This document shows positions 1 through 64,000 of a stretch of DNA of 64,000 nucleotides, piece by piece (position 1 is the stretch's first letter; every line of letters starts with the position of its first letter). The position numbers and the translations under genes were made by a program. Location of the stretch: positions 1 to 64,000 of the forward strand of contig NZ_JAAMFK010000002.1 in the NCBI RefSeq assembly GCF_018437275.1, given 5' to 3'. The notes beneath the pieces are model-generated. The model searched no databases and was not told the DNA's origin. It worked only from the letters and a program-made list of their open reading frames with translations. The stretch comes from Fructobacillus broussonetiae. Its GTDB lineage: Bacteria > Bacillota > Bacilli > Lactobacillales > Lactobacillaceae.

Positions 1-62
1 AGCTCTTTAGCGCCAAAAGTAGTTGCCGGAACGCTGGCTGCGAGGATAGGACGACGCGATGC
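1..62 (+). rRNA. rrf: 5S ribosomal RNA, 3' part (cut by window edge)
   Basis: The first 62 bases are nearly identical to the 3' half of the complete 5S gene at 311-428; the only difference seen is C for T in the terminal helix. This is the 3' end of an rRNA operon whose 16S and 23S genes lie outside the window. A strong terminator follows at once. Confidence 0.93.
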
Positions 63-75
63 CTGTACATATTAG

Positions 76-110
76 AGAGGAATCAGCATTTTGCTGGTTC
101 CTCTTTTTTT
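76..110 (+). terminator. rRNA operon terminator
   Basis: A 13-bp stem (76-88 with 92-104, one G-T pair) is closed by a three-base loop and runs into seven or more T. It ends transcription 14 bases after the 5S gene. Confidence 0.9.
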
Positions 111-310
111 GTGTCCTAAACGATCCAGGCTTGCTTTACTTATATAGGGGTCTAAGGGTTGATTGAAGACAAATGAAAAGGACTGTGTATCAGGGGTCAC
201 TGCTTGGAATTTCCTCGATTCTGTTCATAAGGTTTTTTCACGTAATTTTACAACAATAGACTAGACAATTGCTTCGATTCTTTGTAAACTAATTGGTGTA
301 GAAATACACG
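111..310. other. spacer between two 5S genes, no gene seen
   Basis: These 200 AT-rich bases contain no convincing coding region and no tRNA. The stretch just before the second 5S gene could be a copy of a 23S-5S spacer, which cannot be tested here because no 23S sequence is in the window. Confidence 0.4.
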
Positions 311-428
311 GTGTCGTGTCGATAGCAAAGAGGAACCACCTGTTCCCATCTCGAACACAGAAGTTAAGCTCTTTAGCGCCAAAAGTAGTTGCCGGAACGC
401 TGGCTGCGAGGATAGGACGATGCGATGC
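311..428 (+). rRNA. rrf: 5S ribosomal RNA, second complete copy
   Basis: This 118-base gene has the usual 5S landmarks: GATAGC after helix I, the central CACCTGTTCCCAT and GAACACAGAAGTTAAGC blocks, and GAGGATAGGAC before the 3' end. Helix I forms ten pairs, including G-U pairs, between 311-320 and 419-428. It stands alone, separated from the first 5S gene by a terminator and 200 bases of spacer, so it needs its own promoter or processing from read-through RNA. Confidence 0.93.
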
Positions 429-439
429 AAAGACTATTA

Positions 440-478
440 AACAACGGTTGTACCAAGGGTACACTGTTGTTTTTTTTA
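440..478 (+). terminator. terminator after second 5S gene
   Basis: An imperfect stem formed by AACAAC (440-445) and GTTGTT (466-471), with further pairs inside, is followed by a run of eight T. Confidence 0.8.
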
Positions 479-554
479 TTATTAACGTTTAAAATATAGT
501 AAATAACATGTTTTAAATGTCTTTGAACCTGTCGGTGAAATTGAGGTGATTCAT

Positions 555-1247
555 ATGGAAATGGAACGAATTAACGATAACACCATCCGGGTAATGGTCG
601 AAAATGAAGATTTGAAGGAACGCGGCACTTCTATCCGCGACCTCCTTTCAGACCGGAATAAAATTGAATCTTTCTTCTACAACATCCTTTCAGAACTAGA
701 CACTGACGACGATTTTGTCGACAACGACAAGGTATCCTTCCAAGTCCTGCCTAATCAAAACGGGTTAGAATTATTTATTTCCCGTTTGGACGAAGAGGGG
801 GCCCTTGGTGATTTACTCGCTTCACTTTCAGAACGTGAAGATGATCAGAATCAAGGTGAAATGCCTGCCATGGATGACTTGTCACTTGAACAAAAAACTG
901 CCTTGCAAGGTTCTGACGGTGGGGAAGTTACTAACGAAAAGCCAATGAGTGGCCGAATGGACACTGTTGTGCTGGATAACTTTGAAAACTTGCTTGCCCT
1001 TGTTGCGCTATTGGAAGATTTCCAAGGTCACTCATCGGCATACCGTTATAACGGTGCTTACTATTTGGTCCTTGATTCACGCTTCCTCGACATGACGGCA
1101 GCAGAATTGAATGCCATGTATGCCACTCTGATTGAATACGGTCGCTTTGCTAAGCAAGGCGCCACCTACCTCTCTGAGCACGGTGATGTGTTGTTTGAAG
1201 AGGGTGCCATTCAATCATTGAACAAAATCTTTGCTTCAGCCGAATAA
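555..1247 (+). CDS. mecA: adaptor protein MecA
   Basis: This 230-residue protein matches the MecA/YpbH family over its full length. It begins MEMERINDNTIRV, has an acidic N-terminal substrate-binding domain, a variable linker (about residues 100-135), and a C-terminal ClpC-binding domain starting near the DNFENLLALV segment. In relatives MecA delivers unfolded proteins and the competence factor ComK to the ClpCP protease in the cytoplasm. The start at 555 is preferred over the GTG three codons upstream because GAGGTG at 543-548 sits six bases before it. Confidence 0.93.
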   Translation: MEMERINDNTIRVMVENEDLKERGTSIRDLLSDRNKIESFFYNILSELDTDDDFVDNDKVSFQVLPNQNGLELFISRLDEEGALGDLLASLSEREDDQNQGEMPAMDDLSLEQKTALQGSDGGEVTNEKPMSGRMDTVVLDNFENLLALVALLEDFQGHSSAYRYNGAYYLVLDSRFLDMTAAELNAMYATLIEYGRFAKQGATYLSEHGDVLFEEGAIQSLNKIFASAE

Positions 1248-1310
1248 GTTATGAAGGAATTGAGTAATTCCGGTATAATGGCTGTATTATCTTAATTGGA
1301 GTTACTTTCT

Positions 1311-1712
1311 ATGCAAATCTTTAACTTTATTTCCCTCATCTTATTCTTTATCTTGCTTTTCTATCTTGGCTCTGCTGGGCTATCTAACTTCTTGGCTCGT
1401 CGTCGTGGAACGGTTTTGAAGGCCAACGCTTTCATTGAAAAGCACAACGAAGAAAACGGGCAGTTGATCGATGTCCGCGAAAAGGAACCATTTAAGCGTT
1501 CGCACTTGAAGGGTGCACGCAACATGCCATCAATGACTTTGAGCCAAGGTAAGTCCGGTTTACGAAAAGATATGCCGATCTTTATTTATGGCGAAACACT
1601 TGGTTCTGCCGCTGGTGTGGCAAAGCGCCTTCGCAAAGAAGGTGCAAAAAAGGATATGCTCTTCTTGATGGCCGGTGGTTACCGTGCCTTCCAAGCGAAG
1701 CAAAAGCGTTAA
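1311..1712 (+). CDS. rhodanese-like domain protein, membrane anchored
   Basis: The 133-residue protein starts with one membrane segment (residues 4-24), followed by a rhodanese fold with the typical DVREKEPFKRSHLKGARNMP block. The usual catalytic Cys loop is replaced by FIYGETLGSAAG, so sulfur transfer by the standard Cys is unlikely. It resembles the YqhL group next to mecA or glucose kinase genes in Firmicutes. The ATG at 1311 is chosen because GGAG at 1298-1301 precedes it. TATAAT at 1274-1279 may give it its own promoter. Its true substrate is unknown. Confidence 0.8.
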   Translation: MQIFNFISLILFFILLFYLGSAGLSNFLARRRGTVLKANAFIEKHNEENGQLIDVREKEPFKRSHLKGARNMPSMTLSQGKSGLRKDMPIFIYGETLGSAAGVAKRLRKEGAKKDMLFLMAGGYRAFQAKQKR

Positions 1713-1725
1713 TTTGGCGCAAAAA

Positions 1726-1754
1726 AAAGAATCGCCAGAAGCGATTCTTTTTAT
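1726..1754. terminator. bidirectional terminator between convergent genes
   Basis: A perfect 10-bp stem (1726-1735 with 1741-1750) with a five-base loop is flanked by A-run and T-run, so it works for the rhodanese gene on the plus strand and the DUF3042 gene on the minus strand. Confidence 0.88.
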
Positions 1755-1768
1755 TTGACTTCAATTTA

Positions 1769-1954
1769 TTAGAAACGTGATTGGTGAGCCGCCTTTGAGC
1801 GACGAACGGCAGTCTTTGAAACGTCTTCGTATTCTTCGTCTGCCTTTTCAATAGGGGCGATAACCGCCTTCTTGTAACCAAATGCGGAGACCGCGGCTGC
1901 GATTACTGAGCCGACGACACCTGTTGCTAATCCTGCTTTAAATCCTTTAGCCAT
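1769..1954 (-). CDS. DUF3042 family small protein
   Basis: The 61-residue protein begins MAKGFKAGLATGVVGS, a glycine-rich hydrophobic N-terminus typical of the Lactobacillales DUF3042 family, followed by a charged tail. The function of the family is unknown; one membrane segment (about residues 7-26) is likely. AAGGAG lies at good distance for the ATG at 1954; an ATG one codon upstream (1957) is too close. It is convergent with the rhodanese gene and divergent from miaA. Confidence 0.85.
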   Translation of the reverse strand: MAKGFKAGLATGVVGSVIAAAVSAFGYKKAVIAPIEKADEEYEDVSKTAVRRSKAAHQSRF

Positions 1955-2034
1955 CATTTTCTCCTTTAGTAATTCACGTCTATTATCGTTGATTTTCCGC
2001 CATTTGTAAACGGCAATCAGCAGAAAAGAGTCTT

Positions 2035-2937
2035 ATGTCTAAAATCCCAATCATTGTCATCGCTGGTCCAACGGCTTCTGGTAAGTCCGACTTAGCCATG
2101 TCTTTGGCAGAACAATTTAATGGTGAACTGGTATCTGCCGACTCGCTTCAAGTTTACAAGAACTTAGACATCGGTACCGCGAAGGCAACACCAGCTGAGC
2201 AAAAACGTGTGCCACAGCACTTACTTGATTTAGTGGACGAAACGGCAAACTTTTCCGTCGCCGATTTTTTGACAGAAGCCGACAAAGCCATTCTTGCTAT
2301 TCATCAACGTGGTAAGTTGCCAATCGTTGTTGGTGGAACTGGTTTTTATGTGAAGGCGTTGCTTGGTCAGCAAGCTTTGGAATTCGGTGAATCAAATGAA
2401 GAAGAGGTCAAAAAAGACAGCGCGCTACCCCTGGATGCATTGGTTGAAAAGCTAAAGAAACTGGCCGACTCGGATTTCGTTTCCACTGTTGATCTGAATA
2501 ACAAGACCCGCGTCGTGCGAGCTATTCAAAAAGCGAAGATGCAACCCCAGGAGAAGACCGTAGCGCGTCCTGAATACGATGCGCTAGTATTGGCGCTCGA
2601 TTGGCCAAGAGAGGTCCTCTACGGCCGAATTAACCGTCGTGTGCAATTGATGATGGATGCCGGGCTGGAAGAAGAAGCACGTTCATTGTACGAGCTTGGT
2701 GGATCAAGCTTGCAAGCGGGCAGGGGAATCGGCTACAAGGAGTTTTATCCCTACTTTGGTGGGGATTTGACTTTGGAAGAGGTCGTGTCAGCCATTCAAC
2801 AGGACTCCAGACGATATGCAAAAAGACAGCTGACGTATTGGCGCCATCAAATCGCTGGGTTACAATGGATTGACGGGCAAGATGCATGGGCACTTGCCAA
2901 AGAAAAAACGAGCGCTTTTTTGAACGAGCGTGTCTGA
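2035..2937 (+). CDS. miaA: tRNA dimethylallyltransferase
   Basis: The 300-residue enzyme adds a dimethylallyl group to A37 of tRNAs that read codons starting with U. The P-loop GPTASGKS (residues 11-18), the SADSLQVYKNLDIGTAK block and IVVGGTGFYVKALL are hallmark MiaA motifs, and the length is normal. It overlaps nothing; a small conserved-looking gene follows after 12 bases, probably on the same mRNA. Confidence 0.95.
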   Translation: MSKIPIIVIAGPTASGKSDLAMSLAEQFNGELVSADSLQVYKNLDIGTAKATPAEQKRVPQHLLDLVDETANFSVADFLTEADKAILAIHQRGKLPIVVGGTGFYVKALLGQQALEFGESNEEEVKKDSALPLDALVEKLKKLADSDFVSTVDLNNKTRVVRAIQKAKMQPQEKTVARPEYDALVLALDWPREVLYGRINRRVQLMMDAGLEEEARSLYELGGSSLQAGRGIGYKEFYPYFGGDLTLEEVVSAIQQDSRRYAKRQLTYWRHQIAGLQWIDGQDAWALAKEKTSAFLNERV

Positions 2938-2949
2938 CAGGAGATAAAA

Positions 2950-3123
2950 ATGGATTATTCACAAGCATTGTTGGATTTGCGTGACGGAAAAATTGATGAA
3001 ATTAACGTGACGCCAGAAACGTTCTCAGACTTTCAAAAAGCCTGGTCAGAGTTTCCATACCAAAACACGGTTAAAGGCATTGCCCACCGTGCTGGAAAAG
3101 TGACGTACGTTCGTTCAAAATAG
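2950..3123 (+). CDS. small hypothetical protein downstream of miaA
   Basis: A 57-residue open frame starts at an ATG six bases after a strong AGGAG (2939-2943) and ends just before the mreB promoter. The sequence starts MDYSQALLDLRDGKID and contains EINVTPETFSDFQKAW; it is polar, with no membrane segment. The ribosome binding site and 12-base spacing from miaA argue that it is translated. I do not recognise a family. Confidence 0.7.
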   Translation: MDYSQALLDLRDGKIDEINVTPETFSDFQKAWSEFPYQNTVKGIAHRAGKVTYVRSK

Positions 3124-3144
3124 GGTGTTGCTAGCATATATTTG

Positions 3145-3153
3145 TGCTACAAT
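3145..3153 (+). promoter_or_regulatory. extended -10 promoter of mreB
   Basis: TGCTACAAT is an extended -10 element. The only -35-like hexamer (TTGCTA, 3128-3133) is 14 bases away, so the TG extension probably matters. The transcript would carry a hairpin at 3184-3202. Confidence 0.5.
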
Positions 3154-3183
3154 ATTAGCAAGTAAACTAAAATATTAAAATAT

Positions 3184-3202
3184 GGTCAGTCATGGACTGA
3201 CC
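3184..3202 (+). promoter_or_regulatory. hairpin in mreB leader
   Basis: GGTCAGTC (3184-3191) and GACTGACC (3195-3202) form a perfect 8-bp stem with a three-base loop, ending eight bases before the Shine-Dalgarno AGAGG of mreB. There is no T-run, so it is not a terminator; it may affect mRNA stability or bind a protein. Confidence 0.5.
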
Positions 3203-3222
3203 CCTAATTGAGAGGCAAGACT

Positions 3223-4230
3223 GTGGCATTATCATTTGGACAACATAACGTTGGTATCGACTTGGGTACGTCAAACACGTACGTATACGTTGAAGGTAAG
3301 GGAATTGTTTTGCGCGAACCTTCAGTGGTTGCAAAGAACACGGAATCTGGCGAAATCATCGCCGTTGGATCAGAAGCACGTGAAATGCTTGGCCGCACGC
3401 CAGCATCAATCTCTGCTATTCGTCCAATGCGTGATGGTGTGATTGCTGATTACGACACGACCGTTGCCATGATTTCATACTACTTGAAGAAGGCATTGGG
3501 TGGCCGTGTTGGTAAGCCATTTGTAACGTTGGGTGTTCCTGCTAAGATTACGGCCGTTGAACGTCGTGCCGTTATCGACGCTGCTCGTGTCGCTGGTGCA
3601 CGTGATGCTTACGTATTAGAAGAACCATTCGCAGCAGCCATTGGTGCTGGTTTGCCAGTTATGGAACCAACTGGTTCAATGGTTGTGGACTTTGGTGGTG
3701 GAACGACTGACGTCGCTACGATTTCCCTCGGTGGAATCGTGTCATCACGTTCAACGCGCTTTGCCGGCGACAAGTTGAACGAAGCCATCATCTCTTATGT
3801 TCGTAACAACAACAACTTGGCCATTGGTGAAACGACGGCTGAACGTTTGAAGATTGAAGTTGGAACGGTTTCTTTGCAAGATGCAAAGAACATGTCAGCT
3901 TCAACGGCTCGTGGACGTGACTTGTTGACTGGCTTGCCAAAGACTGTGGAAGTACCAGCCATCGACATCGCACAGGCCATCCAAGACCCCGTAAACGAAA
4001 TCGTGAACGCCATTCGCGAAACGTTGGAAGCCACGCAACCTGAAATTGCAGCCGACGTTATCGATCACGGAATGGTCTTGACTGGTGGTGGAGCTCAACT
4101 CCGCGGTTTGCCAGAAATGATTGAAGCTGTAACGAAGGTTTCCGTCATCGTTGCTGAAGAACCAATGGACGCCGTTGTAAAGGGTGTCGGAGAATCACTG
4201 AAGTCATTGGACATCTTGCGCCATAACTAA
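3223..4230 (+). CDS. mreB: rod shape-determining protein MreB (actin-like)
   Basis: The 335-residue actin-fold protein polymerises under the membrane and directs cell wall synthesis. The phosphate 1 motif is GIDLGTSNTYVYV, phosphate 2 is VVDFGGGTTDVA and the adenosine motif is VLTGGGAQLRG. GTG at 3223 is chosen because AGAGG (3211-3215) is seven bases upstream; an in-frame TTG at 3208 lies before that site. mreC and mreD follow, with a hairpin between mreB and mreC that could lower expression of the latter two. Confidence 0.95.
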   Translation: MALSFGQHNVGIDLGTSNTYVYVEGKGIVLREPSVVAKNTESGEIIAVGSEAREMLGRTPASISAIRPMRDGVIADYDTTVAMISYYLKKALGGRVGKPFVTLGVPAKITAVERRAVIDAARVAGARDAYVLEEPFAAAIGAGLPVMEPTGSMVVDFGGGTTDVATISLGGIVSSRSTRFAGDKLNEAIISYVRNNNNLAIGETTAERLKIEVGTVSLQDAKNMSASTARGRDLLTGLPKTVEVPAIDIAQAIQDPVNEIVNAIRETLEATQPEIAADVIDHGMVLTGGGAQLRGLPEMIEAVTKVSVIVAEEPMDAVVKGVGESLKSLDILRHN

Positions 4231-4246
4231 ACTTTGTCAAAACATG

Positions 4247-4274
4247 AAGCGTAGCGCTTGCGCTACGCTTTTAT
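4247..4274 (+). terminator. hairpin between mreB and mreC
   Basis: A perfect 10-bp stem (4247-4256 with 4261-4270) with loop CTTG is followed by TTATTTG. The T-run is short, so it could be a partial terminator that tunes the mreB to mreCD ratio or a 3'-end stabiliser. Confidence 0.6.
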
Positions 4275-4301
4275 TTGTCAGAGAGCAAAAGGAAGTATTG
4301 T

Positions 4302-5156
4302 ATGCGTAAAATCTTTTCATCCAGGACGTTGGTCCTGTTAATGGTTGGTTTCTTGGTCGTCGTCGGATTGATTGCCGGGTCCAACTGGTGGGCGAAGAAA
4401 ACGAATAATCCACCATTCTTCCAGCGAGTGGTGAACGATCTGTCCGGTGGTATGGCCAAAGTCATTTCCGTACCATCCAACGCCGTTGGTCACCGTGCCA
4501 ACTCCTTGGCGAACTTACTAAACACCTTTTCCGAAAACAAGGAACTGAAGGGCAAGTTAGATGGTTACGCTCAAAACAAGGTGCGTTTGCAGACGGTTGA
4601 AGAAGAAAACGAATCATTGAAAAAGCAGTTGGGCTTGAAGAAGTCTTTGACTGACTACGAAACGATTCCAGCCGTGACAATTTCACGCTCACCAACCACT
4701 TGGAACTCTCAGTTGGTCATCGACAAGGGAGCCCGTTCTGGTTTGAAGAAGGGAATGCCTGTTATGGGTGATTCTGGTGTCATCGGAATTCTTTCCGAAG
4801 TAAATACGGTGAACGCCAAGGTTGCTTTGATTTCTGATACCTCTGAAGATTCAAACCGCTTCGCCATCACCGTTCGCTCCGGATCAGGAGACGTGAACGG
4901 AATTGTGACGGACTACGATGCCGACAAGAAGATGTTGGTCATGGGTTCAGTGCCAAACTCCGCTAACCTAAACAAAGACGACACCGTTGTGACGTCCGGA
5001 TTAGGTGGTAAGATTCCTTCTGGATTGCTCGTTGGTAAAATCGCGGATGTTACTTCTGATTCCTATGGTTTGTCGAAGAAGATTTACATTCAGCCAAGCT
5101 CTGACTTATCCAAGATTTCAAACGTCTTGGTCGCAAAGAGCAGTTTGGAGTCCTAA
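4302..5156 (+). CDS. mreC: cell shape protein MreC
   Basis: The 284-residue protein has one N-terminal membrane segment (about residues 7-27), a coiled coil (about 70-110, with the EEENESLKKQLGL stretch) and two beta domains, the usual MreC layout. It scaffolds the elongation machinery outside the membrane. ATG at 4302 has AAGGA nine bases upstream; longer in-frame starts precede that site. mreD begins directly after the stop codon. Confidence 0.92.
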   Translation: MRKIFSSRTLVLLMVGFLVVVGLIAGSNWWAKKTNNPPFFQRVVNDLSGGMAKVISVPSNAVGHRANSLANLLNTFSENKELKGKLDGYAQNKVRLQTVEEENESLKKQLGLKKSLTDYETIPAVTISRSPTTWNSQLVIDKGARSGLKKGMPVMGDSGVIGILSEVNTVNAKVALISDTSEDSNRFAITVRSGSGDVNGIVTDYDADKKMLVMGSVPNSANLNKDDTVVTSGLGGKIPSGLLVGKIADVTSDSYGLSKKIYIQPSSDLSKISNVLVAKSSLES

Positions 5157-5684
5157 ATGGCAAGTTGGCAATTTTTCCGTTTAAACATTGCTTTCCCTTT
5201 GATTCTTGTGTTGCTGTTCCTGTTGGACGGTAACTTGATGGCTTCTCTTGGAAACTTCTTGTTGCGCGGTTCACTCCACGCCGTACCGATGTTAACTTTG
5301 ATTTGGTTCTTTTACGCCATTCAGTTTGGCGTAATGGATAAGATGCCATTCTACGTTTATGTGGTTATCATCGGTGTTTTGTACGATATCTTCTACACGG
5401 GTATTTTTGGAACCTACACGCTGTCATTCTTGGGCGCATGCTTTGTTATGGAACGACTGCAACCATACTTTGATAGTCGGATGATGTCGGGGCTTTTGCT
5501 CTTCTTGATTGGGATGCTAGTCTATCTGGCCGCCACCTATTTTGCTGGAAAAATCATTGGTGTCGGGCATGAATCACACCTGGCATTCTTCATTTTCCTA
5601 TTGCTGCCAACGTCTGTGTTGAACTTGGTACTAGCAGCAATCTTCTATTATCCCGGATGGTCCTTGTTGCAACGCTTGGGATAA
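5157..5684 (+). CDS. mreD: rod shape-determining protein MreD
   Basis: The 175-residue integral membrane protein has five to six hydrophobic segments and is translationally coupled to mreC, whose stop codon abuts its ATG. Sequence conservation in this family is low; identification rests on topology and on the mreBCD order. It acts in the elongasome with MreC. Confidence 0.9.
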   Translation: MASWQFFRLNIAFPLILVLLFLLDGNLMASLGNFLLRGSLHAVPMLTLIWFFYAIQFGVMDKMPFYVYVVIIGVLYDIFYTGIFGTYTLSFLGACFVMERLQPYFDSRMMSGLLLFLIGMLVYLAATYFAGKIIGVGHESHLAFFIFLLLPTSVLNLVLAAIFYYPGWSLLQRLG

Positions 5685-5686
5685 GC

Positions 5687-5715
5687 TTGCACTTTTACGG
5701 ATTGCCCGTTATAAT
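5687..5715 (+). promoter_or_regulatory. sigma-A promoter of the T-box transcript
   Basis: TTGCAC (5687-5692) and TATAAT (5710-5715) are 17 bases apart, a near-consensus promoter that starts just after the mreD stop codon. Confidence 0.85.
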
Positions 5716-5721
5716 TAAGCA

Positions 5722-5975
5722 TGATTTAAATCGTTGACTAGGCGAGTAGCAAGCGGATTCTTTTCAGGAAGCTCACGGTTATTGGAAGTGAGTAAGAACC
5801 GCTGGTGAACCACCCCTAGGAGTGCGTTGGTGAACCTTTAGTAGCCATCGTCGGTCGTGCCCGTTACGCACAAACGTTTTTATACGTTATGAGGCCTATT
5901 TAGCGATGGATGGGCAACTATGAGGTGGGACCGCGTCTTTTCGCCCTCTAAGCAGCAATGCTTGGAGGGCTTTTT
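5722..5975 (+). ncRNA. T-box riboswitch, probably histidine-specific
   Basis: The leader has Stem I closed by CTAGG (5738-5742) and CCTAG (5815-5819), the AGTA loop motif (5745-5748), the T-box sequence GAGGTGGGACCGCG (5922-5935), and a 12-bp terminator stem (5943-5954 with 5959-5970) followed by five T. The base in the T-box that reads the tRNA discriminator is G, which pairs with C73; among bacterial tRNAs C73 is the mark of tRNA-His. The specifier loop contains CAC (5811-5813), a histidine codon. Uncharged tRNA-His would therefore switch on the transporter genes behind it. T-box class is certain; specificity is inference. Confidence 0.93.
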
Positions 5976-6000
5976 ATATTAATTTTATTTTGGAGTATTT

Positions 6001-6642
6001 ATGGCAAATCTAATGAGCTTTCTACCCGGTGTTTTAGCCGGATTAAAGATGACTTTGGGCGTCTTTTTCATTACGATAATCGGATCAGTACCGTTGGGAA
6101 TCTTGGCTTCCCTTGGAATGAAGTCACCATACTTCACCATTCGTTGGTTGGTTAATGGCTACATCTGGATTATGCGTGGAACACCACTCTTGCTCCAGTT
6201 AATTTTTATCTATTATGGTTTAGCAACCGTTGGCTTGCCCTTCGACCGTTTTGAAGCCGCAGCCTTTGCCTTTATCATCAACTACGCTGCTTATCTTGCA
6301 GAAATCTTCCGTGGTGGTTTGCAGGCTGTGCCACAGGGACAGTTTGATGCGGCGAAGGTTCTCGGATTATCAAAGACCCAGACTTTCTTCAAAGTCGTTT
6401 TGCCACAGGTGATTAAGATTGTCGTTCCATCCTTTGGTAACGAAGTCGTGAACTTGGTAAAGGATACGTCTTTGATTTACGTTATCGGATTGGGGGACAT
6501 TCTTCGAGCTGGTTCAATTGCGGCCAGTCGTGAGGTGACCTTGCTTCCATATTTGTTGGTTGGAGTTATCTACTTGCTGATGACGGCCATTGTGACATTA
6601 ATCCTACGCGCATCTGAAAAGCGCTTGAACGTTTGGAGGTAA
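6001..6642 (+). CDS. amino acid ABC transporter permease (probable histidine uptake)
   Basis: The 213-residue protein has about five membrane segments and the HisM/GlnP type EAA loop (EIFRGGLQAVPQGQFDAAKVLGL). The N-terminal GVLAGLKMTLGV is typical of polar amino-acid permeases. It is the first gene behind the T-box, and the ATPase starts three bases after its stop. From the T-box reading I infer histidine as substrate; only one permease gene is present, so it would form a homodimer. Confidence 0.88.
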   Translation: MANLMSFLPGVLAGLKMTLGVFFITIIGSVPLGILASLGMKSPYFTIRWLVNGYIWIMRGTPLLLQLIFIYYGLATVGLPFDRFEAAAFAFIINYAAYLAEIFRGGLQAVPQGQFDAAKVLGLSKTQTFFKVVLPQVIKIVVPSFGNEVVNLVKDTSLIYVIGLGDILRAGSIAASREVTLLPYLLVGVIYLLMTAIVTLILRASEKRLNVWR

Positions 6643-6645
6643 AAG

Positions 6646-7287
6646 ATGATTAAAATTGAAAACTTATCCAAAAGTTACGGCGAGAAAGTCATCTTCAAAG
6701 ACCTTTCGATGTCACTTGAAAACGGTGAAATTCTGGCGGTTTTAGGTCCCTCTGGAATTGGGAAGACGACCTTCATCAAGACCCTAACCGGATTGGAAGA
6801 AGCACAGTCCGGAACGGTTAACTTAGATGGAAAGGAACTCCAGGTGGGGGACAGTGAATTGACGGCCAAGATTGGCTTGATTTTCCAGGACTTCAATTTA
6901 TTCCCACACTTGACCGTGAAGAAGAATATTACGTTGGCTCCAGTTTTGACCAAGACGATGTCTGAAGAAGAGGCAGCCGCAAAGGCTGATTCACTACTTG
7001 AAAAGCTTGGTTTGTCGGAACAGGCGGACCTTTATCCTTACCAGCTCTCTGGTGGTCAAAAGCAACGTGTTGGGATTGCCCGCGCCTTAGCCATGAACCC
7101 TCAGGTCATTGCTTATGATGAACCAACTTCTGGATTGGATGAAAAAGCAACGAAGCAGGTGGCTGATGTCATGCTCGCGCTTAAAGAAGAGGGCGTTGCT
7201 CAGTTAGTTGTGACCCACGACTTACCTTTTGCAAAGGATGTTGCGGATCAAACTTTTGATTTTGAAAAAGAGGTAAAGCGCTCGTGA
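6646..7287 (+). CDS. amino acid ABC transporter ATP-binding protein
   Basis: The 213-residue ATPase has Walker A GPSGIGKTT, signature LSGGQKQRVGIARAL, Walker B VIAYDEPTSGLD and the H-loop VVTHD. GGAGG precedes its ATG. It overlaps the downstream binding-protein gene by four bases. It is slightly shorter than the usual 240 residues because the C-terminus ends soon after the H-loop. Confidence 0.9.
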   Translation: MIKIENLSKSYGEKVIFKDLSMSLENGEILAVLGPSGIGKTTFIKTLTGLEEAQSGTVNLDGKELQVGDSELTAKIGLIFQDFNLFPHLTVKKNITLAPVLTKTMSEEEAAAKADSLLEKLGLSEQADLYPYQLSGGQKQRVGIARALAMNPQVIAYDEPTSGLDEKATKQVADVMLALKEEGVAQLVVTHDLPFAKDVADQTFDFEKEVKRS

Positions 7288-8138
7288 TTTCAAAGAAGAG
7301 AAAAATCATCGTAAATAGTGTGGTGGCTTTCTTCTTTTTTGTTGGGGTAATCTGGGCCGCCATCATCGTAGCAAAGCCCGGTCAAATGTCAGCTCGAGAG
7401 GATCAATGGAGCCGGATTCAAAAAGAAAAGACCATTACCATCGGCCTTGACGATACCTTTGTTCCAATGGGCTTCCGTGATAAGCAGGGAAAGCTTGTTG
7501 GTTTTGATATCGACCTTGCTGAAAAGGTGTTTGCCAACCTTGGCATCAAGGTCAAGTGGCAAACGATTGATTGGTCCATGAAGGAAACCGAACTAAACAC
7601 TGGAAACATTGATGCTCTTTGGAATGGTTACACAAAGACACCTGAACGTGCCAAGCAAGTCGCCTTTTCAAAGAGCTACCACGAATCAAACTTGACGCTC
7701 GTGGTAAACAAGACTTCTGGTATTCACCGTTTCTCTGATATGACCGGAAAGACGCTCGGCATCCAAACGGGTTCATCTGCTGAAACGGACTTGAACACTC
7801 ACCCCGAAATTTTGAAGAATTACCTGGCTGGTCAACAGGCCGTTGGCTACGATACCTTCGACAAGGCCTTCACTGACTTAAACGCCAAGCGCCTCGATGG
7901 GTTGCTTGTAGACGAAGACTACGCTCGTTACTACATCGAACACCAGGCTAATCCTGAAAACTACGCCTTGCTGCGTGGTGGCTTTAAGCCTTCAGAAGAC
8001 GTCGTTGGACTTCGTAAGGGTGATAAGGGATTGCAACAGGCCATTAACCGAGAATTGGATCGTCTCCAAAAGAACGGCTTCATTCGCAACCTTGAAGCAC
8101 GCTGGTTTGGTCCTCAACCAGATCTTAAAAAGAACTAA
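7284..8138 (+). CDS. amino acid ABC transporter substrate-binding protein
   Basis: The 284-residue SBP of the polar amino-acid family (TITIGLDDTFVPMGF start of the mature domain) begins at a GTG that overlaps the ATPase stop codon. Its N-terminus has a hydrophobic segment (about residues 9-30) but no lipobox cysteine, so it appears held by an uncleaved or cleaved signal segment rather than by lipid. Substrate is inferred to be histidine from the T-box upstream. Confidence 0.87.
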   Translation: MISKKRKIIVNSVVAFFFFVGVIWAAIIVAKPGQMSAREDQWSRIQKEKTITIGLDDTFVPMGFRDKQGKLVGFDIDLAEKVFANLGIKVKWQTIDWSMKETELNTGNIDALWNGYTKTPERAKQVAFSKSYHESNLTLVVNKTSGIHRFSDMTGKTLGIQTGSSAETDLNTHPEILKNYLAGQQAVGYDTFDKAFTDLNAKRLDGLLVDEDYARYYIEHQANPENYALLRGGFKPSEDVVGLRKGDKGLQQAINRELDRLQKNGFIRNLEARWFGPQPDLKKN

Positions 8139-8209
8139 ATTTGAAACAGCTGTCATTGTGTTTTCAATCGGACGATTGGACCAAGGCGGCTTTTTTAGGA
8201 GAAAAACAC

Positions 8210-9460
8210 ATGTTAGCAAAATGGCAAGAACAAGGCTTTTTAACAACAGTGAACGATAGCCAAAAAGGAAACGTGAACACGGTCATGGTGGCCTTTGCTC
8301 GTCCCGCTAAGAAGGGGCAAACGACTGAACGCGCCCTTTTATCCTACCTGCTGGCCGTCTGCTCCAAAACGTATCAAAACCAACAGGAAGTGTCTCAGAA
8401 ATTGATGGACCTTTACGGCGCAACATACGCCGTCAAAGTATTATCGTATGGGGATCAAAATCTGCTACTTCTTTCATTGACCTTTGTTAAAGAAGAGCTT
8501 TTGAAAGATGAAAACTTGGTTCAAGCGGCCTTGGACTTCTTGAAGGATATGCTTTTTGGCTTTGATTTGGACCTGTTAAAGTCAGAACCGGACATGGTTG
8601 AAGCGGAACGGAAAAATCTAAAACAGGCCATTCTATCCCGTTTGGATGATAAGGTGCAGCTAGCACTTGATGAAGCACGTAAACTCGTCTTCGTCGATAA
8701 GAGCTTGCAGGAAAGTATCTTGGGGGATGTGAAGACCTTGGATTCTTTGACACTTTCTGATTTAAAGCGGGCTTACGAGGACATGCTGACTGAAGATACC
8801 CGTCTCTTTTCTTGCTCTGGCTCCTTAGATAAAGACGTGCTTCAGCAGAATCTGAGAACTTGGCCAGATCAAGAAAATGAACAGGCCGTTCGCTACGCTG
8901 AAAAAGGGGAGTTAGCTTCCTTTTCATCGAAAGCCATCGAAAAGGAAGGCCTCGGACAAGCGGCCTTGATTATGAACTATCAGCTCCACTTTAACCAAGA
9001 GGAGCTTGGGTCACTCGTCGTGTTGAACGCGCTGTTCGGTGGAACGGCAGCGAGCCGACTCTTTCGTGAAGTTCGCGAAAAGCAAAGTCTCGTCTATAAC
9101 ATCTCATCGCGTCTTCAAGCCGATTTGAACCTGATGACGGTCGTGGCTGAATGTCCTAAGGACAAGGTGGATAAGGTTAAGGTTTTGGTTAACCAAGAGT
9201 TGGATGACTTAGCTAATCAGAATATCTCAGATGATGAGTTGAATCGTGCCAAGCAGGCCGTCTTGAATGATCGCCTCATTCGTCTTGACTCACCAACTTT
9301 TGTGAATCTGGAAGCGCTGCTCAAGATGCTTCAGAAAGAACCGCTGGATAACGAACAACTTCTGAATGCTGTAAAAAGTGCTAGTTCTTCCTCATTGGCA
9401 GACTTAGCCACCCGGATTAAGGCACAAAGTACATTTGTTTTGTCTGGAAAGGAGGCCTAA
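8210..9460 (+). CDS. M16 family peptidase-like protein, inactive subunit (YmfF/YfmF type)
   Basis: This 416-residue M16-fold protein lacks the HxxEH zinc motif, as expected for the non-catalytic partner of the gene that follows. It carries the C-terminal half landmark RLFREVREKQSLVYNIS. Such pairs lie upstream of rodZ-pgsA-recA in many Firmicutes, and the pair has been linked to elongation factor P modification. ATG at 8210 follows TAGGAG (8197-8201); a TTG at 8141 would add 23 residues but has no ribosome binding site. Confidence 0.85.
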   Translation: MLAKWQEQGFLTTVNDSQKGNVNTVMVAFARPAKKGQTTERALLSYLLAVCSKTYQNQQEVSQKLMDLYGATYAVKVLSYGDQNLLLLSLTFVKEELLKDENLVQAALDFLKDMLFGFDLDLLKSEPDMVEAERKNLKQAILSRLDDKVQLALDEARKLVFVDKSLQESILGDVKTLDSLTLSDLKRAYEDMLTEDTRLFSCSGSLDKDVLQQNLRTWPDQENEQAVRYAEKGELASFSSKAIEKEGLGQAALIMNYQLHFNQEELGSLVVLNALFGGTAASRLFREVREKQSLVYNISSRLQADLNLMTVVAECPKDKVDKVKVLVNQELDDLANQNISDDELNRAKQAVLNDRLIRLDSPTFVNLEALLKMLQKEPLDNEQLLNAVKSASSSSLADLATRIKAQSTFVLSGKEA

Positions 9461-9461
9461 A

Positions 9462-10724
9462 ATGACCCTTACAACAGATCAATTTACGTTTAAAACAGCG
9501 GACGGCCTCACGGTTAACTTGATTGAAAAAACTGGCTACAAACAAGTTATCGGTGCGATTACAGCCCGTTTTGGTTCCTTACAAAACGCTTTTGAAGATG
9601 AAAGTGGAAAGCTCGTTTCGGTACCTGCTGGAACGGCTCACTTCCTGGAACATAAGTTGTTCGACAAGGAGGACGGGGATGCGCTGGTCGGCTTTCTCGA
9701 CCGTGGCGCTGATGCGAACGCCTTTACGTCAAACACGGCGACTTGCTACTACTTCACGGCTACCAGCCAGTTGAAGGAAAACTTGGACCACCTGATGACT
9801 TTCGTTGAAGAACCCTATTTCACCGAAGAGAAGGTGGCTCGGGAAAAGGGCATCATTGAAGAAGAAATTGCTTCCTACGAGGATGATCCATTCTGGATGC
9901 TCTACCAGGGGATTTTGAAAACAGCTTATCCTGAATCAGCGATTGGTGAAGACATTGCCGGCAGCAAGGAAAGCATCGCAACGATTACGCCGGAACTGCT
10001 TTACGACGTCTATAATCACTTTTATCAACCGAAGAACCTCGTGCTCACGGTTGTCGGTGACTTCGACCAGACGGAATTGAAGCACTTTATTGAACAAAAG
10101 CAGGCATCTTTTTCTAAGAAAACATTACCGCTTATCAAGTCAGAACCGTCCCAGGCCGTTTCTTCGGTACCGGGAGAAACCGTGAAGAGCTATCCAATCA
10201 GTCAACCAAAGTTGGCCCTACTTGCTAACTTACCTTTCAACACGTTCCCGCTTTCTGGAGAAGACCGTGTGAAGGAGCGCTTAATGGCCGAATTCGCCTT
10301 TGACCTTATTTTCGGGGAGCAGACGGATTGGTACCAAAAGCAGTATCAAAACGGCGTGTTAGGTGATGATTTCGACTACGAAATCGAAAGCAGCGGTCCC
10401 TACTTTTTTGTTACCTTCTTTTCGGCTGGAGAAAATGTTGACCAGCAGATTGAAACCATTCAAAAGCGGTTGGCGGAAGCAAAAGACGTCATTGCCCGGT
10501 CCGAATCGGACTTTTCTAGATTAAAGAAGGCCTTAATAGGTGAGAATTTAATCGCTTCAGACCGGCTTTCTAAGCTCGCCCTAGACGAGGATTTAGCCTT
10601 GTACGGTCTAAGTTACTCTGATAAAATGAGACTAATAACACAGTTTTGTTTCTGTGATATCGAAAATTACGCTCAGCGGGCCTTTAACGAGGTTGCGTTG
10701 ACACGCTTTATGATAAAGAAGTAG
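9462..10724 (+). CDS. M16 family zinc peptidase (YmfH type)
   Basis: The 420-residue protein has the inverted zinc motif HFLEH (about residue 60) and a downstream Glu region IIEEEIASYEDDP that supplies the third ligand, so it should be the catalytic subunit of the pair. GGAGG at 9451-9455 overlaps the end of the preceding gene and fixes the start at 9462. It acts in the cytoplasm; the substrate is not certain. Confidence 0.88.
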   Translation: MTLTTDQFTFKTADGLTVNLIEKTGYKQVIGAITARFGSLQNAFEDESGKLVSVPAGTAHFLEHKLFDKEDGDALVGFLDRGADANAFTSNTATCYYFTATSQLKENLDHLMTFVEEPYFTEEKVAREKGIIEEEIASYEDDPFWMLYQGILKTAYPESAIGEDIAGSKESIATITPELLYDVYNHFYQPKNLVLTVVGDFDQTELKHFIEQKQASFSKKTLPLIKSEPSQAVSSVPGETVKSYPISQPKLALLANLPFNTFPLSGEDRVKERLMAEFAFDLIFGEQTDWYQKQYQNGVLGDDFDYEIESSGPYFFVTFFSAGENVDQQIETIQKRLAEAKDVIARSESDFSRLKKALIGENLIASDRLSKLALDEDLALYGLSYSDKMRLITQFCFCDIENYAQRAFNEVALTRFMIKK

Positions 10725-10728
10725 AAAT

Positions 10729-11577
10729 ATGGTTGAAAAATTAACAAGTGAAGTTCGGGAACAATTAAAAGAAGCTCGCGAAAAGAAGGGCTACTCTTTT
10801 GAAGAGCTTGGTGAAATTACCAAGATTCAACCCAAGTTCTTGCAAGCAATCGAAGAAGATGATTCGGATGTTTTACCTAGTCCGTTTTACACGCGTGCCT
10901 TTGCTAAGAAGTTTGCCCAGGCCGTTGACTTGAATCCGGACGACCTCTTTGAAGAAGTGGACTTCGATCCATACGTCGCTTCTGATTTGACGTATGCCCA
11001 CCGTGATGAAGACGGGATTGTTCGTGCCGGTGTAAACTCAACGGAAACGTTTAAGTCACGCTTCCGTGGCTTTATTCCAAAGATTTGGTTGGCCATCATC
11101 TTGGTTGCTGTTTTGGCCGTTGTATGGTTTGTGATTACACGTATCTCTGGTGGAAGCAATAACTCTTCTGATGATACGGTTCACGTTGCCTCATCCTCCG
11201 TTCCACAATCATCGTCTGTTTCATCATCCTCAGCAAACAACTTGAAGTTGGAGAATCCACAAACGGACAACAACGCCAAGAAGACCACATACAACGTGGC
11301 AAACTCTTTGACGCAGGGTCACAAGCTCGTGATTAAGGGTCAGGACAATGGTTCAACTTTGAAGGTGACGGACAACAACAATAAGGTCCTCTTCGAAAAG
11401 ACAATTGCAAAGGATGCAGAAGAAAGCGTTGATTTGCCAGCTAACACGGCAAACGTGACGGTCTTGGCTGGAAACATCACACACGTGAACATGACGTTGA
11501 ACAACCAACACGTGGATGTACCAAACTTGCCACAGAACACGACAACTTGGTCTGTCCTCTTTAACTTCAACAAGTAA
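10729..11577 (+). CDS. rodZ: cytoskeletal protein RodZ-like (YmfM)
   Basis: The 282-residue protein has an N-terminal helix-turn-helix domain (residues 6-75, LKEAREKKGYSFEELGEITKI), one membrane segment (about 119-137), a Ser-rich linker and a C-terminal DUF4115 beta domain. This is the RodZ layout, which links MreB filaments to the membrane. The gene sits between the M16 pair and pgsA as in other Firmicutes. No strong ribosome binding site is visible, suggesting coupling to the upstream gene. Confidence 0.88.
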   Translation: MVEKLTSEVREQLKEAREKKGYSFEELGEITKIQPKFLQAIEEDDSDVLPSPFYTRAFAKKFAQAVDLNPDDLFEEVDFDPYVASDLTYAHRDEDGIVRAGVNSTETFKSRFRGFIPKIWLAIILVAVLAVVWFVITRISGGSNNSSDDTVHVASSSVPQSSSVSSSSANNLKLENPQTDNNAKKTTYNVANSLTQGHKLVIKGQDNGSTLKVTDNNNKVLFEKTIAKDAEESVDLPANTANVTVLAGNITHVNMTLNNQHVDVPNLPQNTTTWSVLFNFNK

Positions 11578-11589
11578 GGAAGTAAACAG

Positions 11590-12165
11590 ATGAATTTACC
11601 AAATAAACTAACGATTTTTCGGATTATCTTGATTCCGGTTTTCATGATTTTGCTCTCATGGCCGGGTGAAGAAGCGGCCGTTTTCATGCCCCTTCCTGAA
11701 TGGAACTGGGTTGCCGCTGCATTGGTCTTTGCCATTGCTTGCATCACTGACTTCTTGGACGGACAAATTGCCCGTCGCCAAAAATTGGTGACAAACTTCG
11801 GTAAGTTCTTTGACCCATTGGCCGACAAGCTCTTGGTCATGACGGCTTTGATTTACCTCACGGCCTTCTTGCAAGTGCCAGCCTGGGTAACGACGGTTAT
11901 CGTTGTCCGCGAATTGGCTGTCACTGGGTTGCGTACTTTGATCGTTGAAAACAATGGCACGGTCTTGGCTGCTGCTTGGCCTGGTAAGATTAAGACCTTC
12001 ACGCAAATGTTTGCCATCCTCTTCTTGTACTTGAAGGATTGGCCGTTTGCTCTTGTTAACTTCCCACTCGGGGAAATCCTTTTGTACATTGCTGTGTTCT
12101 TCACCGTGTACTCAGGAATCGACTACTTCTGGCAAAACCGCTCGGTTTTTTCTGACGGATTATAA
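11590..12165 (+). CDS. pgsA: CDP-diacylglycerol--glycerol-3-phosphate 3-phosphatidyltransferase
   Basis: The 191-residue membrane enzyme makes phosphatidylglycerophosphate, the first committed step to phosphatidylglycerol. The CDP-alcohol phosphotransferase motif DG-x2-AR-x8-G-x3-D-x3-D is complete (DGQIARRQ through FFDPLAD). Several membrane segments follow. AAGGAAG precedes the ATG. The gene cinA, often between pgsA and recA, is absent. Confidence 0.95.
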   Translation: MNLPNKLTIFRIILIPVFMILLSWPGEEAAVFMPLPEWNWVAAALVFAIACITDFLDGQIARRQKLVTNFGKFFDPLADKLLVMTALIYLTAFLQVPAWVTTVIVVRELAVTGLRTLIVENNGTVLAAAWPGKIKTFTQMFAILFLYLKDWPFALVNFPLGEILLYIAVFFTVYSGIDYFWQNRSVFSDGL

Positions 12166-12184
12166 GCGCATTATGCGCTTTTTT
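12164..12184 (+). terminator. terminator after pgsA
   Basis: AAGCGC (12164-12169) pairs with GCGCTT (12175-12180), followed by a T-run; the stem overlaps the pgsA stop codon. Confidence 0.8.
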
Positions 12185-12213
12185 CGTTTAAATCTATAGA
12201 CGAAAAAGAAATG

Positions 12214-12227
12214 CGAACAAATGTTCG
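12214..12227 (+). promoter_or_regulatory. SOS operator (LexA/DinR box)
   Basis: CGAACAAATGTTCG is a perfect match to the Gram-positive DinR box CGAAC-N4-GTTCG. It lies just upstream of the -35 of the recA promoter, so recA is under LexA control. Confidence 0.9.
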
Positions 12228-12235
12228 AAAAACCC

Positions 12236-12264
12236 TTGCTTTTTCAAAAACATATCCGTACACT
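12236..12264 (+). promoter_or_regulatory. recA promoter
   Basis: TTGCTT (12236-12241) and TACACT (12259-12264) are 17 bases apart. The SOS box ends nine bases before the -35. Confidence 0.75.
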
Positions 12265-12290
12265 ATTTATAGACGAGAAGGAGTTTTCAA

Positions 12291-13406
12291 ATGGTAGCAA
12301 AGAAAACGAGTGACGCAAAAAAAGACGGCCGTCAGGCCGCGTTGAACGAAGCGCTCAAAAAAATTGAAAAAAACTTTGGTAAGGGATCCATCATGACGTT
12401 GGGTGACAACCAAACAACCCAAGTTGCCACTTCACCATCAGGTTCCGTTAAGCTGGACGTTGCCTTGGGTGTTGGTGGCTATCCTAAGGGCCGTATCGTG
12501 GAAGTATATGGACCAGAATCATCTGGTAAGACAACCATTGCCTTACACGCGGTTGCCGAAATCCAAAAGAATGGTGGAACGGCTGCTTACATCGATGCCG
12601 AAAACGCGTTGGACGTGAAGTATGCTGAAGCCCTTGGTGTTAAGAAGGACGAATTGTTTTTGTCACAGCCTGACACTGGTGAACAAGGATTGGAAATTGC
12701 TGATGCCTTGGTTCAATCTGGTGCTGTTGACATGGTTGTTGTTGATTCCGTTGCTGCTTTGGTTCCCCGTGTGGAAATCGAAGGTGAAATGGGAGACGCC
12801 CACGTTGGGTTGCAGGCCCGTTTGATGTCCCAAGCGCTACGTAAGTTGGCTGGAACGTTAAACCGTACTGGAACAATTGCCATTTTCATTAACCAGATTC
12901 GAGAAAAGGTCGGGGTGATGTTTGGTAACCCCGAAACCACTCCTGGTGGTCGTGCCTTGAAGTTCTACTCAACGGTTCGTTTGGAAGTGCGTCGTTCAAC
13001 GCAAATCAAGGATGGTTCTGATGTCACGGGTAACTTGACGAAGGTCAAGGTCGTAAAGAACAAGGTAGCCCCACCATTTAAGGTTGCTGAAGTTGATATC
13101 ATGTATGGAAAGGGTATTTCTCAAACTGGAGAGATCCTTGACTTGGCCGTTGACCAAGACATCGTTGATAAGGCTGGTTCATGGTATGCTTACCAAGGTG
13201 AACGAATTGGTCAGGGTCGTGAAAAGGCCAAGGAATACTTGGATGATCCTGAACATACAGCGCTACGTGAGGATTTGTACCGACAGGTACGTAACGCGTA
13301 TGGAATCGGTGATGAAGCCGCTACGGAAGCTGGTCCTGATGAAACGGACCAAGCTGACAAGACAGCTTCAAACGATGACGGTTTGACCGACGAGCCAATC
13401 ATTTAA
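12291..13406 (+). CDS. recA: recombinase RecA
   Basis: The 371-residue protein carries Walker [10 protein letters not shown], the IDAENALD block, Walker [10 protein letters not shown] and loop L2 around [14 protein letters not shown]. It forms filaments on single-stranded DNA for homologous recombination and LexA cleavage. The acidic C-terminal tail is typical. GAGAAGGAG lies seven bases before the ATG, and the SOS box upstream predicts damage induction. Confidence 0.98.
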
Positions 13407-13439
13407 AATATATGAATTGAAAATCAAATATATTTAAAA

Positions 13440-13465
13440 AAAGACGTCTAGGACGTCTTTTTTTG
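13440..13465 (+). terminator. terminator after recA
   Basis: A perfect 9-bp stem (13440-13448 with 13452-13460), three-base loop and a run of seven T. Confidence 0.88.
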
Positions 13466-13588
13466 TTATAATGGCCTTGTCCTTTACGACTTTGATTGTT
13501 TGTCCGATAAAGATAAAACCTTTGGATGTTTAGGACATTTTTTCTGTTGTTAGTACATCTTTTGCACTCATTGGGAGAAAAAACGCTC

Positions 13589-14479
13589 ATGCAAAGATCG
13601 CATCGTGGGTCCATTATTGCGACCCTTGTCGTCGTTTTGTTCGCTGGCCTTTTGGTATTTGCTTACCAACATCGAGACAGCGGGCATAACAGTGCACCGA
13701 TCACAGCGGTTGGATCAACTGCACTACAACCATTGGTTGAAGCAGCCGGAGAAGACTTCCAAAGGTCTAATCCAGGTACTTCTGTCACTGTCCAAGGTGG
13801 TGGTTCAGGTACTGGTCTGTCACAGATTGCTCAGGGAGCTGTTTCTCTGGGAAACTCTGATTTGTACGCTGAAGAGAAGAAGGGGATTGATACCAAGAAT
13901 TTGGTCGATCACCGAGTTGCTGTCGTGGGAATTGTTCCCATCATGAATCAGGGGACTGGTGTTACCAACTTAACTCAGTCACAGTTAACTGACATTTTCA
14001 CTGGAAAAGTCAAAAACTGGAAAGAAGTAGGTGGTAAGGACCAAGAGATTGTTTTGGTTAACCGTGCTGCTGGTTCTGGAACTCGTGCCGCCTTTGAAAA
14101 GTGGGGCATGAACGGTGCTCACTCAAAGGAAGCGCAAGAACAAGATTCATCAGGTATGGTCAAGTCCATTGTGAAGACAACGCCGGGCGCCATCTCATAC
14201 GTGGCTTTTGCGTATAAGTCTAACGATGTCACGATGGCCAAGGTAAATGGCGTTGAACCAAGCAACGAAAACGTTGAAAACGGTTCATACCCTCTTTGGT
14301 CATACGAACATATCTACACGAACGGTAAGGGCAATGCCCAAGTTCAAAAATTCTTGGAATACATGGAAAGTGAATCTTTCCAGAAGAAGTATGTCGAAAA
14401 GCTCGGCTACATTTCCATGAACAAGATGAAAATTGACCGTGACCTAAACGGACACGTTACGTTAGTGCAAAAGGGATAG
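13589..14479 (+). CDS. pstS: phosphate ABC transporter substrate-binding protein
   Basis: The 296-residue protein has the PstS phosphate-site motifs AVGSTALQPLVE, GGGSGTGLSQIAQG and NRAAGSGTRAAFE. The N-terminus has a membrane segment (about residues 9-25) but no cysteine for lipid attachment. ATG at 13589 is preferred because GGGAG precedes it; an in-frame ATG at 13526 would add 21 unrelated residues. TATAAT at 13467-13472, within the recA terminator region, may be part of the promoter. It captures phosphate for PstCAB. Confidence 0.93.
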   Translation: MQRSHRGSIIATLVVVLFAGLLVFAYQHRDSGHNSAPITAVGSTALQPLVEAAGEDFQRSNPGTSVTVQGGGSGTGLSQIAQGAVSLGNSDLYAEEKKGIDTKNLVDHRVAVVGIVPIMNQGTGVTNLTQSQLTDIFTGKVKNWKEVGGKDQEIVLVNRAAGSGTRAAFEKWGMNGAHSKEAQEQDSSGMVKSIVKTTPGAISYVAFAYKSNDVTMAKVNGVEPSNENVENGSYPLWSYEHIYTNGKGNAQVQKFLEYMESESFQKKYVEKLGYISMNKMKIDRDLNGHVTLVQKG

Positions 14480-14486
14480 ATCAATA

Positions 14487-15410
14487 ATGGATTTAATCAC
14501 TGAAAAAATTAAAAAGACGTCCTTATCAACAAAGCAGGATCGCTTTGGAAAGGCCATCTCAATTTTGGCCTTGCTCTTCATTGCGGCCATTGTGGTGATG
14601 ATTTTTGCTTTTGTCATCACACGAGGCTTTGCGACGTTTACAAGCAATAAAATTAACGTTTTTGATTTCTTATTTGGTACCAACTGGAACCCAAGCGTGG
14701 TCGATAAAAAGACCGGATTGCCTGGGGTCGGAGCGGCGCCACTTATTATCGGTTCTCTTGCAGTTACTTTCTTGGCTGCCTTGATTGCCACCCCCTTCGC
14801 GATTGGTACAGCGGTCTTTATGACCGAAGTTGCCAAGAAGAGAGGGGCAAAGATTATGCAACCAGTCATTGAATTGCTGGTTGGAATTCCTTCTGTTGTT
14901 TACGGTGTAATCGGGTTGACGGTTGTTGTCCCATTCGTTCGTAGCATCTTTGGAGGAACTGGTCTGGGGATTCTTTCCGGAACCATCGTTCTCTGCGTCA
15001 TGATTCTACCAACCATCACTTCCATGACGGTTGATACCTTGAAGGCCGTTCCACGCCACTACCGTGAATCGGCATTGGCCATCGGTGCAACCCGTTGGCA
15101 GATGATTTATAAGGTTATTTTGCGAGCAGCGACACCTGGTATTTTGACGGCCATCGTTTTCGGTATGGCCCGTGCCTTCGGTGAAGCTTTGGCCGTTCAA
15201 ATGGTCATTGGAAACGCGGCAAATATGCCTGAATCATTGGTATCACCATCCGCCACGTTAACTTCTGTGTTGACGATGGGAATTGGAAACACGGTCATGG
15301 GCTCACTTCAAAACAATGTTCTCTGGTCGCTGGCCATGATCTTGTTGTTGATGTCCCTTGTCTTTAATATTTTGATTCGTTGGATTGGAAGTAAAGGAGA
15401 GTTGAAGTAA
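14487..15410 (+). CDS. pstC: phosphate ABC transporter permease PstC
   Basis: The 307-residue permease has six predicted membrane segments and the PstC block ELLVGIPSVVYGVIGL, with an EAA-type loop (YRESALAIGATRWQMI). It starts seven bases after pstS and overlaps the pstA start by one base. Confidence 0.94.
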   Translation: MDLITEKIKKTSLSTKQDRFGKAISILALLFIAAIVVMIFAFVITRGFATFTSNKINVFDFLFGTNWNPSVVDKKTGLPGVGAAPLIIGSLAVTFLAALIATPFAIGTAVFMTEVAKKRGAKIMQPVIELLVGIPSVVYGVIGLTVVVPFVRSIFGGTGLGILSGTIVLCVMILPTITSMTVDTLKAVPRHYRESALAIGATRWQMIYKVILRAATPGILTAIVFGMARAFGEALAVQMVIGNAANMPESLVSPSATLTSVLTMGIGNTVMGSLQNNVLWSLAMILLLMSLVFNILIRWIGSKGELK

Positions 15411-16297
15411 TGAACGCAAAGACTGCTGACAAAGTCGCAACTGGCGTTATTTATGCCATTGCCGGCTCCGTGGCCCTCGTGTTGTTTGCCATGCTCGCCT
15501 TCATTTTGGTGCGTGGCTTGCCACACCTTTCATGGCACTTTCTAACGAGCGCCGCTCGCTCCTTTGAAGCCGGGGGTGGAATTGGAATTCAACTTTTTAA
15601 TTCCTTCTACCTCTTGATCTTAGCGATGTTAATTTCATTTCCAATCGCTTTGGGCGCTGCCATCTACTTAAATGAATACGCAAAGAAGAACAGCCTCTGG
15701 GTTTCCATCGTTCGAACATCAATCGAAGTGATGTCTTCACTTCCATCCGTTGTTGTTGGACTCTTTGGTTTCTTAATTTTCGTTGTGAAGTTCAAGCTTG
15801 GTTTCTCTATTTTATCTGGAGCCATTGCTTTGACGATTTTCAACTTACCAATTTTGACACGCTCAATCGAAACATCATTGAGTCAGATTCCAAACTTGCA
15901 GCGAGAAGCTGGTGCGGCCCTTGGGCTGTCTCGCTTTGAAACGGTGATTCACATCATCTTGCCAGCTTCCGTTCCATCAATTGTTACTGGAGTGGTTATC
16001 TCAGCAGGACGTGTCTTTGGTGAAGCGGCCGCATTGATTTACACGGCCGGTCAATCAGCTCCAACCTTGGACTTTACCGACTGGAACCCATTCAACATGG
16101 CGTCGCCACTGTCCCCATTTCGACCTGCTGAAACGCTCGCAGTTCACATTTGGAAGATTAACTCAGAAGGTATCATGCCTGATATCTCCGAAGTTTCTGC
16201 TGGTGCGTCTGCCGTTTTGATTATTGTTGTCTTGCTCTTCAATTTCTCAGCACGGCGACTCGGTCAACTTTTGTACAAGAAGTTAACGAAAGCGTGA
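15410..16297 (+). CDS. pstA: phosphate ABC transporter permease PstA
   Basis: The 295-residue permease has the conserved EVMSSLPSVVVGLFGF and LQREAGAALGLSRFETVI segments of PstA, with about six membrane segments. The ATG overlaps the pstC stop codon, indicating translational coupling. Confidence 0.94.
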   Translation: MNAKTADKVATGVIYAIAGSVALVLFAMLAFILVRGLPHLSWHFLTSAARSFEAGGGIGIQLFNSFYLLILAMLISFPIALGAAIYLNEYAKKNSLWVSIVRTSIEVMSSLPSVVVGLFGFLIFVVKFKLGFSILSGAIALTIFNLPILTRSIETSLSQIPNLQREAGAALGLSRFETVIHIILPASVPSIVTGVVISAGRVFGEAAALIYTAGQSAPTLDFTDWNPFNMASPLSPFRPAETLAVHIWKINSEGIMPDISEVSAGASAVLIIVVLLFNFSARRLGQLLYKKLTKA

Positions 16298-16304
16298 GGT
16301 TAAC

Positions 16305-17147
16305 ATGACGAAAAAAGGTCAAGATTTGAAGCCGGTTTCGGATTTTATCCCCGATAAAGCCCCAGACCGTTTTATCTATCAGATGAACGAAGACAAGCAC
16401 GAAGTGGCCTTGAAGACCGAAGGGCTTCAGGTTCGCTACGGCGATAAGTTAGCGTTGTCCGAAGGAGACCTCTCCTTTGAACGTTACAAGATTACGTCAT
16501 TAATTGGAGCTTCTGGTTCCGGTAAATCAACTTTCCTTCGTTCATTGAACCGAATGAACGATGGTGTCGCCAACGTTTCTGGAAAAATCATTTACCGTGA
16601 TTTAGACATTAATTCAAAAGACATTGATGTCTATGAAATGCGTCGTCACATCGGAATGGTTTTCCAACGTCCAAACCCGTTCGCTAAGTCCATCTACGAG
16701 AACATTACTTTCCCTTTGACTCGACGTGGAAAGTACACAAAGAATCAGCTTGATGAAATCGTTGAGACAACGTTGAAACAAGCCGCCCTTTGGGACCAGG
16801 TCAAAGACGAACTCGATAAGTCCGCCTTGGCTTTGTCTGGTGGACAGGCACAGCGTTTGGTCATCGCTCGCGCACTGGCGTTAAAGCCAGACATTCTCTT
16901 GTTGGATGAACCTTCATCAGCCTTGGATCCGATTTCTTCTGCACAATTTGAAGAAACGCTCCTTGAATTGAAGAAGTACTACACGATTATTATCGTGACG
17001 CACAACATGCAACAAGCTGCTCGTATTTCGGATTACACGGCTTTCTTCCACCAAGGAAAAGTCATTGAATACGATTTGACTCGTAAAATCTTTACTCGCC
17101 CAAAGGTCAAGTTGACCAACGATTATATTTCAGGTAATTTTGGATGA
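16305..17147 (+). CDS. pstB: phosphate ABC transporter ATP-binding protein, first copy
   Basis: The 280-residue ATPase has Walker [10 protein letters not shown], PstB-type MVFQRPNPF, signature LSGGQAQR and Walker [13 protein letters not shown]. It has about 30 extra N-terminal residues compared with the second copy. Two PstB paralogues in tandem are usual in lactic acid bacteria; they may form a heterodimer. Confidence 0.95.
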
Positions 17148-17911
17148 CAGAAGAAAAGCAAAGTATCTTAAAAACACGAAACGTGAAGCTCTGGTACGGA
17201 AATAAAGAAGCCTTACACGGCATCGATTTGGACTTTCCTAAAAAGGGAATCACCGCTTTGATTGGACCTTCCGGGTCCGGTAAGTCAACCTATCTGCGCG
17301 CCCTCAACCGGATGCACGATTTGGAAGACAACATCACGGTAACGGGTTCCTTTGACTTCATGGGGGAAGACATCTACGCGCCAACAACCGATACGGTTGA
17401 ATTGCGTAAGAAAATTGGAATGGTTTTTCAACAACCAAATCCCTTCCCATTCTCCATCTACGACAACGTCGCCTTTGGCTTGCGCCTTGCTGGGGTGAAG
17501 GATAAGGATGTCTTGGATAAGGCTGTAGAAGAATCTTTGAAGGCTGCCTCCATTTGGGAAGAAGTAAAAGACAACTTGAATAAGTCTGCTCTTGGTCTTT
17601 CCGGTGGTCAGCAACAACGTGTTTCCATTGCTCGAGTTTTGGCAACAAAGCCAGACCTTTTGCTCTTGGATGAACCAACGTCTGCTTTGGATCCGGTTTC
17701 TGCTCACAACATCGAAGAAACGTTGTTGGAGCTTCGTGACCAGTACGCCATGATCATCGTAACGCACTCACTTTCCCAAGCTTCCCGTATTTCTGACCAA
17801 ACCGCCTTCTTCTTGAACGGTGAAATGGTTGAAAAGGGTGATACGAGAAAGATTTTCATCGACCCTGAAAAGAAGGAAACGGCTGATTACATTTCTGGTC
17901 GCTTCGGTTAA
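17144..17911 (+). CDS. pstB: phosphate ABC transporter ATP-binding protein, second copy
   Basis: The 255-residue ATPase overlaps the first pstB by four bases. It has Walker [19 protein letters not shown], signature LSGGQQQR and Walker [13 protein letters not shown], all canonical. Confidence 0.95.
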
Positions 17912-17979
17912 GAAACACTTTGAAGACATAATGCCAGCATGGCGAAATTGCGTTATCCTGGATATGAAAGGACATTACT

Positions 17980-18654
17980 ATGCGTCGTTTATTTGATGAA
18001 GAATTAGCAGATTTGGATACGAACTTCACTGAAATGGGGGAACAAGTTGCCAAGACGATTCAGGCAGCCGTTCAATCATTTATTAAGCACGACCGTGAAG
18101 GGGCCCACAGCATCATTGATCACGACTACAAGATCAACGAACGCGAAGCTGCATTGGAAAAGAAGACCTTCGAAATGATTGCCCTCTACCAGCCCGTTAC
18201 AACGGACTTGCGTGAAATTGTGACGATTTTGAAGGCGGTCTCAGTACTCGAACGAATGGGTGATCAAGCGCGTAACATCGCTACGTCAACCATCCGTGTG
18301 AAGGGAACAAAGCACATCCACGCGATTGAAGAACAGTTGGGTGAGATGGGTGAACTGGTTGCCACGATGGTTTCTGAAGTCATGTCTTACTACGTGAAGA
18401 ACGATGCCTTGGGTGCCGAAGCCATTGCCGCCAAGAACCACCAGCTTTCAAACGCTGCTGCAAAGGTTCGTACGGACTCTGTCAACGGGATGAAAGAAGA
18501 CTCTGAGTTAGTTGACTCAGCGGCTGATTACCTTGTGATTGCTGGATACATTAAGCGTATCGGAGACTACACGACCGACATCGCTGAATGGATTGTCTAC
18601 AAGCGAACGGGTAAGATTATCGAATTGAACCCAGGTTATAACTACTTTATCTAA
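17980..18654 (+). CDS. phoU: phosphate uptake regulator PhoU
   Basis: The 224-residue all-helical protein has two PhoU repeats with the metal-binding style motifs at LERMGDQARNIA and IKRIGDYTTDIAEW. It ends the pst operon and in relatives restrains phosphate uptake and signalling. The start follows GAAAGGA; 68 bases separate it from pstB. Confidence 0.94.
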   Translation: MRRLFDEELADLDTNFTEMGEQVAKTIQAAVQSFIKHDREGAHSIIDHDYKINEREAALEKKTFEMIALYQPVTTDLREIVTILKAVSVLERMGDQARNIATSTIRVKGTKHIHAIEEQLGEMGELVATMVSEVMSYYVKNDALGAEAIAAKNHQLSNAAAKVRTDSVNGMKEDSELVDSAADYLVIAGYIKRIGDYTTDIAEWIVYKRTGKIIELNPGYNYFI

Positions 18655-18665
18655 AAAGCTGTTTA

Positions 18666-18708
18666 AAACAAGCGGAATGCCTTGAATTGGGCGTTCCGCT
18701 TGTTTTTG
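18666..18708 (+). terminator. terminator after phoU
   Basis: A 16-bp stem (18666-18681 with 18690-18705, one G-T pair) followed by TTTTTG closes the pst operon. Confidence 0.88.
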
Positions 18709-18722
18709 ATTTAACAGAACTT

Positions 18723-18731
18723 TGCTATAAT
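18723..18731 (+). promoter_or_regulatory. extended -10 promoter before the hprK operon
   Basis: TTGCTATAAT ends in a perfect TATAAT (18726-18731) preceded by TG one base upstream. No good -35 is seen at normal distance. Confidence 0.55.
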
Positions 18732-18760
18732 GGAAGAAGTAAATATATGAAGGAGGGCCT

Positions 18761-19117
18761 ATGCGTTTTTTAATGCAAGCTGCCATTAACATGGCTGTTT
18801 TTCTGGCCTGTGCTTTACTTTTCCCAACGGGCTTCATGATGAACAATATGATGGTTGCAGCTGTTGCTGCTGTTATCTTAGCGTTGTTGAACCAATTGGT
18901 TAAGCCAATGCTGCTCATCTTGTCTTTGCCATTATTGGTATTCTCATTGGGAAGCTTCTCACTCGTGATTAACGCAGTGATGCTTGAAATGACAGCGCTC
19001 TTCGTTCCTGGATTTGGCTTTGCGTCATTTTGGTGGGCCCTGGTGGTCGCCTTGTTACTGACGCTTTGCAACCTGATCTTCATGGATCAGACGAATATCC
19101 ATATTAGGAGGCAATAA
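18761..19117 (+). CDS. phage holin family / YvlD-like membrane protein
   Basis: The 118-residue protein consists almost entirely of four membrane segments and contains LNQLVKPMLLILSLPLLVFSLG, the landmark of the YvlD (DUF360) family. It is chromosomal, lies directly before hprK with one base between, and has a strong AGGAGG. Its role is unknown; relatives are found in envelope-stress operons. Confidence 0.82.
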   Translation: MRFLMQAAINMAVFLACALLFPTGFMMNNMMVAAVAAVILALLNQLVKPMLLILSLPLLVFSLGSFSLVINAVMLEMTALFVPGFGFASFWWALVVALLLTLCNLIFMDQTNIHIRRQ

Positions 19118-19118
19118 T

Positions 19119-20084
19119 ATGGCACAAAAAACTGTTACTGTTAAAGAATTAGTTGACCACACCCGTTTGACGATTGTCTCGGGTCATGATCATTTGGACC
19201 GTGAAATCACCACGGCGGACATCTCCCGTCCTGGCTTGGAGATGACTGGTTACTTTACCTACTACGCACCGGAACGTGTGCAGTTGCTCGGAATTACGGA
19301 AACGTCATTTTCCGACCGTATGTCGCATGACGAACTGCTGATGGTTTACCGAAAAATGGCGGATAAGAAAACACCAGCTTTCGTGGTTTCCACCGATTTG
19401 CCAATCGCAGACGAATTGAAGCAAGCCGCTGAAGAAGCCCAGATTCCAATTTTGACAACGCGTTTGACGTCATCTCAAATTCTTTCCAACATGACCTACT
19501 ACCTTGGTGGTGAGTTAGCACCTCGTCAATCCGTCCACGGCGTTTTGATTGACGTTCACGGACTAGGGGTCTTGATTACAGGGGATGCCGGGATTGGTAA
19601 GACTGAATCCGCTTTGGAATTGATTCAGCAAGGAAAGGCCCGTCTTGTTGCTGATGACCGTGTTGATATTCACCAAGAAGATGAACAGCGTTTGATTGGA
19701 CAACCATCATCCGTTTTGCAAAACTTGATGGAAGTTCGCGGTGTTGGAATTATTGATGTGCAACAGGTTTACGGTGCCGTATCCGTTCGTTCCCACGCGT
19801 CAATCCGCTTGAACATTCACTTGTCCAACGGAAAGATTGGTGAACAAAACTTTGACCGACTCGGTAACGAAAACGAAACGCTGGACATCCTTGGCGTGAA
19901 AATTAAGAAGATGGTCGTGCCGGTTACCTCCGGACGCAACACGGCCTCTGTTATCGATGCTGCCGCCGTTAAGTTCCGTACTCAAAACATGGGATACGAT
20001 GCGCTTGAAACTTTGCAACAGCGTATGGATGCCGAAATCTTAAAGAATCAAAAGACTGATGAAGAGGATAAAAATCATGACTAA
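19119..20084 (+). CDS. hprK: HPr kinase/phosphorylase
   Basis: The 321-residue bifunctional enzyme phosphorylates HPr at Ser46 and removes the phosphate, setting carbon catabolite control. The P-loop reads GDAGIGKTE, where most relatives have Ser for the second Thr position. The signature VRGVGIIDVQQVYG is present. It overlaps gpsA by eight bases. The lgt gene often found between hprK and gpsA in lactic acid bacteria is missing. Confidence 0.95.
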   Translation: MAQKTVTVKELVDHTRLTIVSGHDHLDREITTADISRPGLEMTGYFTYYAPERVQLLGITETSFSDRMSHDELLMVYRKMADKKTPAFVVSTDLPIADELKQAAEEAQIPILTTRLTSSQILSNMTYYLGGELAPRQSVHGVLIDVHGLGVLITGDAGIGKTESALELIQQGKARLVADDRVDIHQEDEQRLIGQPSSVLQNLMEVRGVGIIDVQQVYGAVSVRSHASIRLNIHLSNGKIGEQNFDRLGNENETLDILGVKIKKMVVPVTSGRNTASVIDAAAVKFRTQNMGYDALETLQQRMDAEILKNQKTDEEDKNHD

Positions 20085-21087
20085 AGTCGCCGTTTTAGGT
20101 GCAGGTTCCTGGGGAACTGCTTTGGCCAATACCATGGCAAAGAATGGGAATCAGGTGGTGCTCTGGTCCCACAAAGAAGTACAAGCAGCTGAAATTAATG
20201 ACAAGCACAGCAACGAAAAGTACTTGCCAAAGGCTAAGTTGGAAGCAAATCTTCAAGCAACTGCCGATATGGCTTTCGCCTTGGATGGCGCAGACATCGC
20301 CTTAGTGGTTGTTCCAACAAAGGCCATCCGGGAAGTTGGCGGTCAGTTAGCTGATTGCTTGAAGGCGTCAGGACAAAAGGTTATCTTGGCACATGCCACA
20401 AAGGGATTGGAACAAGGTACGCACATGCGCATCTCACAGATGTTAGAAGAAGTTGTTCCTGCTGAATGCTATTCAGGTTTGGCCGTTATTTCCGGACCAT
20501 CCCACGCCGAAGATGTGATTAAGTCAGACTTAACTGCTATCTCAATTGGTTCAACCGATGTGAAGGCAGCACAAGCATTGCAGGAGGCCTTGGCTAACGA
20601 GAGTTTCCGTCCTTACACGAATTCAGACCTCGTTGGGTCCGAACTCGGAGGGGCCTTGAAAAACATCATCGCCATTGGATCAGGAATGTTAATTGGTAAG
20701 GGGTACGGTGCAAACGCGCAAGCCGCTTTGCTGACCCGCGGTTTGGTTGAAATTCGTCAGGTTGGAAAAGCCCTTGGGGCAAACGCCGAAACCTTCCTTG
20801 GACTGGCTGGTATCGGTGATTTGATTGTGACAGGGATGTCACCCAACTCACGTAACTACCGTGCTGGACGTTCTCTTGGTCAAGGAAAGGCCCTTTCTCA
20901 AGTGGAAGAAGAGATGGGGATGGTTATTGAAGGGGTGAACACGGTGAAGGCTGTTTACGACCTGCAATCAAGTTTGAAACTCGACTTGCCAATCACTTCT
21001 GCCCTCTACCGGGTCATCTACGAAGAAGAGTCAATCGACTCTGCCATCAAGGATTTGATGACTCGTCCATTGAAGGCTGAAGATTAA
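20077..21087 (+). CDS. gpsA: NAD(P)H-dependent glycerol-3-phosphate dehydrogenase
   Basis: The 336-residue enzyme reduces dihydroxyacetone phosphate to glycerol-3-phosphate for lipid synthesis. It has the nucleotide motif VLGAGSWGTALA, SGPSHAEDV and the catalytic Lys region GALKNIIAIGSG. The ATG at 20077 follows GAGGAT and overlaps the end of hprK; a longer start at 20059 has no ribosome binding site. Confidence 0.95.
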   Translation: MTKVAVLGAGSWGTALANTMAKNGNQVVLWSHKEVQAAEINDKHSNEKYLPKAKLEANLQATADMAFALDGADIALVVVPTKAIREVGGQLADCLKASGQKVILAHATKGLEQGTHMRISQMLEEVVPAECYSGLAVISGPSHAEDVIKSDLTAISIGSTDVKAAQALQEALANESFRPYTNSDLVGSELGGALKNIIAIGSGMLIGKGYGANAQAALLTRGLVEIRQVGKALGANAETFLGLAGIGDLIVTGMSPNSRNYRAGRSLGQGKALSQVEEEMGMVIEGVNTVKAVYDLQSSLKLDLPITSALYRVIYEEESIDSAIKDLMTRPLKAED

Positions 21088-21156
21088 TCAAGACTTTGTT
21101 ATAATAGACAAGAATGATTTTGGTGCAGATTTGTACCTTTAAGAAAGTAGGATAGA

Positions 21157-22032
21157 ATGAAACCTGTACGTAAAGCTGTTATCCCAGCCGCTGGGTTGGG
21201 TACGCGTTTCTTGCCAGCCACGAAGGCATTGGCCAAGGAAATGTTGCCAATTGTGGATACGCCAACGATTGAATACATCGTGCGTGAAGCAATCGATTCT
21301 GGAATTGAAGACATCGTGATCGTTGACGGTAAGTCAAAGCGCTCAATCGAAGATCACTTTGATTCAAACCCTGAATTGGAAAACAACTTGCGCGAAAAGA
21401 ACAAGTTGGAATTGTTGAACCTCGTTGAGGAAACGACGGACATCAACATGTACTTCATTCGTCAATCTCACCCTAAGGGATTGGGAGACGCTATCTTGAC
21501 TGCTAAGAGCTTCATTGGCGACGAACCATTTGTTGTGTTGCTTGGTGATGACTTGATGCAAGACGAAGTACCTTTGACAAAGCAATTGATCGAACGTTAC
21601 AACGAAACGGGTGAATCAACGTTGGCCGTTATGGAAGTTCCTCACGACCAAGTTTCATCATACGGCGTGATCGACCCAGCCGCTAAGGTAAAGGACGATG
21701 GTTTGTACCGCGTGAAGTCATTTGTTGAAAAGCCAGCTCCTGAAGATGCTCCTTCAGACTTGGCTATCATCGGACGTTACTTGCTCACGCCTGAAATCTT
21801 TGAAGAACTCGAAAACACAAAGCCTGGTAAGGGTGGCGAAATCCAATTGACGGATGCCATCGATACCTTGAACGATCGTCAACATGTATACGCCCACAAC
21901 TTCAAGGGACGTCGTTACGATATCGGTTCAAAGATTGGTTTCTTGCAAACCAACATCGAATTCGGATTGAAGCATCCTCAAGTTAAGGATGAACTCCGTG
22001 CATACATTAAGGAAATGGCTGCAAAGCTCTAA
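21157..22032 (+). CDS. galU: UTP--glucose-1-phosphate uridylyltransferase
   Basis: The 291-residue enzyme makes UDP-glucose for glycolipids, teichoic acids and exopolysaccharide. The N-terminal nucleotide motif [21 protein letters not shown] and the VEKP motif are intact. TATAAT at 21100-21105 may be its own promoter. A strong terminator follows. Confidence 0.96.
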
Positions 22033-22040
22033 TCCTAATA

Positions 22041-22074
22041 AAAGAAGAGAGGTATATACCTCTCTTCTTTTTTA
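22041..22074 (+). terminator. terminator after galU
   Basis: A perfect 14-bp stem (22041-22054 with 22057-22070) with a minimal loop leads into six T. Confidence 0.9.
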
Positions 22075-22104
22075 TTCGACAACTTTTTATAATAAGGTTA
22101 AAAT
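22075..22104 (+). promoter_or_regulatory. trxB promoter
   Basis: TTCGAC (22075-22080) and TAAAAT (22099-22104) are 18 bases apart; a TATAAT at 22088-22093 is an alternative -10 without a matching -35. Confidence 0.5.
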
Positions 22105-22141
22105 AGAGAATACGAAATTCATTTTAAAGGGAGGCATTGTC

Positions 22142-23080
22142 ATGTCAGAAGAAAAGCAATACGATGTCATTATTATCGGGGCTGGACCAGCTGGTATGAC
22201 CGCTGCCACCTATGCTTCACGTGCCGAATTGAAGACGATTATGATCGACCAAGGAATCTACGGTGGTCAGATGAACAACACGGCCGAAGTTGAAAACTAC
22301 CCTGGTTATAACAACATCATGGGCCCAGATTTGGCTGAAAAGATGTATGCCTCTTCAACGCAGTTTGGAGCCGAATACACCTTTGGAACGGTTTCATCAG
22401 TTGAAGTCTTGGATAACCAAGAAAAGATTGTTCACACGGACATGGGGGACTTCCAAGCACCGGCTGTAATTGTTGCGACTGGTTCAGAACACGTGCACCT
22501 TGGTGTCGACGGTGAAGAAGAATACCAAGGAAAAGGTGTTTCATACTGTGCCGTCTGTGATGGCGCCTTCTTTAAGGGTGAAGTCGTAGCCGTTGTCGGT
22601 GGTGGTGATTCTGCCGTCGAAGAAGGTCTCTACCTTGCGGATGTTGTTGATCACGTTACGATTTTCGTCCGTGGCGACAAGCTGAAGGCGCAGCCAATCT
22701 TGCAACAACGTGCGATGAAAAAGGATAACATCGAGTTTGTCTGGAACACGGAAGTGACAAGCATCAACGGTGATGGCGAAGAAGTGAAATCTGTTAACTT
22801 GCACAATAACAAGACGGGTGAGGATTCGACTTTTGAAACAGCCGGTGTATTCATCTACATCGGTTTGAAACCAAACACCGAAAAGATTGCTGATTTGGGC
22901 ATCACCGACGAACAAGGTTGGGTGATTGCTGACAAGTCCATGGAAACAAAGATTCCTGGTGTCTTTGCGGCAGGGGATGTCTTGGTTAAGGAGCTCCGTC
23001 AAATCACCACAGCAATCGGTGACGGTGGCCAAGCAGGGCAATCGGCATACAATTACGTATCAGCTATAAAGGCTCGTTAA
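22142..23080 (+). CDS. trxB: thioredoxin-disulfide reductase
   Basis: The 312-residue flavoprotein passes electrons from NADPH to thioredoxin. FAD motif GAGPAGMTAATYASR, NADPH motif VGGGDSAVEE and the redox-active CAVC (SYCAVCDGAFF) are all present. GGGAGG precedes the ATG at 22142. Confidence 0.96.
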   Translation: MSEEKQYDVIIIGAGPAGMTAATYASRAELKTIMIDQGIYGGQMNNTAEVENYPGYNNIMGPDLAEKMYASSTQFGAEYTFGTVSSVEVLDNQEKIVHTDMGDFQAPAVIVATGSEHVHLGVDGEEEYQGKGVSYCAVCDGAFFKGEVVAVVGGGDSAVEEGLYLADVVDHVTIFVRGDKLKAQPILQQRAMKKDNIEFVWNTEVTSINGDGEEVKSVNLHNNKTGEDSTFETAGVFIYIGLKPNTEKIADLGITDEQGWVIADKSMETKIPGVFAAGDVLVKELRQITTAIGDGGQAGQSAYNYVSAIKAR

Positions 23081-23110
23081 AACGTCTAATATCGCTTTTA
23101 AAAGCAAATT

Positions 23111-23153
23111 AAAAAGCCTCGGCTCATCTTACGATGAACCAAGGCTTTTTTTA
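23111..23153. terminator. bidirectional terminator after trxB
   Basis: A long stem (23111-23128 with 23133-23150, few mismatches) flanked by A-run and T-run serves trxB and the convergent leftward operon. Confidence 0.87.
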
Positions 23154-23158
23154 TTCTC

Positions 23159-23545
23159 TTACTTTTGAACCTTTTCACAGAATTCCAAAGTCATACCGTC
23201 TGGTGTGCGGACGTTGAAGAACTTAATGCCGTGTTCCCAGAAAGGCAAGTGTTGAACTTCTTTGTCCATCACATCCAAGCCCATCTTCTTGGCTTCTTCA
23301 AAAGCTTTGTCAGCATCTGACGTGTTCATTGACACGTGGTTGATAGCACCAGGTGCTTCCGTTCCTTCATCGGACAACCAAGTCTCGATGATCAGGTGTC
23401 CGTATTGCATGAACTTAACTGGTCCGGCAGAAAAGTCACCAATCTTTTTAAAACCGATGCTCTCCCAGAACTTTTCGGCGCGGTCCAAGTCCTTTGTTGG
23501 AACACCAACGTGTTGAATATCGTCAAAGTAATCAGTTAATGCCAT
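23159..23545 (-). CDS. VOC (glyoxalase/bleomycin-resistance fold) family protein
   Basis: The 128-residue protein has the VOC pattern with HVGVPTKDLDRAEKFWESIGF at the N-terminus and GMTLEFCE at the C-terminus, which supplies a metal-ligand Glu. It is the last gene of a three-gene leftward operon with a zinc dehydrogenase and a membrane protein, suggesting a role in small-molecule metabolism. The substrate cannot be read from sequence. Confidence 0.85.
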   Translation of the reverse strand: MALTDYFDDIQHVGVPTKDLDRAEKFWESIGFKKIGDFSAGPVKFMQYGHLIIETWLSDEGTEAPGAINHVSMNTSDADKAFEEAKKMGLDVMDKEVQHLPFWEHGIKFFNVRTPDGMTLEFCEKVQK

Positions 23546-23580
23546 GTTGCATTCTCCTTTTTATACTGACAGGGGGAAGT

Positions 23581-24294
23581 TTACTCAACTTCGATTCCCT
23601 GGTGTTTCAGGTTCTTGAAGACCTTTGTATCAGCCCATCCAGTGATGTTTCCCTGGAAAAGGAAGGCAAAGATCGTACCCAAACCGTAGTTTGAGAAATC
23701 AGGAACCGCAATTAATGCTACCACACCAATGATTGTTGGTGGAATATAAGATACCCACATCGCTAATCCGGCACGACCGTTGAAGTACTTGAAACGCAAG
23801 ATCTGCATCAAGTCATCTGCAGGGTGCAACACAACGTTGGTACGTTGGTAGATTGAGATGGCGATGGCAATCATTGAAACACCTACGAAGTTCAAAAGAA
23901 CATACAAGATAACCATTGGCCATCCGTGTGCTTCAGGCATCCATTGGTTGAAAGCGTTTGAGAAAAGACCAATCAAGAATGAGAAGGGCATGATGAAGGC
24001 GATGTTTCCAAAGAAACGAAGCCAGTCAACTTTGTGCTCCAAAATCATGTTCATGATGGCAATCAAAACACCAACGGAGAAGAAGACAAGGGACAAGCCA
24101 ACAGAGGTGTTTCCCATAAAGGAAATGTTCCAACCGTTTTCAGCAGCAGTCCAATAAGCAGACCCCAAAAATGCGGGGTGAATCTTTTGACTCGTAGCAA
24201 TCGTCAAAACGTTTCCCATGGCGTTAATCACCAAAGAAAAGGCGAAGTAGGATAGGGTGGTTCCCCATCCTAACGTACGGGTGCTATTTTTCAT
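23581..24294 (-). CDS. integral membrane protein, possibly YczE/YyaS/YitT-like
   Basis: The 237-residue protein has about five to six membrane segments. The pattern of a first helix, then a short amphipathic part, then GNTSVGLSLVFFSVGVLIAIMNMIL, recalls the YczE/YyaS/YitT group, but the match is tentative. It starts five bases after the dehydrogenase stop codon, so the two are co-expressed. A transport role for the dehydrogenase substrate is possible but unproven. Confidence 0.65.
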   Translation of the reverse strand: MKNSTRTLGWGTTLSYFAFSLVINAMGNVLTIATSQKIHPAFLGSAYWTAAENGWNISFMGNTSVGLSLVFFSVGVLIAIMNMILEHKVDWLRFFGNIAFIMPFSFLIGLFSNAFNQWMPEAHGWPMVILYVLLNFVGVSMIAIAISIYQRTNVVLHPADDLMQILRFKYFNGRAGLAMWVSYIPPTIIGVVALIAVPDFSNYGLGTIFAFLFQGNITGWADTKVFKNLKHQGIEVE

Positions 24295-24299
24295 AGGTT

Positions 24300-25316
24300 T
24301 TAGGCCTCTTCACCACCGACCTTAACAACGGCCTTTGAGACAACGCCCAACTTACCGTTAACAAAGTCGTCAACTTGTGACAATTCAAGTTCGTGTGACA
24401 TCAATGGCTTGATGTTCAACTTACCAGATGAAAGCAATGCCAATGAGTCTTCGAATGCGTTAGGGTTGATGAATGAACCTTGGATCGTCAATTCCTTTTG
24501 GAAGACTTCGTAAGTGTTCATTTCGAAGCGGGCGTCAGGACCACCAACACCGAACATCAAAACTTGCGCACCACGTGCGGCTGATTCGATGGCTGATTCT
24601 TGCGTTTGTGGCAAACCAACGGCTTCGATAACGATGTCGTATGATGATGCAGGAATCTTGTCACCGTTCTTCGTGTTGTAAGTGTTTTCTACACCGAACA
24701 ATTCCTTGTTCATCTTCAACTTTTCGTCAACGATTCCGGCCAAGTCAACTTGGTGGATACCGTAAGCTTGCAAGATTTGGACGAACAATTCACCCATGAA
24801 TCCGTCACCGATAACCAAAGCCTTTTGGTATGGTGATGGCTTCAACAACTTCATACCGTGGATGGCACATGAAATTGGTTCAACAATGGCAGCTGACTTC
24901 AAGTCAACGTTGTCAGGGATTGGGTAAACAACTTCGGCTGGAGCAGTGAAATATTCTTCGAATCCACCGTCGCGGGTAACACCAACGGCTGAAAGGTTTT
25001 CACAGAGTTCTGGACGGTTCGTGTGGCAGAACTTGCATTGTCCACAGTAGATGTTTGGGTCGATTGACACGCGGTCACCAACCTTCAAGTTGGTAACGGC
25101 TGATCCGACTTCCTTAACAACACCTGAGTTTTCGTGTCCCAAAACGATTGGTGGAACGGCATCGGCTGAACCAGGTTCACCAGCGTACAAAGCGTGGTCA
25201 GTTCCACAGACACCTGCGTATGCAGTGTGAATCAAAACTTCGTTTCGCTTTACTTCTGGCTTGTCAATGTTCTTGACTTCTAATTGCTTCTTTCCAGTTA
25301 ATACAAGAGCTTCCAT
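24300..25316 (-). CDS. zinc-dependent medium-chain alcohol/polyol dehydrogenase
   Basis: The 338-residue MDR enzyme has the catalytic zinc Cys in GVCGTDHALY, the GHE motif (VLGHENSGVV), and four Cys of a structural zinc site in YCGQCKFCHTNRPELC. The NAD fold follows (ALVIGDGFMGELFVQ). It resembles sorbitol, threonine or galactitol-phosphate dehydrogenases; the substrate is open. The ATG at 25316 has GGAGG upstream. Its promoter is overlapped by a repeated octamer. Confidence 0.87.
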   Translation of the reverse strand: MEALVLTGKKQLEVKNIDKPEVKRNEVLIHTAYAGVCGTDHALYAGEPGSADAVPPIVLGHENSGVVKEVGSAVTNLKVGDRVSIDPNIYCGQCKFCHTNRPELCENLSAVGVTRDGGFEEYFTAPAEVVYPIPDNVDLKSAAIVEPISCAIHGMKLLKPSPYQKALVIGDGFMGELFVQILQAYGIHQVDLAGIVDEKLKMNKELFGVENTYNTKNGDKIPASSYDIVIEAVGLPQTQESAIESAARGAQVLMFGVGGPDARFEMNTYEVFQKELTIQGSFINPNAFEDSLALLSSGKLNIKPLMSHELELSQVDDFVNGKLGVVSKAVVKVGGEEA

Positions 25317-25358
25317 GTATTTGTCCTCCAAATATCCTTGTTCTATATTACACAATAT

Positions 25359-25387
25359 ATAATAAACAATGCACAAAGTATTGTCAA
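25359..25387 (-). promoter_or_regulatory. promoter of the dehydrogenase operon
   Basis: On the minus strand TTGACA (25387-25382) and TATTAT (25364-25359) are 17 bases apart, a near-perfect promoter. A TTGTGCAT element lies inside the spacer. Confidence 0.8.
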
Positions 25388-25463
25388 TAACTTTTATAAA
25401 AAATGCACAAATATATTTAGAAAAGGATTTTGTTCACTTTTTTCATATATAAGAAATGCACAA
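25369..25463 (-). promoter_or_regulatory. three TTGTGCAT direct repeats, candidate operator
   Basis: TTGTGCAT (read on the minus strand) occurs at 25376-25369, 25410-25403 and 25463-25456: once inside the promoter spacer, once just upstream of the -35, and once farther upstream. Each copy lies in a T-rich setting. This looks like the binding site set of a repressor or activator of the dehydrogenase operon; no regulator gene is adjacent. Confidence 0.5.
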
Positions 25464-25646
25464 TCAATATGAAAAAACTTTCTTTTAAGGCTTTTGATGG
25501 AAAAGTCAGACCCGACCCCCGATGCTTTTTTAGCAGTTCTAGGTTAAAAGAGATAAAATAGAAGAGGCACATTTATAAGGAAGAAGTTTAAGATTGAACA
25601 AGAAAGAGGAAATCGGGCTGAATTTAAGCAGGCATTAGCGTAAAAT

Positions 25647-25725
25647 GGTCATTAGTAAATGATGTTTACTGCTTATTAATGGAAATGGCACCCGGAACGG
25701 GTGCGACTTGGGCAACACAGTGACC
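25647..25725 (+). ncRNA. three-way-junction structured leader of dedA (riboswitch-like candidate)
   Basis: GGTCATT (25647-25653) pairs with AGTGACC (25719-25725) to form P1. P2 follows at once as AGTAAA (25654-25659) with TTTACT (25665-25670). P3 is GCACCCG (25688-25694) with CGGGTGC (25698-25704). Two purine-rich single-stranded joints of 17 and 14 bases remain. The element ends 20 bases before the ribosome binding site of dedA. I do not recognise it as a described riboswitch class. The 240 bases upstream of it hold no convincing gene. Confidence 0.5.
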
Positions 25726-25759
25726 TTATTTATAAAAGACGATTTGGGAGATAATGCTT

Positions 25760-26434
25760 ATGGTTGAGTCCTTTGCAGCAGTTACAACTTGGATGACCCA
25801 CATCGGGTCAACGTCAGCGAACTTTTCAGTTGTTGAACTGGCGATTTTATTCCTGTTGATTTTGATTGAAACCGGCGGAATTGTCACGGGATTCATTCCC
25901 GGTGACGCCCTGGTCATGACTGCTGCTGGGCTCGCGGGACGACACCACGAACCATTCGAGTTCGTTGCGCTTGTCATCCTGTTTTCGTTGGCCTCTGCCA
26001 TCGGGGATTCCATCAACTACTGGTTTGGTGCTTGGATCATCAAGCAGGTCGACAAGATCCCTTGGGTAAAAAAGCACTTAAATGAAGAAATGACGGAGAA
26101 GATTACCGCCAACTTTAACCAAAAGCGCTGGCAACTCTTCATCATTCTTGGTCGTTTTGTTCCTTTTGTTCGAACGATTGTGCCACTTTCTGCTCACCGT
26201 CTGCACCTTCGGTTTAAGACCTACGTGCACATGTCAATCGCCGCTTCGACGCTTTGGGCCCTCACGATGGTGACCATCGGTTACTTCTTTGGCCACCTTG
26301 AATTGCCAAAAGAGTTAACGATTTCGGTCATTGTTATCGCCATCATCGGAGCTGTTTTGACACTTCGCTCCAAGCGATTCCGTCAGGCCATCGTTGACCT
26401 CATTACTAAGCCAAGCCAAGAAAAAGGAGAATAG
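25760..26434 (+). CDS. DedA family membrane protein
   Basis: The 224-residue protein has the DedA (SNARE-associated/VTT) pattern: [22 protein letters not shown], a GDSINYWFG motif and the [18 protein letters not shown] segment. Relatives are phospholipid scramblases or flippases of the inner membrane. The ATG at 25760 is nine bases after GGGAG (25746-25750); an ATG at 25754 is too close. The gene is followed by pgm with a one-base gap. Confidence 0.88.
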
Positions 26435-26435
26435 C

Positions 26436-28139
26436 ATGACTTATCAAGAAACCATGAACGAATGGAAGCAGGCCAAGCTGCCAGCTGATTTGGAAAATGA
26501 ATTAAAGGCATTGTCTAATGAAGAAGCAGAAGAAGCCTTCTACCAGGACATGGCGTTCGGAACGGCAGGAATGCGTGGCCACATGGGTGTTGGTACCAAC
26601 CACATCAACGTGATCACGGTTGCCAAAGTCACAGAAGCCCTTGCGCAATACATTGACCAAGCCGGTCAAGAAGCAAAGGACCGCGGGGTTGTCATCGCCT
26701 TTGACTCCCGTCACCACTCAGAAGAATTTGCAAAGGAAGCCTCACAGGTCTTGTCTGCCCACGGCATCAAGGTTTATCGCTTCAGCTCTTTGCGCCCAAC
26801 ACCTGAATTATCATTCGGTGTTCGTCACTTGAAGGCCTTTGCCGGAATCATGATTACGGCTTCCCACAATCCTAAGGAAGACAACGGATACAAGGTCTAC
26901 GGTGAAGATGGGGGACAGATGATTCCCGAAGCCGTGCAAGCCGTCATCGACGCGCGTGCCGCTATCAAGGATCCATTCAACATCGAAAAGGACGCCTCTG
27001 AAAAGACCGTCGAAGTCATGGATGCCCTCGTGGACGACCCATACTTGGCCGAAGTAAAGACGATTTCTGTTGATACTGATTTGATTAAAAAAGAAGGTTC
27101 TGCCTTGAAGTTCGTGTACTCACCACTTCACGGAACCGGACAATACATTGGGGAAAAAGCCTTGCAACAAGCCGGCTTTTCCAACTACACCGTCGTAAAG
27201 GAACAAGCAGAATTAGACGGGGACTTCCCAACGGTTAAGAAGCCAAACCCTGAGGATCCAGCCGCTTTGTCATTGGCCATCGAATACGCCAAGAAGGAAG
27301 AGGCTGACCTCGTGGTTGCGACCGACCCCGACGCCGACCGCATGGGTGCCGCTGTTCGCTTGAAGGATGGTTCATACCAGGTCCTTTCTGGAAACCAAAT
27401 CGCCGCTTTGATGGTGAACTACTTGCTCACCGCCAAGAAGAAGACGGGCGAATTGCCTGACAACGGGGCCATCGTTACGTCAATCGTTTCATCCCGCTTC
27501 GTTGCTGAAATCGCGAAGTCATTCGGTGTCACGACCTTCGATGTTTTGACTGGATTCAAGTACATTGCCGCCATGATCGACCGCTTCGAAGAAAAGAAGG
27601 ACTACCAATACCTCTTTGGATTCGAAGAATCATTTGGTTACTTGATCAAGCCGTTCGCCCACGACAAGGACGCTATTCAAGCCCTTGTTTTGTTCGCTGA
27701 AATGGCTGCCTTCTACAAGGAAAAGGGTCAGTCATTTGCTGACGGCTTGAACGCCTTGTACGAAGAATTTGGTTACTTCGAAGAAAAGACGATTGCTTAC
27801 AACTTCCCAGGCGTTAATGGCCAACAAGAAATGGCCGACGTCATGACCAAGTTCCGTAATCAAAAGTTGGACGAAGTTGCTGGCCAACTTGTCTTGGCAA
27901 CCCAGGATTTTGCGAGCCAAACGCAGTTTGACCGCGACGGTGCCGAAAAGAAGATGCCACAACCAAAGGCCAACGTTTTGAAGTACTGGTTGGCCGACGG
28001 TTCATGGATTGCCCTTCGTCCTTCCGGTACGGAACCAAAGTTGAAGCTCTACTTGGGTGTCGTTGCCGACTCCCAAAAGGGTGCCGACGAAAAGCTTGCT
28101 TCATATGAAAAAGAAATGGAAGCAAAGGTTCAGGGCTAA
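26436..28139 (+). CDS. pgcA: phosphoglucomutase (alpha-D-phosphohexomutase family)
   Basis: The 567-residue enzyme interconverts glucose-6-phosphate and glucose-1-phosphate, feeding GalU. The phosphoserine loop [16 protein letters not shown], metal loop [10 protein letters not shown], sugar loop GFEESFGYL and phosphate loop [13 protein letters not shown] are intact. GGAG overlapping the dedA stop gives the start at 26436. Confidence 0.94.
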
Positions 28140-28164
28140 GCATTAGTTAAAACTTGATATAATG

Positions 28165-28194
28165 AAAAGAGTGATGACGAATCACTCTTTTTTA
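28165..28194 (+). terminator. terminator after pgm
   Basis: An 11-bp stem (28165-28175 with 28181-28191) with a five-base loop and a T-run. Confidence 0.87.
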
Positions 28195-28205
28195 ATGCAA
28201 ACGAA

Positions 28206-28234
28206 TTGCAAGAAAGAAAAGCCTTTGCTATACT
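28206..28234 (+). promoter_or_regulatory. rplS promoter
   Basis: TTGCAA (28206-28211) and TATACT (28229-28234) are 17 bases apart; the transcript starts about 80 bases before rplS. Confidence 0.82.
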
Positions 28235-28240
28235 AGTAAG

Positions 28241-28318
28241 AGGCAATAAGCCATATTAACGGTAATCCGCTGTGCGTGAGTCGATTCGGCAAGCATATGA
28301 TTGGCGATTAGGAGAATG
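28241..28318 (+). ncRNA. ribosomal protein L19 leader
   Basis: The 5' leader folds with an outer stem CATAT (28253 region) with ATATG near 28299, extended by GCC and GGC, and an inner CGG-CCG hairpin. Position and compact form fit the L19 leader known from low-GC Gram-positive bacteria, thought to bind L19 for feedback control. The assignment rests on context and fold, not on a covariance search. Confidence 0.55.
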
Positions 28319-28322
28319 ACAC

Positions 28323-28682
28323 ATGCGTCAAAACATTTTGTTAGAAAAAGTAACGTCTTCCCAATTGCGGAACGATGTTCCTGAATTCCGCGCTGGTGAC
28401 ACGGTTCGTGTCCACGCCAAGATCGTTGAAGGAACTCGCGAACGTGTACAGCTCTTTGAAGGAGTTGTTATCAAGCGTAAGGGTACTGGTATCCAGGCTA
28501 CTTACACTGTTCGTAAGATTTCTTCAGGTGTTGGTGTTGAACGTACGTTCCCACTTCACTCACCACGTGTTGAAAAGATTGAAGTAACTCGCTACGGTGC
28601 TGTTCGCCGTGCAAAGCTTTACTACTTGCGTAGCTTGCAAGGTAAGGCTGCTCGTATTAAGGAACGTCGTCGCGACGTCTAA
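28323..28682 (+). CDS. rplS: 50S ribosomal protein L19
   Basis: The 119-residue protein has the L19 core [29 protein letters not shown] and the basic C-terminus [18 protein letters not shown]. It sits at the 30S-50S interface. AGGAG precedes the ATG. A terminator follows closely. Confidence 0.97.
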
Positions 28683-28692
28683 GTACGTGCTT

Positions 28693-28724
28693 AAGTCTCC
28701 ACTGTTTTGTGGGGACTTTTTCTT
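28693..28724 (+). terminator. terminator after rplS
   Basis: A 10-bp stem (28693-28702 with 28709-28718, one G-T pair) followed by a T-rich tract. Confidence 0.83.
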
Positions 28725-28756
28725 TTGATTAATTTTTTTAGAAAGGGGGAGTGTTC

Positions 28757-29845
28757 ATGGAAGAATTTTTGCAAGCAAAAGATAACCGTAAAATCATTCA
28801 CGTCGACATCGACGCCTTTTACGCGCAGGTCGAAATGCGCGATGACCCGACCTTGAAAAAGCTCCCCCTGGCCATTGGGCGCGATCCCGATAAGCATCAC
28901 GGACACGGTGTTGTCGCAACGGCTAACTATGTCGCTCGAAAGGCCGGCGTCCACTCCGCCATGGGGTCGATTGAAGCCAAGAGGGCTTGTCCTAACCTGG
29001 TCTTCGTCGCCCCGGACTTCGACAAGTACCGGGCCATCTCTGCTCAGATTCACGCGGTCTTCCACGAATTCACGGACATGATCGAACCCGTGGCTCTGGA
29101 TGAGGCCTACCTCGACGTTTCTTCCAACAAGATGTCGGCACCAACGCTTGCTGCCAAATTGCGAAAGCGCATCTGGGACGAGACGCATTTGACCTGCTCC
29201 GTTGGGGTTTCATATAACAAAGTCCTCGCCAAACTCGGCTCGGAACACCACAAGCCAAACGGTGTAACGGTCATTCCGCACAACTTGGCCCAGGAATTTG
29301 TCTGGGAATTACCGATTAAGGACTTCCGCGGCGTCGGGGCTAAAACCCTTGAGAAGTTTGAGAAGCTCGGCATCAAGGACGGCCGTGACCTCTATGCGAT
29401 GTCGCAGGATGATTTGCGCGTTTACTTTGGTTCCTTCGGGGATGTCTTGTACTGGCAGGCCCGGGCCACACACTTCGGGCCGGTCAAGGACCGGTCCGTT
29501 CGGCAGTCGGTCGGTAAAGAGAACACGTTCGAATTTGCGCTCCACGACAGACAAGCCGTTGAAGTTGCTTTTCGGGAACTCGCAGAAAAGGTCGTCGCCA
29601 ATATGGAGAAGCGCAAGCTACTCGGACGGACGCTAACGGTCAAAGTGCGCGACGACGACTTTCACACCAGCACAAAGGGGATTACGCAAAGTGTTCCCTT
29701 TGAACTCGATTCCGCCTTCATGGTCCGCCAGGCGATGCTTATCTTCGACGAACTTTATCCCGAAGAGATGAGCATTCGACTCCTTGGCTTGACCTTCTCC
29801 AACATCGAGGAGCAAAAGTACCAGGCCGTCTCTCTCTTTGACTAA
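28757..29845 (+). CDS. dinB: DNA polymerase IV (Y family)
   Basis: The 362-residue translesion polymerase has the catalytic aspartates in HVDIDAFYAQVE and ALDEAYLDVS, a little-finger domain, and normal length. GGGGGAG precedes the ATG at 28757; the GTG two codons upstream overlaps that site. No SOS box was seen upstream. Codons are notably rich in C and G at third positions compared with mreB or pstS. Confidence 0.94.
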   Translation: MEEFLQAKDNRKIIHVDIDAFYAQVEMRDDPTLKKLPLAIGRDPDKHHGHGVVATANYVARKAGVHSAMGSIEAKRACPNLVFVAPDFDKYRAISAQIHAVFHEFTDMIEPVALDEAYLDVSSNKMSAPTLAAKLRKRIWDETHLTCSVGVSYNKVLAKLGSEHHKPNGVTVIPHNLAQEFVWELPIKDFRGVGAKTLEKFEKLGIKDGRDLYAMSQDDLRVYFGSFGDVLYWQARATHFGPVKDRSVRQSVGKENTFEFALHDRQAVEVAFRELAEKVVANMEKRKLLGRTLTVKVRDDDFHTSTKGITQSVPFELDSAFMVRQAMLIFDELYPEEMSIRLLGLTFSNIEEQKYQAVSLFD

Positions 29846-29917
29846 GAGATTGGCTCTTTTGTTGCACTGCTTTCCCCGGTATAATAGAAAGTAGACGAAT
29901 AGAACAGGAACAATACC

Positions 29918-30883
29918 ATGGCTCAAATTCAAGCAGACATTTTGGCGCAAATTAAGCGCTACGACACCATCATCATCCACCGCCACCAACGCCCTGATCC
30001 CGATGCTTACGGATCACAACTTGGTTTGCAGGCCATTTTGAAGGCTTCTTTCCCCGAAAAGAAGATTTACGCGGCTGGCAAGTCCATTCCTGGTTTGGAA
30101 TGGATTGGGGATGGCAAGGCCATTGCCGACGATGTACCCGACTCCGCCTACAAGAAGGCGTTGGTCATCGTCGTCGATACGGCCAATGACCCACGCGTTG
30201 ACGACCAACGCTGGCGTGACGGGATGGAAGTCGTTAAGATCGACCACCACCCAAACGTTGAACCATTCGGTGACTGGCAGTGGGTTGAAGACGAAGCTGC
30301 CGCAACGTCTGTGATGATTTACCAGTTCTTTGAAATGTTGAAGGACGAAGGTTTGGTCATGACAAAAGAAGCCGCCCGTTACCTCTACATCGGTATCATC
30401 GGTGACACCGGCCGTTTCATGTATTCCTTGAACCAAGACGTCTTTGACGTCGCCGGTAAGCTCGTGTCCTACGGCTTCGATTACCAAAAGATGTACACGC
30501 AGATGACCACTTTGCCTGAACCAGCCGTTAAACTGTCTGGTTGGGTGATGCAAAACATCACGGTCTTGGATTCCGGCTTTGCCTACGTGGTTTTGGACCG
30601 TGATTTGCTGGATTCCTTCCACTTGGGGGATGCCGGTACTTCTTACACGGTTTCGATCCCTTCACGGATTGATCGCGTCAAGGCCTGGGCCATCTTTGAA
30701 GAGCAGGACAACGGCGACTACCGCGTCCGTCTTCGTTCCCGTTCGATTGTCATCAACACCATCGCACAAGACTTCGATGGTGGGGGACACCCACTTGCAT
30801 CCGGGGCTTGGGCCTACGGTAAGGAGCAAATCCAAGAGGTCATCGACCGCGTGGATACCGCCCTTAAAAACGATAAGAAATAA
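29918..30883 (+). CDS. nrnA: DHH/DHHA1 phosphoesterase (NrnA-type oligoribonuclease/pAp phosphatase)
   Basis: The 321-residue protein has the DHH-family motifs RPDPDAYGS, VVDTAND and IDHHPN, and a C-terminal DHHA1 GGGH-type motif (FDGGGHPLASGAW). Bacillus NrnA degrades short RNA oligomers and pAp; cyclic dinucleotide products are another possible substrate. TATAAT at 29880-29885 lies 33 bases before the ATG. Confidence 0.88.
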   Translation: MAQIQADILAQIKRYDTIIIHRHQRPDPDAYGSQLGLQAILKASFPEKKIYAAGKSIPGLEWIGDGKAIADDVPDSAYKKALVIVVDTANDPRVDDQRWRDGMEVVKIDHHPNVEPFGDWQWVEDEAAATSVMIYQFFEMLKDEGLVMTKEAARYLYIGIIGDTGRFMYSLNQDVFDVAGKLVSYGFDYQKMYTQMTTLPEPAVKLSGWVMQNITVLDSGFAYVVLDRDLLDSFHLGDAGTSYTVSIPSRIDRVKAWAIFEEQDNGDYRVRLRSRSIVINTIAQDFDGGGHPLASGAWAYGKEQIQEVIDRVDTALKNDKK

Positions 30884-30994
30884 GCTGCTTGGTTCGGCCT
30901 TTTTGGTTGGATGCGCGTTGGTCTTTTGACCGGTGCGGGTCAGATCGATGTAAAAGTCAAAACCGTACCAGCATGATTAGAAAGTTGAGACACG

Positions 30995-32356
30995 ATGTCA
31001 GAACAACAATTTGGTGAATTTAATTTAAAGCCCGAAGTGATTTCGGCCTTGAAAAAGATTGGCTTTGACAAGCCAACGCCAATTCAAGCGAAGTTGATTC
31101 CAACCATCCTCCGCGGTGGCGACGTGGTCGGCCAATCCCAAACGGGATCCGGTAAGACGCACACCTTCTTGGTACCGCTCTTCGACCACTTGGAACCCGA
31201 ACAACAAAAGACACAGGTCGTGATTACCACGCCTTCCCGTGAATTGGCCGCCCAGATTGCAAAGGCTGCCCGCCAGTTCGCTGAAGCCATGGGCTTGGTC
31301 AAGGTTTCCATCGCCGAATACGTCGGTGGAACGGACAAGAACCGTCAAATCCGTCAGTTGGAAAAGCACCAAGCACAAGTTGTCGTTGGAACACCAGGTC
31401 GTTTGAACGACCTCGTGAAGTCCGGTGCCTTGGTTGTGAACCAAGCAAAGACGCTTGTCGTCGACGAAGCGGACATGACCTTGGACATGGGCTTCTTGCC
31501 CGACGTGGACTTCTTGGCCGCTGCGATGCCAAAGGACTTGCAGACCTTGGTCTTCTCAGCCACGATGCCTGAGAAGTTGAAGCCCTTCTTGAAGAAGTAC
31601 ATGGACAACCCAACCTTCCAGACGATTCCAACGTCCGCAACGATTGCAGACACCATCGACAACTGGCTGATTTCAACCAAGTCAAAGGACAAGGAAGAAG
31701 TGATCGACCGTTTGCTTAACATCTTTAACCCTTACTTGGCCTTGATTTTCGCCAACACGAAGGAACGTGTGAAGGAACTCGCCAACCACTTGCGTAGCGA
31801 AGGCTACAAAATCGCCGAAATCCACGGTGACATTCCACCACGTGAACGTCGTCGTGTGATGAAGGGCATCATGAACCTCGATTACCAATACGTCGTGGCC
31901 ACTGATTTGGCCGCCCGTGGAATCGACATCGAAGGGGTTTCCCACGTCATTAACGACGGGGTGCCCGGCGAACTCGAATTCTTCGTTCACCGTGTCGGAC
32001 GTACCGGACGTAACGGACTGCCAGGTACAGCCGTTACCTTGTACGGACCAGATGAAGAAAAGAAGATTGAAGAGCTTGAACACCTTGGAATCGAATTCAA
32101 GAACAAGCAAATCAAGAAGGGCGAAGTCGTTGATGTGAAGGACCGCAAGGCCCGTTACCAACGTCAAGCCACCACCAAGAAGCTCGATCCAGAAATGGTC
32201 GGGATGGTGAAGAAGAAGAAAAAGAAGGTCAAGCCTGGATACAAGCGCCAAATCAAGAACAACTTGAAGCGCAAGGCCCAGATGGACCGTCGAATCGAAG
32301 CCCGTCAAGAACGTCGTAACACGATGCGTAAGAACAAGCAAAACGGTGGCAACTAA
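30995..32356 (+). CDS. cshB: DEAD-box RNA helicase (CshB-like)
   Basis: The 453-residue helicase has the Q motif (FGEFNLKPEVISALKKIGF then PTPIQ), motif I QTGSGKT, motif II DEAD (VVDEADM), motif III SAT and motif VI HRVGRTGR. The very basic C-terminal tail (KKKKKKVKPGYKRQIKNN region) fits RNA binding and the CshB group. It probably unwinds RNA in ribosome assembly or at low temperature. Confidence 0.9.
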   Translation: MSEQQFGEFNLKPEVISALKKIGFDKPTPIQAKLIPTILRGGDVVGQSQTGSGKTHTFLVPLFDHLEPEQQKTQVVITTPSRELAAQIAKAARQFAEAMGLVKVSIAEYVGGTDKNRQIRQLEKHQAQVVVGTPGRLNDLVKSGALVVNQAKTLVVDEADMTLDMGFLPDVDFLAAAMPKDLQTLVFSATMPEKLKPFLKKYMDNPTFQTIPTSATIADTIDNWLISTKSKDKEEVIDRLLNIFNPYLALIFANTKERVKELANHLRSEGYKIAEIHGDIPPRERRRVMKGIMNLDYQYVVATDLAARGIDIEGVSHVINDGVPGELEFFVHRVGRTGRNGLPGTAVTLYGPDEEKKIEELEHLGIEFKNKQIKKGEVVDVKDRKARYQRQATTKKLDPEMVGMVKKKKKKVKPGYKRQIKNNLKRKAQMDRRIEARQERRNTMRKNKQNGGN

Positions 32357-32393
32357 TTGATTTAGGCACTTCGGTGATAAAGATAACTGATAA

Positions 32394-32419
32394 AAAAGCA
32401 GGCGTTTTGCCTGCTTTTG
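32394..32419. terminator. bidirectional terminator
   Basis: A perfect 10-bp stem (32394-32403 with 32409-32418) flanked by A-run and T-run lies between the helicase gene and the convergent yslB gene. Confidence 0.87.
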
Positions 32420-32421
32420 TT

Positions 32422-33267
32422 TTAGCGGTCAGCTTGTGAGCTAGCGTCGCTGTTCTTTTTCTTTTTGTAGTCGAATGCCAACAGGGAGTTGGTGATCGAT
32501 TGTTCAACGGAGATGGCGTCATCTTCGTCTTGAACCGGCGCGGTTTCTGCGGCATCCGCGTGAGCTGATGGCTCAGAAGGTGCCGGTGCCGGCGTTGCCT
32601 GACTAGCTTCTGTTGAAGCAGTTGGATGTGCCGTGGCGGCTGTTGATGAAGAGGCCGTTTGCTTGGGCGCTTCGTATGAAGCAAAAGCGTTTGCGTCGGC
32701 GTCAGCCGAGGCAGTCGTAACCGCCTCAGTCTTTGCCGCCTTCACCTGTGATTCCACCTGGCGACCGTGCATCTGGTCCAAGAAGTAATCGCGCAGCGCC
32801 ACCTGATCCGCTGCTGAACGCGACGTAATCTTGTGCTCGCCGTCAATCATCACCGTAATCGTCACTTCGTGCTTACGCGTTGCTAATTCAAAGTAAGCTT
32901 CTGAAACCGCCTCGTTTTGAATCTCCACCTGTTGCGCCAAAAATCCCGCTTCCAACGAGAAGTCCGCCTGCGGGTTAATCGCCAAGCGGTCGTTTACAAC
33001 CGGTCCTGACAGCACCCAACGCTGTTCGGATTCACCCTGGTATGAAATCTCCAAGTCACCAAAGGCGGCCTTTAAAAAGAAATCCTTCAGGTTTTCAATT
33101 GTCTCCTGTGGGAACTGCCGGGCAAGGTCTTTTCCCGCCCAATACGTGATGTTCGCATAGTCATCGGTCAAGAGGTTCTTCATGAGCCCGTCCCGCAGCA
33201 ACAAAGATGCGAAGGCGTTTTCCGTTCGATTTGAACCGATGGTTGATTGTGATTGCGCTTTTGACAT
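32422..33267 (-). CDS. YslB family (DUF2507) protein with long C-terminal extension
   Basis: The first 165 residues match the YslB/DUF2507 family: LLRDGLMKNLLTDDYANITYWAGKDLARQFP and FSLEAGFLAQQVE. The family is about 150 residues; here residues 170-281 form an Ala/Ser/Pro/Thr-rich low-complexity tail ending in KKKKNSDASSQ. Function is unknown. The gene is divergent from murI. Confidence 0.82.
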   Translation of the reverse strand: MSKAQSQSTIGSNRTENAFASLLLRDGLMKNLLTDDYANITYWAGKDLARQFPQETIENLKDFFLKAAFGDLEISYQGESEQRWVLSGPVVNDRLAINPQADFSLEAGFLAQQVEIQNEAVSEAYFELATRKHEVTITVMIDGEHKITSRSAADQVALRDYFLDQMHGRQVESQVKAAKTEAVTTASADADANAFASYEAPKQTASSSTAATAHPTASTEASQATPAPAPSEPSAHADAAETAPVQDEDDAISVEQSITNSLLAFDYKKKKNSDASSQADR

Positions 33268-33328
33268 ATAATGGCATTCCTTTCTTGGATATATTATAAC
33301 AAAGTTAGGCGGATTAGACCGTCTTGTC

Positions 33329-33357
33329 TTGCAATTTTTGCACTTTAAACGAATAAT
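33329..33357 (+). promoter_or_regulatory. candidate murI promoter close to the start codon
   Basis: TTGCAA (33329-33334) and AATAAT (33352-33357) are 17 bases apart. Transcription would begin at or near the ATG at 33365, giving a leaderless mRNA; no ribosome binding site is visible before that ATG. Confidence 0.4.
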
Positions 33358-33364
33358 GATAAGT

Positions 33365-34216
33365 ATGAATAATGTAAATCACGCAATTGGATTAATGGAC
33401 TCAGGAATCGGTGGTTTGACCGTCTTAAAGGCGGCCAAGGCCCTTTTACCACACGAGTCAATGGTGTTTGTCGGGGACAACGCCCGCAACCCATACGGCC
33501 CCAAATCACCCGAAGAGGTGATTGAATACGCCCGACAAATTGCCGGCTTCCTCGTGGAAAAGCACCAAATCAAGGTGCTTGCCATCGCCTGCAACACCGC
33601 AACGGCCTGCGCCTTGCCCGTCTTACAAGACGAGCTGGACATCCCGGTCATCGGTGTCATCGACTCCGGGGCCAAGGCGGCGGTTGAAGCGAGCCATAAC
33701 GGTCGCATTGGCCTGATTGCCACCGAGGGAACGGTTCAGTCCGAAAAGTATCAACAAGACATCGCTTCCCTTGATCCTGAGGCCCAAGTTTTTGCCCAGG
33801 CGGAACCGGACTTCGTGCAGTTCGTTGAAAAGAACACTTACAAGAGTAAGGAAAGCAAGCAAGCCGTGCAAGAGCACTTGGCTGCTTTCAAGGATGACAA
33901 CATCGACACCCTGATTCTTGGCTGCACCCACTTTCCATTGTTGACGGATGCGATTGCTTCTGCCGTTGGGAAGGATGTCGCACTCGTTGACGCCGGGGCG
34001 GCCACCGCGACGGATTTGGCCGACTACCTGAAATCAGAAGGCCTGCTGCGGAAAACAACCATTCCACAACCAACTTATCAACTGTACACGACTGGTCCAG
34101 TCGATACCTTTGCTGAAATTGCCAACAACTGGCTCGGCAAGGGTGACTGGAAGTACAAGCACCTACCGGTTGATGTGTTGACCAAGGAAAACGTGGATTG
34201 GTGTCGAGAAGAATAA
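33365..34216 (+). CDS. murI: glutamate racemase
   Basis: The 283-residue enzyme makes D-glutamate for peptidoglycan. Catalytic cysteines are in IACNTATA and LGCTHFPLL, and the N-terminal MDSGIGGLTVLK phosphate/glutamate loop is intact. The ATG at 33365 fits the family N-terminus; in-frame codons upstream to 33329 are unlikely. rdgB follows, as usual in lactic acid bacteria. Confidence 0.94.
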   Translation: MNNVNHAIGLMDSGIGGLTVLKAAKALLPHESMVFVGDNARNPYGPKSPEEVIEYARQIAGFLVEKHQIKVLAIACNTATACALPVLQDELDIPVIGVIDSGAKAAVEASHNGRIGLIATEGTVQSEKYQQDIASLDPEAQVFAQAEPDFVQFVEKNTYKSKESKQAVQEHLAAFKDDNIDTLILGCTHFPLLTDAIASAVGKDVALVDAGAATATDLADYLKSEGLLRKTTIPQPTYQLYTTGPVDTFAEIANNWLGKGDWKYKHLPVDVLTKENVDWCREE

Positions 34217-34285
34217 TTTGATTGCCGGATGAATACCGCATCAACGTAAAAATAAAAGATGACCAAACGGTCAAAAGGAGCCAGT

Positions 34286-34888
34286 ATGACTGCTTTAATT
34301 ATCGCCAGCAAGAACGCCCACAAGGTGGATGAAATCAAGGCCAGCTTGACGGCTGCTGGAATCGATTTGGACGTGAAATCCCTAAACGATTTGGACAACG
34401 TCCCTGAAATTGTCGAAGACGGCACGACCTTTGAGGAAAACGCCGAAAAGAAGGCAAGGGCTATCGCGAAGGCTTATCCTAACGCCCTGGTTTTGGCCGA
34501 TGACTCCGGTTTGACCATACCTGCCTTAAATGGTGAACCCGGCGTTTACTCCGCCCGCTACGCTGGTGACCACGACGATGCCGCCAACAACCGTAAGGTT
34601 TTGGAAAAGCTGTCTACCAAAGTCGGCTTCGACCGCGCTGCCTTTTTCACCACGGTCATGGTCCTTGTCGGACCAGACCGAGACAGCTTAGTCGTCGAAG
34701 GACAAGTTCCTGGTCAAATCATGGAAAGCTGGGACGGACAAGAAAGCTTCGGTTATGATCCCATCTTCTTCTACGAACCCGCCGGCAAGACTTTTGCAGC
34801 GATGACGATGGAAGAAAAGAACGCCGTTTCTCACCGTGGACGTGCATTGAAGAAACTAATCAACGAACTGCCACAGTGGTTGGCATGA
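34286..34888 (+). CDS. rdgB: XTP/dITP diphosphatase
   Basis: The 200-residue Ham1/RdgB enzyme removes non-canonical purine nucleotides. It has SKNAHKVDEI near the N-terminus, ADDSGL, and SFGYDPIFFYEP near the C-terminus. AAAAGGAG sits seven bases before ATG 34286. It probably shares a transcript with murI and is followed by a terminator. Confidence 0.94.
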   Translation: MTALIIASKNAHKVDEIKASLTAAGIDLDVKSLNDLDNVPEIVEDGTTFEENAEKKARAIAKAYPNALVLADDSGLTIPALNGEPGVYSARYAGDHDDAANNRKVLEKLSTKVGFDRAAFFTTVMVLVGPDRDSLVVEGQVPGQIMESWDGQESFGYDPIFFYEPAGKTFAAMTMEEKNAVSHRGRALKKLINELPQWLA

Positions 34889-34896
34889 CGTTTTAA

Positions 34897-34927
34897 GCCC
34901 GACTCGCAAGAGACGGGCGTTTTTTTA
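34897..34927 (+). terminator. terminator after rdgB
   Basis: GCCCG and CGGGC (outer arms within 34897-34918), extended by CTC/AGAG pairs, precede seven T. Confidence 0.84.
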
Positions 34928-34998
34928 TAAATAAAAAGGACCAACCTACTCGCTGAAAAAGCCATCGTCGGCCCGTCCAAATTCCCCCGAAAATACGC

Positions 34999-35004
34999 TA
35001 TAAT
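34999..35004 (+). promoter_or_regulatory. -10 element directly before ruvB
   Basis: TATAAT ends seven bases before the ruvB ATG, so transcription would start on the start codon itself. No -35 consensus is seen at normal distance. Confidence 0.55.
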
Positions 35005-35011
35005 AAACCTA

Positions 35012-36067
35012 ATGACTGAAGAAAATCCACAATTCAACGCCTGGTTCGAAGGCCAAAACGAGACCGACGAACTTTTGAAAAACGCCTCCGCCAACGAAGA
35101 GGAACAGTCCTCCGAGCTCTCCCTTCGCCCCAAAAAGCTCTCCGAGTACATCGGCCAAACGGCCCTCAAAGAGGAACTCTCCGTCTACCTCAAAGCCGCC
35201 AAAATGCGCGAAGAAGCCCTCGACCACGTCCTCTTATTCGGACCTCCCGGCCTTGGTAAAACCACGCTCGCGATGATCATCGCAAACGAACTCGGCGTCA
35301 ACCTGAAGACCGCCTCCGGTCCCGCCATCGAAAAGGGCGGTGATCTCGTCGCCCTGTTAAACGGCCTCGAACCCGGCGACGTTCTTTTCATCGACGAAAT
35401 CCACCGTCTGCCCATGAACATCGAAGAAATGCTCTACTCCGCGATGGAAGACTACTACATCGACATCATGGTCGGGCAGGGACCAACGGCTCGCGCCGTT
35501 CACTTCCCACTGCCACCGTTCACCCTTGTCGGGGCCACGACCCGTCCCGGGATGCTTTCCAAGCCTTTGCGCGACCGTTTCGGCATCATCAATTCTTTGG
35601 CCTACTACGAGCCCGAAGACCTGGCCGAAATCGTCGTCCGCACCGCTTCCATCTTCGAAGCGCCGATCACTAAAGAAGGGGCCTTGGCCGTCGCTTTGCG
35701 CTCCCGCGGTACGCCTCGAATTGCTAACCGCTTACTAAAGCGTGTTCGTGACTTCGCCCAGGTTTCCGGCAAGGACCGCATCGAACCCGACTTGGTCACG
35801 ATGGCCTTGGACAAGTTGCGCGTCGATCAAAAGGGCTTGGACGACACCGATCATAAGCTCCTTCACTTCATGATTGACTACTACAAGGGTGGTCCCGTTG
35901 GGTTGGGAACAATTGCCGCGAACATCGGTGAAGAGCAGGACACCATCGAATCGATGGTTGAACCCTACTTGCTCCAGCTCGGCTTCTTGAAGCGGACGCC
36001 ACGCGGGCGTGTGGTTACCGAAGCGGCTTACGAGCACCTCGGCGTACCATACGATCGAGGAGATTAA
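35012..36067 (+). CDS. ruvB: Holliday junction branch migration ATPase RuvB
   Basis: The 351-residue AAA+ motor has Walker [10 protein letters not shown], Walker B FIDEIHRL, sensor 1 GATTRPG and a C-terminal winged helix ([20 protein letters not shown]). It is complete. ruvA, normally adjacent, is not in the window. The start codon lacks a ribosome binding site and lies next to a -10 box. Third codon positions are strikingly rich in C. Confidence 0.95.
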
Positions 36068-36204
36068 GTATATTATTTTGACACGATTTTTCGGCTTGAA
36101 GCTGACATCCTGTTTTTGGTGGCGTTCTGTTGAACACAAACTTTCGTTATTGTGTTTTATCATGGTGGCGCCATTTCTATTTCTAAGACAAAAAGGGGGC
36201 TAAC

Positions 36205-37263
36205 ATGTCTCAAACACCACACTATCAATTAAGCGATTTTGACTACGATTTGCCAGAAGAGCTGATCGCCCAAACACCGTTGAAGGACCGTTCTTCCTCC
36301 CGACTGTTGGAGCTGAACGCGGTAACCGGGGAATACCACGACAAGCACTTCTACGACATCTTGGACTACTTGAATCCGGGTGACGCGCTCGTGATGAACA
36401 ACTCCCGCGTGCTGCCCGCCCGTTTGCACGGCATGCGCCCAACGGGTGGCCACGCCGAGGTGTTATTGCTTCGTCAAGAAGAGGGTGACGTCTGGGAAGT
36501 GCTGGTCAAGCCAGCCAAGAAGTCACCTGTGGGATCAACGGTTGTCTTTGGGGATGACATCAACAACCCCGTCATGACCGGAACCATTGTCAAAGAGCTC
36601 GACCACGGTGGTCGCTACATCGAGTTCCACTACGAGGGCATCTTCATGGAACGTCTGGAAGAACTGGGTGAGATGCCACTGCCTCCATACATTAAGGAGA
36701 AGTTGGACGACCAGGAACGCTACCAGACGGTTTACTCCAAGGTCGACGGTTCCGCCGCAGCCCCAACGGCCGGCTTGCACTGGACGCCGGAGCTGCTTCA
36801 AGCCGTCGCGGATAAGGGCGTCGAACTCGTGGAGTTAACCCTCCACGTTGGTTTGGGCACCTTCCGTCCCGTCGAAGAAGATAACATCGAGGACCACGAG
36901 ATGCACTCGGAGTTCTATCAGTTGTCAGAAGAGGCGGCCGAGAAGTTGAACCGGGTTCGGGCAAATGGTGGCCGCATTGTTGCCACCGGAACAACGTCAA
37001 TTCGTACGTTGGAAACCATTGGGACAAAGTTTGATGGTGAGTTGCAGGCCGACTCCGGTTGGACCGACATCTTCATCAAGCCCGGTTACAACTGGCAGGT
37101 GGTGGACGCCTTCATCACGAACTTCCACTTGCCAAAGTCCACCTTGGTCATGCTCGTGGCAGCCTTCACTGGGCGTGAGTACATTCTGAACGCTTACAAG
37201 CACGCCGTGGATAGCAAGTACCGTTTCTTCTCCTTTGGGGATGCGATGTACGTGCATAAGTGA
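36205..37263 (+). CDS. queA: S-adenosylmethionine:tRNA ribosyltransferase-isomerase
   Basis: The 352-residue enzyme makes epoxyqueuosine in tRNA wobble positions. [25 protein letters not shown] and [14 protein letters not shown] are family landmarks. A strong ribosome binding site (AAAAGGGGG) precedes the ATG. It is the last host gene before the prophage. Confidence 0.95.
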
Positions 37264-37408
37264 TTGTTTCCGATAAAAAGCGTGGTTGTCGCCTGATAAA
37301 CAAAAAAGGCTTAAAATCAGTAGCTAAGACCATATATATGAAGAACTTATATGAAATCCTAAGAACCTCTATTAACGTTTTTTCTGCTTCAATTGCTTCA
37401 AAATTGCT
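37264..37408. other. left prophage junction region (attL expected here)
   Basis: These 145 AT-rich bases lie between queA and the integrase stop codon. Host sequence ends somewhere in it. The exact core cannot be defined because the right junction is outside the window; no tRNA gene is present at the junction. Confidence 0.5.
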
Positions 37409-37412
37409 TCAA
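37385..37412. repeat. three TTGCTTCAA direct repeats at the integrase 3' end
   Basis: TGCTTCAA at 37385-37392 and TTGCTTCAA at 37393-37401 and 37404-37412 repeat at 8-11-base spacing. They span the integrase stop codon and the adjacent att region, a position typical of arm-type integrase binding sites. Confidence 0.5.
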
Positions 37413-38491
37413 GGTTTGGTGTTGTTCAAACTGTTCAACAAATCTAGTGTTTTAGAATTATCAGCTTCTCTTTTTTCCTCAAGTAGGTGACTATAAATAC
37501 CTAGCGTAATATTGACGTTGGCATGTCCCAGTCGCTCTGAAACATAATGGACTGACACATCGTTTGATATTAAATAACTTGCATGACTGTGGCGTAATCC
37601 ATGCATAGTTACAATCTTTGAATTATCTTTCTTTAAGAAAATAGAGAGCATGGTATTACAAGTATTATTGCTTGGAGGAAACCCATTTCTAGTTTGAAAG
37701 ACAAAGCGATCACCGTATGTCATTTGAGAAAATATGTCATGCAAATCGCTTGGTATTGAAACATCTCGAACAGAGTTTTCCGTCTTAGTTGTTTTAAATT
37801 GATGTTCGACCGTATCCCAACTTTTCGTGACATGAATGATGTTGTTGTCTAGGTCGATGTCATCGTTCGTTAAACCGGCAATCTCGGCGTATCTAAGTCC
37901 TGTGTATATGCCGGTCAGTATCATTAAAGAAGACACGCTACGGCTCTCTTTGGAGCGTTTAATGAGCCTGTCGATTTCATCGTTTTCAAGAAACTTAGTA
38001 TCGACGGGCTTGCTTTGTTTACCTGCAATCACATGTACGTTTCGAGTGAAATCTTTATGTATTAAATCTTCATCTACTGCATACCTTACAAAAGCGGAAA
38101 TCATGGTTTTAATTCTTACGACAGATGACTTTACATGGCCTTTTGAGTAAGTATTGATTAACTTTTGAAAGTCACTAGCCTTAACTTGATTTATCTTTTT
38201 ATTTCCCCATTCTTCCGTTATGAGGCGTATGCATATTTTGAACCAATTTTTGGATTGCCAAGATAACTTGGGTTCTTTAAAGACTTCATACCATTTAATA
38301 TATTCGTCAACAAAGAGGAGGTTATCATTTGATAGTCCTCCTCTATTTTTTTGTTCTTCAATGGAAATAGCCCATTTTTGAGCTTCTGTTTTAGTAGAAA
38401 AACCAGACTTAACTTTTCTGGTGTACTTATCATTAGTCTTATAGCTAACTGCTGCAGCCCAAACTTTACCTCGTTTGTAGATACTAGCCAT
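37409..38491 (-). CDS. int: phage integrase, tyrosine recombinase
   Basis: The 360-residue protein has an AP2-like arm-binding domain at the N-terminus (MASIYKRGKVWAAAVSYKT), a SAM-like core-binding domain (about 60-160) and the catalytic domain with Arg in YTGLRYAEI, His-x-x-Arg in HGLRHSHASYL and the Tyr nucleophile in LGIYSHL. It catalyses insertion and excision of the prophage. GGAGG precedes its ATG. Its 3' end points to the att junction. Confidence 0.94.
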   Translation of the reverse strand: MASIYKRGKVWAAAVSYKTNDKYTRKVKSGFSTKTEAQKWAISIEEQKNRGGLSNDNLLFVDEYIKWYEVFKEPKLSWQSKNWFKICIRLITEEWGNKKINQVKASDFQKLINTYSKGHVKSSVVRIKTMISAFVRYAVDEDLIHKDFTRNVHVIAGKQSKPVDTKFLENDEIDRLIKRSKESRSVSSLMILTGIYTGLRYAEIAGLTNDDIDLDNNIIHVTKSWDTVEHQFKTTKTENSVRDVSIPSDLHDIFSQMTYGDRFVFQTRNGFPPSNNTCNTMLSIFLKKDNSKIVTMHGLRHSHASYLISNDVSVHYVSERLGHANVNITLGIYSHLLEEKREADNSKTLDLLNSLNNTKP

Positions 38492-38513
38492 GTTTTTCCT
38501 CCATTTTGGTACA

Positions 38514-38535
38514 AATAAAAAGGCCTATGGCCTTT
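38514..38535 (-). terminator. terminator after the Abi gene
   Basis: On the minus strand AAAGGCC-ATA-GGCCTTT (38535-38519) is followed by TTATTTG. It overlaps the Abi stop codon and separates it from integrase. Confidence 0.75.
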
Positions 38536-39509
38536 CAGTTTTGTTTAATAGTCTCTAATTCAAAGTCTTCAGGAAATCCAAGAGACACTAATATTTTTTT
38601 ACTATCAATAGTCTTTAGGTTGTTATTTAGATACTTTATACGTTTGATAATCGTGTTATGAAGAACCGCATATTCTGTTTTACTTAAAAAACATTGTAAA
38701 CTTACTAAAGTTGAGTAGAGTTTTCTTCTTTCAGTCTCTTTTCCTATTTGATTAGGTTCGTGTAGTTTTTTGAAGTAAATTGAATCCGATCTACAAGAAA
38801 AATCTAATAGTCTATTGTTATGAGCGCAAACGTTTCGTGTCTCATGAACGTTTTTAATCAAAGAAAGCATAGTTTCAGTATTAAAACGCTCTTCTAAAGT
38901 AGGAACGTTTTCATTTAAGAATCCAGACAAATCTTTTGCTATCTTATTCTGAACAGAAGTCGTGACATTATTTATTAAATTTTTTAGAGTGCCAAAATCA
39001 ATGAAATTTATCAGCACCCAAATTGGAACATCGTTATACTTGTGAACGTAATGATGAACTGGGTTTTCCTTATATTTCTGATTATTTTGTAAAGTCTTAG
39101 ATAGAAGTGAGATAGTTGGTACAACGCTTAATGTTTTCTCTGGGGCGTAACAATTAATGTCAAGGTAAGCATAAGGAACGTTTTCATAGGTTTCGGAGAA
39201 ACGGTATGAAAATATAGATTTAAGATGTTTTTCTGCAAGCAATAGACTGTTAAATACAGTTCTTTTTAATTCTGATTCAAAAAAATATAAACTAGTTATT
39301 TCATCGAACGTAGTTCCGTCTAAATATTGATCGCTATTTTCTTTTTTAAAGTAAATGCTATATCCATTTATGATGTTGTAATAGTTATTTGAAAGAAGAT
39401 ATTCTTTTGCTTTTTCTTCATCAATAATCGTTAAATTTCTATCTTTTAAGATATTGACTTGTTCGTCTAACGTCTTAAATTCTTTTCTTTGTATTATTTC
39501 ATCCAACAA
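38535..39509 (-). CDS. Abi_2 / AbiF-type abortive infection protein (HEPN RNase toxin)
   Basis: The 324-residue protein matches the Abi_2 family: FKTLDEQVNILKDRNLTI, LLSNNYYNIINGYSIYF near the N-terminus, and the HEPN active-site motif R-x4-H in ETRNVCAHNNRLL (about residue 228-233). HEPN proteins of this type are RNases that act as toxins in phage defence. The start is TTG at 39509 or 39506; the ribosome binding site GGAGGTG is formed by the 3' arm of the terminator of the upstream small RNA, so the toxin is made only from read-through transcripts. AT-rich composition unlike the host indicates phage-borne cargo. Confidence 0.87.
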   Translation of the reverse strand: MLDEIIQRKEFKTLDEQVNILKDRNLTIIDEEKAKEYLLSNNYYNIINGYSIYFKKENSDQYLDGTTFDEITSLYFFESELKRTVFNSLLLAEKHLKSIFSYRFSETYENVPYAYLDINCYAPEKTLSVVPTISLLSKTLQNNQKYKENPVHHYVHKYNDVPIWVLINFIDFGTLKNLINNVTTSVQNKIAKDLSGFLNENVPTLEERFNTETMLSLIKNVHETRNVCAHNNRLLDFSCRSDSIYFKKLHEPNQIGKETERRKLYSTLVSLQCFLSKTEYAVLHNTIIKRIKYLNNNLKTIDSKKILVSLGFPEDFELETIKQN

Positions 39510-39584
39510 AAAACACCTCCGTTCGATATAACGAACGGAGGTGTTAGTCGCAGAAGTCCTCGTAAGGATACCACCGCTTTCTCT
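39508..39584 (-). ncRNA. small RNA upstream of the Abi gene (abiF-RNA-like, putative RNA antitoxin)
   Basis: About 77 bases run from a predicted start near 39584 to a terminator. The 5' part can form TCCT-TACG-AGGA (within 39568-39557), enclosed by GCGG (39577-39574) with CTGC. The 3' part is a perfect 14-bp hairpin (39545-39532 with 39525-39512, six-base loop) with a run of six T. The promoter-RNA-terminator-toxin order is the layout known for abiF RNAs. Confidence 0.72.
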
Positions 39585-39590
39585 AAGTTC

Positions 39591-39620
39591 ATTATATATA
39601 TTTCGTTAATTAGTTGTCAA
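39591..39620 (-). promoter_or_regulatory. promoter of the Abi-associated small RNA
   Basis: On the minus strand TTGACA (39620-39615) and TATAAT (39596-39591) are 18 bases apart, both perfect hexamers. This is the strongest promoter in the lysogeny arm. Confidence 0.88.
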
Positions 39621-39658
39621 TAAGTTGCGCAACATTTTGCGTAATTAATTGAGCAAGT

Positions 39659-39680
39659 ATGTACGCCCAAAAGGGCATGT
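39659..39680. repeat. ATGTACGCCC-GGGC hairpin motif, copy 1
   Basis: ATGTACGCCCAAAAGGGCATGT holds a GCCC/GGGC stem. It lies 19 bases past the stop codon of the MscL-like gene. Two more copies lie past the next two genes. Confidence 0.7.
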
Positions 39681-39698
39681 TAAAAGTAAACGCTGCAG

Positions 39699-40217
39699 TT
39701 AGTTGTGCTTGCGCAACTCTGATAGTAATTCTTTTTGAAGCTGTATGTTTTCGTCCACGAGAGTATTGTTTTTATCTTGTAGTTCCTGGATTTTAATAGC
39801 GTCTTCGTGCGCTTGATCATATCCCCATTGCTCTTCTTTGTTCTTAGTTAGATATTTGTTAATCGTTGTGATTACATAGAAGACGATGTAAGAAATGAAG
39901 ACAAGGGTGAAGATATCTTGAACGACGGATGAAAGTGATGACAGTAATGAAGTGGCCGAGTGCGTACCATTAAAGTCAAAAATCCAAGACCAGGTATAGC
40001 TGATTAATTTTGAAATAAACTTAGTTAAACTTTTGATAACATCAGAAAAGCTGTAGCCTATAACAATGGAAATAACAAAAGTCAGCAAATATGGAGCAAA
40101 CATAAACTGTTTAAACTGCTGAAACTTTGAAGAGGTATTATCGAACATCTCCTCGGTTTTGTTTTTAAAATTATTTTTTATACCAACAATCTTTTCTCTA
40201 TCAATTTTTTTATTCAT
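39699..40217 (-). CDS. MscL-like membrane protein in prophage
   Basis: The 172-residue protein has two membrane segments. The first region, FVISIVIGYSFSDVIKSLTKFISKLI, follows the MscL TM1 pattern of Val-Ile-Ile-Gly, Phe and Ser-Leu; the second, DIFTLVFISYIVFYVITTINKYL, matches TM2, and the C-terminal coiled coil ends QKELLSELRK as in MscL (LLTEIRDLL). An N-terminal extension of about 35 residues and a long coiled coil are unusual. I infer a mechanosensitive-channel-like protein carried by the phage; function untested. Confidence 0.6.
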   Translation of the reverse strand: MNKKIDREKIVGIKNNFKNKTEEMFDNTSSKFQQFKQFMFAPYLLTFVISIVIGYSFSDVIKSLTKFISKLISYTWSWIFDFNGTHSATSLLSSLSSVVQDIFTLVFISYIVFYVITTINKYLTKNKEEQWGYDQAHEDAIKIQELQDKNNTLVDENIQLQKELLSELRKHN

Positions 40218-40237
40218 GCTCTTCCTCCTATTATTGT

Positions 40238-40258
40238 ATGTACGCCCCAGAAGGGCAT
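40238..40258. repeat. ATGTACGCCC-GGGC hairpin motif, copy 2
   Basis: ATGTACGCCC, then CAGA, then AGGGCAT: the second copy lies three bases past the DUF898 gene stop codon. Confidence 0.7.
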
Positions 40259-40261
40259 GGA

Positions 40262-40582
40262 TTAGTTACCAAAAGTTGTATTCTTAACACGCCAGTCTTC
40301 AAGTTTAATGCTGACCCAGAATCCGTAAATTCCAATCGTAATAATCATAAAGAAAAGCCATTTAATCCAGTTACCAAAAAGTCCCATAGCTGTTCCGTTG
40401 AACTTTAAGCGACGTCCTTCGATAACTGTATGATTAATCTTCCAACCATATACCCAGCACAATGCTAGTGGGTAGAGAATACCAAGTGTACAGACAGTTA
40501 CGATACTACCAAGGATATTCCAACCGATTAAACTGAGCAATCCACCATCAAAAAATGAATTGCGACCATACTTCATCTCCAT
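40262..40582 (-). CDS. DUF898 family membrane protein
   Basis: The 106-residue protein begins FFDGGLLSLIGWNILGSIVTVCTLGILYPLALCW and contains TVIEGRRLKFNGTAMGLF, the DUF898 (YjgN) pattern, with two to three membrane segments. Function is unknown. It is the middle gene of three leftward cargo genes between the repressor and the Abi gene. Confidence 0.78.
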   Translation of the reverse strand: MEMKYGRNSFFDGGLLSLIGWNILGSIVTVCTLGILYPLALCWVYGWKINHTVIEGRRLKFNGTAMGLFGNWIKWLFFMIITIGIYGFWVSIKLEDWRVKNTTFGN

Positions 40583-40629
40583 TTCTTTCTCCTCTCAGCT
40601 TTTAACGTGGTTCGGTTATTGCACGTATT

Positions 40630-40650
40630 ATGTACGCCCAAATGGGCTTT
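40630..40650. repeat. ATGTACGCCC-GGGC hairpin motif, copy 3
   Basis: ATGTACGCCCAAATGGGC lies four bases past the stop codon of the 242-residue protein gene. Confidence 0.7.
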
Positions 40651-40653
40651 GCG

Positions 40654-41382
40654 TTAATAAACAATAGTTGTTTTTGGCTTTTCTTGAGTTACTGTCTTTC
40701 CCTGATATAGGATAGCGCCAAGTCCATCATCTTTGCTTTCATCTGCCTTATAAACAGTCGTAACTCCGGTTTGATAGTCGTCAATTCGATACATTTTTAC
40801 GTTACTAATAGTTTCTGAATACATCATATTACCGTTTGACATCTGTGTTCTTGGCACATAACTTGCTTGCTCTGCAAGTTTCTGAGTAGATTTAGACCCA
40901 AAATACTGGGCTGCTGATTTTTCACTGTTTAAATCATCTGCTTTTTTCTGCTTGTCATTACTGTTTTTTTGATTGACTTGTTGTTGGATAAACTTAGGAC
41001 TTCCGCCCGTCAATTTGCCGTCAGCGAAGTAAAGGGTATTATTTCCATATGTCATGGCACGATCATTTTGGCTTGATGGCTTTCCTAATTTATCTGAAAC
41101 TTCTTTTTGAGTCATTCCTAACTTTATGCTTTTGAAATCATATCCATCAGATTTTGTGCTTACTTTTTTAGTATTATCTGATGAATTTCCAAAAGTTGGA
41201 ACGGCCGTTACTCCAAATATTAACAAAAATAAAAATGTTCCAATCACCGATGATAACAGTTGTTTTTTGGTTACACTTTTAGTTACAAAAAATTTAAAAG
41301 CCGATTTGATGGTTAAAAATAATCCAATCATGAATAAGAAGAAAAAAACAATGCAAACAAGCGCGATGAAAAAGGTAAACAT
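40654..41382 (-). CDS. membrane-anchored protein with SmpA/BamE-like domain
   Basis: The 242-residue protein has two N-terminal membrane segments (about residues 4-28 and 43-63) and then an outer domain. The stretch FKSIKLGMTQKEVSDKLGKPSS, followed by YGNNTLYFADGKL, is typical of the small BLIP/BamE-like fold, used in Gram-positive surface proteins. The C-terminal half (residues 130-242) is unrecognised and rich in Lys, Ser and Asn. It lies next to the repressor and is probably expressed in the lysogen, as surface cargo. Confidence 0.65.
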   Translation of the reverse strand: MFTFFIALVCIVFFFLFMIGLFLTIKSAFKFFVTKSVTKKQLLSSVIGTFLFLLIFGVTAVPTFGNSSDNTKKVSTKSDGYDFKSIKLGMTQKEVSDKLGKPSSQNDRAMTYGNNTLYFADGKLTGGSPKFIQQQVNQKNSNDKQKKADDLNSEKSAAQYFGSKSTQKLAEQASYVPRTQMSNGNMMYSETISNVKMYRIDDYQTGVTTVYKADESKDDGLGAILYQGKTVTQEKPKTTIVY

Positions 41383-41401
41383 ATAAATACTCCCCGATAA
41401 T

Positions 41402-42088
41402 TTAAAATGATGATTGCTGATGAACTAACTTACCAATAATTTGAATAGGAGGCTGTCCATTATTGACGTCTTCTTTACTATACTCGAAGGGTTTGAGCTC
41501 TTCCCTCAACCAACTATCTGGTTCGAAGCGAAGCCTGTCAGGGTACTGGTAAACATGTTTGATAGTTGCAGACTCTCCATTAATAATAACCCCGCAGATG
41601 TCGCCATTAGTAATTTCGGATGTATCAATTTTTGCAAGAATAGCAATAGCACCATTGGGCACAACCTTGTTCATACTTTCTCCGTTAACACGAAGTCCGA
41701 TTAAATTGTCTTTGCCATAACGTTCGACAAGGTCGTCGTCTATTTTTACGTGTCCCTCAATATCTTCCTTAGCTCCTTCGGGATATCCAGCAGAGATACG
41801 ACCATAGATAGGAATAGATACAGTAGATGGCTTTGAACTAATGGGTAACTCGTTGGGAATGTTTTGAACAATTCCAGCCATTTTAAAAACAACACTTTTA
41901 TCGACTCTTAATCCATGTGCAATTTTTTCAAGAGTACTAGGCTTAGGAATACTCCGACGAGCATTTTCAACTTGAGATAAGTATGGTTGAGATATGCCGG
42001 CTTGTAGCGCAGTTTGACTTATGCTGAATCCTTTTTGTTGACGGAGTTCGCGTAAATTATTTCCGAACTCTTGATTAGATACTTTCAT
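41402..42088 (-). CDS. CI-like phage repressor (XRE HTH + S24 peptidase)
   Basis: The 228-residue repressor has a helix-turn-helix domain (residues 7-62, LQAGISQPYLSQVENARRSIP) and a LexA-type autoproteolytic domain: Ala-Gly cleavage site in RISAGYPEG, Ser in VNGESMNK and Lys in ESATIKHVY. RecA filaments should trigger its self-cleavage. ATG 42088 follows AAAGGGGAT; a longer start at 42130 would cover the operator. Confidence 0.93.
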   Translation of the reverse strand: MKVSNQEFGNNLRELRQQKGFSISQTALQAGISQPYLSQVENARRSIPKPSTLEKIAHGLRVDKSVVFKMAGIVQNIPNELPISSKPSTVSIPIYGRISAGYPEGAKEDIEGHVKIDDDLVERYGKDNLIGLRVNGESMNKVVPNGAIAILAKIDTSEITNGDICGVIINGESATIKHVYQYPDRLRFEPDSWLREELKPFEYSKEDVNNGQPPIQIIGKLVHQQSSF

Positions 42089-42121
42089 ATGATCCCCTTT
42101 GTTACTAATAGTATATATTAG

Positions 42122-42188
42122 CTTTTGCAAAAGTTAATAACATTGTTATAAAAAAGTTATTGCAAAAATATATAATTAGTTATACAAT
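42122..42188. promoter_or_regulatory. lysis-lysogeny switch: divergent promoters and operators
   Basis: On the plus strand TTGCAA (42160-42165) and TACAAT (42183-42188) are 17 bases apart and serve cro. The 12-base palindrome CTTTTGCAAAAG (42122-42133) and the related TTATTGCAAAAA at 42158-42168 are likely operator sites; another TTGCAAAAG stands at 42434 between cro and the antirepressor gene. A leftward promoter for the repressor overlaps the palindrome. Confidence 0.75.
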
Positions 42189-42224
42189 AAATACATAAGT
42201 TAAAGAAAGGAGGGAATAATAGCG

Positions 42225-42431
42225 GTGAGTTGGAAGATTAAAGATACTGAAAACTGGCAACAATTATTGAGTAATCACGGATACAGCGAGTCTTCTTTGG
42301 CTCGAGATGTTGGAGTAACATACCAGTCTATGTGGAGATATCGAAAAAAAGGTAAATCCATGAGACCTGAAAATGCCCGAAAAATTTCCAATTTGCTTGG
42401 TGGAAGTATTAAGGATTTTTTTTATCAATAA
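42225..42431 (+). CDS. Cro-like repressor (XRE family)
   Basis: The 68-residue protein has a helix-turn-helix (SESSLARDVGVTYQSMWRYRKKG). It starts at GTG after GGAGGG and faces away from the CI-like gene, so it is the lytic switch repressor. Confidence 0.85.
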   Translation: MSWKIKDTENWQQLLSNHGYSESSLARDVGVTYQSMWRYRKKGKSMRPENARKISNLLGGSIKDFFYQ

Positions 42432-42467
42432 AGTATTGCAAAAGTATATAAATAAAAGGAGAAACAA

Positions 42468-43178
42468 ATGAACGAAGTAAAAGCTTTCAACTTTGAAAGT
42501 AATGAAGTGCGAACTGTACTTATTGATAACGAGCCTTGGTTCGTAGGGAAAGATGTGGCAGAGACCTTGGGATATTCCCAAACTGCTAAAGCAATTCGAA
42601 CGCACGTCGAAGTTGATGACAAAGGGGTGTCCGTTTTGGACACCCCCGGAGGAAAGCAACAGATGACTGTAATTAATGAGTCTGGTGTGTTCGCTCTTAT
42701 CTTTGGTAGTGAATTAGATAGTGCTAAGCGTTTTAAAAAGTGGGTCACGTCAGAAGTCCTGCCAAGCATTCGCAAGACTGGTAGCTACTCGGTACAAACC
42801 GACCCAATGGCTATCTTAGCGACAACGTTTGAAGCATTGAAACAACAAGAAGACAAACAGGAAAAGCTTGAACAACGTTTGAATAAGTTCGAAGCCGACC
42901 AGGAAATCCGAAGTTGGGAACAAGCAGAGCTATTACAGCTTCGTCGCAATCGGGTGTTTGCGGTTCTTGGTGGTAAGTACAGCCAAGCGTATAAGGAGTT
43001 GTCTAGCGAAGTGTTCCACGCCATCGCAAAGGACTTCAAGCAACAATTCAGCGTGCCACGTTACAACGCATTACCACGAAAGTATTTTGCAGAAGCTAAA
43101 CGGTTCTTGAGTTTGTGGGAACCAAATAACTTGATGGATCTAGCAATTCGTGGTGCTAACCAAGACCAGACGGCGTAA
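42468..43178 (+). CDS. phage antirepressor (Bro-N domain)
   Basis: The 236-residue protein has an N-terminal Bro-N domain (residues 1-105: WFVGKDVAETLGYSQTAKAI, then FGSELDSAKRFKKWVTSEVLPSIRKTG) and a C-terminal ORF6C-like domain after a coiled linker (FEALKQQEDKQEKLEQRL). Such proteins antagonise the phage repressor. AAAAGGAG precedes the ATG. Confidence 0.9.
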   Translation: MNEVKAFNFESNEVRTVLIDNEPWFVGKDVAETLGYSQTAKAIRTHVEVDDKGVSVLDTPGGKQQMTVINESGVFALIFGSELDSAKRFKKWVTSEVLPSIRKTGSYSVQTDPMAILATTFEALKQQEDKQEKLEQRLNKFEADQEIRSWEQAELLQLRRNRVFAVLGGKYSQAYKELSSEVFHAIAKDFKQQFSVPRYNALPRKYFAEAKRFLSLWEPNNLMDLAIRGANQDQTA

Positions 43179-43188
43179 AGGGAGAGAC

Positions 43189-43656
43189 ATGGAAAGTAAA
43201 TCGCAATTAGAACAAAAGAAAGAAATATTGAATTCATTAAATCGATATTTTGAAAATTGGAATGTTGACGGATTAAGGGTTCAACGAAAAATGGACAAAA
43301 AAAATAAGCCAACCAATAAGGTTGACTACATTATCTCAATGTCACGAACTGGGAAGAAGTTAGAAAGTCCGCAACAAGAGCTATCTAAAGCCTTAGATAA
43401 CATTAAAAATATGTTCGATAGTATCGATGTAAATAAAAAGAGCAGTGCTGATACACTACTCTCCACTTCTGCAAGAATTATGCATTTAGCTAAAAAAGTT
43501 AAAGAATACCAACTAGAGATAGACGCAAAAGAGACAGACGATAAGGCTGACTCAAATGTTATTCAGGAAAACTATTTTAGAGGTAGGAACTTTAATGGTG
43601 ACCCTGAACTAGCTTCAATTCTGAATGAATTGGCTAAGCGAATTACAAGTCGTTAA
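43189..43656 (+). CDS. phage early protein, unknown
   Basis: The 155-residue protein is charged and helical, rich in Lys, Asp and Asn, with no membrane segment. GGGAGAG precedes the ATG at 43189. Its 3' end overlaps the leftward Cas2/VapD-like gene by 14 bases. I do not recognise a family. Confidence 0.72.
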   Translation: MESKSQLEQKKEILNSLNRYFENWNVDGLRVQRKMDKKNKPTNKVDYIISMSRTGKKLESPQQELSKALDNIKNMFDSIDVNKKSSADTLLSTSARIMHLAKKVKEYQLEIDAKETDDKADSNVIQENYFRGRNFNGDPELASILNELAKRITSR

Positions 43657-43918
43657 ACAAGTTGCGCTTGTAATCTGAATCATAACTTGAAGAAAAGTCG
43701 TGGACATCAAGTACAAAAAAATCATGGGGAGGATTCATCTCTAAAAATTCATGAGAAAAATCATTTAATGACATTTTTGTTTTGATAACAATTAGTTCAC
43801 CGGTTAGCTGAAGCCAATTTCCTTGTCCGACCAAGTCCTCAAGTAAACCACGAGACTCAATGCTTTTTTCATCAGACCCATTCAAAGGCATATTAAAATA
43901 CACAATAAATTTATTCAT
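43643..43918 (-). CDS. Cas2/VapD-fold small protein (SinR-family-like), solitary
   Basis: The 91-residue protein starts MNKFIVYFNMPLNGSDE, has a middle GNWLQLTGELIVIKTKMSLNDF, and ends DFFVLDVHDFSSSYDS. This beta-alpha-beta-beta-alpha-beta pattern with final Val-Leu-Asp fits the ferredoxin-like Cas2/VapD group. No cas1 gene and no repeats are nearby, so it is not part of a CRISPR system. It is encoded against the lytic transcript. GGAG precedes ATG 43918. Confidence 0.6.
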   Translation of the reverse strand: MNKFIVYFNMPLNGSDEKSIESRGLLEDLVGQGNWLQLTGELIVIKTKMSLNDFSHEFLEMNPPHDFFVLDVHDFSSSYDSDYKRNLFNDL

Positions 43919-43962
43919 AAACAATCTCCTTTCAATTTACTAGGCACTGCAATGCCACTGGT

Positions 43963-43977
43963 TAAAGGATACCAAAA
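43963..43977 (+). repeat. TAAAGGATACCAAAA leader repeat, copy 1
   Basis: This 15-base sequence recurs exactly at 44466-44480. Both copies stand in the leader of a small early gene, followed by AAAGGAG. Confidence 0.8.
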
Positions 43978-43994
43978 ACAGAAAGGAGCAGAGC

Positions 43995-44105
43995 ATGAAA
44001 AAAGAAGATGAAGAGTTCCCGGAATGGATGAATCCAGTATTATTCGTTACTAGTTTTTTTACTGGAGTTGTATTAGCCATTTTATTAACCTTGCTAACCA
44101 GTTGA
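43995..44105 (+). CDS. small single-pass membrane protein
   Basis: The 36-residue frame has an acidic start (MKKEDEEFPEWMNP) and one membrane segment of about 20 residues. AAAGGAG lies nine bases before the ATG. Its end overlaps the 3' end of the leftward 122-residue gene. Function is unknown. Confidence 0.6.
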   Translation: MKKEDEEFPEWMNPVLFVTSFFTGVVLAILLTLLTS

Positions 44106-44427
44106 ATATATTCGGCAGTGATCCCCCTATGAATCCGAGTAGCGCAGGGACTCCGATATTCCAAATTATTTTATTTTTATTAGTTATTTTTTTCAAATCA
44201 AAATAAGTTTTACCAGAAGTTGTTGGATAATACAGCGCTTTAGCTATCGTGCTCACATATCCATTATTTAATAATTCTGATAATGCGGTTTCAGTTTCTG
44301 CTTCATTGTGAAGTGGTGATTTTCTGAATATCTCACCTTCTGAAATGTGAACATTTGATGAATCAAAAGAATCAAACTCATTATTTATAAATTTTTTTAG
44401 CAGTAACTCAGCGTTTTTTGTAAGCAT
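44059..44427 (-). CDS. leftward phage cargo protein with C-terminal membrane segments
   Basis: The 122-residue protein has a polar N-terminal domain (LLKKFINNEFDSFDSSNVHIS, then TALSELLNNGYVS, helix-turn-helix-like) and two hydrophobic segments at the C-terminus (about residues 88-105 and 108-120). GGAG sits well before ATG 44427. With the Cas2/VapD-like gene it forms a leftward insertion in the lytic operon. Unrecognised family. Confidence 0.68.
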   Translation of the reverse strand: MLTKNAELLLKKFINNEFDSFDSSNVHISEGEIFRKSPLHNEAETETALSELLNNGYVSTIAKALYYPTTSGKTYFDLKKITNKNKIIWNIGVPALLGFIGGSLPNIFNWLARLIKWLIQLQ

Positions 44428-44465
44428 TATAGTCTCCGTTTTTTATTGTGACGAATGTTTGTAAC

Positions 44466-44480
44466 TAAAGGATACCAAAA
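44466..44480 (+). repeat. TAAAGGATACCAAAA leader repeat, copy 2
   Basis: Identical to 43963-43977, again followed by a strong ribosome binding site. The two copies bracket the 122-residue leftward gene and the small membrane protein gene. Confidence 0.8.
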
Positions 44481-44495
44481 GAAAGGAGGTTCCGT

Positions 44496-44726
44496 ATGGA
44501 AGCTGTAGGAAGTGAGTTCGACCCGTCGAGACAGTACACACAAAAAGAAGTGTGTGAAGTTATCGGGAAAATGTTAGGAAAGAATCGCCCGATTTCAAGT
44601 AAGTGTTTTCGCAACTCGTGGCGAACGAAAAAAGGTTTTCCAAAACCAATAATTGAGCACGGAACGTACAAGGTGTGGTCTGGTTTTGCATTGCATAACT
44701 GGTTTCACAAGAAAGGGAATATTTAG
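44496..44726 (+). CDS. small phage DNA-binding-like protein
   Basis: The 76-residue protein has DPSRQYTQKEVCEVIGKML followed by basic FRNSWRTKKGFPKPI, compatible with a winged-helix excisionase-like or DUF771-like fold. AAAGGAGG precedes the ATG. The next gene starts directly after its stop codon. Confidence 0.65.
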   Translation: MEAVGSEFDPSRQYTQKEVCEVIGKMLGKNRPISSKCFRNSWRTKKGFPKPIIEHGTYKVWSGFALHNWFHKKGNI

Positions 44727-44945
44727 ATGACGAATAGCATGTTTTGGAATGAAGTAATCAACTGGTTTTTCCTAATTGGATCAACCGGTGGATTCATCTA
44801 TATTGTGACCCTATCGCTGGATAAGAATCCCTGGTTTGGTGACAACGACGTGGATCGTGACATTGCACATAATGAGCGCAAGAAGGCTCAACGATTGTTT
44901 AAGGAACAGAAAAAAGCTCTCAAGGCAGCAACCAAGAGAGCTTAG
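44727..44945 (+). CDS. small phage membrane protein
   Basis: The 72-residue protein has one membrane segment (residues 8-29) and a very basic C-terminal tail (KKAQRLFKEQKKALKAATK). It is coupled to the previous gene. An inverted repeat GGCATAAT/ATTATGCC (44945-44975) starts at its stop codon. Confidence 0.65.
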   Translation: MTNSMFWNEVINWFFLIGSTGGFIYIVTLSLDKNPWFGDNDVDRDIAHNERKKAQRLFKEQKKALKAATKRA

Positions 44946-44997
44946 GCATAATGTTTCCACTAAGAAAATTATGCCTCTAGTATATCACGGAGGATAT

Positions 44998-45147
44998 ATG
45001 AACGATAAAGAAATCATCGTTATGCAGAGCGAAATAATTGAGCGACAGCAAAAAATAATTAGAACGCATAACGAACGTTTAATAGAAAACGCTGACGCAG
45101 ATGAAATTGCAGTAATTGGTTTCTCAGGAGGTGATGATGACGATTGA
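44998..45147 (+). CDS. small phage protein, coiled coil, acidic tail
   Basis: The 49-residue protein is helical (EIIVMQSEIIERQQKIIRTH) and ends in a run of aspartates. CGGAGG precedes its ATG. Its end overlaps the start of the next small gene, a common arrangement in phage early operons. Confidence 0.65.
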   Translation: MNDKEIIVMQSEIIERQQKIIRTHNERLIENADADEIAVIGFSGGDDDD

Positions 45148-45271
45148 AAACAGCATGATAATCGGCGCTGAAGAGGAAGAATACCGAAACTCGATGAATG
45201 ACAAGAATCATCATGACATATACGACGAAGACATGGCCTGGTGGTATTACAAACAAAAAGGAGCTATTTAA
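45137..45271 (+). CDS. small acidic phage protein
   Basis: A 44-residue frame (MTIENSMIIGAEEEEYRNS start) begins at 45137, or one codon earlier at 45134, after AGGAGG (45126-45131). It overlaps the preceding gene by about ten bases, and its stop codon abuts the recT start. No family is recognised. Confidence 0.6.
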   Translation: MTIENSMIIGAEEEEYRNSMNDKNHHDIYDEDMAWWYYKQKGAI

Positions 45272-46240
45272 ATGGCATATCAACAAGCAGACCAACAATC
45301 AGTAATCAAGCGACAAAAGCAATTAACGCAGCCTAAGGTTGTTGAACAATTTAGCAAGTTACTAGGGAATAAGGCAGATAACTTCCTGGCCGGACTTTCA
45401 AATGCGGTTGCACAGTACCCTGACCTAGCAAATACAAACCTAACAGACTTGATCACGGTGGCTCAAAAAGTGGCGACCCTTAACCTGTCACTAGTTAGCG
45501 AACTGGGACAAGCCTATATCATTCCGTATAACAACCATGGCAAGGTACAGGCACAGCTTCAACTTGGCTATCGAGGAATTATCCAACTTGTCCAGAATAC
45601 TGGCAATATCGGACGTTTAGGTGGTTCTCCAGTATACGTTGGTAATAAGCCTCACTACAATTTCGTATTCGGCGACTTTTACATGGAAAACGAGGACTTT
45701 AACCCTTACACATCGGACGATGACAATGATAAGAAGGTAGCAGGTTATGTTGCTTACTACTATTTGAAGAACGGCGAACGAGTTGTTAATTACTGGCCAA
45801 TTGAACAAGTAGAAGCACACGCCAAGAAGTTCTCTAAGTCATACAAGGGAAAGGGTACAAAAGGGTACACGCCTTGGTACAACAACTTCGACGCTATGGC
45901 CATTAAGACCGTCATGAAGGACCTACTAAAGTTTGCTCCTAAATCATCAGAATCAGAAGTTCTCATCGAACAAGACAACCGAGCAGAAAGCGAAATGATT
46001 GATGTCACTGATACTGAACAGCATGAGCAGCCAGAGGTAATTGAGCACCAAGAAAGTAATGAACCTAATCCAGAAGTGGAAAAGGCGGAGACGGTCAATA
46101 CCGATGAAGTTCACCCTTGGCATAAGGAACAACAATCTAACGATGATATTGAAGTGCCGTTCGAGGAAGAAAGCGCTCAAACTCAATCAGAACAGGGTGC
46201 GATGTTTGAAGACTTGCAAGAATTAAAGGACTTGAAATAA
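45272..46240 (+). CDS. recT: RecT single-strand annealing recombinase
   Basis: The 322-residue protein has the RecT core: NLTDLITVAQKVATLNLSL, then QAYIIPYNNHGKVQAQLQLGYRGIIQL, and a Lys-rich FDAMAIKTVMKDLLKFAP block. It anneals single-stranded DNA in phage recombination. The acidic C-terminal 90 residues are low complexity, as in other RecT proteins. No YqaJ exonuclease gene lies beside it; a DUF1351 gene follows. Confidence 0.92.
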   Translation: MAYQQADQQSVIKRQKQLTQPKVVEQFSKLLGNKADNFLAGLSNAVAQYPDLANTNLTDLITVAQKVATLNLSLVSELGQAYIIPYNNHGKVQAQLQLGYRGIIQLVQNTGNIGRLGGSPVYVGNKPHYNFVFGDFYMENEDFNPYTSDDDNDKKVAGYVAYYYLKNGERVVNYWPIEQVEAHAKKFSKSYKGKGTKGYTPWYNNFDAMAIKTVMKDLLKFAPKSSESEVLIEQDNRAESEMIDVTDTEQHEQPEVIEHQESNEPNPEVEKAETVNTDEVHPWHKEQQSNDDIEVPFEEESAQTQSEQGAMFEDLQELKDLK

Positions 46241-46252
46241 GGGGAAAGAATT

Positions 46253-46927
46253 ATGCCAGAACAAAATGAAGCGTTGCCGGTTGTTTTTTACGAAGCAGGC
46301 GAAATCAAAGGATTAGACGATGTGATGGCGTACATTCAATCGTTTAAGTTCCCAGAGGACTTGACCGACAAAGACAACTTCCGTTTTGTGACTAGCCAGC
46401 GGGCTAACATCAATAAGTTAATCAAAGAAGCGAAAAAGCTGGTTAAGAAAGGCAAAAAAGAAGCTGCCGATAAGTGGGAAGCAGAAAACCATAAGGAGCT
46501 GGTACTTCTTGAAACGATTGAGTCCCTGGAAGCAGACCTTGGCGAGTCAGTGTTGGCCGAGCAGAACCAACGCTTGGCCGGCTGGCTTCCGCAACTTGAA
46601 GAGGTCATTGAGGAGCAAAATCGTCGACGCGAACTAGACGAAAACCACAAATTGACTTCAACTAAGTGGCGACTGCTTGGATCATTCACACCAACTGGGA
46701 AACTAAAGAACTCGGTTGTTAATGAAATTGTCAAGGAAGCAGACTTACAGAAGTACAAGCAGAACGAAAAACCAAGATTAACAGAAAAGCAGGTTTTTGT
46801 ACGCGGAATCAAGTCAAAGCTAATTTCATCTTGGGGACAGATTGACGATGATGGCGTTTATTCTGGTTCGGAAGTTAAACAACTGATTGACCCAATTAGG
46901 CAGTACATTTTGGATAACAACAAATAG
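46253..46927 (+). CDS. DUF1351 family phage protein
   Basis: The 224-residue protein is rich in charged helices (about residues 55-130) and carries a basic LIKEAKKLVKKGKKEA segment and RGIKSKLISSWG near the end. Proteins of this kind sit between recT and ssb in many lactic acid bacteria phages and may assist recombination. Family call is by pattern and position. Confidence 0.7.
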   Translation: MPEQNEALPVVFYEAGEIKGLDDVMAYIQSFKFPEDLTDKDNFRFVTSQRANINKLIKEAKKLVKKGKKEAADKWEAENHKELVLLETIESLEADLGESVLAEQNQRLAGWLPQLEEVIEEQNRRRELDENHKLTSTKWRLLGSFTPTGKLKNSVVNEIVKEADLQKYKQNEKPRLTEKQVFVRGIKSKLISSWGQIDDDGVYSGSEVKQLIDPIRQYILDNNK

Positions 46928-46938
46928 GAGGAACAATC

Positions 46939-47385
46939 ATGATTAACCGAGTTGTATTAATTGGACGATTAACCCGTGATGTAGAGGTTAAATATACGCA
47001 GTCAGGCATTGCGGTTGGTTCGTTTAACCTAGCCGTTCAAAGAGGTTTTAAGAACGACAATGGAGACCGTGAGAGCGATTTTATCAACGCAGTTATCTGG
47101 CGTAAGGCGGCGGAAAACTTTGCCAACTTCACTGGCAAGGGAGCGCTTGTAGCTATCGAGGGACGGCTTGCTACTCGTAACTATGAGAACCAGCAAGGTC
47201 AGCGTGTCTATGTAACGGAGGTCAATGTCGATAACTTCTCATTGCTTGAGAACAAGGCAGAAGCCGAGAAGCGCCGTCAGAATAACGGAACAAGCGGAGG
47301 TCAGCAACAAAAACAACAGGCTTCCGATAACCCATTCGCAGGTCAGCAGGGTGTGAACATCTCTGATGATGACTTGCCATTCTAG
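46939..47385 (+). CDS. ssb: single-stranded DNA-binding protein
   Basis: The 148-residue protein has the SSB OB-fold (MINRVVLIGRLTRDVEVKYTQSGIAVGSF) and ends with the partner-binding tail DDDLPF after a Gln-rich linker. AGGAGG precedes the ATG. Confidence 0.96.
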   Translation: MINRVVLIGRLTRDVEVKYTQSGIAVGSFNLAVQRGFKNDNGDRESDFINAVIWRKAAENFANFTGKGALVAIEGRLATRNYENQQGQRVYVTEVNVDNFSLLENKAEAEKRRQNNGTSGGQQQKQQASDNPFAGQQGVNISDDDLPF

Positions 47386-47448
47386 AAAGGAGCTTCAAAA
47401 ACCAATGACTAAGAATGATCTACTTGCCTCAGAATAGAAGGTGTAGTG

Positions 47449-48168
47449 ATGACTAAGATATCTAAGTATAAGAAGCAGAAATACACAATTCTGTCTAATC
47501 AGGTACTTCATGATGACAGGCTGTCTTGGAAAGCTCGTGGAATATTTGGCTATTTGTACGCACAACACAACGACTGGGACTTCTACGAAATTGAAGTGAT
47601 GAAACACGCTACTGATGGAAGAGCTAGTCTCAGAAGTGGTCTTAAGGAATTAGAAGAACACGGATATCTAAAGCGCAAACGAGTTAAAGATGATAAAGGA
47701 CATTGGGGTGTTTCTGAATGGATAATCAACGATGAGCCTATGTTCGATTTTCGTACATACGGTAATCGTACATGCGAAAATCAAACACTAACAAATACTA
47801 ACTTAACAAATACTAATAATAACAAAGGGGGGGAGACAGAGAGTGTATATACGACAGAACAATTCTGTGATTTCTTCCAAGAAAAAATAGGATTAATTCC
47901 AGATCAATTCCTATTTAAAGAGCTAATTGATAATGGTTATTCAATCAATAATTTAAAAGATGTCGTTAACATGGCTAAGTCATGGACGAACCCTAAGAAC
48001 TTAACGCCATCCAGATTGTACGCAAGAATCGATCAGTATCTAACGCAAGCTCATGAGATGGGATACTTCGGAGGAATAACTCCTGAAGAACGTTCATCAA
48101 TGGAAGCTAATGAAAAAGCAAAACGATTAGGAATTGATTTTAACTTTCCAAAAATGGAGGGGTTTTAA
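47449..48168 (+). CDS. phage replisome organiser / replication initiator
   Basis: The 239-residue protein has an N-terminal helix-turn-helix domain (KYTILSNQVLHDDRLSWKARGIFGYL, ATDGRASLRSGLKELEEHGYL), an Asn/Thr-rich linker and a C-terminal DnaD-like domain. Direct repeats in the linker-coding DNA (47789-47816) look like origin iterons, as in other phages whose origin lies inside this gene. A run of seven G follows at 47827-47833. No DnaC-type loader follows. Confidence 0.8.
   Translation: MTKISKYKKQKYTILSNQVLHDDRLSWKARGIFGYLYAQHNDWDFYEIEVMKHATDGRASLRSGLKELEEHGYLKRKRVKDDKGHWGVSEWIINDEPMFDFRTYGNRTCENQTLTNTNLTNTNNNKGGETESVYTTEQFCDFFQEKIGLIPDQFLFKELIDNGYSINNLKDVVNMAKSWTNPKNLTPSRLYARIDQYLTQAHEMGYFGGITPEERSSMEANEKAKRLGIDFNFPKMEGF
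47789..47816 (+). repeat. iterons, candidate phage replication origin
   Basis: TAACAAATACTAA occurs at 47789-47801 and 47804-47816, 15 bases apart, with a weaker copy before it. The DNA is very AT-rich. It encodes the TNTNLTNTN linker of the replication initiator. Confidence 0.55.
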
Positions 48169-48315
48169 ATGACAGTGTACAATGCAGTGCTTCAAGGATG
48201 GTTCGGTCCAGAACCTGACATCGCATTGGAAGTGAATCCTGCACATCATCGTGATTTGCTTGAAGCTCAAGGATTAGTCAATCGTGATGGTTTGAATTTT
48301 AACGGAGAGGATTAG
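48169..48315 (+). CDS. small phage protein, unknown
   Basis: The 48-residue frame starts MTVYNAVLQGWFGPEPDIALEV, right after the initiator gene, with GGAGG six to eleven bases upstream, and its stop abuts the next start codon. No family is recognised. Confidence 0.62.
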   Translation: MTVYNAVLQGWFGPEPDIALEVNPAHHRDLLEAQGLVNRDGLNFNGED

Positions 48316-48906
48316 ATGGCGGAAACGATAAAGATTGAGTTTGACATCAAGCCACAGCAACAAGAGCGTCCTCGTATTGGTGTAAAGAAAGTTCTTAGCA
48401 AGATGGGATACTACAAAAATAAGAACTATTTGTATGATCCGGTAAAGACGGTTAACTACAAAAAGAAGGTGGTGATAAATTTGGGATATACGGTGGATCA
48501 GTTATTTACTGATTATTTCTCTGGAACAATTGAAAAGCAGATTGCTTGGCGTAGATTTGAGTTGCGTTTTGATAACCCTGTTCGTGATGAAAACATTGGC
48601 GGTGGGAAGAAGCAAAATGAAATTAGCCGGGCGCTTGATAATCAGATTATTAGGGAAGAGTCAGACCCCGAAATTATCCAGTTAACTATCCGGTATGAGT
48701 CGGTTAAACAGTTTATGCAAACAATTGACCAACAGATTGTCACAATACTTGATTATCATTATGACAAGCAAAAGCACTATACGTGGCCTAAAATTGCTCA
48801 AATGATGTACAAGTCGAAGAGCCAGTGTATTCGTGACGTACAGCGTATAAAGGAAAAGTATTACAATTCTCATTGGTCACGACCTGTGGAAAACTTGACC
48901 CTCTAA
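48316..48906 (+). CDS. apparent fusion of RusA N-terminal fragment with RinA/DUF722-type late regulator
   Basis: The 196-residue frame has two parts. Residues 1-57 (IEFDIKPQQQERPRIGVKK, YLYDPVKTVNYKKKV) look like the N-terminal half of a RusA Holliday junction resolvase; the catalytic aspartates of the second half are absent. Residues 58-196 (DENIGGGKKQNEIS, ESDPEIIQL, then a basic C-terminal helix-turn-helix YTWPKIAQMMYKSKSQCIRDVQ) match RinA/DUF722-type regulators of late genes. A TTG at 48482 may start the regulator alone. A deletion joining two genes is the likely origin. Confidence 0.68.
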   Translation: MAETIKIEFDIKPQQQERPRIGVKKVLSKMGYYKNKNYLYDPVKTVNYKKKVVINLGYTVDQLFTDYFSGTIEKQIAWRRFELRFDNPVRDENIGGGKKQNEISRALDNQIIREESDPEIIQLTIRYESVKQFMQTIDQQIVTILDYHYDKQKHYTWPKIAQMMYKSKSQCIRDVQRIKEKYYNSHWSRPVENLTL

Positions 48907-48909
48907 AAA

Positions 48910-48929
48910 CATGCGACTATCATGCGACT
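48910..48929 (+). repeat. two CATGCGACT direct repeats, 11 bases apart
   Basis: CATGCGACT occurs at 48910-48918 and 48921-48929, one helical turn apart, directly after the late-regulator gene. This suits a transcription factor site controlling the late genes or the adjacent RNA. Confidence 0.5.
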
Positions 48930-48963
48930 TTTTGCCTTAAAAAACGTGTTATATTTGTATTGT

Positions 48964-49247
48964 GGTTATTTCAGATAGCCAAGGGAATGAGCAACCCATC
49001 TCCAAATGGTGTCTTGTCATGAGTGCTTGCCTTTCAATTTATCGCATTGGTTAGCTCGTTCCCGTTATGAACAAAGCCAAGTGGCCCGTGGTTGCCTGCA
49101 AGCGGTTGTTAAATCAACGCCACGGTTAGAAATATCGTTACGGGTGCGACTCCCGTGTTGTTCTTAGCTTGCGATGACTAGTTTCTATACTAACTAAGAG
49201 CGAGCATATGTGACCATTTCCTGGTGGTTGTGGTCACGGTACATATG
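48964..49247 (+). ncRNA. large structured RNA candidate with tRNA-like domain
   Basis: The 410-base gap at 48907-49319 has no gene but many helices: GGTTAT/ATAGCC (48964-48969, 48975-48980); a 10-bp GGGAATGAGC/GCTCGTTCCC (48983-48992, 49054-49063); a tRNA-like unit with GAACAA/TTGTTC (49069-49074, 49158-49163), GCC/GGC, CCGTGG/CCACGG (49086-49091, 49120-49125), GTTG/CAAC and a seven-base T-loop-like arm ACGGG/CCCGT (49140-49144, 49152-49156); TAGTT/AACTA; and a final CATATGT-GACCA stem (49205-49216, 49231-49247). It is too short for GOLLD or ROOL RNA. Function unknown. Confidence 0.6.
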
Positions 49248-49352
49248 ACTGTTTTCATTTTGGAAATGGTCATTTTTGACATTAAATGACAATAAATGAA
49301 TATTTGATATATAATTGAAATGAATAAAACTTATTGGTTAGGAGATGTTGAG

Positions 49353-49883
49353 ATGGATGCATTCACATCACGAGTTCGACGCACCATTGGAATTGATGGG
49401 TTGATTTCTACAGTTGTCGGGGCGTTTATTACTATTTGGCCAGAAAAGAGTGCCAGCTTTGTTGCGGGTATGATTGGATTTGCTTTTTTCGCAATTGGGG
49501 TCTCTAAGTTAGTAATTTCTATTCGGGATACAGAACAAGGTCGCTCCAACCGTATTATCGGTATTATCATGTCAATTCTTTACATGGTGGCAGGTGTTTT
49601 GATTCTTATCGATCTTGAAACGGCGGCCCTATCACTTCTGATCGTAGTGGGAGTCTTCACTGGTTTGACCTGGGCTGTTGAAGGAATTGTGCAAATGGCA
49701 ATCATTAATCGCTGGGGAAGCAATCGAGTATGGCCGTTCATTTCAGCTTTGATCAGTTTGCTAGCTGGATTGACGTTGGTATTTAGCCCATTCTTCGGTG
49801 GATTGCTATTGTGGGAATTCCTCGGAATTATGCTACTAGTAGTTGGTATCGTTAAGCTGATACAGTTCGCTACCATGCGTTAA
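49353..49883 (+). CDS. HdeD family (DUF308) membrane protein, prophage cargo
   Basis: The 176-residue protein has six membrane segments in three repeats (IDGLISTVVGAFITIWPEKSASFVAGMIG pattern), typical of HdeD-like acid-resistance membrane proteins. GGAG lies eight bases before ATG 49353; a TATAAT stands at 49310-49315. Its own terminator marks it as an independent cargo gene between early and late phage genes. Confidence 0.83.
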   Translation: MDAFTSRVRRTIGIDGLISTVVGAFITIWPEKSASFVAGMIGFAFFAIGVSKLVISIRDTEQGRSNRIIGIIMSILYMVAGVLILIDLETAALSLLIVVGVFTGLTWAVEGIVQMAIINRWGSNRVWPFISALISLLAGLTLVFSPFFGGLLLWEFLGIMLLVVGIVKLIQFATMR

Positions 49884-49908
49884 TAAATACAATTAAATAA
49901 TAAATAAT

Positions 49909-49947
49909 AAAACCACTAGTTAGTTCAGTCTAACGGTGGTTTTTATT
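49909..49947 (+). terminator. terminator after the HdeD-like gene
   Basis: AAAACCAC (49909-49916) pairs with GTGGTTTT (49936-49943), extended by GTTAG/CTAAC, before a T-rich tail. Confidence 0.83.
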
Positions 49948-49960
49948 TTGGAGGCGAAAA

Positions 49961-50110
49961 ATGAAAGATTATTTGAAGTTTAAGGTTACTAATACAATGG
50001 CGCACATGGCTAATGCGGCTGCTTACTTATTACTAGGCGGCCTGCTTGCCGGAGCAACAGGTATCATGATCATTGGCGCTAAGATGTTGTGGTTCGGGGT
50101 AAGATTGTAA
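49961..50110 (+). CDS. small phage membrane protein
   Basis: The 49-residue frame (start MKDYLKFKVTNTMAHM) has one glycine-rich membrane segment, residues 20-45. GGAGG lies six bases before the ATG. A holin role is unlikely at this position; function unknown. Confidence 0.62.
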   Translation: MKDYLKFKVTNTMAHMANAAAYLLLGGLLAGATGIMIIGAKMLWFGVRL

Positions 50111-50232
50111 TACAAAGAGAGTTGTTAATAATTATGAATAAAGCAGCTAATTATACACAAATTGGTTCTTCTTTTGATTTGATTCCTGTATCCTTATCTT
50201 GTAAGTTGATAAACAGGAAGGAATACAAAGAT

Positions 50233-50790
50233 ATGGATGAACAAACAATGCAGTTAACAGCAAAGCTTGCTGAAATTACTGTTAGGAACACTGCTTCTGC
50301 AGTAATTGAAAAAATTAAAACTGTTAAGGCGAAAAAGAATGATCAAGAAACAATTGCTGAGCTAACTGAAATTATCCAAGATTTGATCGATGATAAGCAA
50401 AACTTAGTTTTAATTTCTAAGGGATTAGAAAATGAGTTAGTGTCTCAGAAGTTAACCGATGAGGATGTGAAAAGTATTAGTGATACAATCTTGCCAATCA
50501 TCATCAAGTTTGCGGAAGCTAGTGACGATGGGGGGCAATTGGTTGAAAATATAAACTTAATTAAGCCACTAATCTCCAAAGAAATGTTAACCATAATGCA
50601 ATTGCTAGGGTTTAATTATAAAAAAGCTATTGGAGAACCATTAACTCAGCTCTTAAATAATAAAATTAAGTCATTTGAAATTAAAGAGAATGATGAATTA
50701 CAATTAGCTGTAGTACAAAGAGATACAGAATATTATAAGCTGATGCAAAACGAAAAAGCGATTCAGAATATTAAAGATTTTAAACAGTAA
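50233..50790 (+). CDS. AT-rich phage cargo protein, coiled-coil-like, unknown
   Basis: The 185-residue protein is mostly charged helices (LAEITVRNTASAVIEKIKTVK, IAELTEIIQDLIDDKQNLV). Start codons at 50089 and 50134 are possible, but the folded part begins at 50233 with AGGAAGG upstream. The DNA is far richer in A and T than the neighbouring late genes and ends in its own terminator, so it is probably acquired cargo. I recognise no family; defence or superinfection roles are only possible. Confidence 0.65.
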   Translation: MDEQTMQLTAKLAEITVRNTASAVIEKIKTVKAKKNDQETIAELTEIIQDLIDDKQNLVLISKGLENELVSQKLTDEDVKSISDTILPIIIKFAEASDDGGQLVENINLIKPLISKEMLTIMQLLGFNYKKAIGEPLTQLLNNKIKSFEIKENDELQLAVVQRDTEYYKLMQNEKAIQNIKDFKQ

Positions 50791-50794
50791 AGTA

Positions 50795-50821
50795 AAAAGA
50801 CAGCTCAGGCTGTCTTTTTTA
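50795..50821 (+). terminator. terminator before the terminase genes
   Basis: A perfect 10-bp stem (50795-50804 with 50809-50818), loop TCAG, and a T-run. Confidence 0.87.
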
Positions 50822-50858
50822 GTGCATATATCAAAAAGAAAGGAGGAGCTACAATGAC

Positions 50859-51629
50859 ATGACAAAACGTGATGAAGCTAAGCAAGACTACTTAGCTGGT
50901 ATGAAGTACAAGGAGATTGCTGAGAAGTATGATGTTAGCTTAAGTACAGTTAAGTCTTGGAAGTCTCGTTACTGGTCAGATGAAACCAAGGTTGCAACCT
51001 CTAATAAAAAAGTTGCAACCAAGTCGCAAAAGGTTGCAACAAAAAAAGAGCTACATCCAGCTATTCAAGAGTTGGAAGATAGCAACCTAAATGACAAGCA
51101 AAAAGCCTTTGTTAGCGAGTATGTGAGACTTGCTAATGCGACTCAGGCTTACATCAATGCGTATGATGTTGACTACAATATAGCCAAAACAACAGGGCCA
51201 CGATTGTTGGAAAATGTTGGAATTAAAAGTGAAATCAAACGTCTGCGTCAGGCTCGATTAGCAGAGCTCGACATAGACGTTTTTTCGTTGGTCGATGATA
51301 TGGCCAAAGAGGCCAAGGCTGATATTGGATCGTATGCCGATTGGGGTTCTGATGAGTTTCAATACAAAGATGAAACCACCGGTAAAGAGCTAACAGGACA
51401 CAAGTCTTGGGTTGCCTTAAAAGATAAGTCCAAAGTCGATACTAAGGCTATTAAGAAGATTACTGTTGGCAAAGATGGTCCAATTGTCGAATTACATGAT
51501 CGCAATAAAGCTCGCAAGGAACTATTAGAGTATTTGAACGGCAAGGGTGTATTTGATAGCGGGACTAGCAATGGCGAAATGATAATTAACATGGACTCAT
51601 TCGAGGGGAAGGGAAATGGCAACAATTAA
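50859..51629 (+). CDS. phage terminase small subunit
   Basis: The 256-residue protein has an N-terminal helix-turn-helix (GMKYKEIAEKYDVSLSTVKSWK) and the terminase small-subunit core LNDKQKAFVSEYVRLANATQAYINAY. A spacer holds three KVAT repeats. It recognises the packaging site. It overlaps the large subunit gene by 14 bases. AAAGGAGGAG precedes the ATG. Confidence 0.92.
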   Translation: MTKRDEAKQDYLAGMKYKEIAEKYDVSLSTVKSWKSRYWSDETKVATSNKKVATKSQKVATKKELHPAIQELEDSNLNDKQKAFVSEYVRLANATQAYINAYDVDYNIAKTTGPRLLENVGIKSEIKRLRQARLAELDIDVFSLVDDMAKEAKADIGSYADWGSDEFQYKDETTGKELTGHKSWVALKDKSKVDTKAIKKITVGKDGPIVELHDRNKARKELLEYLNGKGVFDSGTSNGEMIINMDSFEGKGNGNN

Positions 51630-52899
51630 CATTAACTTTCATCACTCTGTCGACAAATCTTACTATCCATTGTTTTCTAGTCATGATCCATTTGTGGCAA
51701 TCAAAGGGGCCCGTGGTTCTGGTAAGTCGTGGGCGCAAGCATATAACGTTATCTATGAGATGTTGAGATTGCCATATGTTAATTGGCTTGTCATCCGTCA
51801 GTATCAGAATACCAACAAGGAATCGACATATAACACATTGAAGAAGGTCATCAATCTACTAGGGTTGAGTGACCTTTTTAAATTCACGGTTAGTCCGCTT
51901 GAAATCACCATGAAATCAACTGGACAAAAGATTTACTTTCGAGGCATGGATGACCCTTTGAAAATCACGTCTATTAGTGCTGAGAATGGCTATTTGTGCC
52001 GTGCCTGGTGGGAAGAAGCATACGAACTAAAGAGTAAAGAGGATTTCCAAACTGTTGTTGAGTCGTTGCGTGGCCAGTTGCCTGATGGTGGCTACTACCA
52101 GCATATATTAACCTTCAACCCATGGTCGGAACGCCACTGGCTAAAAGAAGAGTTCTTTGATGAAGAGACCAGGCGCAATGGCGTATTGAGTTTTACCACA
52201 ACTTACAAGAATAACAGCCACTTGGACCAACAATTCATCGATAACATGATGGAGCTTAAAAAGCGCAACCCTAATCGAGCCAGAGTAGCTGTAGATGGCG
52301 AATGGGGTATTGCAGAAGGGCTTGTCTTTGAAGGCCTATTTGAGCTTGAGAACTTTGATATAAGCAAGGTTCAGGGTCGTCACATTATGGGGCTCGATTT
52401 TGGGTTCACTCATGACCCGACCGCCTTTGTTAAAGCGATAGTGAAAGACCATGATATATACGTCTATGACGGCTTTTACGAAACGGGGATGTTGAGTTCA
52501 CCAATGGCTCGCAAATTAGCTCGTAGTGGTGCCTTGAGGGGCAAGGTGTATGCCGATAGCGCAGAACCAAGAACAATTGCTGAATTGCAGTCACAAGGCC
52601 TTAAGACGATTGTTCCTGTGGGCAAGGGTAAAGACTCGAATGTACAGCGTATGGAGTTCATGAAGAACTTTAAATACCACATTCACCCAAGTGCTAGTTT
52701 CTTAGTTGATGAAATGAGTACATTCGCTTATCAGAAGGACAAGTTCGGAAAGTTCTTGAACAAGCCAGAGGATGGTAATGATCACGCTATTCAAGCATTA
52801 GGTTATGCCCTAGAGCCAATCATTTTTACCAATAGTCAAGGAAAGTACATGAATTATCGAGAACGTGTTAAAGCAGTCAACGATTTGGGATTGCGATAG
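51616..52899 (+). CDS. phage terminase large subunit (PBSX family)
   Basis: The 427-residue packaging motor has Walker A GARGSGKS, a Walker B-like RAWWEEA, and the nuclease motif GLDFGFTHDPTAF. Length and motifs are normal for the PBSX/XtmB group. Confidence 0.95.
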   Translation: MATININFHHSVDKSYYPLFSSHDPFVAIKGARGSGKSWAQAYNVIYEMLRLPYVNWLVIRQYQNTNKESTYNTLKKVINLLGLSDLFKFTVSPLEITMKSTGQKIYFRGMDDPLKITSISAENGYLCRAWWEEAYELKSKEDFQTVVESLRGQLPDGGYYQHILTFNPWSERHWLKEEFFDEETRRNGVLSFTTTYKNNSHLDQQFIDNMMELKKRNPNRARVAVDGEWGIAEGLVFEGLFELENFDISKVQGRHIMGLDFGFTHDPTAFVKAIVKDHDIYVYDGFYETGMLSSPMARKLARSGALRGKVYADSAEPRTIAELQSQGLKTIVPVGKGKDSNVQRMEFMKNFKYHIHPSASFLVDEMSTFAYQKDKFGKFLNKPEDGNDHAIQALGYALEPIIFTNSQGKYMNYRERVKAVNDLGLR

Positions 52900-52908
52900 G
52901 AGTAGTAT

Positions 52909-54462
52909 ATGGAAACACTAGAAGCAGACAGTAGCTATCAAACTAAGGCGGAGCGTTACTTGCACCATGCGTTAATGCAGTATCAAGAAGACCTTAACAA
53001 CTTAACGCCAAAACGTGTGGGCGAGTTCATCAAGCACCATTACAACAAGCAACGCCCACGATTGCTTAATCTGGATAGTTATTACAAGGGTATTAACACC
53101 AAGATTAACAGCGAAGCGAGTCGTCGTATTGATGAGTATGGTGCTGATGTACGATTAGGTCATCCATTCGCTCAAGAAATTGTCGACTTTCACACCGCCT
53201 TTTCGGTTGGTAACCCAATTCACATTAGCGTTGATCAAGACCACAATGGCCAAGAGGATGAGCACCAACAGTTAGACAAGATTAACCATGAAAATGGTGT
53301 GGATTCACTCTTTTATGACCTGTTTAGCGACATGTCGAAGTATGGGCGAGCTTTTGCTAATGTCTACCGTGATGGGGATGTCGAGAAGATTACTCGGCTT
53401 AGCCCTACTAACACGTTTATGATTTACTCAAATGATGTTGACCCAGTACCGATTATGGCCGTTCGTTATACAGAACAGTCAAAGATTGATGACGACCTAG
53501 ACTATCAACCATATGTGATTGAGACGTGGACAGATAGTGAATACACGATTAGTGAACCTGTAGCAATTGCTGATGGGACAGTTGTTAATGGGTACAATGT
53601 GGCTAAAACGGACAAATTATCCACTCTTCCAGTTGTTGAATTTTGGAATAACACGCAACGGATGGGCGACTTTGATGGTGTCATTAGCTTGATTGATGCT
53701 TATGACGCTGCACAGTCTGACACGGCTAACTACATGCAGGATAGCAACGATGCCATGCTTGTTATTAAGGGTGACATTGATGATTTGCTAGAGGGAGCAG
53801 ACCTAGCTGCTGATCCAGAGGATAAAGAGTATCTGGAAAAGCTGGCCAAGGAAAAACAAGAGCTTGTTGATAATATTCGTAAGTCACGCACGCTCTTTTT
53901 GAAGTCTGGTATCAGTGGAACTGGTCAACAGACGACAGTATCTGCTGATTACATTCACAAGCAATATGACACGGCTGGCGTTGAAGCGTACAAGAACCGC
54001 CTGTACAAGAATATTCACTCATTCTCTCGCACTCCTGATGTTTCGGACGAAAACTTCGCAAGTAATGCCTCTGGTGTGGCAATGCAATATAAGCAGCTAG
54101 GTGTTATCCAATTAGCAAAGACAAAACGACGTTCATTCTCTAAGGGATTAAGTGAAATCTATGGCATTGTTGAAGATTTAGAAAAGGCAGCTTCTGGTCC
54201 ATGGAAGTTGAACTTTCAAAACATCAACTTCATGTTCACTGACAATTTACCAACTGATGATGTGGCTACTATTCAAGCATTGCAACAATCAGGCGCTAGC
54301 TTCCCAAAGGAATACTTAGATCGTTATGCACCAGGTATTCATACTGATGAACTTGAAACCATGCGAGAGCGTGAAAATGAGCCTATAAATGCCATGCAAG
54401 AGGAAATGAAACGCTTGCAAGATAAAACCTCACAGCTAGGTGATGAAGATGACGATGAGTAA
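52909..54462 (+). CDS. phage portal protein (SPP1 gp6-like)
   Basis: The 517-residue protein fits the SPP1 gp6 portal family: YYKGINTKINSE and DYGADVRLGHPFAQEIVDFHTAFSVGNPI near the N-terminus, acidic C-terminus. It forms the DNA entry ring of the capsid. It overlaps the MuF gene. Confidence 0.92.
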   Translation: METLEADSSYQTKAERYLHHALMQYQEDLNNLTPKRVGEFIKHHYNKQRPRLLNLDSYYKGINTKINSEASRRIDEYGADVRLGHPFAQEIVDFHTAFSVGNPIHISVDQDHNGQEDEHQQLDKINHENGVDSLFYDLFSDMSKYGRAFANVYRDGDVEKITRLSPTNTFMIYSNDVDPVPIMAVRYTEQSKIDDDLDYQPYVIETWTDSEYTISEPVAIADGTVVNGYNVAKTDKLSTLPVVEFWNNTQRMGDFDGVISLIDAYDAAQSDTANYMQDSNDAMLVIKGDIDDLLEGADLAADPEDKEYLEKLAKEKQELVDNIRKSRTLFLKSGISGTGQQTTVSADYIHKQYDTAGVEAYKNRLYKNIHSFSRTPDVSDENFASNASGVAMQYKQLGVIQLAKTKRRSFSKGLSEIYGIVEDLEKAASGPWKLNFQNINFMFTDNLPTDDVATIQALQQSGASFPKEYLDRYAPGIHTDELETMRERENEPINAMQEEMKRLQDKTSQLGDEDDDE

Positions 54463-55288
54463 TCATGATTTAGGACTACAGTTTTCCAACCAACGAGCGA
54501 GAGCTGATAATCAATCAGTTAAAGAGCTTAACAACATGATTGCCAACAATCAGCAGGCTTTCTTGGCGTGGTGGGGGAGCTTTAATGATGAATATGATGA
54601 CTTCGACCAGGCAGACTACTCACAATATCCAGATAGTGAGTTGGTCAATGAGATAGACCATTACGCTATCCAAAATGGTATTAAGACGGTACAGGTTAAC
54701 AACGTTGATCAGTTATTAGAGTATGCACTGATGGTGTTTACTTCGGTCATCGCCTTAAAGGAAATTAGTTATGTAGGCAATTCTTTAAAGGAAGAGGCCA
54801 AAGTAACGGCCGATTTTGGACGAAAAGTATATGACACGGCTGTACAAGAGATTACTCAGAAAGTCATTGACCAAGGTATCAAAGGCGTTAAATGGTCTGA
54901 CCGTATTTGGAGTAATCAAACACGGCTACGGACTGATATGTCCAATATCTTGCGTGAGTCTCTACTTGATAGTCAGAACCCTACGACCTATACAAAGCAG
55001 ATTAAAGAACGCTACGGTGTGTCAAGGTATGAGGCGGAACGTATCTTGCGTACAGAGGGTGCTAGAGTATCCGCTGAACAGCAAGTAAAGTCGATTAAGT
55101 CTGCTGGGTATAAAAAGCTAGAATGGGTGGCGGGCGCTGGTTCGTGCCAGCTATGTATGGAATTAGATGGAAAACAGTTCAAAGCAGCGAGCTTTGGTTC
55201 TGGGCGCTATGTAATTCCAAAGCATCCTAACTGCCGCTGCTCGGTAGTAGCGGTCGACGAATCGGACACAACAGTATACGAAGATTAA
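54449..55288 (+). CDS. minor head protein (SPP1 gp7 / MuF type)
   Basis: The 279-residue protein has the phage Mu protein F domain at the C-terminus: ERILRTEGARVSAEQQ, then EWVAGAGSCQLCMELDG and HPNCRCSVV. Starts at 54449 and 54455 are both possible; AGGTGA favours 54449. It is ejected or packaged with the head in related phages. Confidence 0.88.
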   Translation: MTMSNHDLGLQFSNQRARADNQSVKELNNMIANNQQAFLAWWGSFNDEYDDFDQADYSQYPDSELVNEIDHYAIQNGIKTVQVNNVDQLLEYALMVFTSVIALKEISYVGNSLKEEAKVTADFGRKVYDTAVQEITQKVIDQGIKGVKWSDRIWSNQTRLRTDMSNILRESLLDSQNPTTYTKQIKERYGVSRYEAERILRTEGARVSAEQQVKSIKSAGYKKLEWVAGAGSCQLCMELDGKQFKAASFGSGRYVIPKHPNCRCSVVAVDESDTTVYED

Positions 55289-55289
55289 T

Positions 55290-55319
55290 AAGCATTCACT
55301 CAATTGTGAGTGCTTTTTT
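55290..55319 (+). terminator. possible terminator after the MuF gene
   Basis: CACTCA and TGAGTG form a short stem before CTTTTTTA. It may reduce read-through before the scaffold and capsid genes. Confidence 0.55.
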
Positions 55320-55437
55320 AGTACATACATCGACCTGGGAAGTCGTTAAAAGCACCATAACAACGGAGTAGCGAGTGGAGGGTGTGCCATTAGGTGGAAA
55401 CTGTGCAAGCTACTGTGAATTTATGTAGGAGGACGAC

Positions 55438-55986
55438 ATGTCGCAAGAAGTTGATACGCAAGTTGACCAAGAAACCGAAGTACAAGGTGGGGAGGGCCAA
55501 CAAGAAACACAAACTCTGTCGCAAGAGGAGGCTAACAAATTAGCTGAACAAGAGGCAGAACGTCGAGTGGCGAAAGCTCGTGCTAAGTGGGAAGAAACCA
55601 TGAAGGACAAGCTCGAAGAAGCGAAGTCAGAAGGCGAAAAGTTAGCCAAGATGAGCGCACAAGAAAAGGCAGATCAAGCAGCTAAGAAACAGGCAGAAGA
55701 AATGAAAGCCCGTGAAGAAGCGTTGAATAAGCGTGAGCTTACTGCCAGTGTGCGTGATGAATTGGCTGATAAAAACTTGCCGAGTGACTTAGCTGAAACA
55801 CTTGTTTCAATTGGGGATGCTGAACAAATTAGCAAGGCGATCACGACCCTTGATGGGTTGATTGCTGAACGAGTTAATCAAGAGGTTAACCAGAAGTTGC
55901 AAGGCTCTGGCAAGCCAAAAGGTGGTGCTTCGTCACTAACTGATGAAAATGACCCATTTGCCGCTAAGGCAGCAAAGTATAAATAA
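55438..55986 (+). CDS. capsid scaffolding protein (DUF4355-like)
   Basis: The 182-residue protein is Gln/Glu-rich and coiled coil in the middle (residues 30-105) with a Lys-rich C-terminus, typical of siphophage scaffolds that assemble the procapsid. It lies directly before the major capsid gene; AGGAGG precedes the ATG. Confidence 0.88.
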   Translation: MSQEVDTQVDQETEVQGGEGQQETQTLSQEEANKLAEQEAERRVAKARAKWEETMKDKLEEAKSEGEKLAKMSAQEKADQAAKKQAEEMKAREEALNKRELTASVRDELADKNLPSDLAETLVSIGDAEQISKAITTLDGLIAERVNQEVNQKLQGSGKPKGGASSLTDENDPFAAKAAKYK

Positions 55987-55998
55987 AGGAGGCCTAAA

Positions 55999-56868
55999 AT
56001 GGCTCAAGAACAAATCTTTAATAAGAATTTTGCTGGAATTATTACGCCAGCTTTTCGTGCGTTGTCCGCATTTCAACCAGCATTCGGTGACTTGCAAACC
56101 AAGGATGGCGTGACTGAAAACGCAACCATGTTCTCTATCAAGTCAAATGACTTGCCAGCACAACTTGGTAACTATGATACTGACGCAAATACTGCGTTTA
56201 ATGATGGTTCTGATAACTCTAACCGCTTTGGTAAGCGTAAGGAAATTATTTACAAGGAACAAGATGTTCCCTACGATAGCACTTGGGCGTTCCGTGAAGG
56301 TCTTGACCGCTTCACTGTAAATGCAGACCTTAACTCTGCCGTTGCCGAGCGTTTGGACTTGCAATCACAAGCAAAGGTACGTTTGTTTAACGCATTGTTT
56401 GGAAAGAAGTTGACGGAAAGCGCCTCTGATGACCTGGGTTCTGTATCTGACGTTGTCAAGTTGTTTGGCAAGGCTTCCCAAACATACACGGACATGGAAA
56501 TCATGACACCAGTACGTGCGTATGTTGATCCAGAAACGTACAACGCTATTGTGGATGCTCCAGCAACTACGACTGCTAAGAACTCTGATACGAACATTGA
56601 CACAAATGGTGTAGTGATGTTGAAGGGAATTCGTGTTACTCAAGTTCCTACTCAATACATGAACGGTGCTAAGGTTATCTTCACGCCTGACAACATTGGT
56701 CGTGCATTCTTGGGAATTAACATTGTTCGTACGATTGAATCAACTGACTTTGCTGGTGTCGAATTGCAAGGTGCTGGTAAGTATGGCGTATGGGTGTCTG
56801 ACTTGAACAAGAAGGCCATCTTGACGGCTGGAATGGCCAAGGGTTCATCTGCTTCAACAGGCAAGTAA
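55999..56868 (+). CDS. major capsid protein
   Basis: The 289-residue protein starts MAQEQIFNKNFAGIITPAFRAL and has the typical FTPDNIGRAFLGINIVRT region. Order after the scaffold gene and strong AGGAGG support the call. It should adopt the HK97 fold. Confidence 0.9.
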   Translation: MAQEQIFNKNFAGIITPAFRALSAFQPAFGDLQTKDGVTENATMFSIKSNDLPAQLGNYDTDANTAFNDGSDNSNRFGKRKEIIYKEQDVPYDSTWAFREGLDRFTVNADLNSAVAERLDLQSQAKVRLFNALFGKKLTESASDDLGSVSDVVKLFGKASQTYTDMEIMTPVRAYVDPETYNAIVDAPATTTAKNSDTNIDTNGVVMLKGIRVTQVPTQYMNGAKVIFTPDNIGRAFLGINIVRTIESTDFAGVELQGAGKYGVWVSDLNKKAILTAGMAKGSSASTGK

Positions 56869-56888
56869 TTAGTTGAAAGGGGGCTAAT

Positions 56889-57212
56889 ATGAGTGATTAT
56901 TCGAAGCTCTTAGACCCTAAGAGTACAGTTGATGAAAAACTTGAAATCATTGAGAAGAATGTGAAAGCTCGCTTGTCTGTCTTGCTCGGGCTGAAGAATA
57001 CAAACATTCCTGATCAGTTTGACTACATTGTGGATGAAGTAGTGGCTGCTCGTTTTTCTCGTATTGGTAATGAGGGGATGAAATCGTCTGGGCAAGATGG
57101 GTTAACGCTTGTCTTCCAAGAAGATGATTTTTCTAAGTTCAAGAATGAGATTGACGAATACCGCACCGGAAACGTTACTGGCCGGCAGAGAGGTCGGGTG
57201 ATGTTCCTATGA
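56889..57212 (+). CDS. head-tail connector (adaptor) protein
   Basis: The 107-residue helical protein (ARLSVLLGLKNTNIPDQFDYIVDEVVAARFSRIGNEGM) matches the siphophage head-tail connector family with its N(R/E)G(M/A)-type motif. It overlaps the next gene by four bases. Confidence 0.85.
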   Translation: MSDYSKLLDPKSTVDEKLEIIEKNVKARLSVLLGLKNTNIPDQFDYIVDEVVAARFSRIGNEGMKSSGQDGLTLVFQEDDFSKFKNEIDEYRTGNVTGRQRGRVMFL

Positions 57213-57505
57213 ACGCAGCTACAAAGGTTGCTTTGTATGTCAAAGTCAAAGGAACACAAGACCCACGAAATCCAAGTAAAAAGGGCGATGACGAGTTAGT
57301 AGCTGATGTCACGGTTAACGTGACCAGTTTAAGTGCTGCTAAGTCATATCGGGAGTATGGCGTTGTCTCTTACGGAGAAAAGGTCATACGCTCTGTTGGC
57401 ACACTACCATACTTTGATTACTGTTTGATTGATGGCAAGAAGTATGTAGTGCAAGAGCGACAGGCAGTTGGGATTCGCTCGTCTATCCGAGTAAAGGAGG
57501 GATAA
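57209..57505 (+). CDS. head closure / stopper protein
   Basis: The 98-residue beta-rich protein is at the place of the head closure gene between the connector and the gp10-like gene. Motif SYGEKVIRSVGTLPYFDYCLIDGKKY fits the minor-capsid/stopper family. Confidence 0.75.
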   Translation: MNAATKVALYVKVKGTQDPRNPSKKGDDELVADVTVNVTSLSAAKSYREYGVVSYGEKVIRSVGTLPYFDYCLIDGKKYVVQERQAVGIRSSIRVKEG

Positions 57506-57873
57506 TGTCATCTGGAATGAAAGTTGTAGGAGCTGATAAGTTCATCTCTGGTCAGCATAGATTGATGGCTGCCGTTCCTAAACAGGTTGAGGCGCTTATT
57601 CGCTCTACATCTGCTAGTACACAACAGCAAGCACAAAGGCTTGAACCAGTTAAAACTGGTTTCTTAAAGCGCCAGACGAAAGTAACTGTTACCAAGAATG
57701 GATGGCATATACGTGGAGTTGTTTCTGCTGATGCATACAATGGTAAGTTTAACTATGGATATGCTCAGGAAAATGGGACTAAGTATATCAAGCCGAAACT
57801 TTTCATGTACCAAGCATTTGAAACACATAAGAACGTATTTATCAGCAATTTAAAGGCGGTTCTTCATGTTTAG
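57505..57873 (+). CDS. HK97 gp10-like neck protein
   Basis: The 122-residue protein has the gp10 pattern: AQRLEPVKTGFLKRQTKVTV and YGYAQENGTKYIKPKLFMYQAFE. It overlaps both neighbours. Confidence 0.85.
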   Translation: MSSGMKVVGADKFISGQHRLMAAVPKQVEALIRSTSASTQQQAQRLEPVKTGFLKRQTKVTVTKNGWHIRGVVSADAYNGKFNYGYAQENGTKYIKPKLFMYQAFETHKNVFISNLKAVLHV

Positions 57874-58282
57874 AGCAAAGCCAGACTACGAACTTTACAA
57901 AAATATTGGCGGTTATCTGTACGACGAGTATGGAGACCGCTTTTTTAATACAGTCCCAGAGCTACATGATGAAAACTTTGACACCCCTCTTATTTGTATT
58001 GGCGACTATTCAATGGCCCAAGATACGCCCACTAAGGATGTTCTGCGGTCACGCCCATCAATCACAACTCACTTGTTTGTATCGGCTGATGTTGGGGATG
58101 GAAGGGATCAATTAGAGGAAATCATGTCTAGGGTATATGCATATGCTCTTGGGCTTAACTTAGTAGGAGAATATCAAGTTGCTTTAGATACTAGATACAC
58201 CGTTAATTCTGTGTCGTTGGAACTAGAAGACAATTTGAGACTACTACACGGAACACTCGATTTAACATATCGAGTCAATTAA
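57866..58282 (+). CDS. tail terminator / minor capsid protein
   Basis: The 138-residue protein stands between the gp10-like gene and the major tail gene, the standard place of the tail terminator. Sequence is weakly conserved; identification is mainly by order and size. Confidence 0.72.
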   Translation: MFRAKPDYELYKNIGGYLYDEYGDRFFNTVPELHDENFDTPLICIGDYSMAQDTPTKDVLRSRPSITTHLFVSADVGDGRDQLEEIMSRVYAYALGLNLVGEYQVALDTRYTVNSVSLELEDNLRLLHGTLDLTYRVN

Positions 58283-58291
58283 GGAGGAAAA

Positions 58292-58840
58292 ATGGCAGAC
58301 TTGAAAACCATGTCTGGTGGAAAGGCACTAGTATTTGCCCGTATTGAAGAGGACAAAGCGAATGCTAGTGGAGTGATGGTTGCTTACCAGACAACTTATT
58401 CATATAAGCGATCCAAGGACTCCAAGACCGAAGATACTAAGACCGGAAAGGTATTGAAAGGTGGATCGGTAGAGGCGACATTCTCTTTGGAATTGTTGGC
58501 CTCAAAGCAAGAAATCGTTACAAAGCTTGACAATGCCTTTAATGATGGCAAGAACGTTCAATTCTGGATTGTCTACACAGATACACCAGGAACTAAGACT
58601 GGCACATACGTTGCCCGTTCAATGACGGCTGTGATGACTTCCGTTGAAGAAACAGGCGACTCAGATAACTCAGTTTCTTTGAAGATTGAGGCATCAGTTG
58701 AAGGTGGTTACGCAGCTTCTGGAGAAGTACAGTTGAACCTTGATGATGACAAGGACAAGGGAGTTCAATTCATTCAGCTTGGCAAGGTAACTGAAAATGA
58801 AACGTCAAATAGTTCATCGGCACCAACGCCAACAAAGTAA
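58292..58840 (+). CDS. major tail protein (TP901-1 family)
   Basis: The 182-residue protein forms the tail tube. It has the LVFARIEEDKANASGVMVAYQTTYSYKRSKD start and WIVYTDTPGTKTGTYVARSM middle of the TP901-1 family. Confidence 0.9.
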   Translation: MADLKTMSGGKALVFARIEEDKANASGVMVAYQTTYSYKRSKDSKTEDTKTGKVLKGGSVEATFSLELLASKQEIVTKLDNAFNDGKNVQFWIVYTDTPGTKTGTYVARSMTAVMTSVEETGDSDNSVSLKIEASVEGGYAASGEVQLNLDDDKDKGVQFIQLGKVTENETSNSSSAPTPTK

Positions 58841-58921
58841 ATGACCATAGCGACAACGGCTAAACGTTCAAATGGGGTGAGAGGCCCAACGTTAGACAAA
58901 CAGAAAAATAGGAGATTAAAC

Positions 58922-59308
58922 ATGGAATATACAGTAAATGGTAAGACGGAAGAATTTTCTTTTGATATGAAATTCATTCGAGAAATGGATCGTATGCACA
59001 AGATTAGCCGATTTGGAATGGATATGGCAGTTGGACTGCAAACTTCTTTAAACGCTTTTCTAAACATGGACTCATTAACGGCATTGTCAGACATCTTGCT
59101 AGGCGCTAACCACGCTGCTGGAGGAAATTTGAAGACAAGCGATATCGATGCATTCTTTGAAGATGAAAATACTGACTTGGATGCTGTCTGGGAGGAAGTA
59201 GCTAAGACACTTGAAGAAGGAAAATTTACGAAGCGCCGGGTAGCAAAGATGCAAGCCGAACAAGCAGCGCAATTGGCAGCCCAGAAGGCGATGATGGAAA
59301 AAAATTAG
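58922..59308 (+). CDS. tail assembly chaperone (gpG-like)
   Basis: The 128-residue protein (start MEYTVNGKTEEFSFDMKF) is the short form of the tail assembly chaperone. ATG 58922 follows TAGGAG. Its last codons GAA AAA AAT before TAG form a slippery heptamer for the longer form. Confidence 0.88.
   Translation: MEYTVNGKTEEFSFDMKFIREMDRMHKISRFGMDMAVGLQTSLNAFLNMDSLTALSDILLGANHAAGGNLKTSDIDAFFEDENTDLDAVWEEVAKTLEEGKFTKRRVAKMQAEQAAQLAAQKAMMEKN
59299..59305 (+). promoter_or_regulatory. -1 ribosomal frameshift site A AAA AAT
   Basis: The heptamer lies one codon before the stop of the first chaperone gene. Slipping back one base opens a frame that runs without stop into the downstream chaperone frame to 59682. 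Confidence 0.82.
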
Positions 59309-59682
59309 ATAGTGAGAGTCGCTATCATGAATTAATTGTTAATGGCCTTAGATGGTTCAATGTATCGCGAGTAAGCGATGTTGAACAGATGACACCAGCT
59401 GAGTATGAATTGCAAGTTGAAGCTTATGAGTTGCGACAAGTAGATAAATCTAGGGAACATTATGAAATTGCCTGGGCCACAATGAAGTCTCAGCAAACCA
59501 CGGCCAGCGGTAAAGATTTGAAATATAACACATTTGAAAAGCTCTATGAAACTGATGCTAAAAAGATGATGAAAAAGATTAAATCACGCTACAACCCAGC
59601 CGTAGTTCAATCTGATGTAGATGATACTGAACAAACAGACATGAGCTTACTGGATAAGCTAGAAAGGAGGTTAAATGGCTGA
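59305..59682 (+). CDS. tail assembly chaperone, frameshift extension (gpGT-like)
   Basis: In the -1 frame, 125 residues follow the slip site, beginning LDSESRYHELIVNGLRWFNV and leading into MTPAEYELQVEAYELRQVDKS. The fused product would be about 253 residues. The Trp/Tyr-rich start and MTPAEYEL are typical for the T part of siphophage gpGT. It ends eight bases inside the tape measure gene. Confidence 0.85.
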   Translation, partial: LDSESRYHELIVNGLRWFNVSRVSDVEQMTPAEYELQVEAYELRQVDKSREHYEIAWATMKSQQTTASGKDLKYNTFEKLYETDAKKMMKKIKSRYNPAVVQSDVDDTEQTDMSLLDKLERRLNG

Positions 59683-62650
59683 TAATTGGCAGGTCACAGC
59701 AATATACGATGCCAATGTTGCTGGATTAATGGCTGGAGTGCAGTCTGCAATCAATACAATGGATCGATTTGCGGATAGTGCCAAAAGCTCTATGGGAAAC
59801 ATTGAAAGAACAATGAAGCCTATTGGAAAGACCATGTTAGCTGCTGGTGCAGCAACAACTGCATTGGGAGTAACCTCTTTGAAGGCTTTTGGAACGTTTG
59901 AACAAAGCCTTAATCAAGCGGCAGTTATCGCTGGAGGGACTTCCAAAGATATTGGCGGTTTATCTGACATGGCCAATAAAATGGGAGCTGATTTGCCTCT
60001 GAGTGCTCAAGCGGCAGCGGAAGCAATGGTTGCGATGGCTCGTGATGGAGCTTCTATTAGCACAATCAAGGAAGAATTCCCGTCTATTGCTCGTGCGGCT
60101 ACTGCTGCTGGGGAAGATTTGCAAACGACTGCTGGTGTAGTTCAGCAATCAATGAACATTTGGGGCAAAAGCCTTGATGGTTCATCACAGGCAGCCGCTA
60201 TTCTGACACAGACAGCCAACCTATCGAATGCCTCTATTGGGTCTATGCAACAAGCATTGGCTACTATTGGTGGTACGGCTTCTAACGCTGGTGTGTCAAT
60301 GCAGGACACTTCAACGGCTATTGGATTGCTTACTAATCGTGGTTTTAGTGCAGCACAGGCTTCACAGGATTTGAACCACGCAATGCTTATGATGCAAGCT
60401 CCAAGTAGTGTCGCTGCCAAGCAAATGGACGCACTGGGGATTTCGTTCACGGATGCCCAGGGAAACATGAAGCAATTCCCGCAGATATTGTCTGAAATAT
60501 CTCAAAAAATGGACGGAATGAGCTCTAGTGATAAAGCGGCAGCATTGAAGAACATGTTTGGAACGTCTGGAATGGCCGCCATTCTTCCACTTCTTGACTC
60601 AATTAATGACAAAACTGGTAACACGACGACTTCATGGGATGCTTTTTCAAAGGAAATGCAAAAAGCTTCGGCAAACGGACAAGTATCTACTGACTTTTTG
60701 AACAATCAAGCAACTGAAATGCAAAAGAATATTGGTTCTAAGATTGAACAGATTGGTGGAAACTGGGAATCTCTTCGGAACAAGTCAATGTCAAGTAAGT
60801 CTGGCGTTACTGGTTCAATGATTGATATGACAAATTCAACCATTCAATGGGCCGAGCAAAGTAGTAACCCTATTGCTAAGGTAACACGAGGGTTTGTTGG
60901 ATTATCTCCAGCCATAGGCCCCGCAGTAACCGCAACCGGAGGTTTCTTAGTTAATGTTGGCAAGATTGGTTCGGCGGTATCTGGAACAGTAAAAGTAATG
61001 TCAGGGATGACGAAGACTATTTTCGGACTTGTTGCTAAAATGTTGGGGCTTAGCGGTGCTAATACTACTGTTGCCACAACTTCTGCACCGGCAGCGGCTG
61101 GTACAAAAGCAGTCGGAGGGGCTGCTAAAACTTCCGCAAAAGATATGATGCAGATGGGGCTGGCAGTTCTTGAAATTGGAGCTGGTCTTGCCTTAGTAAC
61201 AGTCGGATTTGCTGCTCTTGTGTTATCGATTACTCAATTAGCTAAGACAGGTACAGCAGGAATAATTGCTCTTACTGGCGTAACTATTGCAATATCTGCA
61301 CTAGTTGCAGTATTTGCGATATTTGGTCCGGCCCTTAGTGCTGCACTTCCAGGAATGATAGGACTTGCTGCAGTGACAATATCATTTGGAGCGGCTATTT
61401 TGATGGCTGGAGTAGGAGTTGGAATTGCAGCGGCAGGAATTAGTTTGTTAGTAAATTCTATTTCTAATTTGATAATTGTTTTGAGCACCGCTAGTACAGC
61501 GAGCCAAAATATTCAAATGATTATGCTTGCAATGGGGCAGGGCTTCGCTTTAATGATTGTTGGATTTTTAGCAACAATTACTGCAAACGCACCACTCATT
61601 GTAGCTGCATTTGTAAATATTATTGTTCAGTTCGTGCAAACACTGGCAACAAACACCCCTATTCTTATTCAGTCGTTCATTAATATGTTGATCGGCATGA
61701 TGAACGGGATTGCGACACAGGCACCACAACTTATTAATTCATTTGTTAATATGATTGTTAATATTTTAAATGCCTTGACTGCTAATGTTCCTAAGTTTAT
61801 GGAAGCAGCAGTTAATTTTGTGGTTGCGATGATCAATGGATTAGCAGATAATGCTGACAAACTTATTGATGCAGGTTTGAATTTATTAATTAAGACGGTT
61901 CTTGGAATTACCAATAACCTTCACAAATTGACTGGTGCGGCTATCGAATTTGTAGAAAGATTGGCATTCGAATTAGGGTATGCTGCTGGACGATTATTAG
62001 CATCTGGTACGACGCTGGTTGATAAAGTTATTGATGGATTTAAGAGTGGATATTCTCAAGGACATGGATTAGGGTCTGGATTTGTTACTAAGATTGCTGA
62101 TGGAATTAAGCCATCATCTCTTGTAAAAAATGGAAGAGCTATTATTGATGGATTTATTGATGGAATAAAGGGTGCATGGGAAAGCGGTAAGAAAATTTTA
62201 TCGGATATAACTCATGCAATTCCAAAATTAAAAGGACCTTATTCTTATGATAAAGTATTGCTTAATCCGGCAGGGAAAGCGATTATGGATGGACTTAATA
62301 AAGGAATTTTAAGTGGATTCGAAGTAGTCAAGTCGAACCTTTCTGGAATGGCTAATATCATTGAACAAAAATTTGGAAATCCAAGTCTTGAATATTCAAT
62401 GAACCCAGTTTTGTCAGAAGATTTAAGCAATTTGCAATCTGGAAATATGCAAGTTAACGGTAAAATCGGGCAAACTATGCAGATGCAATCAGACAGTTTA
62501 ATTAGCAATAAGCTTAATGACGTCGTTGAAGCCGTTAAAAATGGTCATATTATTTCCATGGATAGCGGTAAGTTAGTTGGAGCGACCGTTAATGATTACG
62601 ATGGTGCTCTTGGAAGTATCATGACAAATGATCGGAGGAACATGCTATGA
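59675..62650 (+). CDS. tail tape measure protein
   Basis: The 991-residue protein sets tail length. It has the TP901 tape-measure core (about residues 60-370; MARDGASISTIKEEFPSIARAATAAGEDLQTTA, MFGTSGMAAILPLL), several hydrophobic segments (about 490-700) and a C-terminal region. AAAGGAGG precedes the ATG, overlapping the chaperone end. Confidence 0.94.
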   Translation: MADNWQVTAIYDANVAGLMAGVQSAINTMDRFADSAKSSMGNIERTMKPIGKTMLAAGAATTALGVTSLKAFGTFEQSLNQAAVIAGGTSKDIGGLSDMANKMGADLPLSAQAAAEAMVAMARDGASISTIKEEFPSIARAATAAGEDLQTTAGVVQQSMNIWGKSLDGSSQAAAILTQTANLSNASIGSMQQALATIGGTASNAGVSMQDTSTAIGLLTNRGFSAAQASQDLNHAMLMMQAPSSVAAKQMDALGISFTDAQGNMKQFPQILSEISQKMDGMSSSDKAAALKNMFGTSGMAAILPLLDSINDKTGNTTTSWDAFSKEMQKASANGQVSTDFLNNQATEMQKNIGSKIEQIGGNWESLRNKSMSSKSGVTGSMIDMTNSTIQWAEQSSNPIAKVTRGFVGLSPAIGPAVTATGGFLVNVGKIGSAVSGTVKVMSGMTKTIFGLVAKMLGLSGANTTVATTSAPAAAGTKAVGGAAKTSAKDMMQMGLAVLEIGAGLALVTVGFAALVLSITQLAKTGTAGIIALTGVTIAISALVAVFAIFGPALSAALPGMIGLAAVTISFGAAILMAGVGVGIAAAGISLLVNSISNLIIVLSTASTASQNIQMIMLAMGQGFALMIVGFLATITANAPLIVAAFVNIIVQFVQTLATNTPILIQSFINMLIGMMNGIATQAPQLINSFVNMIVNILNALTANVPKFMEAAVNFVVAMINGLADNADKLIDAGLNLLIKTVLGITNNLHKLTGAAIEFVERLAFELGYAAGRLLASGTTLVDKVIDGFKSGYSQGHGLGSGFVTKIADGIKPSSLVKNGRAIIDGFIDGIKGAWESGKKILSDITHAIPKLKGPYSYDKVLLNPAGKAIMDGLNKGILSGFEVVKSNLSGMANIIEQKFGNPSLEYSMNPVLSEDLSNLQSGNMQVNGKIGQTMQMQSDSLISNKLNDVVEAVKNGHIISMDSGKLVGATVNDYDGALGSIMTNDRRNML

Positions 62651-63360
62651 GTTCTGAGTACATTCAATTTGGTCAATTTAATTCATCAGATTATGGATTT
62701 TATTTACTTGAGCGTGAGGCCCCAACACCAGCAGAAAAAGTAATTACCGAAAACTTGAGTTATGCCAATGGTATTTTGGACTTTTCGAGTATCACAGGTG
62801 AGCGCTTTTATGATCAGCGAACGATTACTTATCAATTTAGAGCCTACAAATTGCCATATAGTGAACGTAAGTTGCTGGAAAACAAGGTAAAGAGGTTGAT
62901 TATGTCACCATTTGACCAACGTTTATATGATACTCATGATCGTGGTTATTACTGGGTTGGTAAAGCCAAAAGTGTCAAAGTTGATGATGATGCAACTTAT
63001 AATACTCTTACCTTAAGTATCGAATTTGACCTTTATCCGTTTGCTATCAAAAACAATAGTGGCATTGATAACTATGACGATTGGGACACCTTTGATTTTG
63101 CTAACGACTTTATTCAACCGTTTTCATACGAAGTTGACGGGCAACGTGAACTTGATTTGATGAACATTGGCGAGAATAGCTTAAGTCCAACGGTTGTGAC
63201 GAGTGATGTTATTGAAGTAATTAAAAACGGGCAGTCATATCAGTTCGGCCCCGACAAGGCAAAGGACTATTTGTTCTCTCTGGAACGGGGCAATAACCAT
63301 GTGATGATTAAAGGCAAAGCAACGGTTCGATTTGTCATCCAAAGTGAGGTGTTGCTCTAA
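62647..63360 (+). CDS. distal tail protein (Dit)
   Basis: The 237-residue protein starts MSSEYIQFGQFNSSDYGFYLLEREAP and has FDQRLYDTHDRGYYWVGKAKSV, the Dit family core. It forms the hub at the tail tip. It overlaps both neighbours by a few bases. Confidence 0.88.
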   Translation: MSSEYIQFGQFNSSDYGFYLLEREAPTPAEKVITENLSYANGILDFSSITGERFYDQRTITYQFRAYKLPYSERKLLENKVKRLIMSPFDQRLYDTHDRGYYWVGKAKSVKVDDDATYNTLTLSIEFDLYPFAIKNNSGIDNYDDWDTFDFANDFIQPFSYEVDGQRELDLMNIGENSLSPTVVTSDVIEVIKNGQSYQFGPDKAKDYLFSLERGNNHVMIKGKATVRFVIQSEVLL

Positions 63361-64000
63361 TGTATCGAGTAATTGTTTATAAGAATGCTGGTGACCCAGT
63401 GGGCGATGTCCTGCATGAGCCACGTAACTATGGTAACAAGGCGATTTCTGGTGAGTTGGATATGCAATTCAATGGTGTATCAACAGCCTCCTTTACAATT
63501 ACAATGCAAAACAGCCTCTATCGTCAGTCAGAAGCCATTGCGAACCTTGTTAGGGTGATTGACACTAACACAGGTAAGGTCGTCTTTGACGGCCGTGTGG
63601 TTAAGATTGATGGGGCCTTTAGTGGTAGCCATACCCAAATGTTACAGTGTGAGGACTGCTTGGCCTATTTGCACGATAGCACGCAAGTGTATCGCAAGGT
63701 CCAAAACACGAGTATTCGGGACTTTTTGCAGATGATTGTAGATGAACATAATCGGCAAGTTGAGCCCCACAAGCGTTTCCAGTTAGGTCGTGTAACCGTC
63801 GTTAATAGTACGGACAATGTCTATCGTTATACGGATGATGCTCAAGATACTTTTGACACCATTAAAGACAAGCTAGTCAGTCGCTTAGGAGGGTTTTTAA
63901 TTTGGCACCGTGACGGAAATGGCCAACTGGTGTTGGAATATTTAGCCAGCGTTGGCGAACATATTGACACACCAATCAAGTTGGGTAAGAACCTCAAGAG
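63360..64000 (+). CDS. tail-associated endopeptidase/Tal protein, 5' part (cut by window edge)
   Basis: The frame starts at an ATG overlapping the Dit stop codon and runs off the window with at least 213 residues. MYRVIVYKNAGDPVGDVLHEPRNYG and the later TDDAQDTFDTIKDKLVSRLGGFL are typical of the prophage tail endopeptidase (Tal) N-terminal hub domain. Lytic domains, if any, would lie beyond the window. Confidence 0.85.
   Translation, partial: MYRVIVYKNAGDPVGDVLHEPRNYGNKAISGELDMQFNGVSTASFTITMQNSLYRQSEAIANLVRVIDTNTGKVVFDGRVVKIDGAFSGSHTQMLQCEDCLAYLHDSTQVYRKVQNTSIRDFLQMIVDEHNRQVEPHKRFQLGRVTVVNSTDNVYRYTDDAQDTFDTIKDKLVSRLGGFLIWHRDGNGQLVLEYLASVGEHIDTPIKLGKNLK

Follow-up and report, generated by a model that had tools for sequence, protein, structure and literature searches.

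Background

What does a temperate phage keep between its late regulator and the next gene when that space holds no evident protein? In the 64-kb stretch of DNA studied here (the window), which contains a Fructobacillus prophage, a gap of 413 bases (48907-49319) separates the stop codon of the regulator (48906) from the start of the next gene (49320). A sequence-only reading of the window had described a 410-base gap without a reading frame, holding a structured RNA with a tRNA-like domain in the phage late region. The gap was found essentially as described, and no ORF of 60 or more amino acids lies within it; its description as frameless does not hold in full, as a 53-codon ATG frame (49006-49167) is present and crosses the tRNA-like unit.

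In the present study, we examined the anatomy of this RNA, compared it with homologs and with more distant loci behind related regulators, and considered what the RNA may do. We found that the observation holds and extends further than a reader of this one sequence could have known: comparative data bear out a structured RNA with a tRNA-like domain at that place. The slot that it occupies is general; related phages carry real tRNAs there, and the large RNA ROOL can also occupy it. Among titles and abstracts of the open-licence literature, we found none that describes these units or the slot.

Organization of the locus

The regulator upstream of the gap matches PHROG 2198 (E 1.5e-14) and also Pfam DUF722, and resembles the Alt activators of late transcription. 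Its first 50 or so residues are RusA-like and are fused in frame to the Alt-like domain. Since rusA and the Alt-like regulator are two separate genes in loci L006, L013, and L015, the prophage seems to retain only a small part of rusA. The first gene on the 3' side (start at 49320) encodes a DUF308 protein. This gene (region 49286-49883) is located between the terminator and the terminase genes, and a separate, near-consensus sigma-70-like promoter (ATGACA-18-TATAAT) that serves it lies directly behind the terminator; the gene looks like a moron. The small and large subunits of the terminase are found at 50859 and 51616, about 1.5 kb downstream of the gap. Elsewhere in the window, Rfam gave ordinary matches to a 5S rRNA (312-428) and a T-box leader (5725-5951). 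The features of the locus are as follows.

48316-48906, + strand: Alt-like activator of late transcription, N-terminal part of about 50 residues RusA-like (PHROG 2198, Pfam DUF722)
48911-48929, + strand: operator-like direct repeats ATGCGACT-ATC-ATGCGACT with 11-bp spacing (copies at 48911 and 48922)
48950-48955, + strand: putative late promoter -10 element TATATT within TATATTTGTATTGT (sequence common to several loci)
48964-48980, + strand: 5' terminal hairpin (folding)
48983-49063, + strand: 5' domain, closed by a 10-bp long-range stem (folding, homolog comparison)
49069-49163, + strand: tRNA-like unit (motif scan, homologs, compensatory changes)
49069-49074/49158-49163, + strand: acceptor GAACAA/TTGTTC, 6 bp plus an A-G mismatch
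49076-49085, + strand: D-like arm, GCC/GGC, 3 bp
49086-49125, + strand: branched arm in the anticodon position, closed by CCGTGG/CCACGG
49125-49137, + strand: conserved motif GTTAGAAATATCG
49140-49156, + strand: T arm ACGGG-TGCGACT-CCCGT, stem of 5 bp
49167-49205, + strand: hairpin 1 of the 3' domain, inner stem GCTTGC/GCGAGC (covariation of the inner stem)
49210-49237, + strand: hairpin 2 of the 3' domain, loop region TCCTGGYGG (covariation)
49239-49245, + strand: GTACATA box (invariant in nine aligned loci)
49245-49278, + strand: intrinsic terminator, predicted 13-bp hairpin and T run (fold z -3.75)

The locus thus contains all the parts of an Alt-driven late leader slot, namely the Alt-like regulator, the 11-bp-spaced repeats, the late -10 element, the structured RNA, and the terminator. 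Transcription would start near 48962-48965, and from the promoter and terminator features an RNA of approximately 48964-49278 is expected. An RNA of about 285 bases (48964-49247) had been proposed earlier; its probable end is instead the terminator near 49278, which gives about 315 nt. This terminator was listed by one terminator scan and was absent from the list of a consensus scan.

The whole RNA folds better than most shuffled sequences (z -2.86; 2/200 shuffles as good), as do the 5' domain (z -3.83) and the 3' domain (z -3.13) by themselves. The tRNA-like unit alone is weakly better than chance (z -1.50; 15/200 shuffles as good); the support for it comes from comparison, namely from its being a single match in the motif scan and from helices that are kept through compensatory changes. 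The 10-bp long-range stem of the sequence-only reading is present (48983-48992 pairing with 49054-49063, one G-U).

The tRNA-like unit

From the 5' end, the unit consists of the acceptor, the D-like arm, the branched arm, TTAGAAATATCGTT, and the T arm, and the acceptor-like, D-like, anticodon-position, and T-arm-like parts that had been recognized from the window are all there, the D-like one with 3 bp. Compared with the canonical 7-bp acceptor and 5-bp T stem, the unit has 6 bp plus an A-G mismatch and a 5-bp T stem with the loop TGCGACT; TGCRANT loops are common in this class of units. A scan for an acceptor plus a T arm gave the unit as the single match on both strands of the 64-kb window, with a loop rule that had been widened to TGC loops after the window unit had been seen. 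A canonical anticodon arm (5-bp stem, 7-nt loop, U33) is absent from the unit. As the branched arm and GTTAGAAANATCG replace it, the unit cannot decode.

The sequence-only reading had proposed an Rfam search; we ran Rfam together with ARAGORN, and neither called a tRNA or a known family for this RNA. ARAGORN found no tRNA and no tmRNA with a tag peptide in the window, and Rfam at threshold gave no tRNA in the window and no family in the window RNA. When Rfam matches down to E = 10 were considered, all were far below threshold; those overlapping the unit included YrlA and a tRNA-like element of tymoviruses. The YrlA match (Y RNA-like, RF02553; 49110-49234) reached 17.7 bits against a gathering score of 69 (E 0.54) and was rejected; no Ro60/Rsr (TROVE) partner of YrlA was detected in the genome (91.8% complete). 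By the tests run, the window RNA falls outside the canonical tRNAs as well as GOLLD, ROOL, tmRNA, and YrlA. The comparative data show a non-decoding tRNA-like domain, in agreement with its earlier description as a mimic or a strongly altered tRNA.

Homologs in Fructobacillus

A blastn search gave matches in five of the 13 genomes of the genus, four of which, including that of the window, keep the RNA nearly in full. Among these four (the window, L003, L004, and L005), the unit is 96-98% identical, against 84% for the interior of the 5' domain and 74% for the operator region. Both arms of the long-range stem are identical in the four homologs, so that this stem shows no covariation. The regulators of L004 and L005 are only 36% identical to that of the window. 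L014 and L015 have regulators 87-88% identical to that of the window and yet carry a different RNA, with an Rfam-grade tRNA domain, at this place. As the same RNA is found behind divergent regulators and a different RNA behind near-identical ones, the RNA is a cassette able to move without the regulator.

The four near-identical units have most of their differences in the T loop. A second T-loop type, GGCAGYA instead of TGCRANT, was observed in otherwise similar units (L004:781-876, L176, and L179). The acceptor and T stems are invariant in the four close homologs; thus, their covariation rests on the distant units described below. The gap sequence gave no match in phage and plasmid collections. 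Outside the genus, the weak DNA matches (L007-L012) were set aside as apparent chance similarity, and a scan of L007 for tRNAs and Rfam families found none.

Distant units and compensatory changes

Phages of the Leuconostoc type and others also carry units with the inserted motif GTTAGAAANATCG, and the pattern GTTAGAAA(N)(A/C)TCG recurs beyond the window between the anticodon-position stem and the T arm. Carriers are L033 (another genus), the Leuconostoc-type loci L044, L210, and others, L217/L219/L227, and L176 and L179, which are two prophages of genome G329; the regulator of L176 is a PHROG 248 activator. The pattern was found in 30 stretches of viral contigs, of which 15 were treated as units by eye and context. 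A regulator was detected upstream of 11 of these 15 and not of the other four, one of which has only 56 upstream bases. One model match, L178, looked like chance and was dropped.

In 13 units with nine distinct stem sets, 170/171 cells were paired and 16 of the 19 pairs had two-sided changes. None of 2000 column shuffles reached that paired count, and arms combined across sequences paired at 0.64. Since MAFFT misplaced the distant L015 (set A1) and L033 (set A2), these pairs were counted on hand-placed arms, which biases the count towards pairing, though most registers are set by the motif and the T arm. The 19-pair count excludes L228, whose acceptor is broken, L218 and L239, which lack an acceptor or anticodon-position stem, L234, whose T stem fails, and loci with the same stems as rows already included; L179 was kept despite one acceptor mismatch. 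An absence of covariation in homologous phages had been named beforehand as an observation that would speak against the RNA, and the opposite was found.

The 3' domain also covaries. In nine loci, the inner stem of hairpin 1 has two-sided changes at 5/5 pairs (42/43 cells paired), and hairpin 2 at 5/7 pairs (61/63 cells paired). RNAalifold on the MAFFT alignment of this domain gave two-sided changes at only 3 of 16 pairs, due to the misplacement of L015 in that alignment. A GTACATA (or GTACATN) box 3' of a hairpin recurs among Fructobacillus and Leuconostoc-type leaders, also in L033, L042, L057, and L060; beyond the nine aligned loci, it was recognized by eye. A 20-nt hairpin (7-bp stem, loop TGGAAT or TGAAAT) was likewise noticed by eye just 5' of the tRNA or tRNA-like units of L014, L015, L038, L044, L048, L060, and L210; the pairs that form its stem are very different in Leuconostoc-type loci and in Fructobacillus loci.

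The slot behind Alt-like regulators

We collected 145 gaps behind Alt-like regulators, which fell into 55 clusters. A 6-mer repeated at exactly 11-bp spacing was found in 28/55 clusters (shuffle expectation 0.91), and GTAKTRT-like letters within the first 130 bases in 39/55 (173/1100 in shuffles). In the Lactococcus phage TP901-1, Alt is described as binding upstream of the start site, at four imperfect direct repeats (PMC13123087).

A tRNA or tRNA-like unit lies within 1 kb downstream, in the sense orientation, in 22/55 clusters; the corresponding counts were 0/55 upstream, 0/55 antisense, and 1/1650 in dinucleotide shuffles. The scanner was written after set A had been seen; in the clusters fetched after that, it found a unit in 6/24 (set B) and 2/5 (the later set C). 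The element is not universal, as 33/55 clusters lack a unit by the strict scan, a number that overestimates absence: the scan misses the L063 unit (seen by eye) and the tRNA-Lys of L134 (called by ARAGORN). The tRNA-Lys of L061, also called by ARAGORN, is another that it misses. Real tRNAs in the slot include those for Asn (L015), Ala (L060), and Lys (L061). Some units are reduced to little more than an acceptor and a T arm (47-63 nt). A terminator-like site follows the first unit in 16/22 clusters (68/440 in mononucleotide shuffles), although at least five of the 16 sites (L033, L038, L044, L054, and L089), as read from the sequence, are unit arms or other hairpins.

None of the 27 counted units encodes CCA (a 28th, L077, is truncated and was skipped), and the discriminator is followed by T in 21/27, a context that fits RNase Z processing. 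Host tRNA genes also mostly lack an encoded CCA (21/27 distinct genes examined under a loose rule, with 30 of the 35 tRNA matches taken); thus, its absence is not special to the units and was rejected as a hallmark.

Comparison with known RNAs

Like the window RNA, ROOL (RF03087) is a large ornate phage RNA; to our knowledge, neither ROOL nor GOLLD has a known function. The window RNA is about half the length of the 574-position ROOL model. ROOL and GOLLD (RF02032), which had been described as longer than the whole gap, both lack a match in the window at the Rfam gathering score. Both are described as occurring near tRNA islands, and GOLLD, a phage RNA too, as able to carry tRNAs in its linker (PMC12286853). 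A GOLLD search of 181 Lactobacillaceae genomes gave no match, but the controls were silent too, and the result proves nothing.

The ROOL search gave four loci in 201 genomes. One of them, L243, follows a PHROG 248 activator and a similar-looking promoter. A single late promoter and a single terminator-like site (a hairpin with a T run) enclose its whole series of ROOL and tRNAs, with mini acceptor/T-arm units of 47-48 nt. The order at 1440-2666 of L243 is a 48-nt mini unit, ROOL, tRNA-Lys, tRNA-Asn, a second mini unit, tRNA-Ser, and tRNA-Trp. Its regulator was found by profile search only, and tblastn of the ROOL flanks would have missed it. For each of the three remaining ROOL loci, a profile search with the nearest listed upstream ORF gave no regulator family.

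Phage tRNA genes share with the window unit the slot and the acceptor/T-arm logic (L015, L060, and L061), whereas the window unit has no anticodon loop and is called by neither ARAGORN nor Rfam. The late leader of TP901-1 is similar in having the Alt activator, a late promoter, a tRNA-Lys with two further units, and a terminator; it differs in the units themselves and in lacking the GTACATA box. In that phage (L061, AF304433), the tRNA-Lys and the two tRNA-like units are located at 1987-2562, between alt and terS. ARAGORN calls the unit found by the scanner a tRNA-Ala(cgc) and Rfam does not, and the other unit was seen by eye; there is no tRNA among the features shown in the record AF304433. 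The named Listeria sRNA rli62 (RF01486) matches the 5' part of the leader in a Listeria-type phage locus, L075, but the window RNA did not reach its gathering score. At 1920-2052 of L075, rli62 is the 5' part of the prophage late leader, and a Leu-like tRNA mimic is located downstream.

Discussion

We propose, as a possible reading that we hold with some reserve, that the locus encodes a late noncoding RNA in which the tRNA-like unit is recognized and cut by host enzymes, and that the freed mimic acts in trans. The RNA, of about 315 nt, would be made late in the phage cycle from the Alt-activated promoter to the intrinsic terminator. Its middle third would be a tRNA mimic that has kept the acceptor, the D-like arm, and the T arm, and in which the branched arm and GTTAGAAANATCG have taken the place of the anticodon arm. 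The host tRNA machinery would recognize the elbow of acceptor and T arm, with RNase P cutting near 49068/49069 and RNase Z near 49164, and cleavage would separate a stable tRNA-like module from a 5' and a 3' one. In related phages, such punctuation would serve to set ROOL or real tRNAs free. Once released, the mimic may act late in infection on a factor that binds tRNA.

The unit lacks the CCA end on which bacterial RNase P usually relies, and this speaks against processing. An interaction of RNase P with RCCA is described, and the same report describes an acceptor with a T stem-loop as a sufficient model substrate of E. coli RNase P (PMC11143913). As the acceptor and T arm are kept across the units, processing by RNase P and RNase Z would be the simplest reading. 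It is favoured by the single scan match in 64 kb, by the sense-only placement (22/55 downstream against 0/55 upstream, 0/55 antisense, and 1/1650 shuffles), by the persistence and covariation of the acceptor and T arm even where units have shrunk to 47-63 nt, and by the ends of the units (CCA in 0/27, T after the discriminator in 21/27). The joining of mini units, ROOL, and four tRNAs between one promoter and one terminator-like site in L243 points the same way, as does a unit that is 96-98% identical although two of the adjoining regulators are only 36% identical to that of the window. On the other side, the conserved motif and the elaborate arm exceed the needs of a cleavage signal, 33/55 clusters are without a unit by the strict scan, and the fold energy of the unit itself is only slightly better than that of shuffled sequences.

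The missing or altered anticodon loops of many units could also be explained if the mimic were a decoy or substitute in an arms race, occupying a tRNA-targeting host defence enzyme or another tRNA-binding enzyme, with cassettes exchanged accordingly; the Rfam-tRNA units of L014 and L015, behind regulators 87-88% identical to that of the window, would suit such an exchange. Phage tRNAs are described as countering retron-Eco7 and PrrC170, but in the retron case rescue was lost once the anticodon had been changed (PMC11555353). The window unit, by contrast, lacks an anticodon loop, and we consider this explanation unlikely. A role in cis, in which folding or cleavage of the RNA controls read-through into the late operon, seems similarly improbable. 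Like the pR'-tR' segment of phage lambda, the RNA is placed between the late promoter and a terminator ahead of the late genes, and a terminator there makes read-through control possible; such sites follow the first unit in 16/22 clusters against 68/440 shuffles, and that of TP901-1 lies directly before terS. However, at least 5 of the 16 sites are unit arms or other hairpins, many clusters are without units, and a separate promoter serves the gene that follows in the window. A strict cis role is also disfavoured by close relatives whose regulators are near-identical but which carry other RNA throughout the stretch from promoter to terminator.

That the units are decayed, functionless tRNA genes would agree with the real tRNAs in the same slot (Asn in L015, Ala in L060, and Lys in L061), but two-sided changes at 16/19 pairs, a motif common to several genera, and a unit that is 96% identical against 84% for the interior of the 5' domain make decay very improbable. 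We give equally little credence to a DNA-level packaging element (pac or cos) or a packaging RNA: the terminase genes are about 1.5 kb downstream in the window, but terS is not adjacent, the content of the slot is highly variable, and the compensatory changes point to RNA. The 53-codon frame is taken as a chance frame, and a conserved small protein is the least probable explanation of all. L004 and L005 keep this frame open, as does L003 in a shortened form from a later ATG, but there is no obvious ribosome-binding site, several stops occur over the homologous unit of L033, and pairs change on both sides.

More broadly, it is plausible, though by no means assured, that temperate phages of Lactobacillales and of Listeria-type hosts reserve a late-promoter slot for 'tRNA-punctuated' noncoding RNAs, with exchangeable cassettes from which non-decoding mimics, real tRNAs, and ornate RNAs, ROOL among them, are produced jointly at a late stage of infection. 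The window RNA would then represent a mimic class of its own, with the branched arm in place of the anticodon arm and with a conserved motif, GTTAGAAANATCG, that reads as a binding or docking site. The slot includes even the model phage TP901-1. If a common slot with small tRNA-like RNAs is true, these would be short, genetically tractable relatives for testing the function of ornate late phage RNAs, and the tRNA annotation of these phages would be missing a class of non-decoding tRNA mimics that is maintained by selection.
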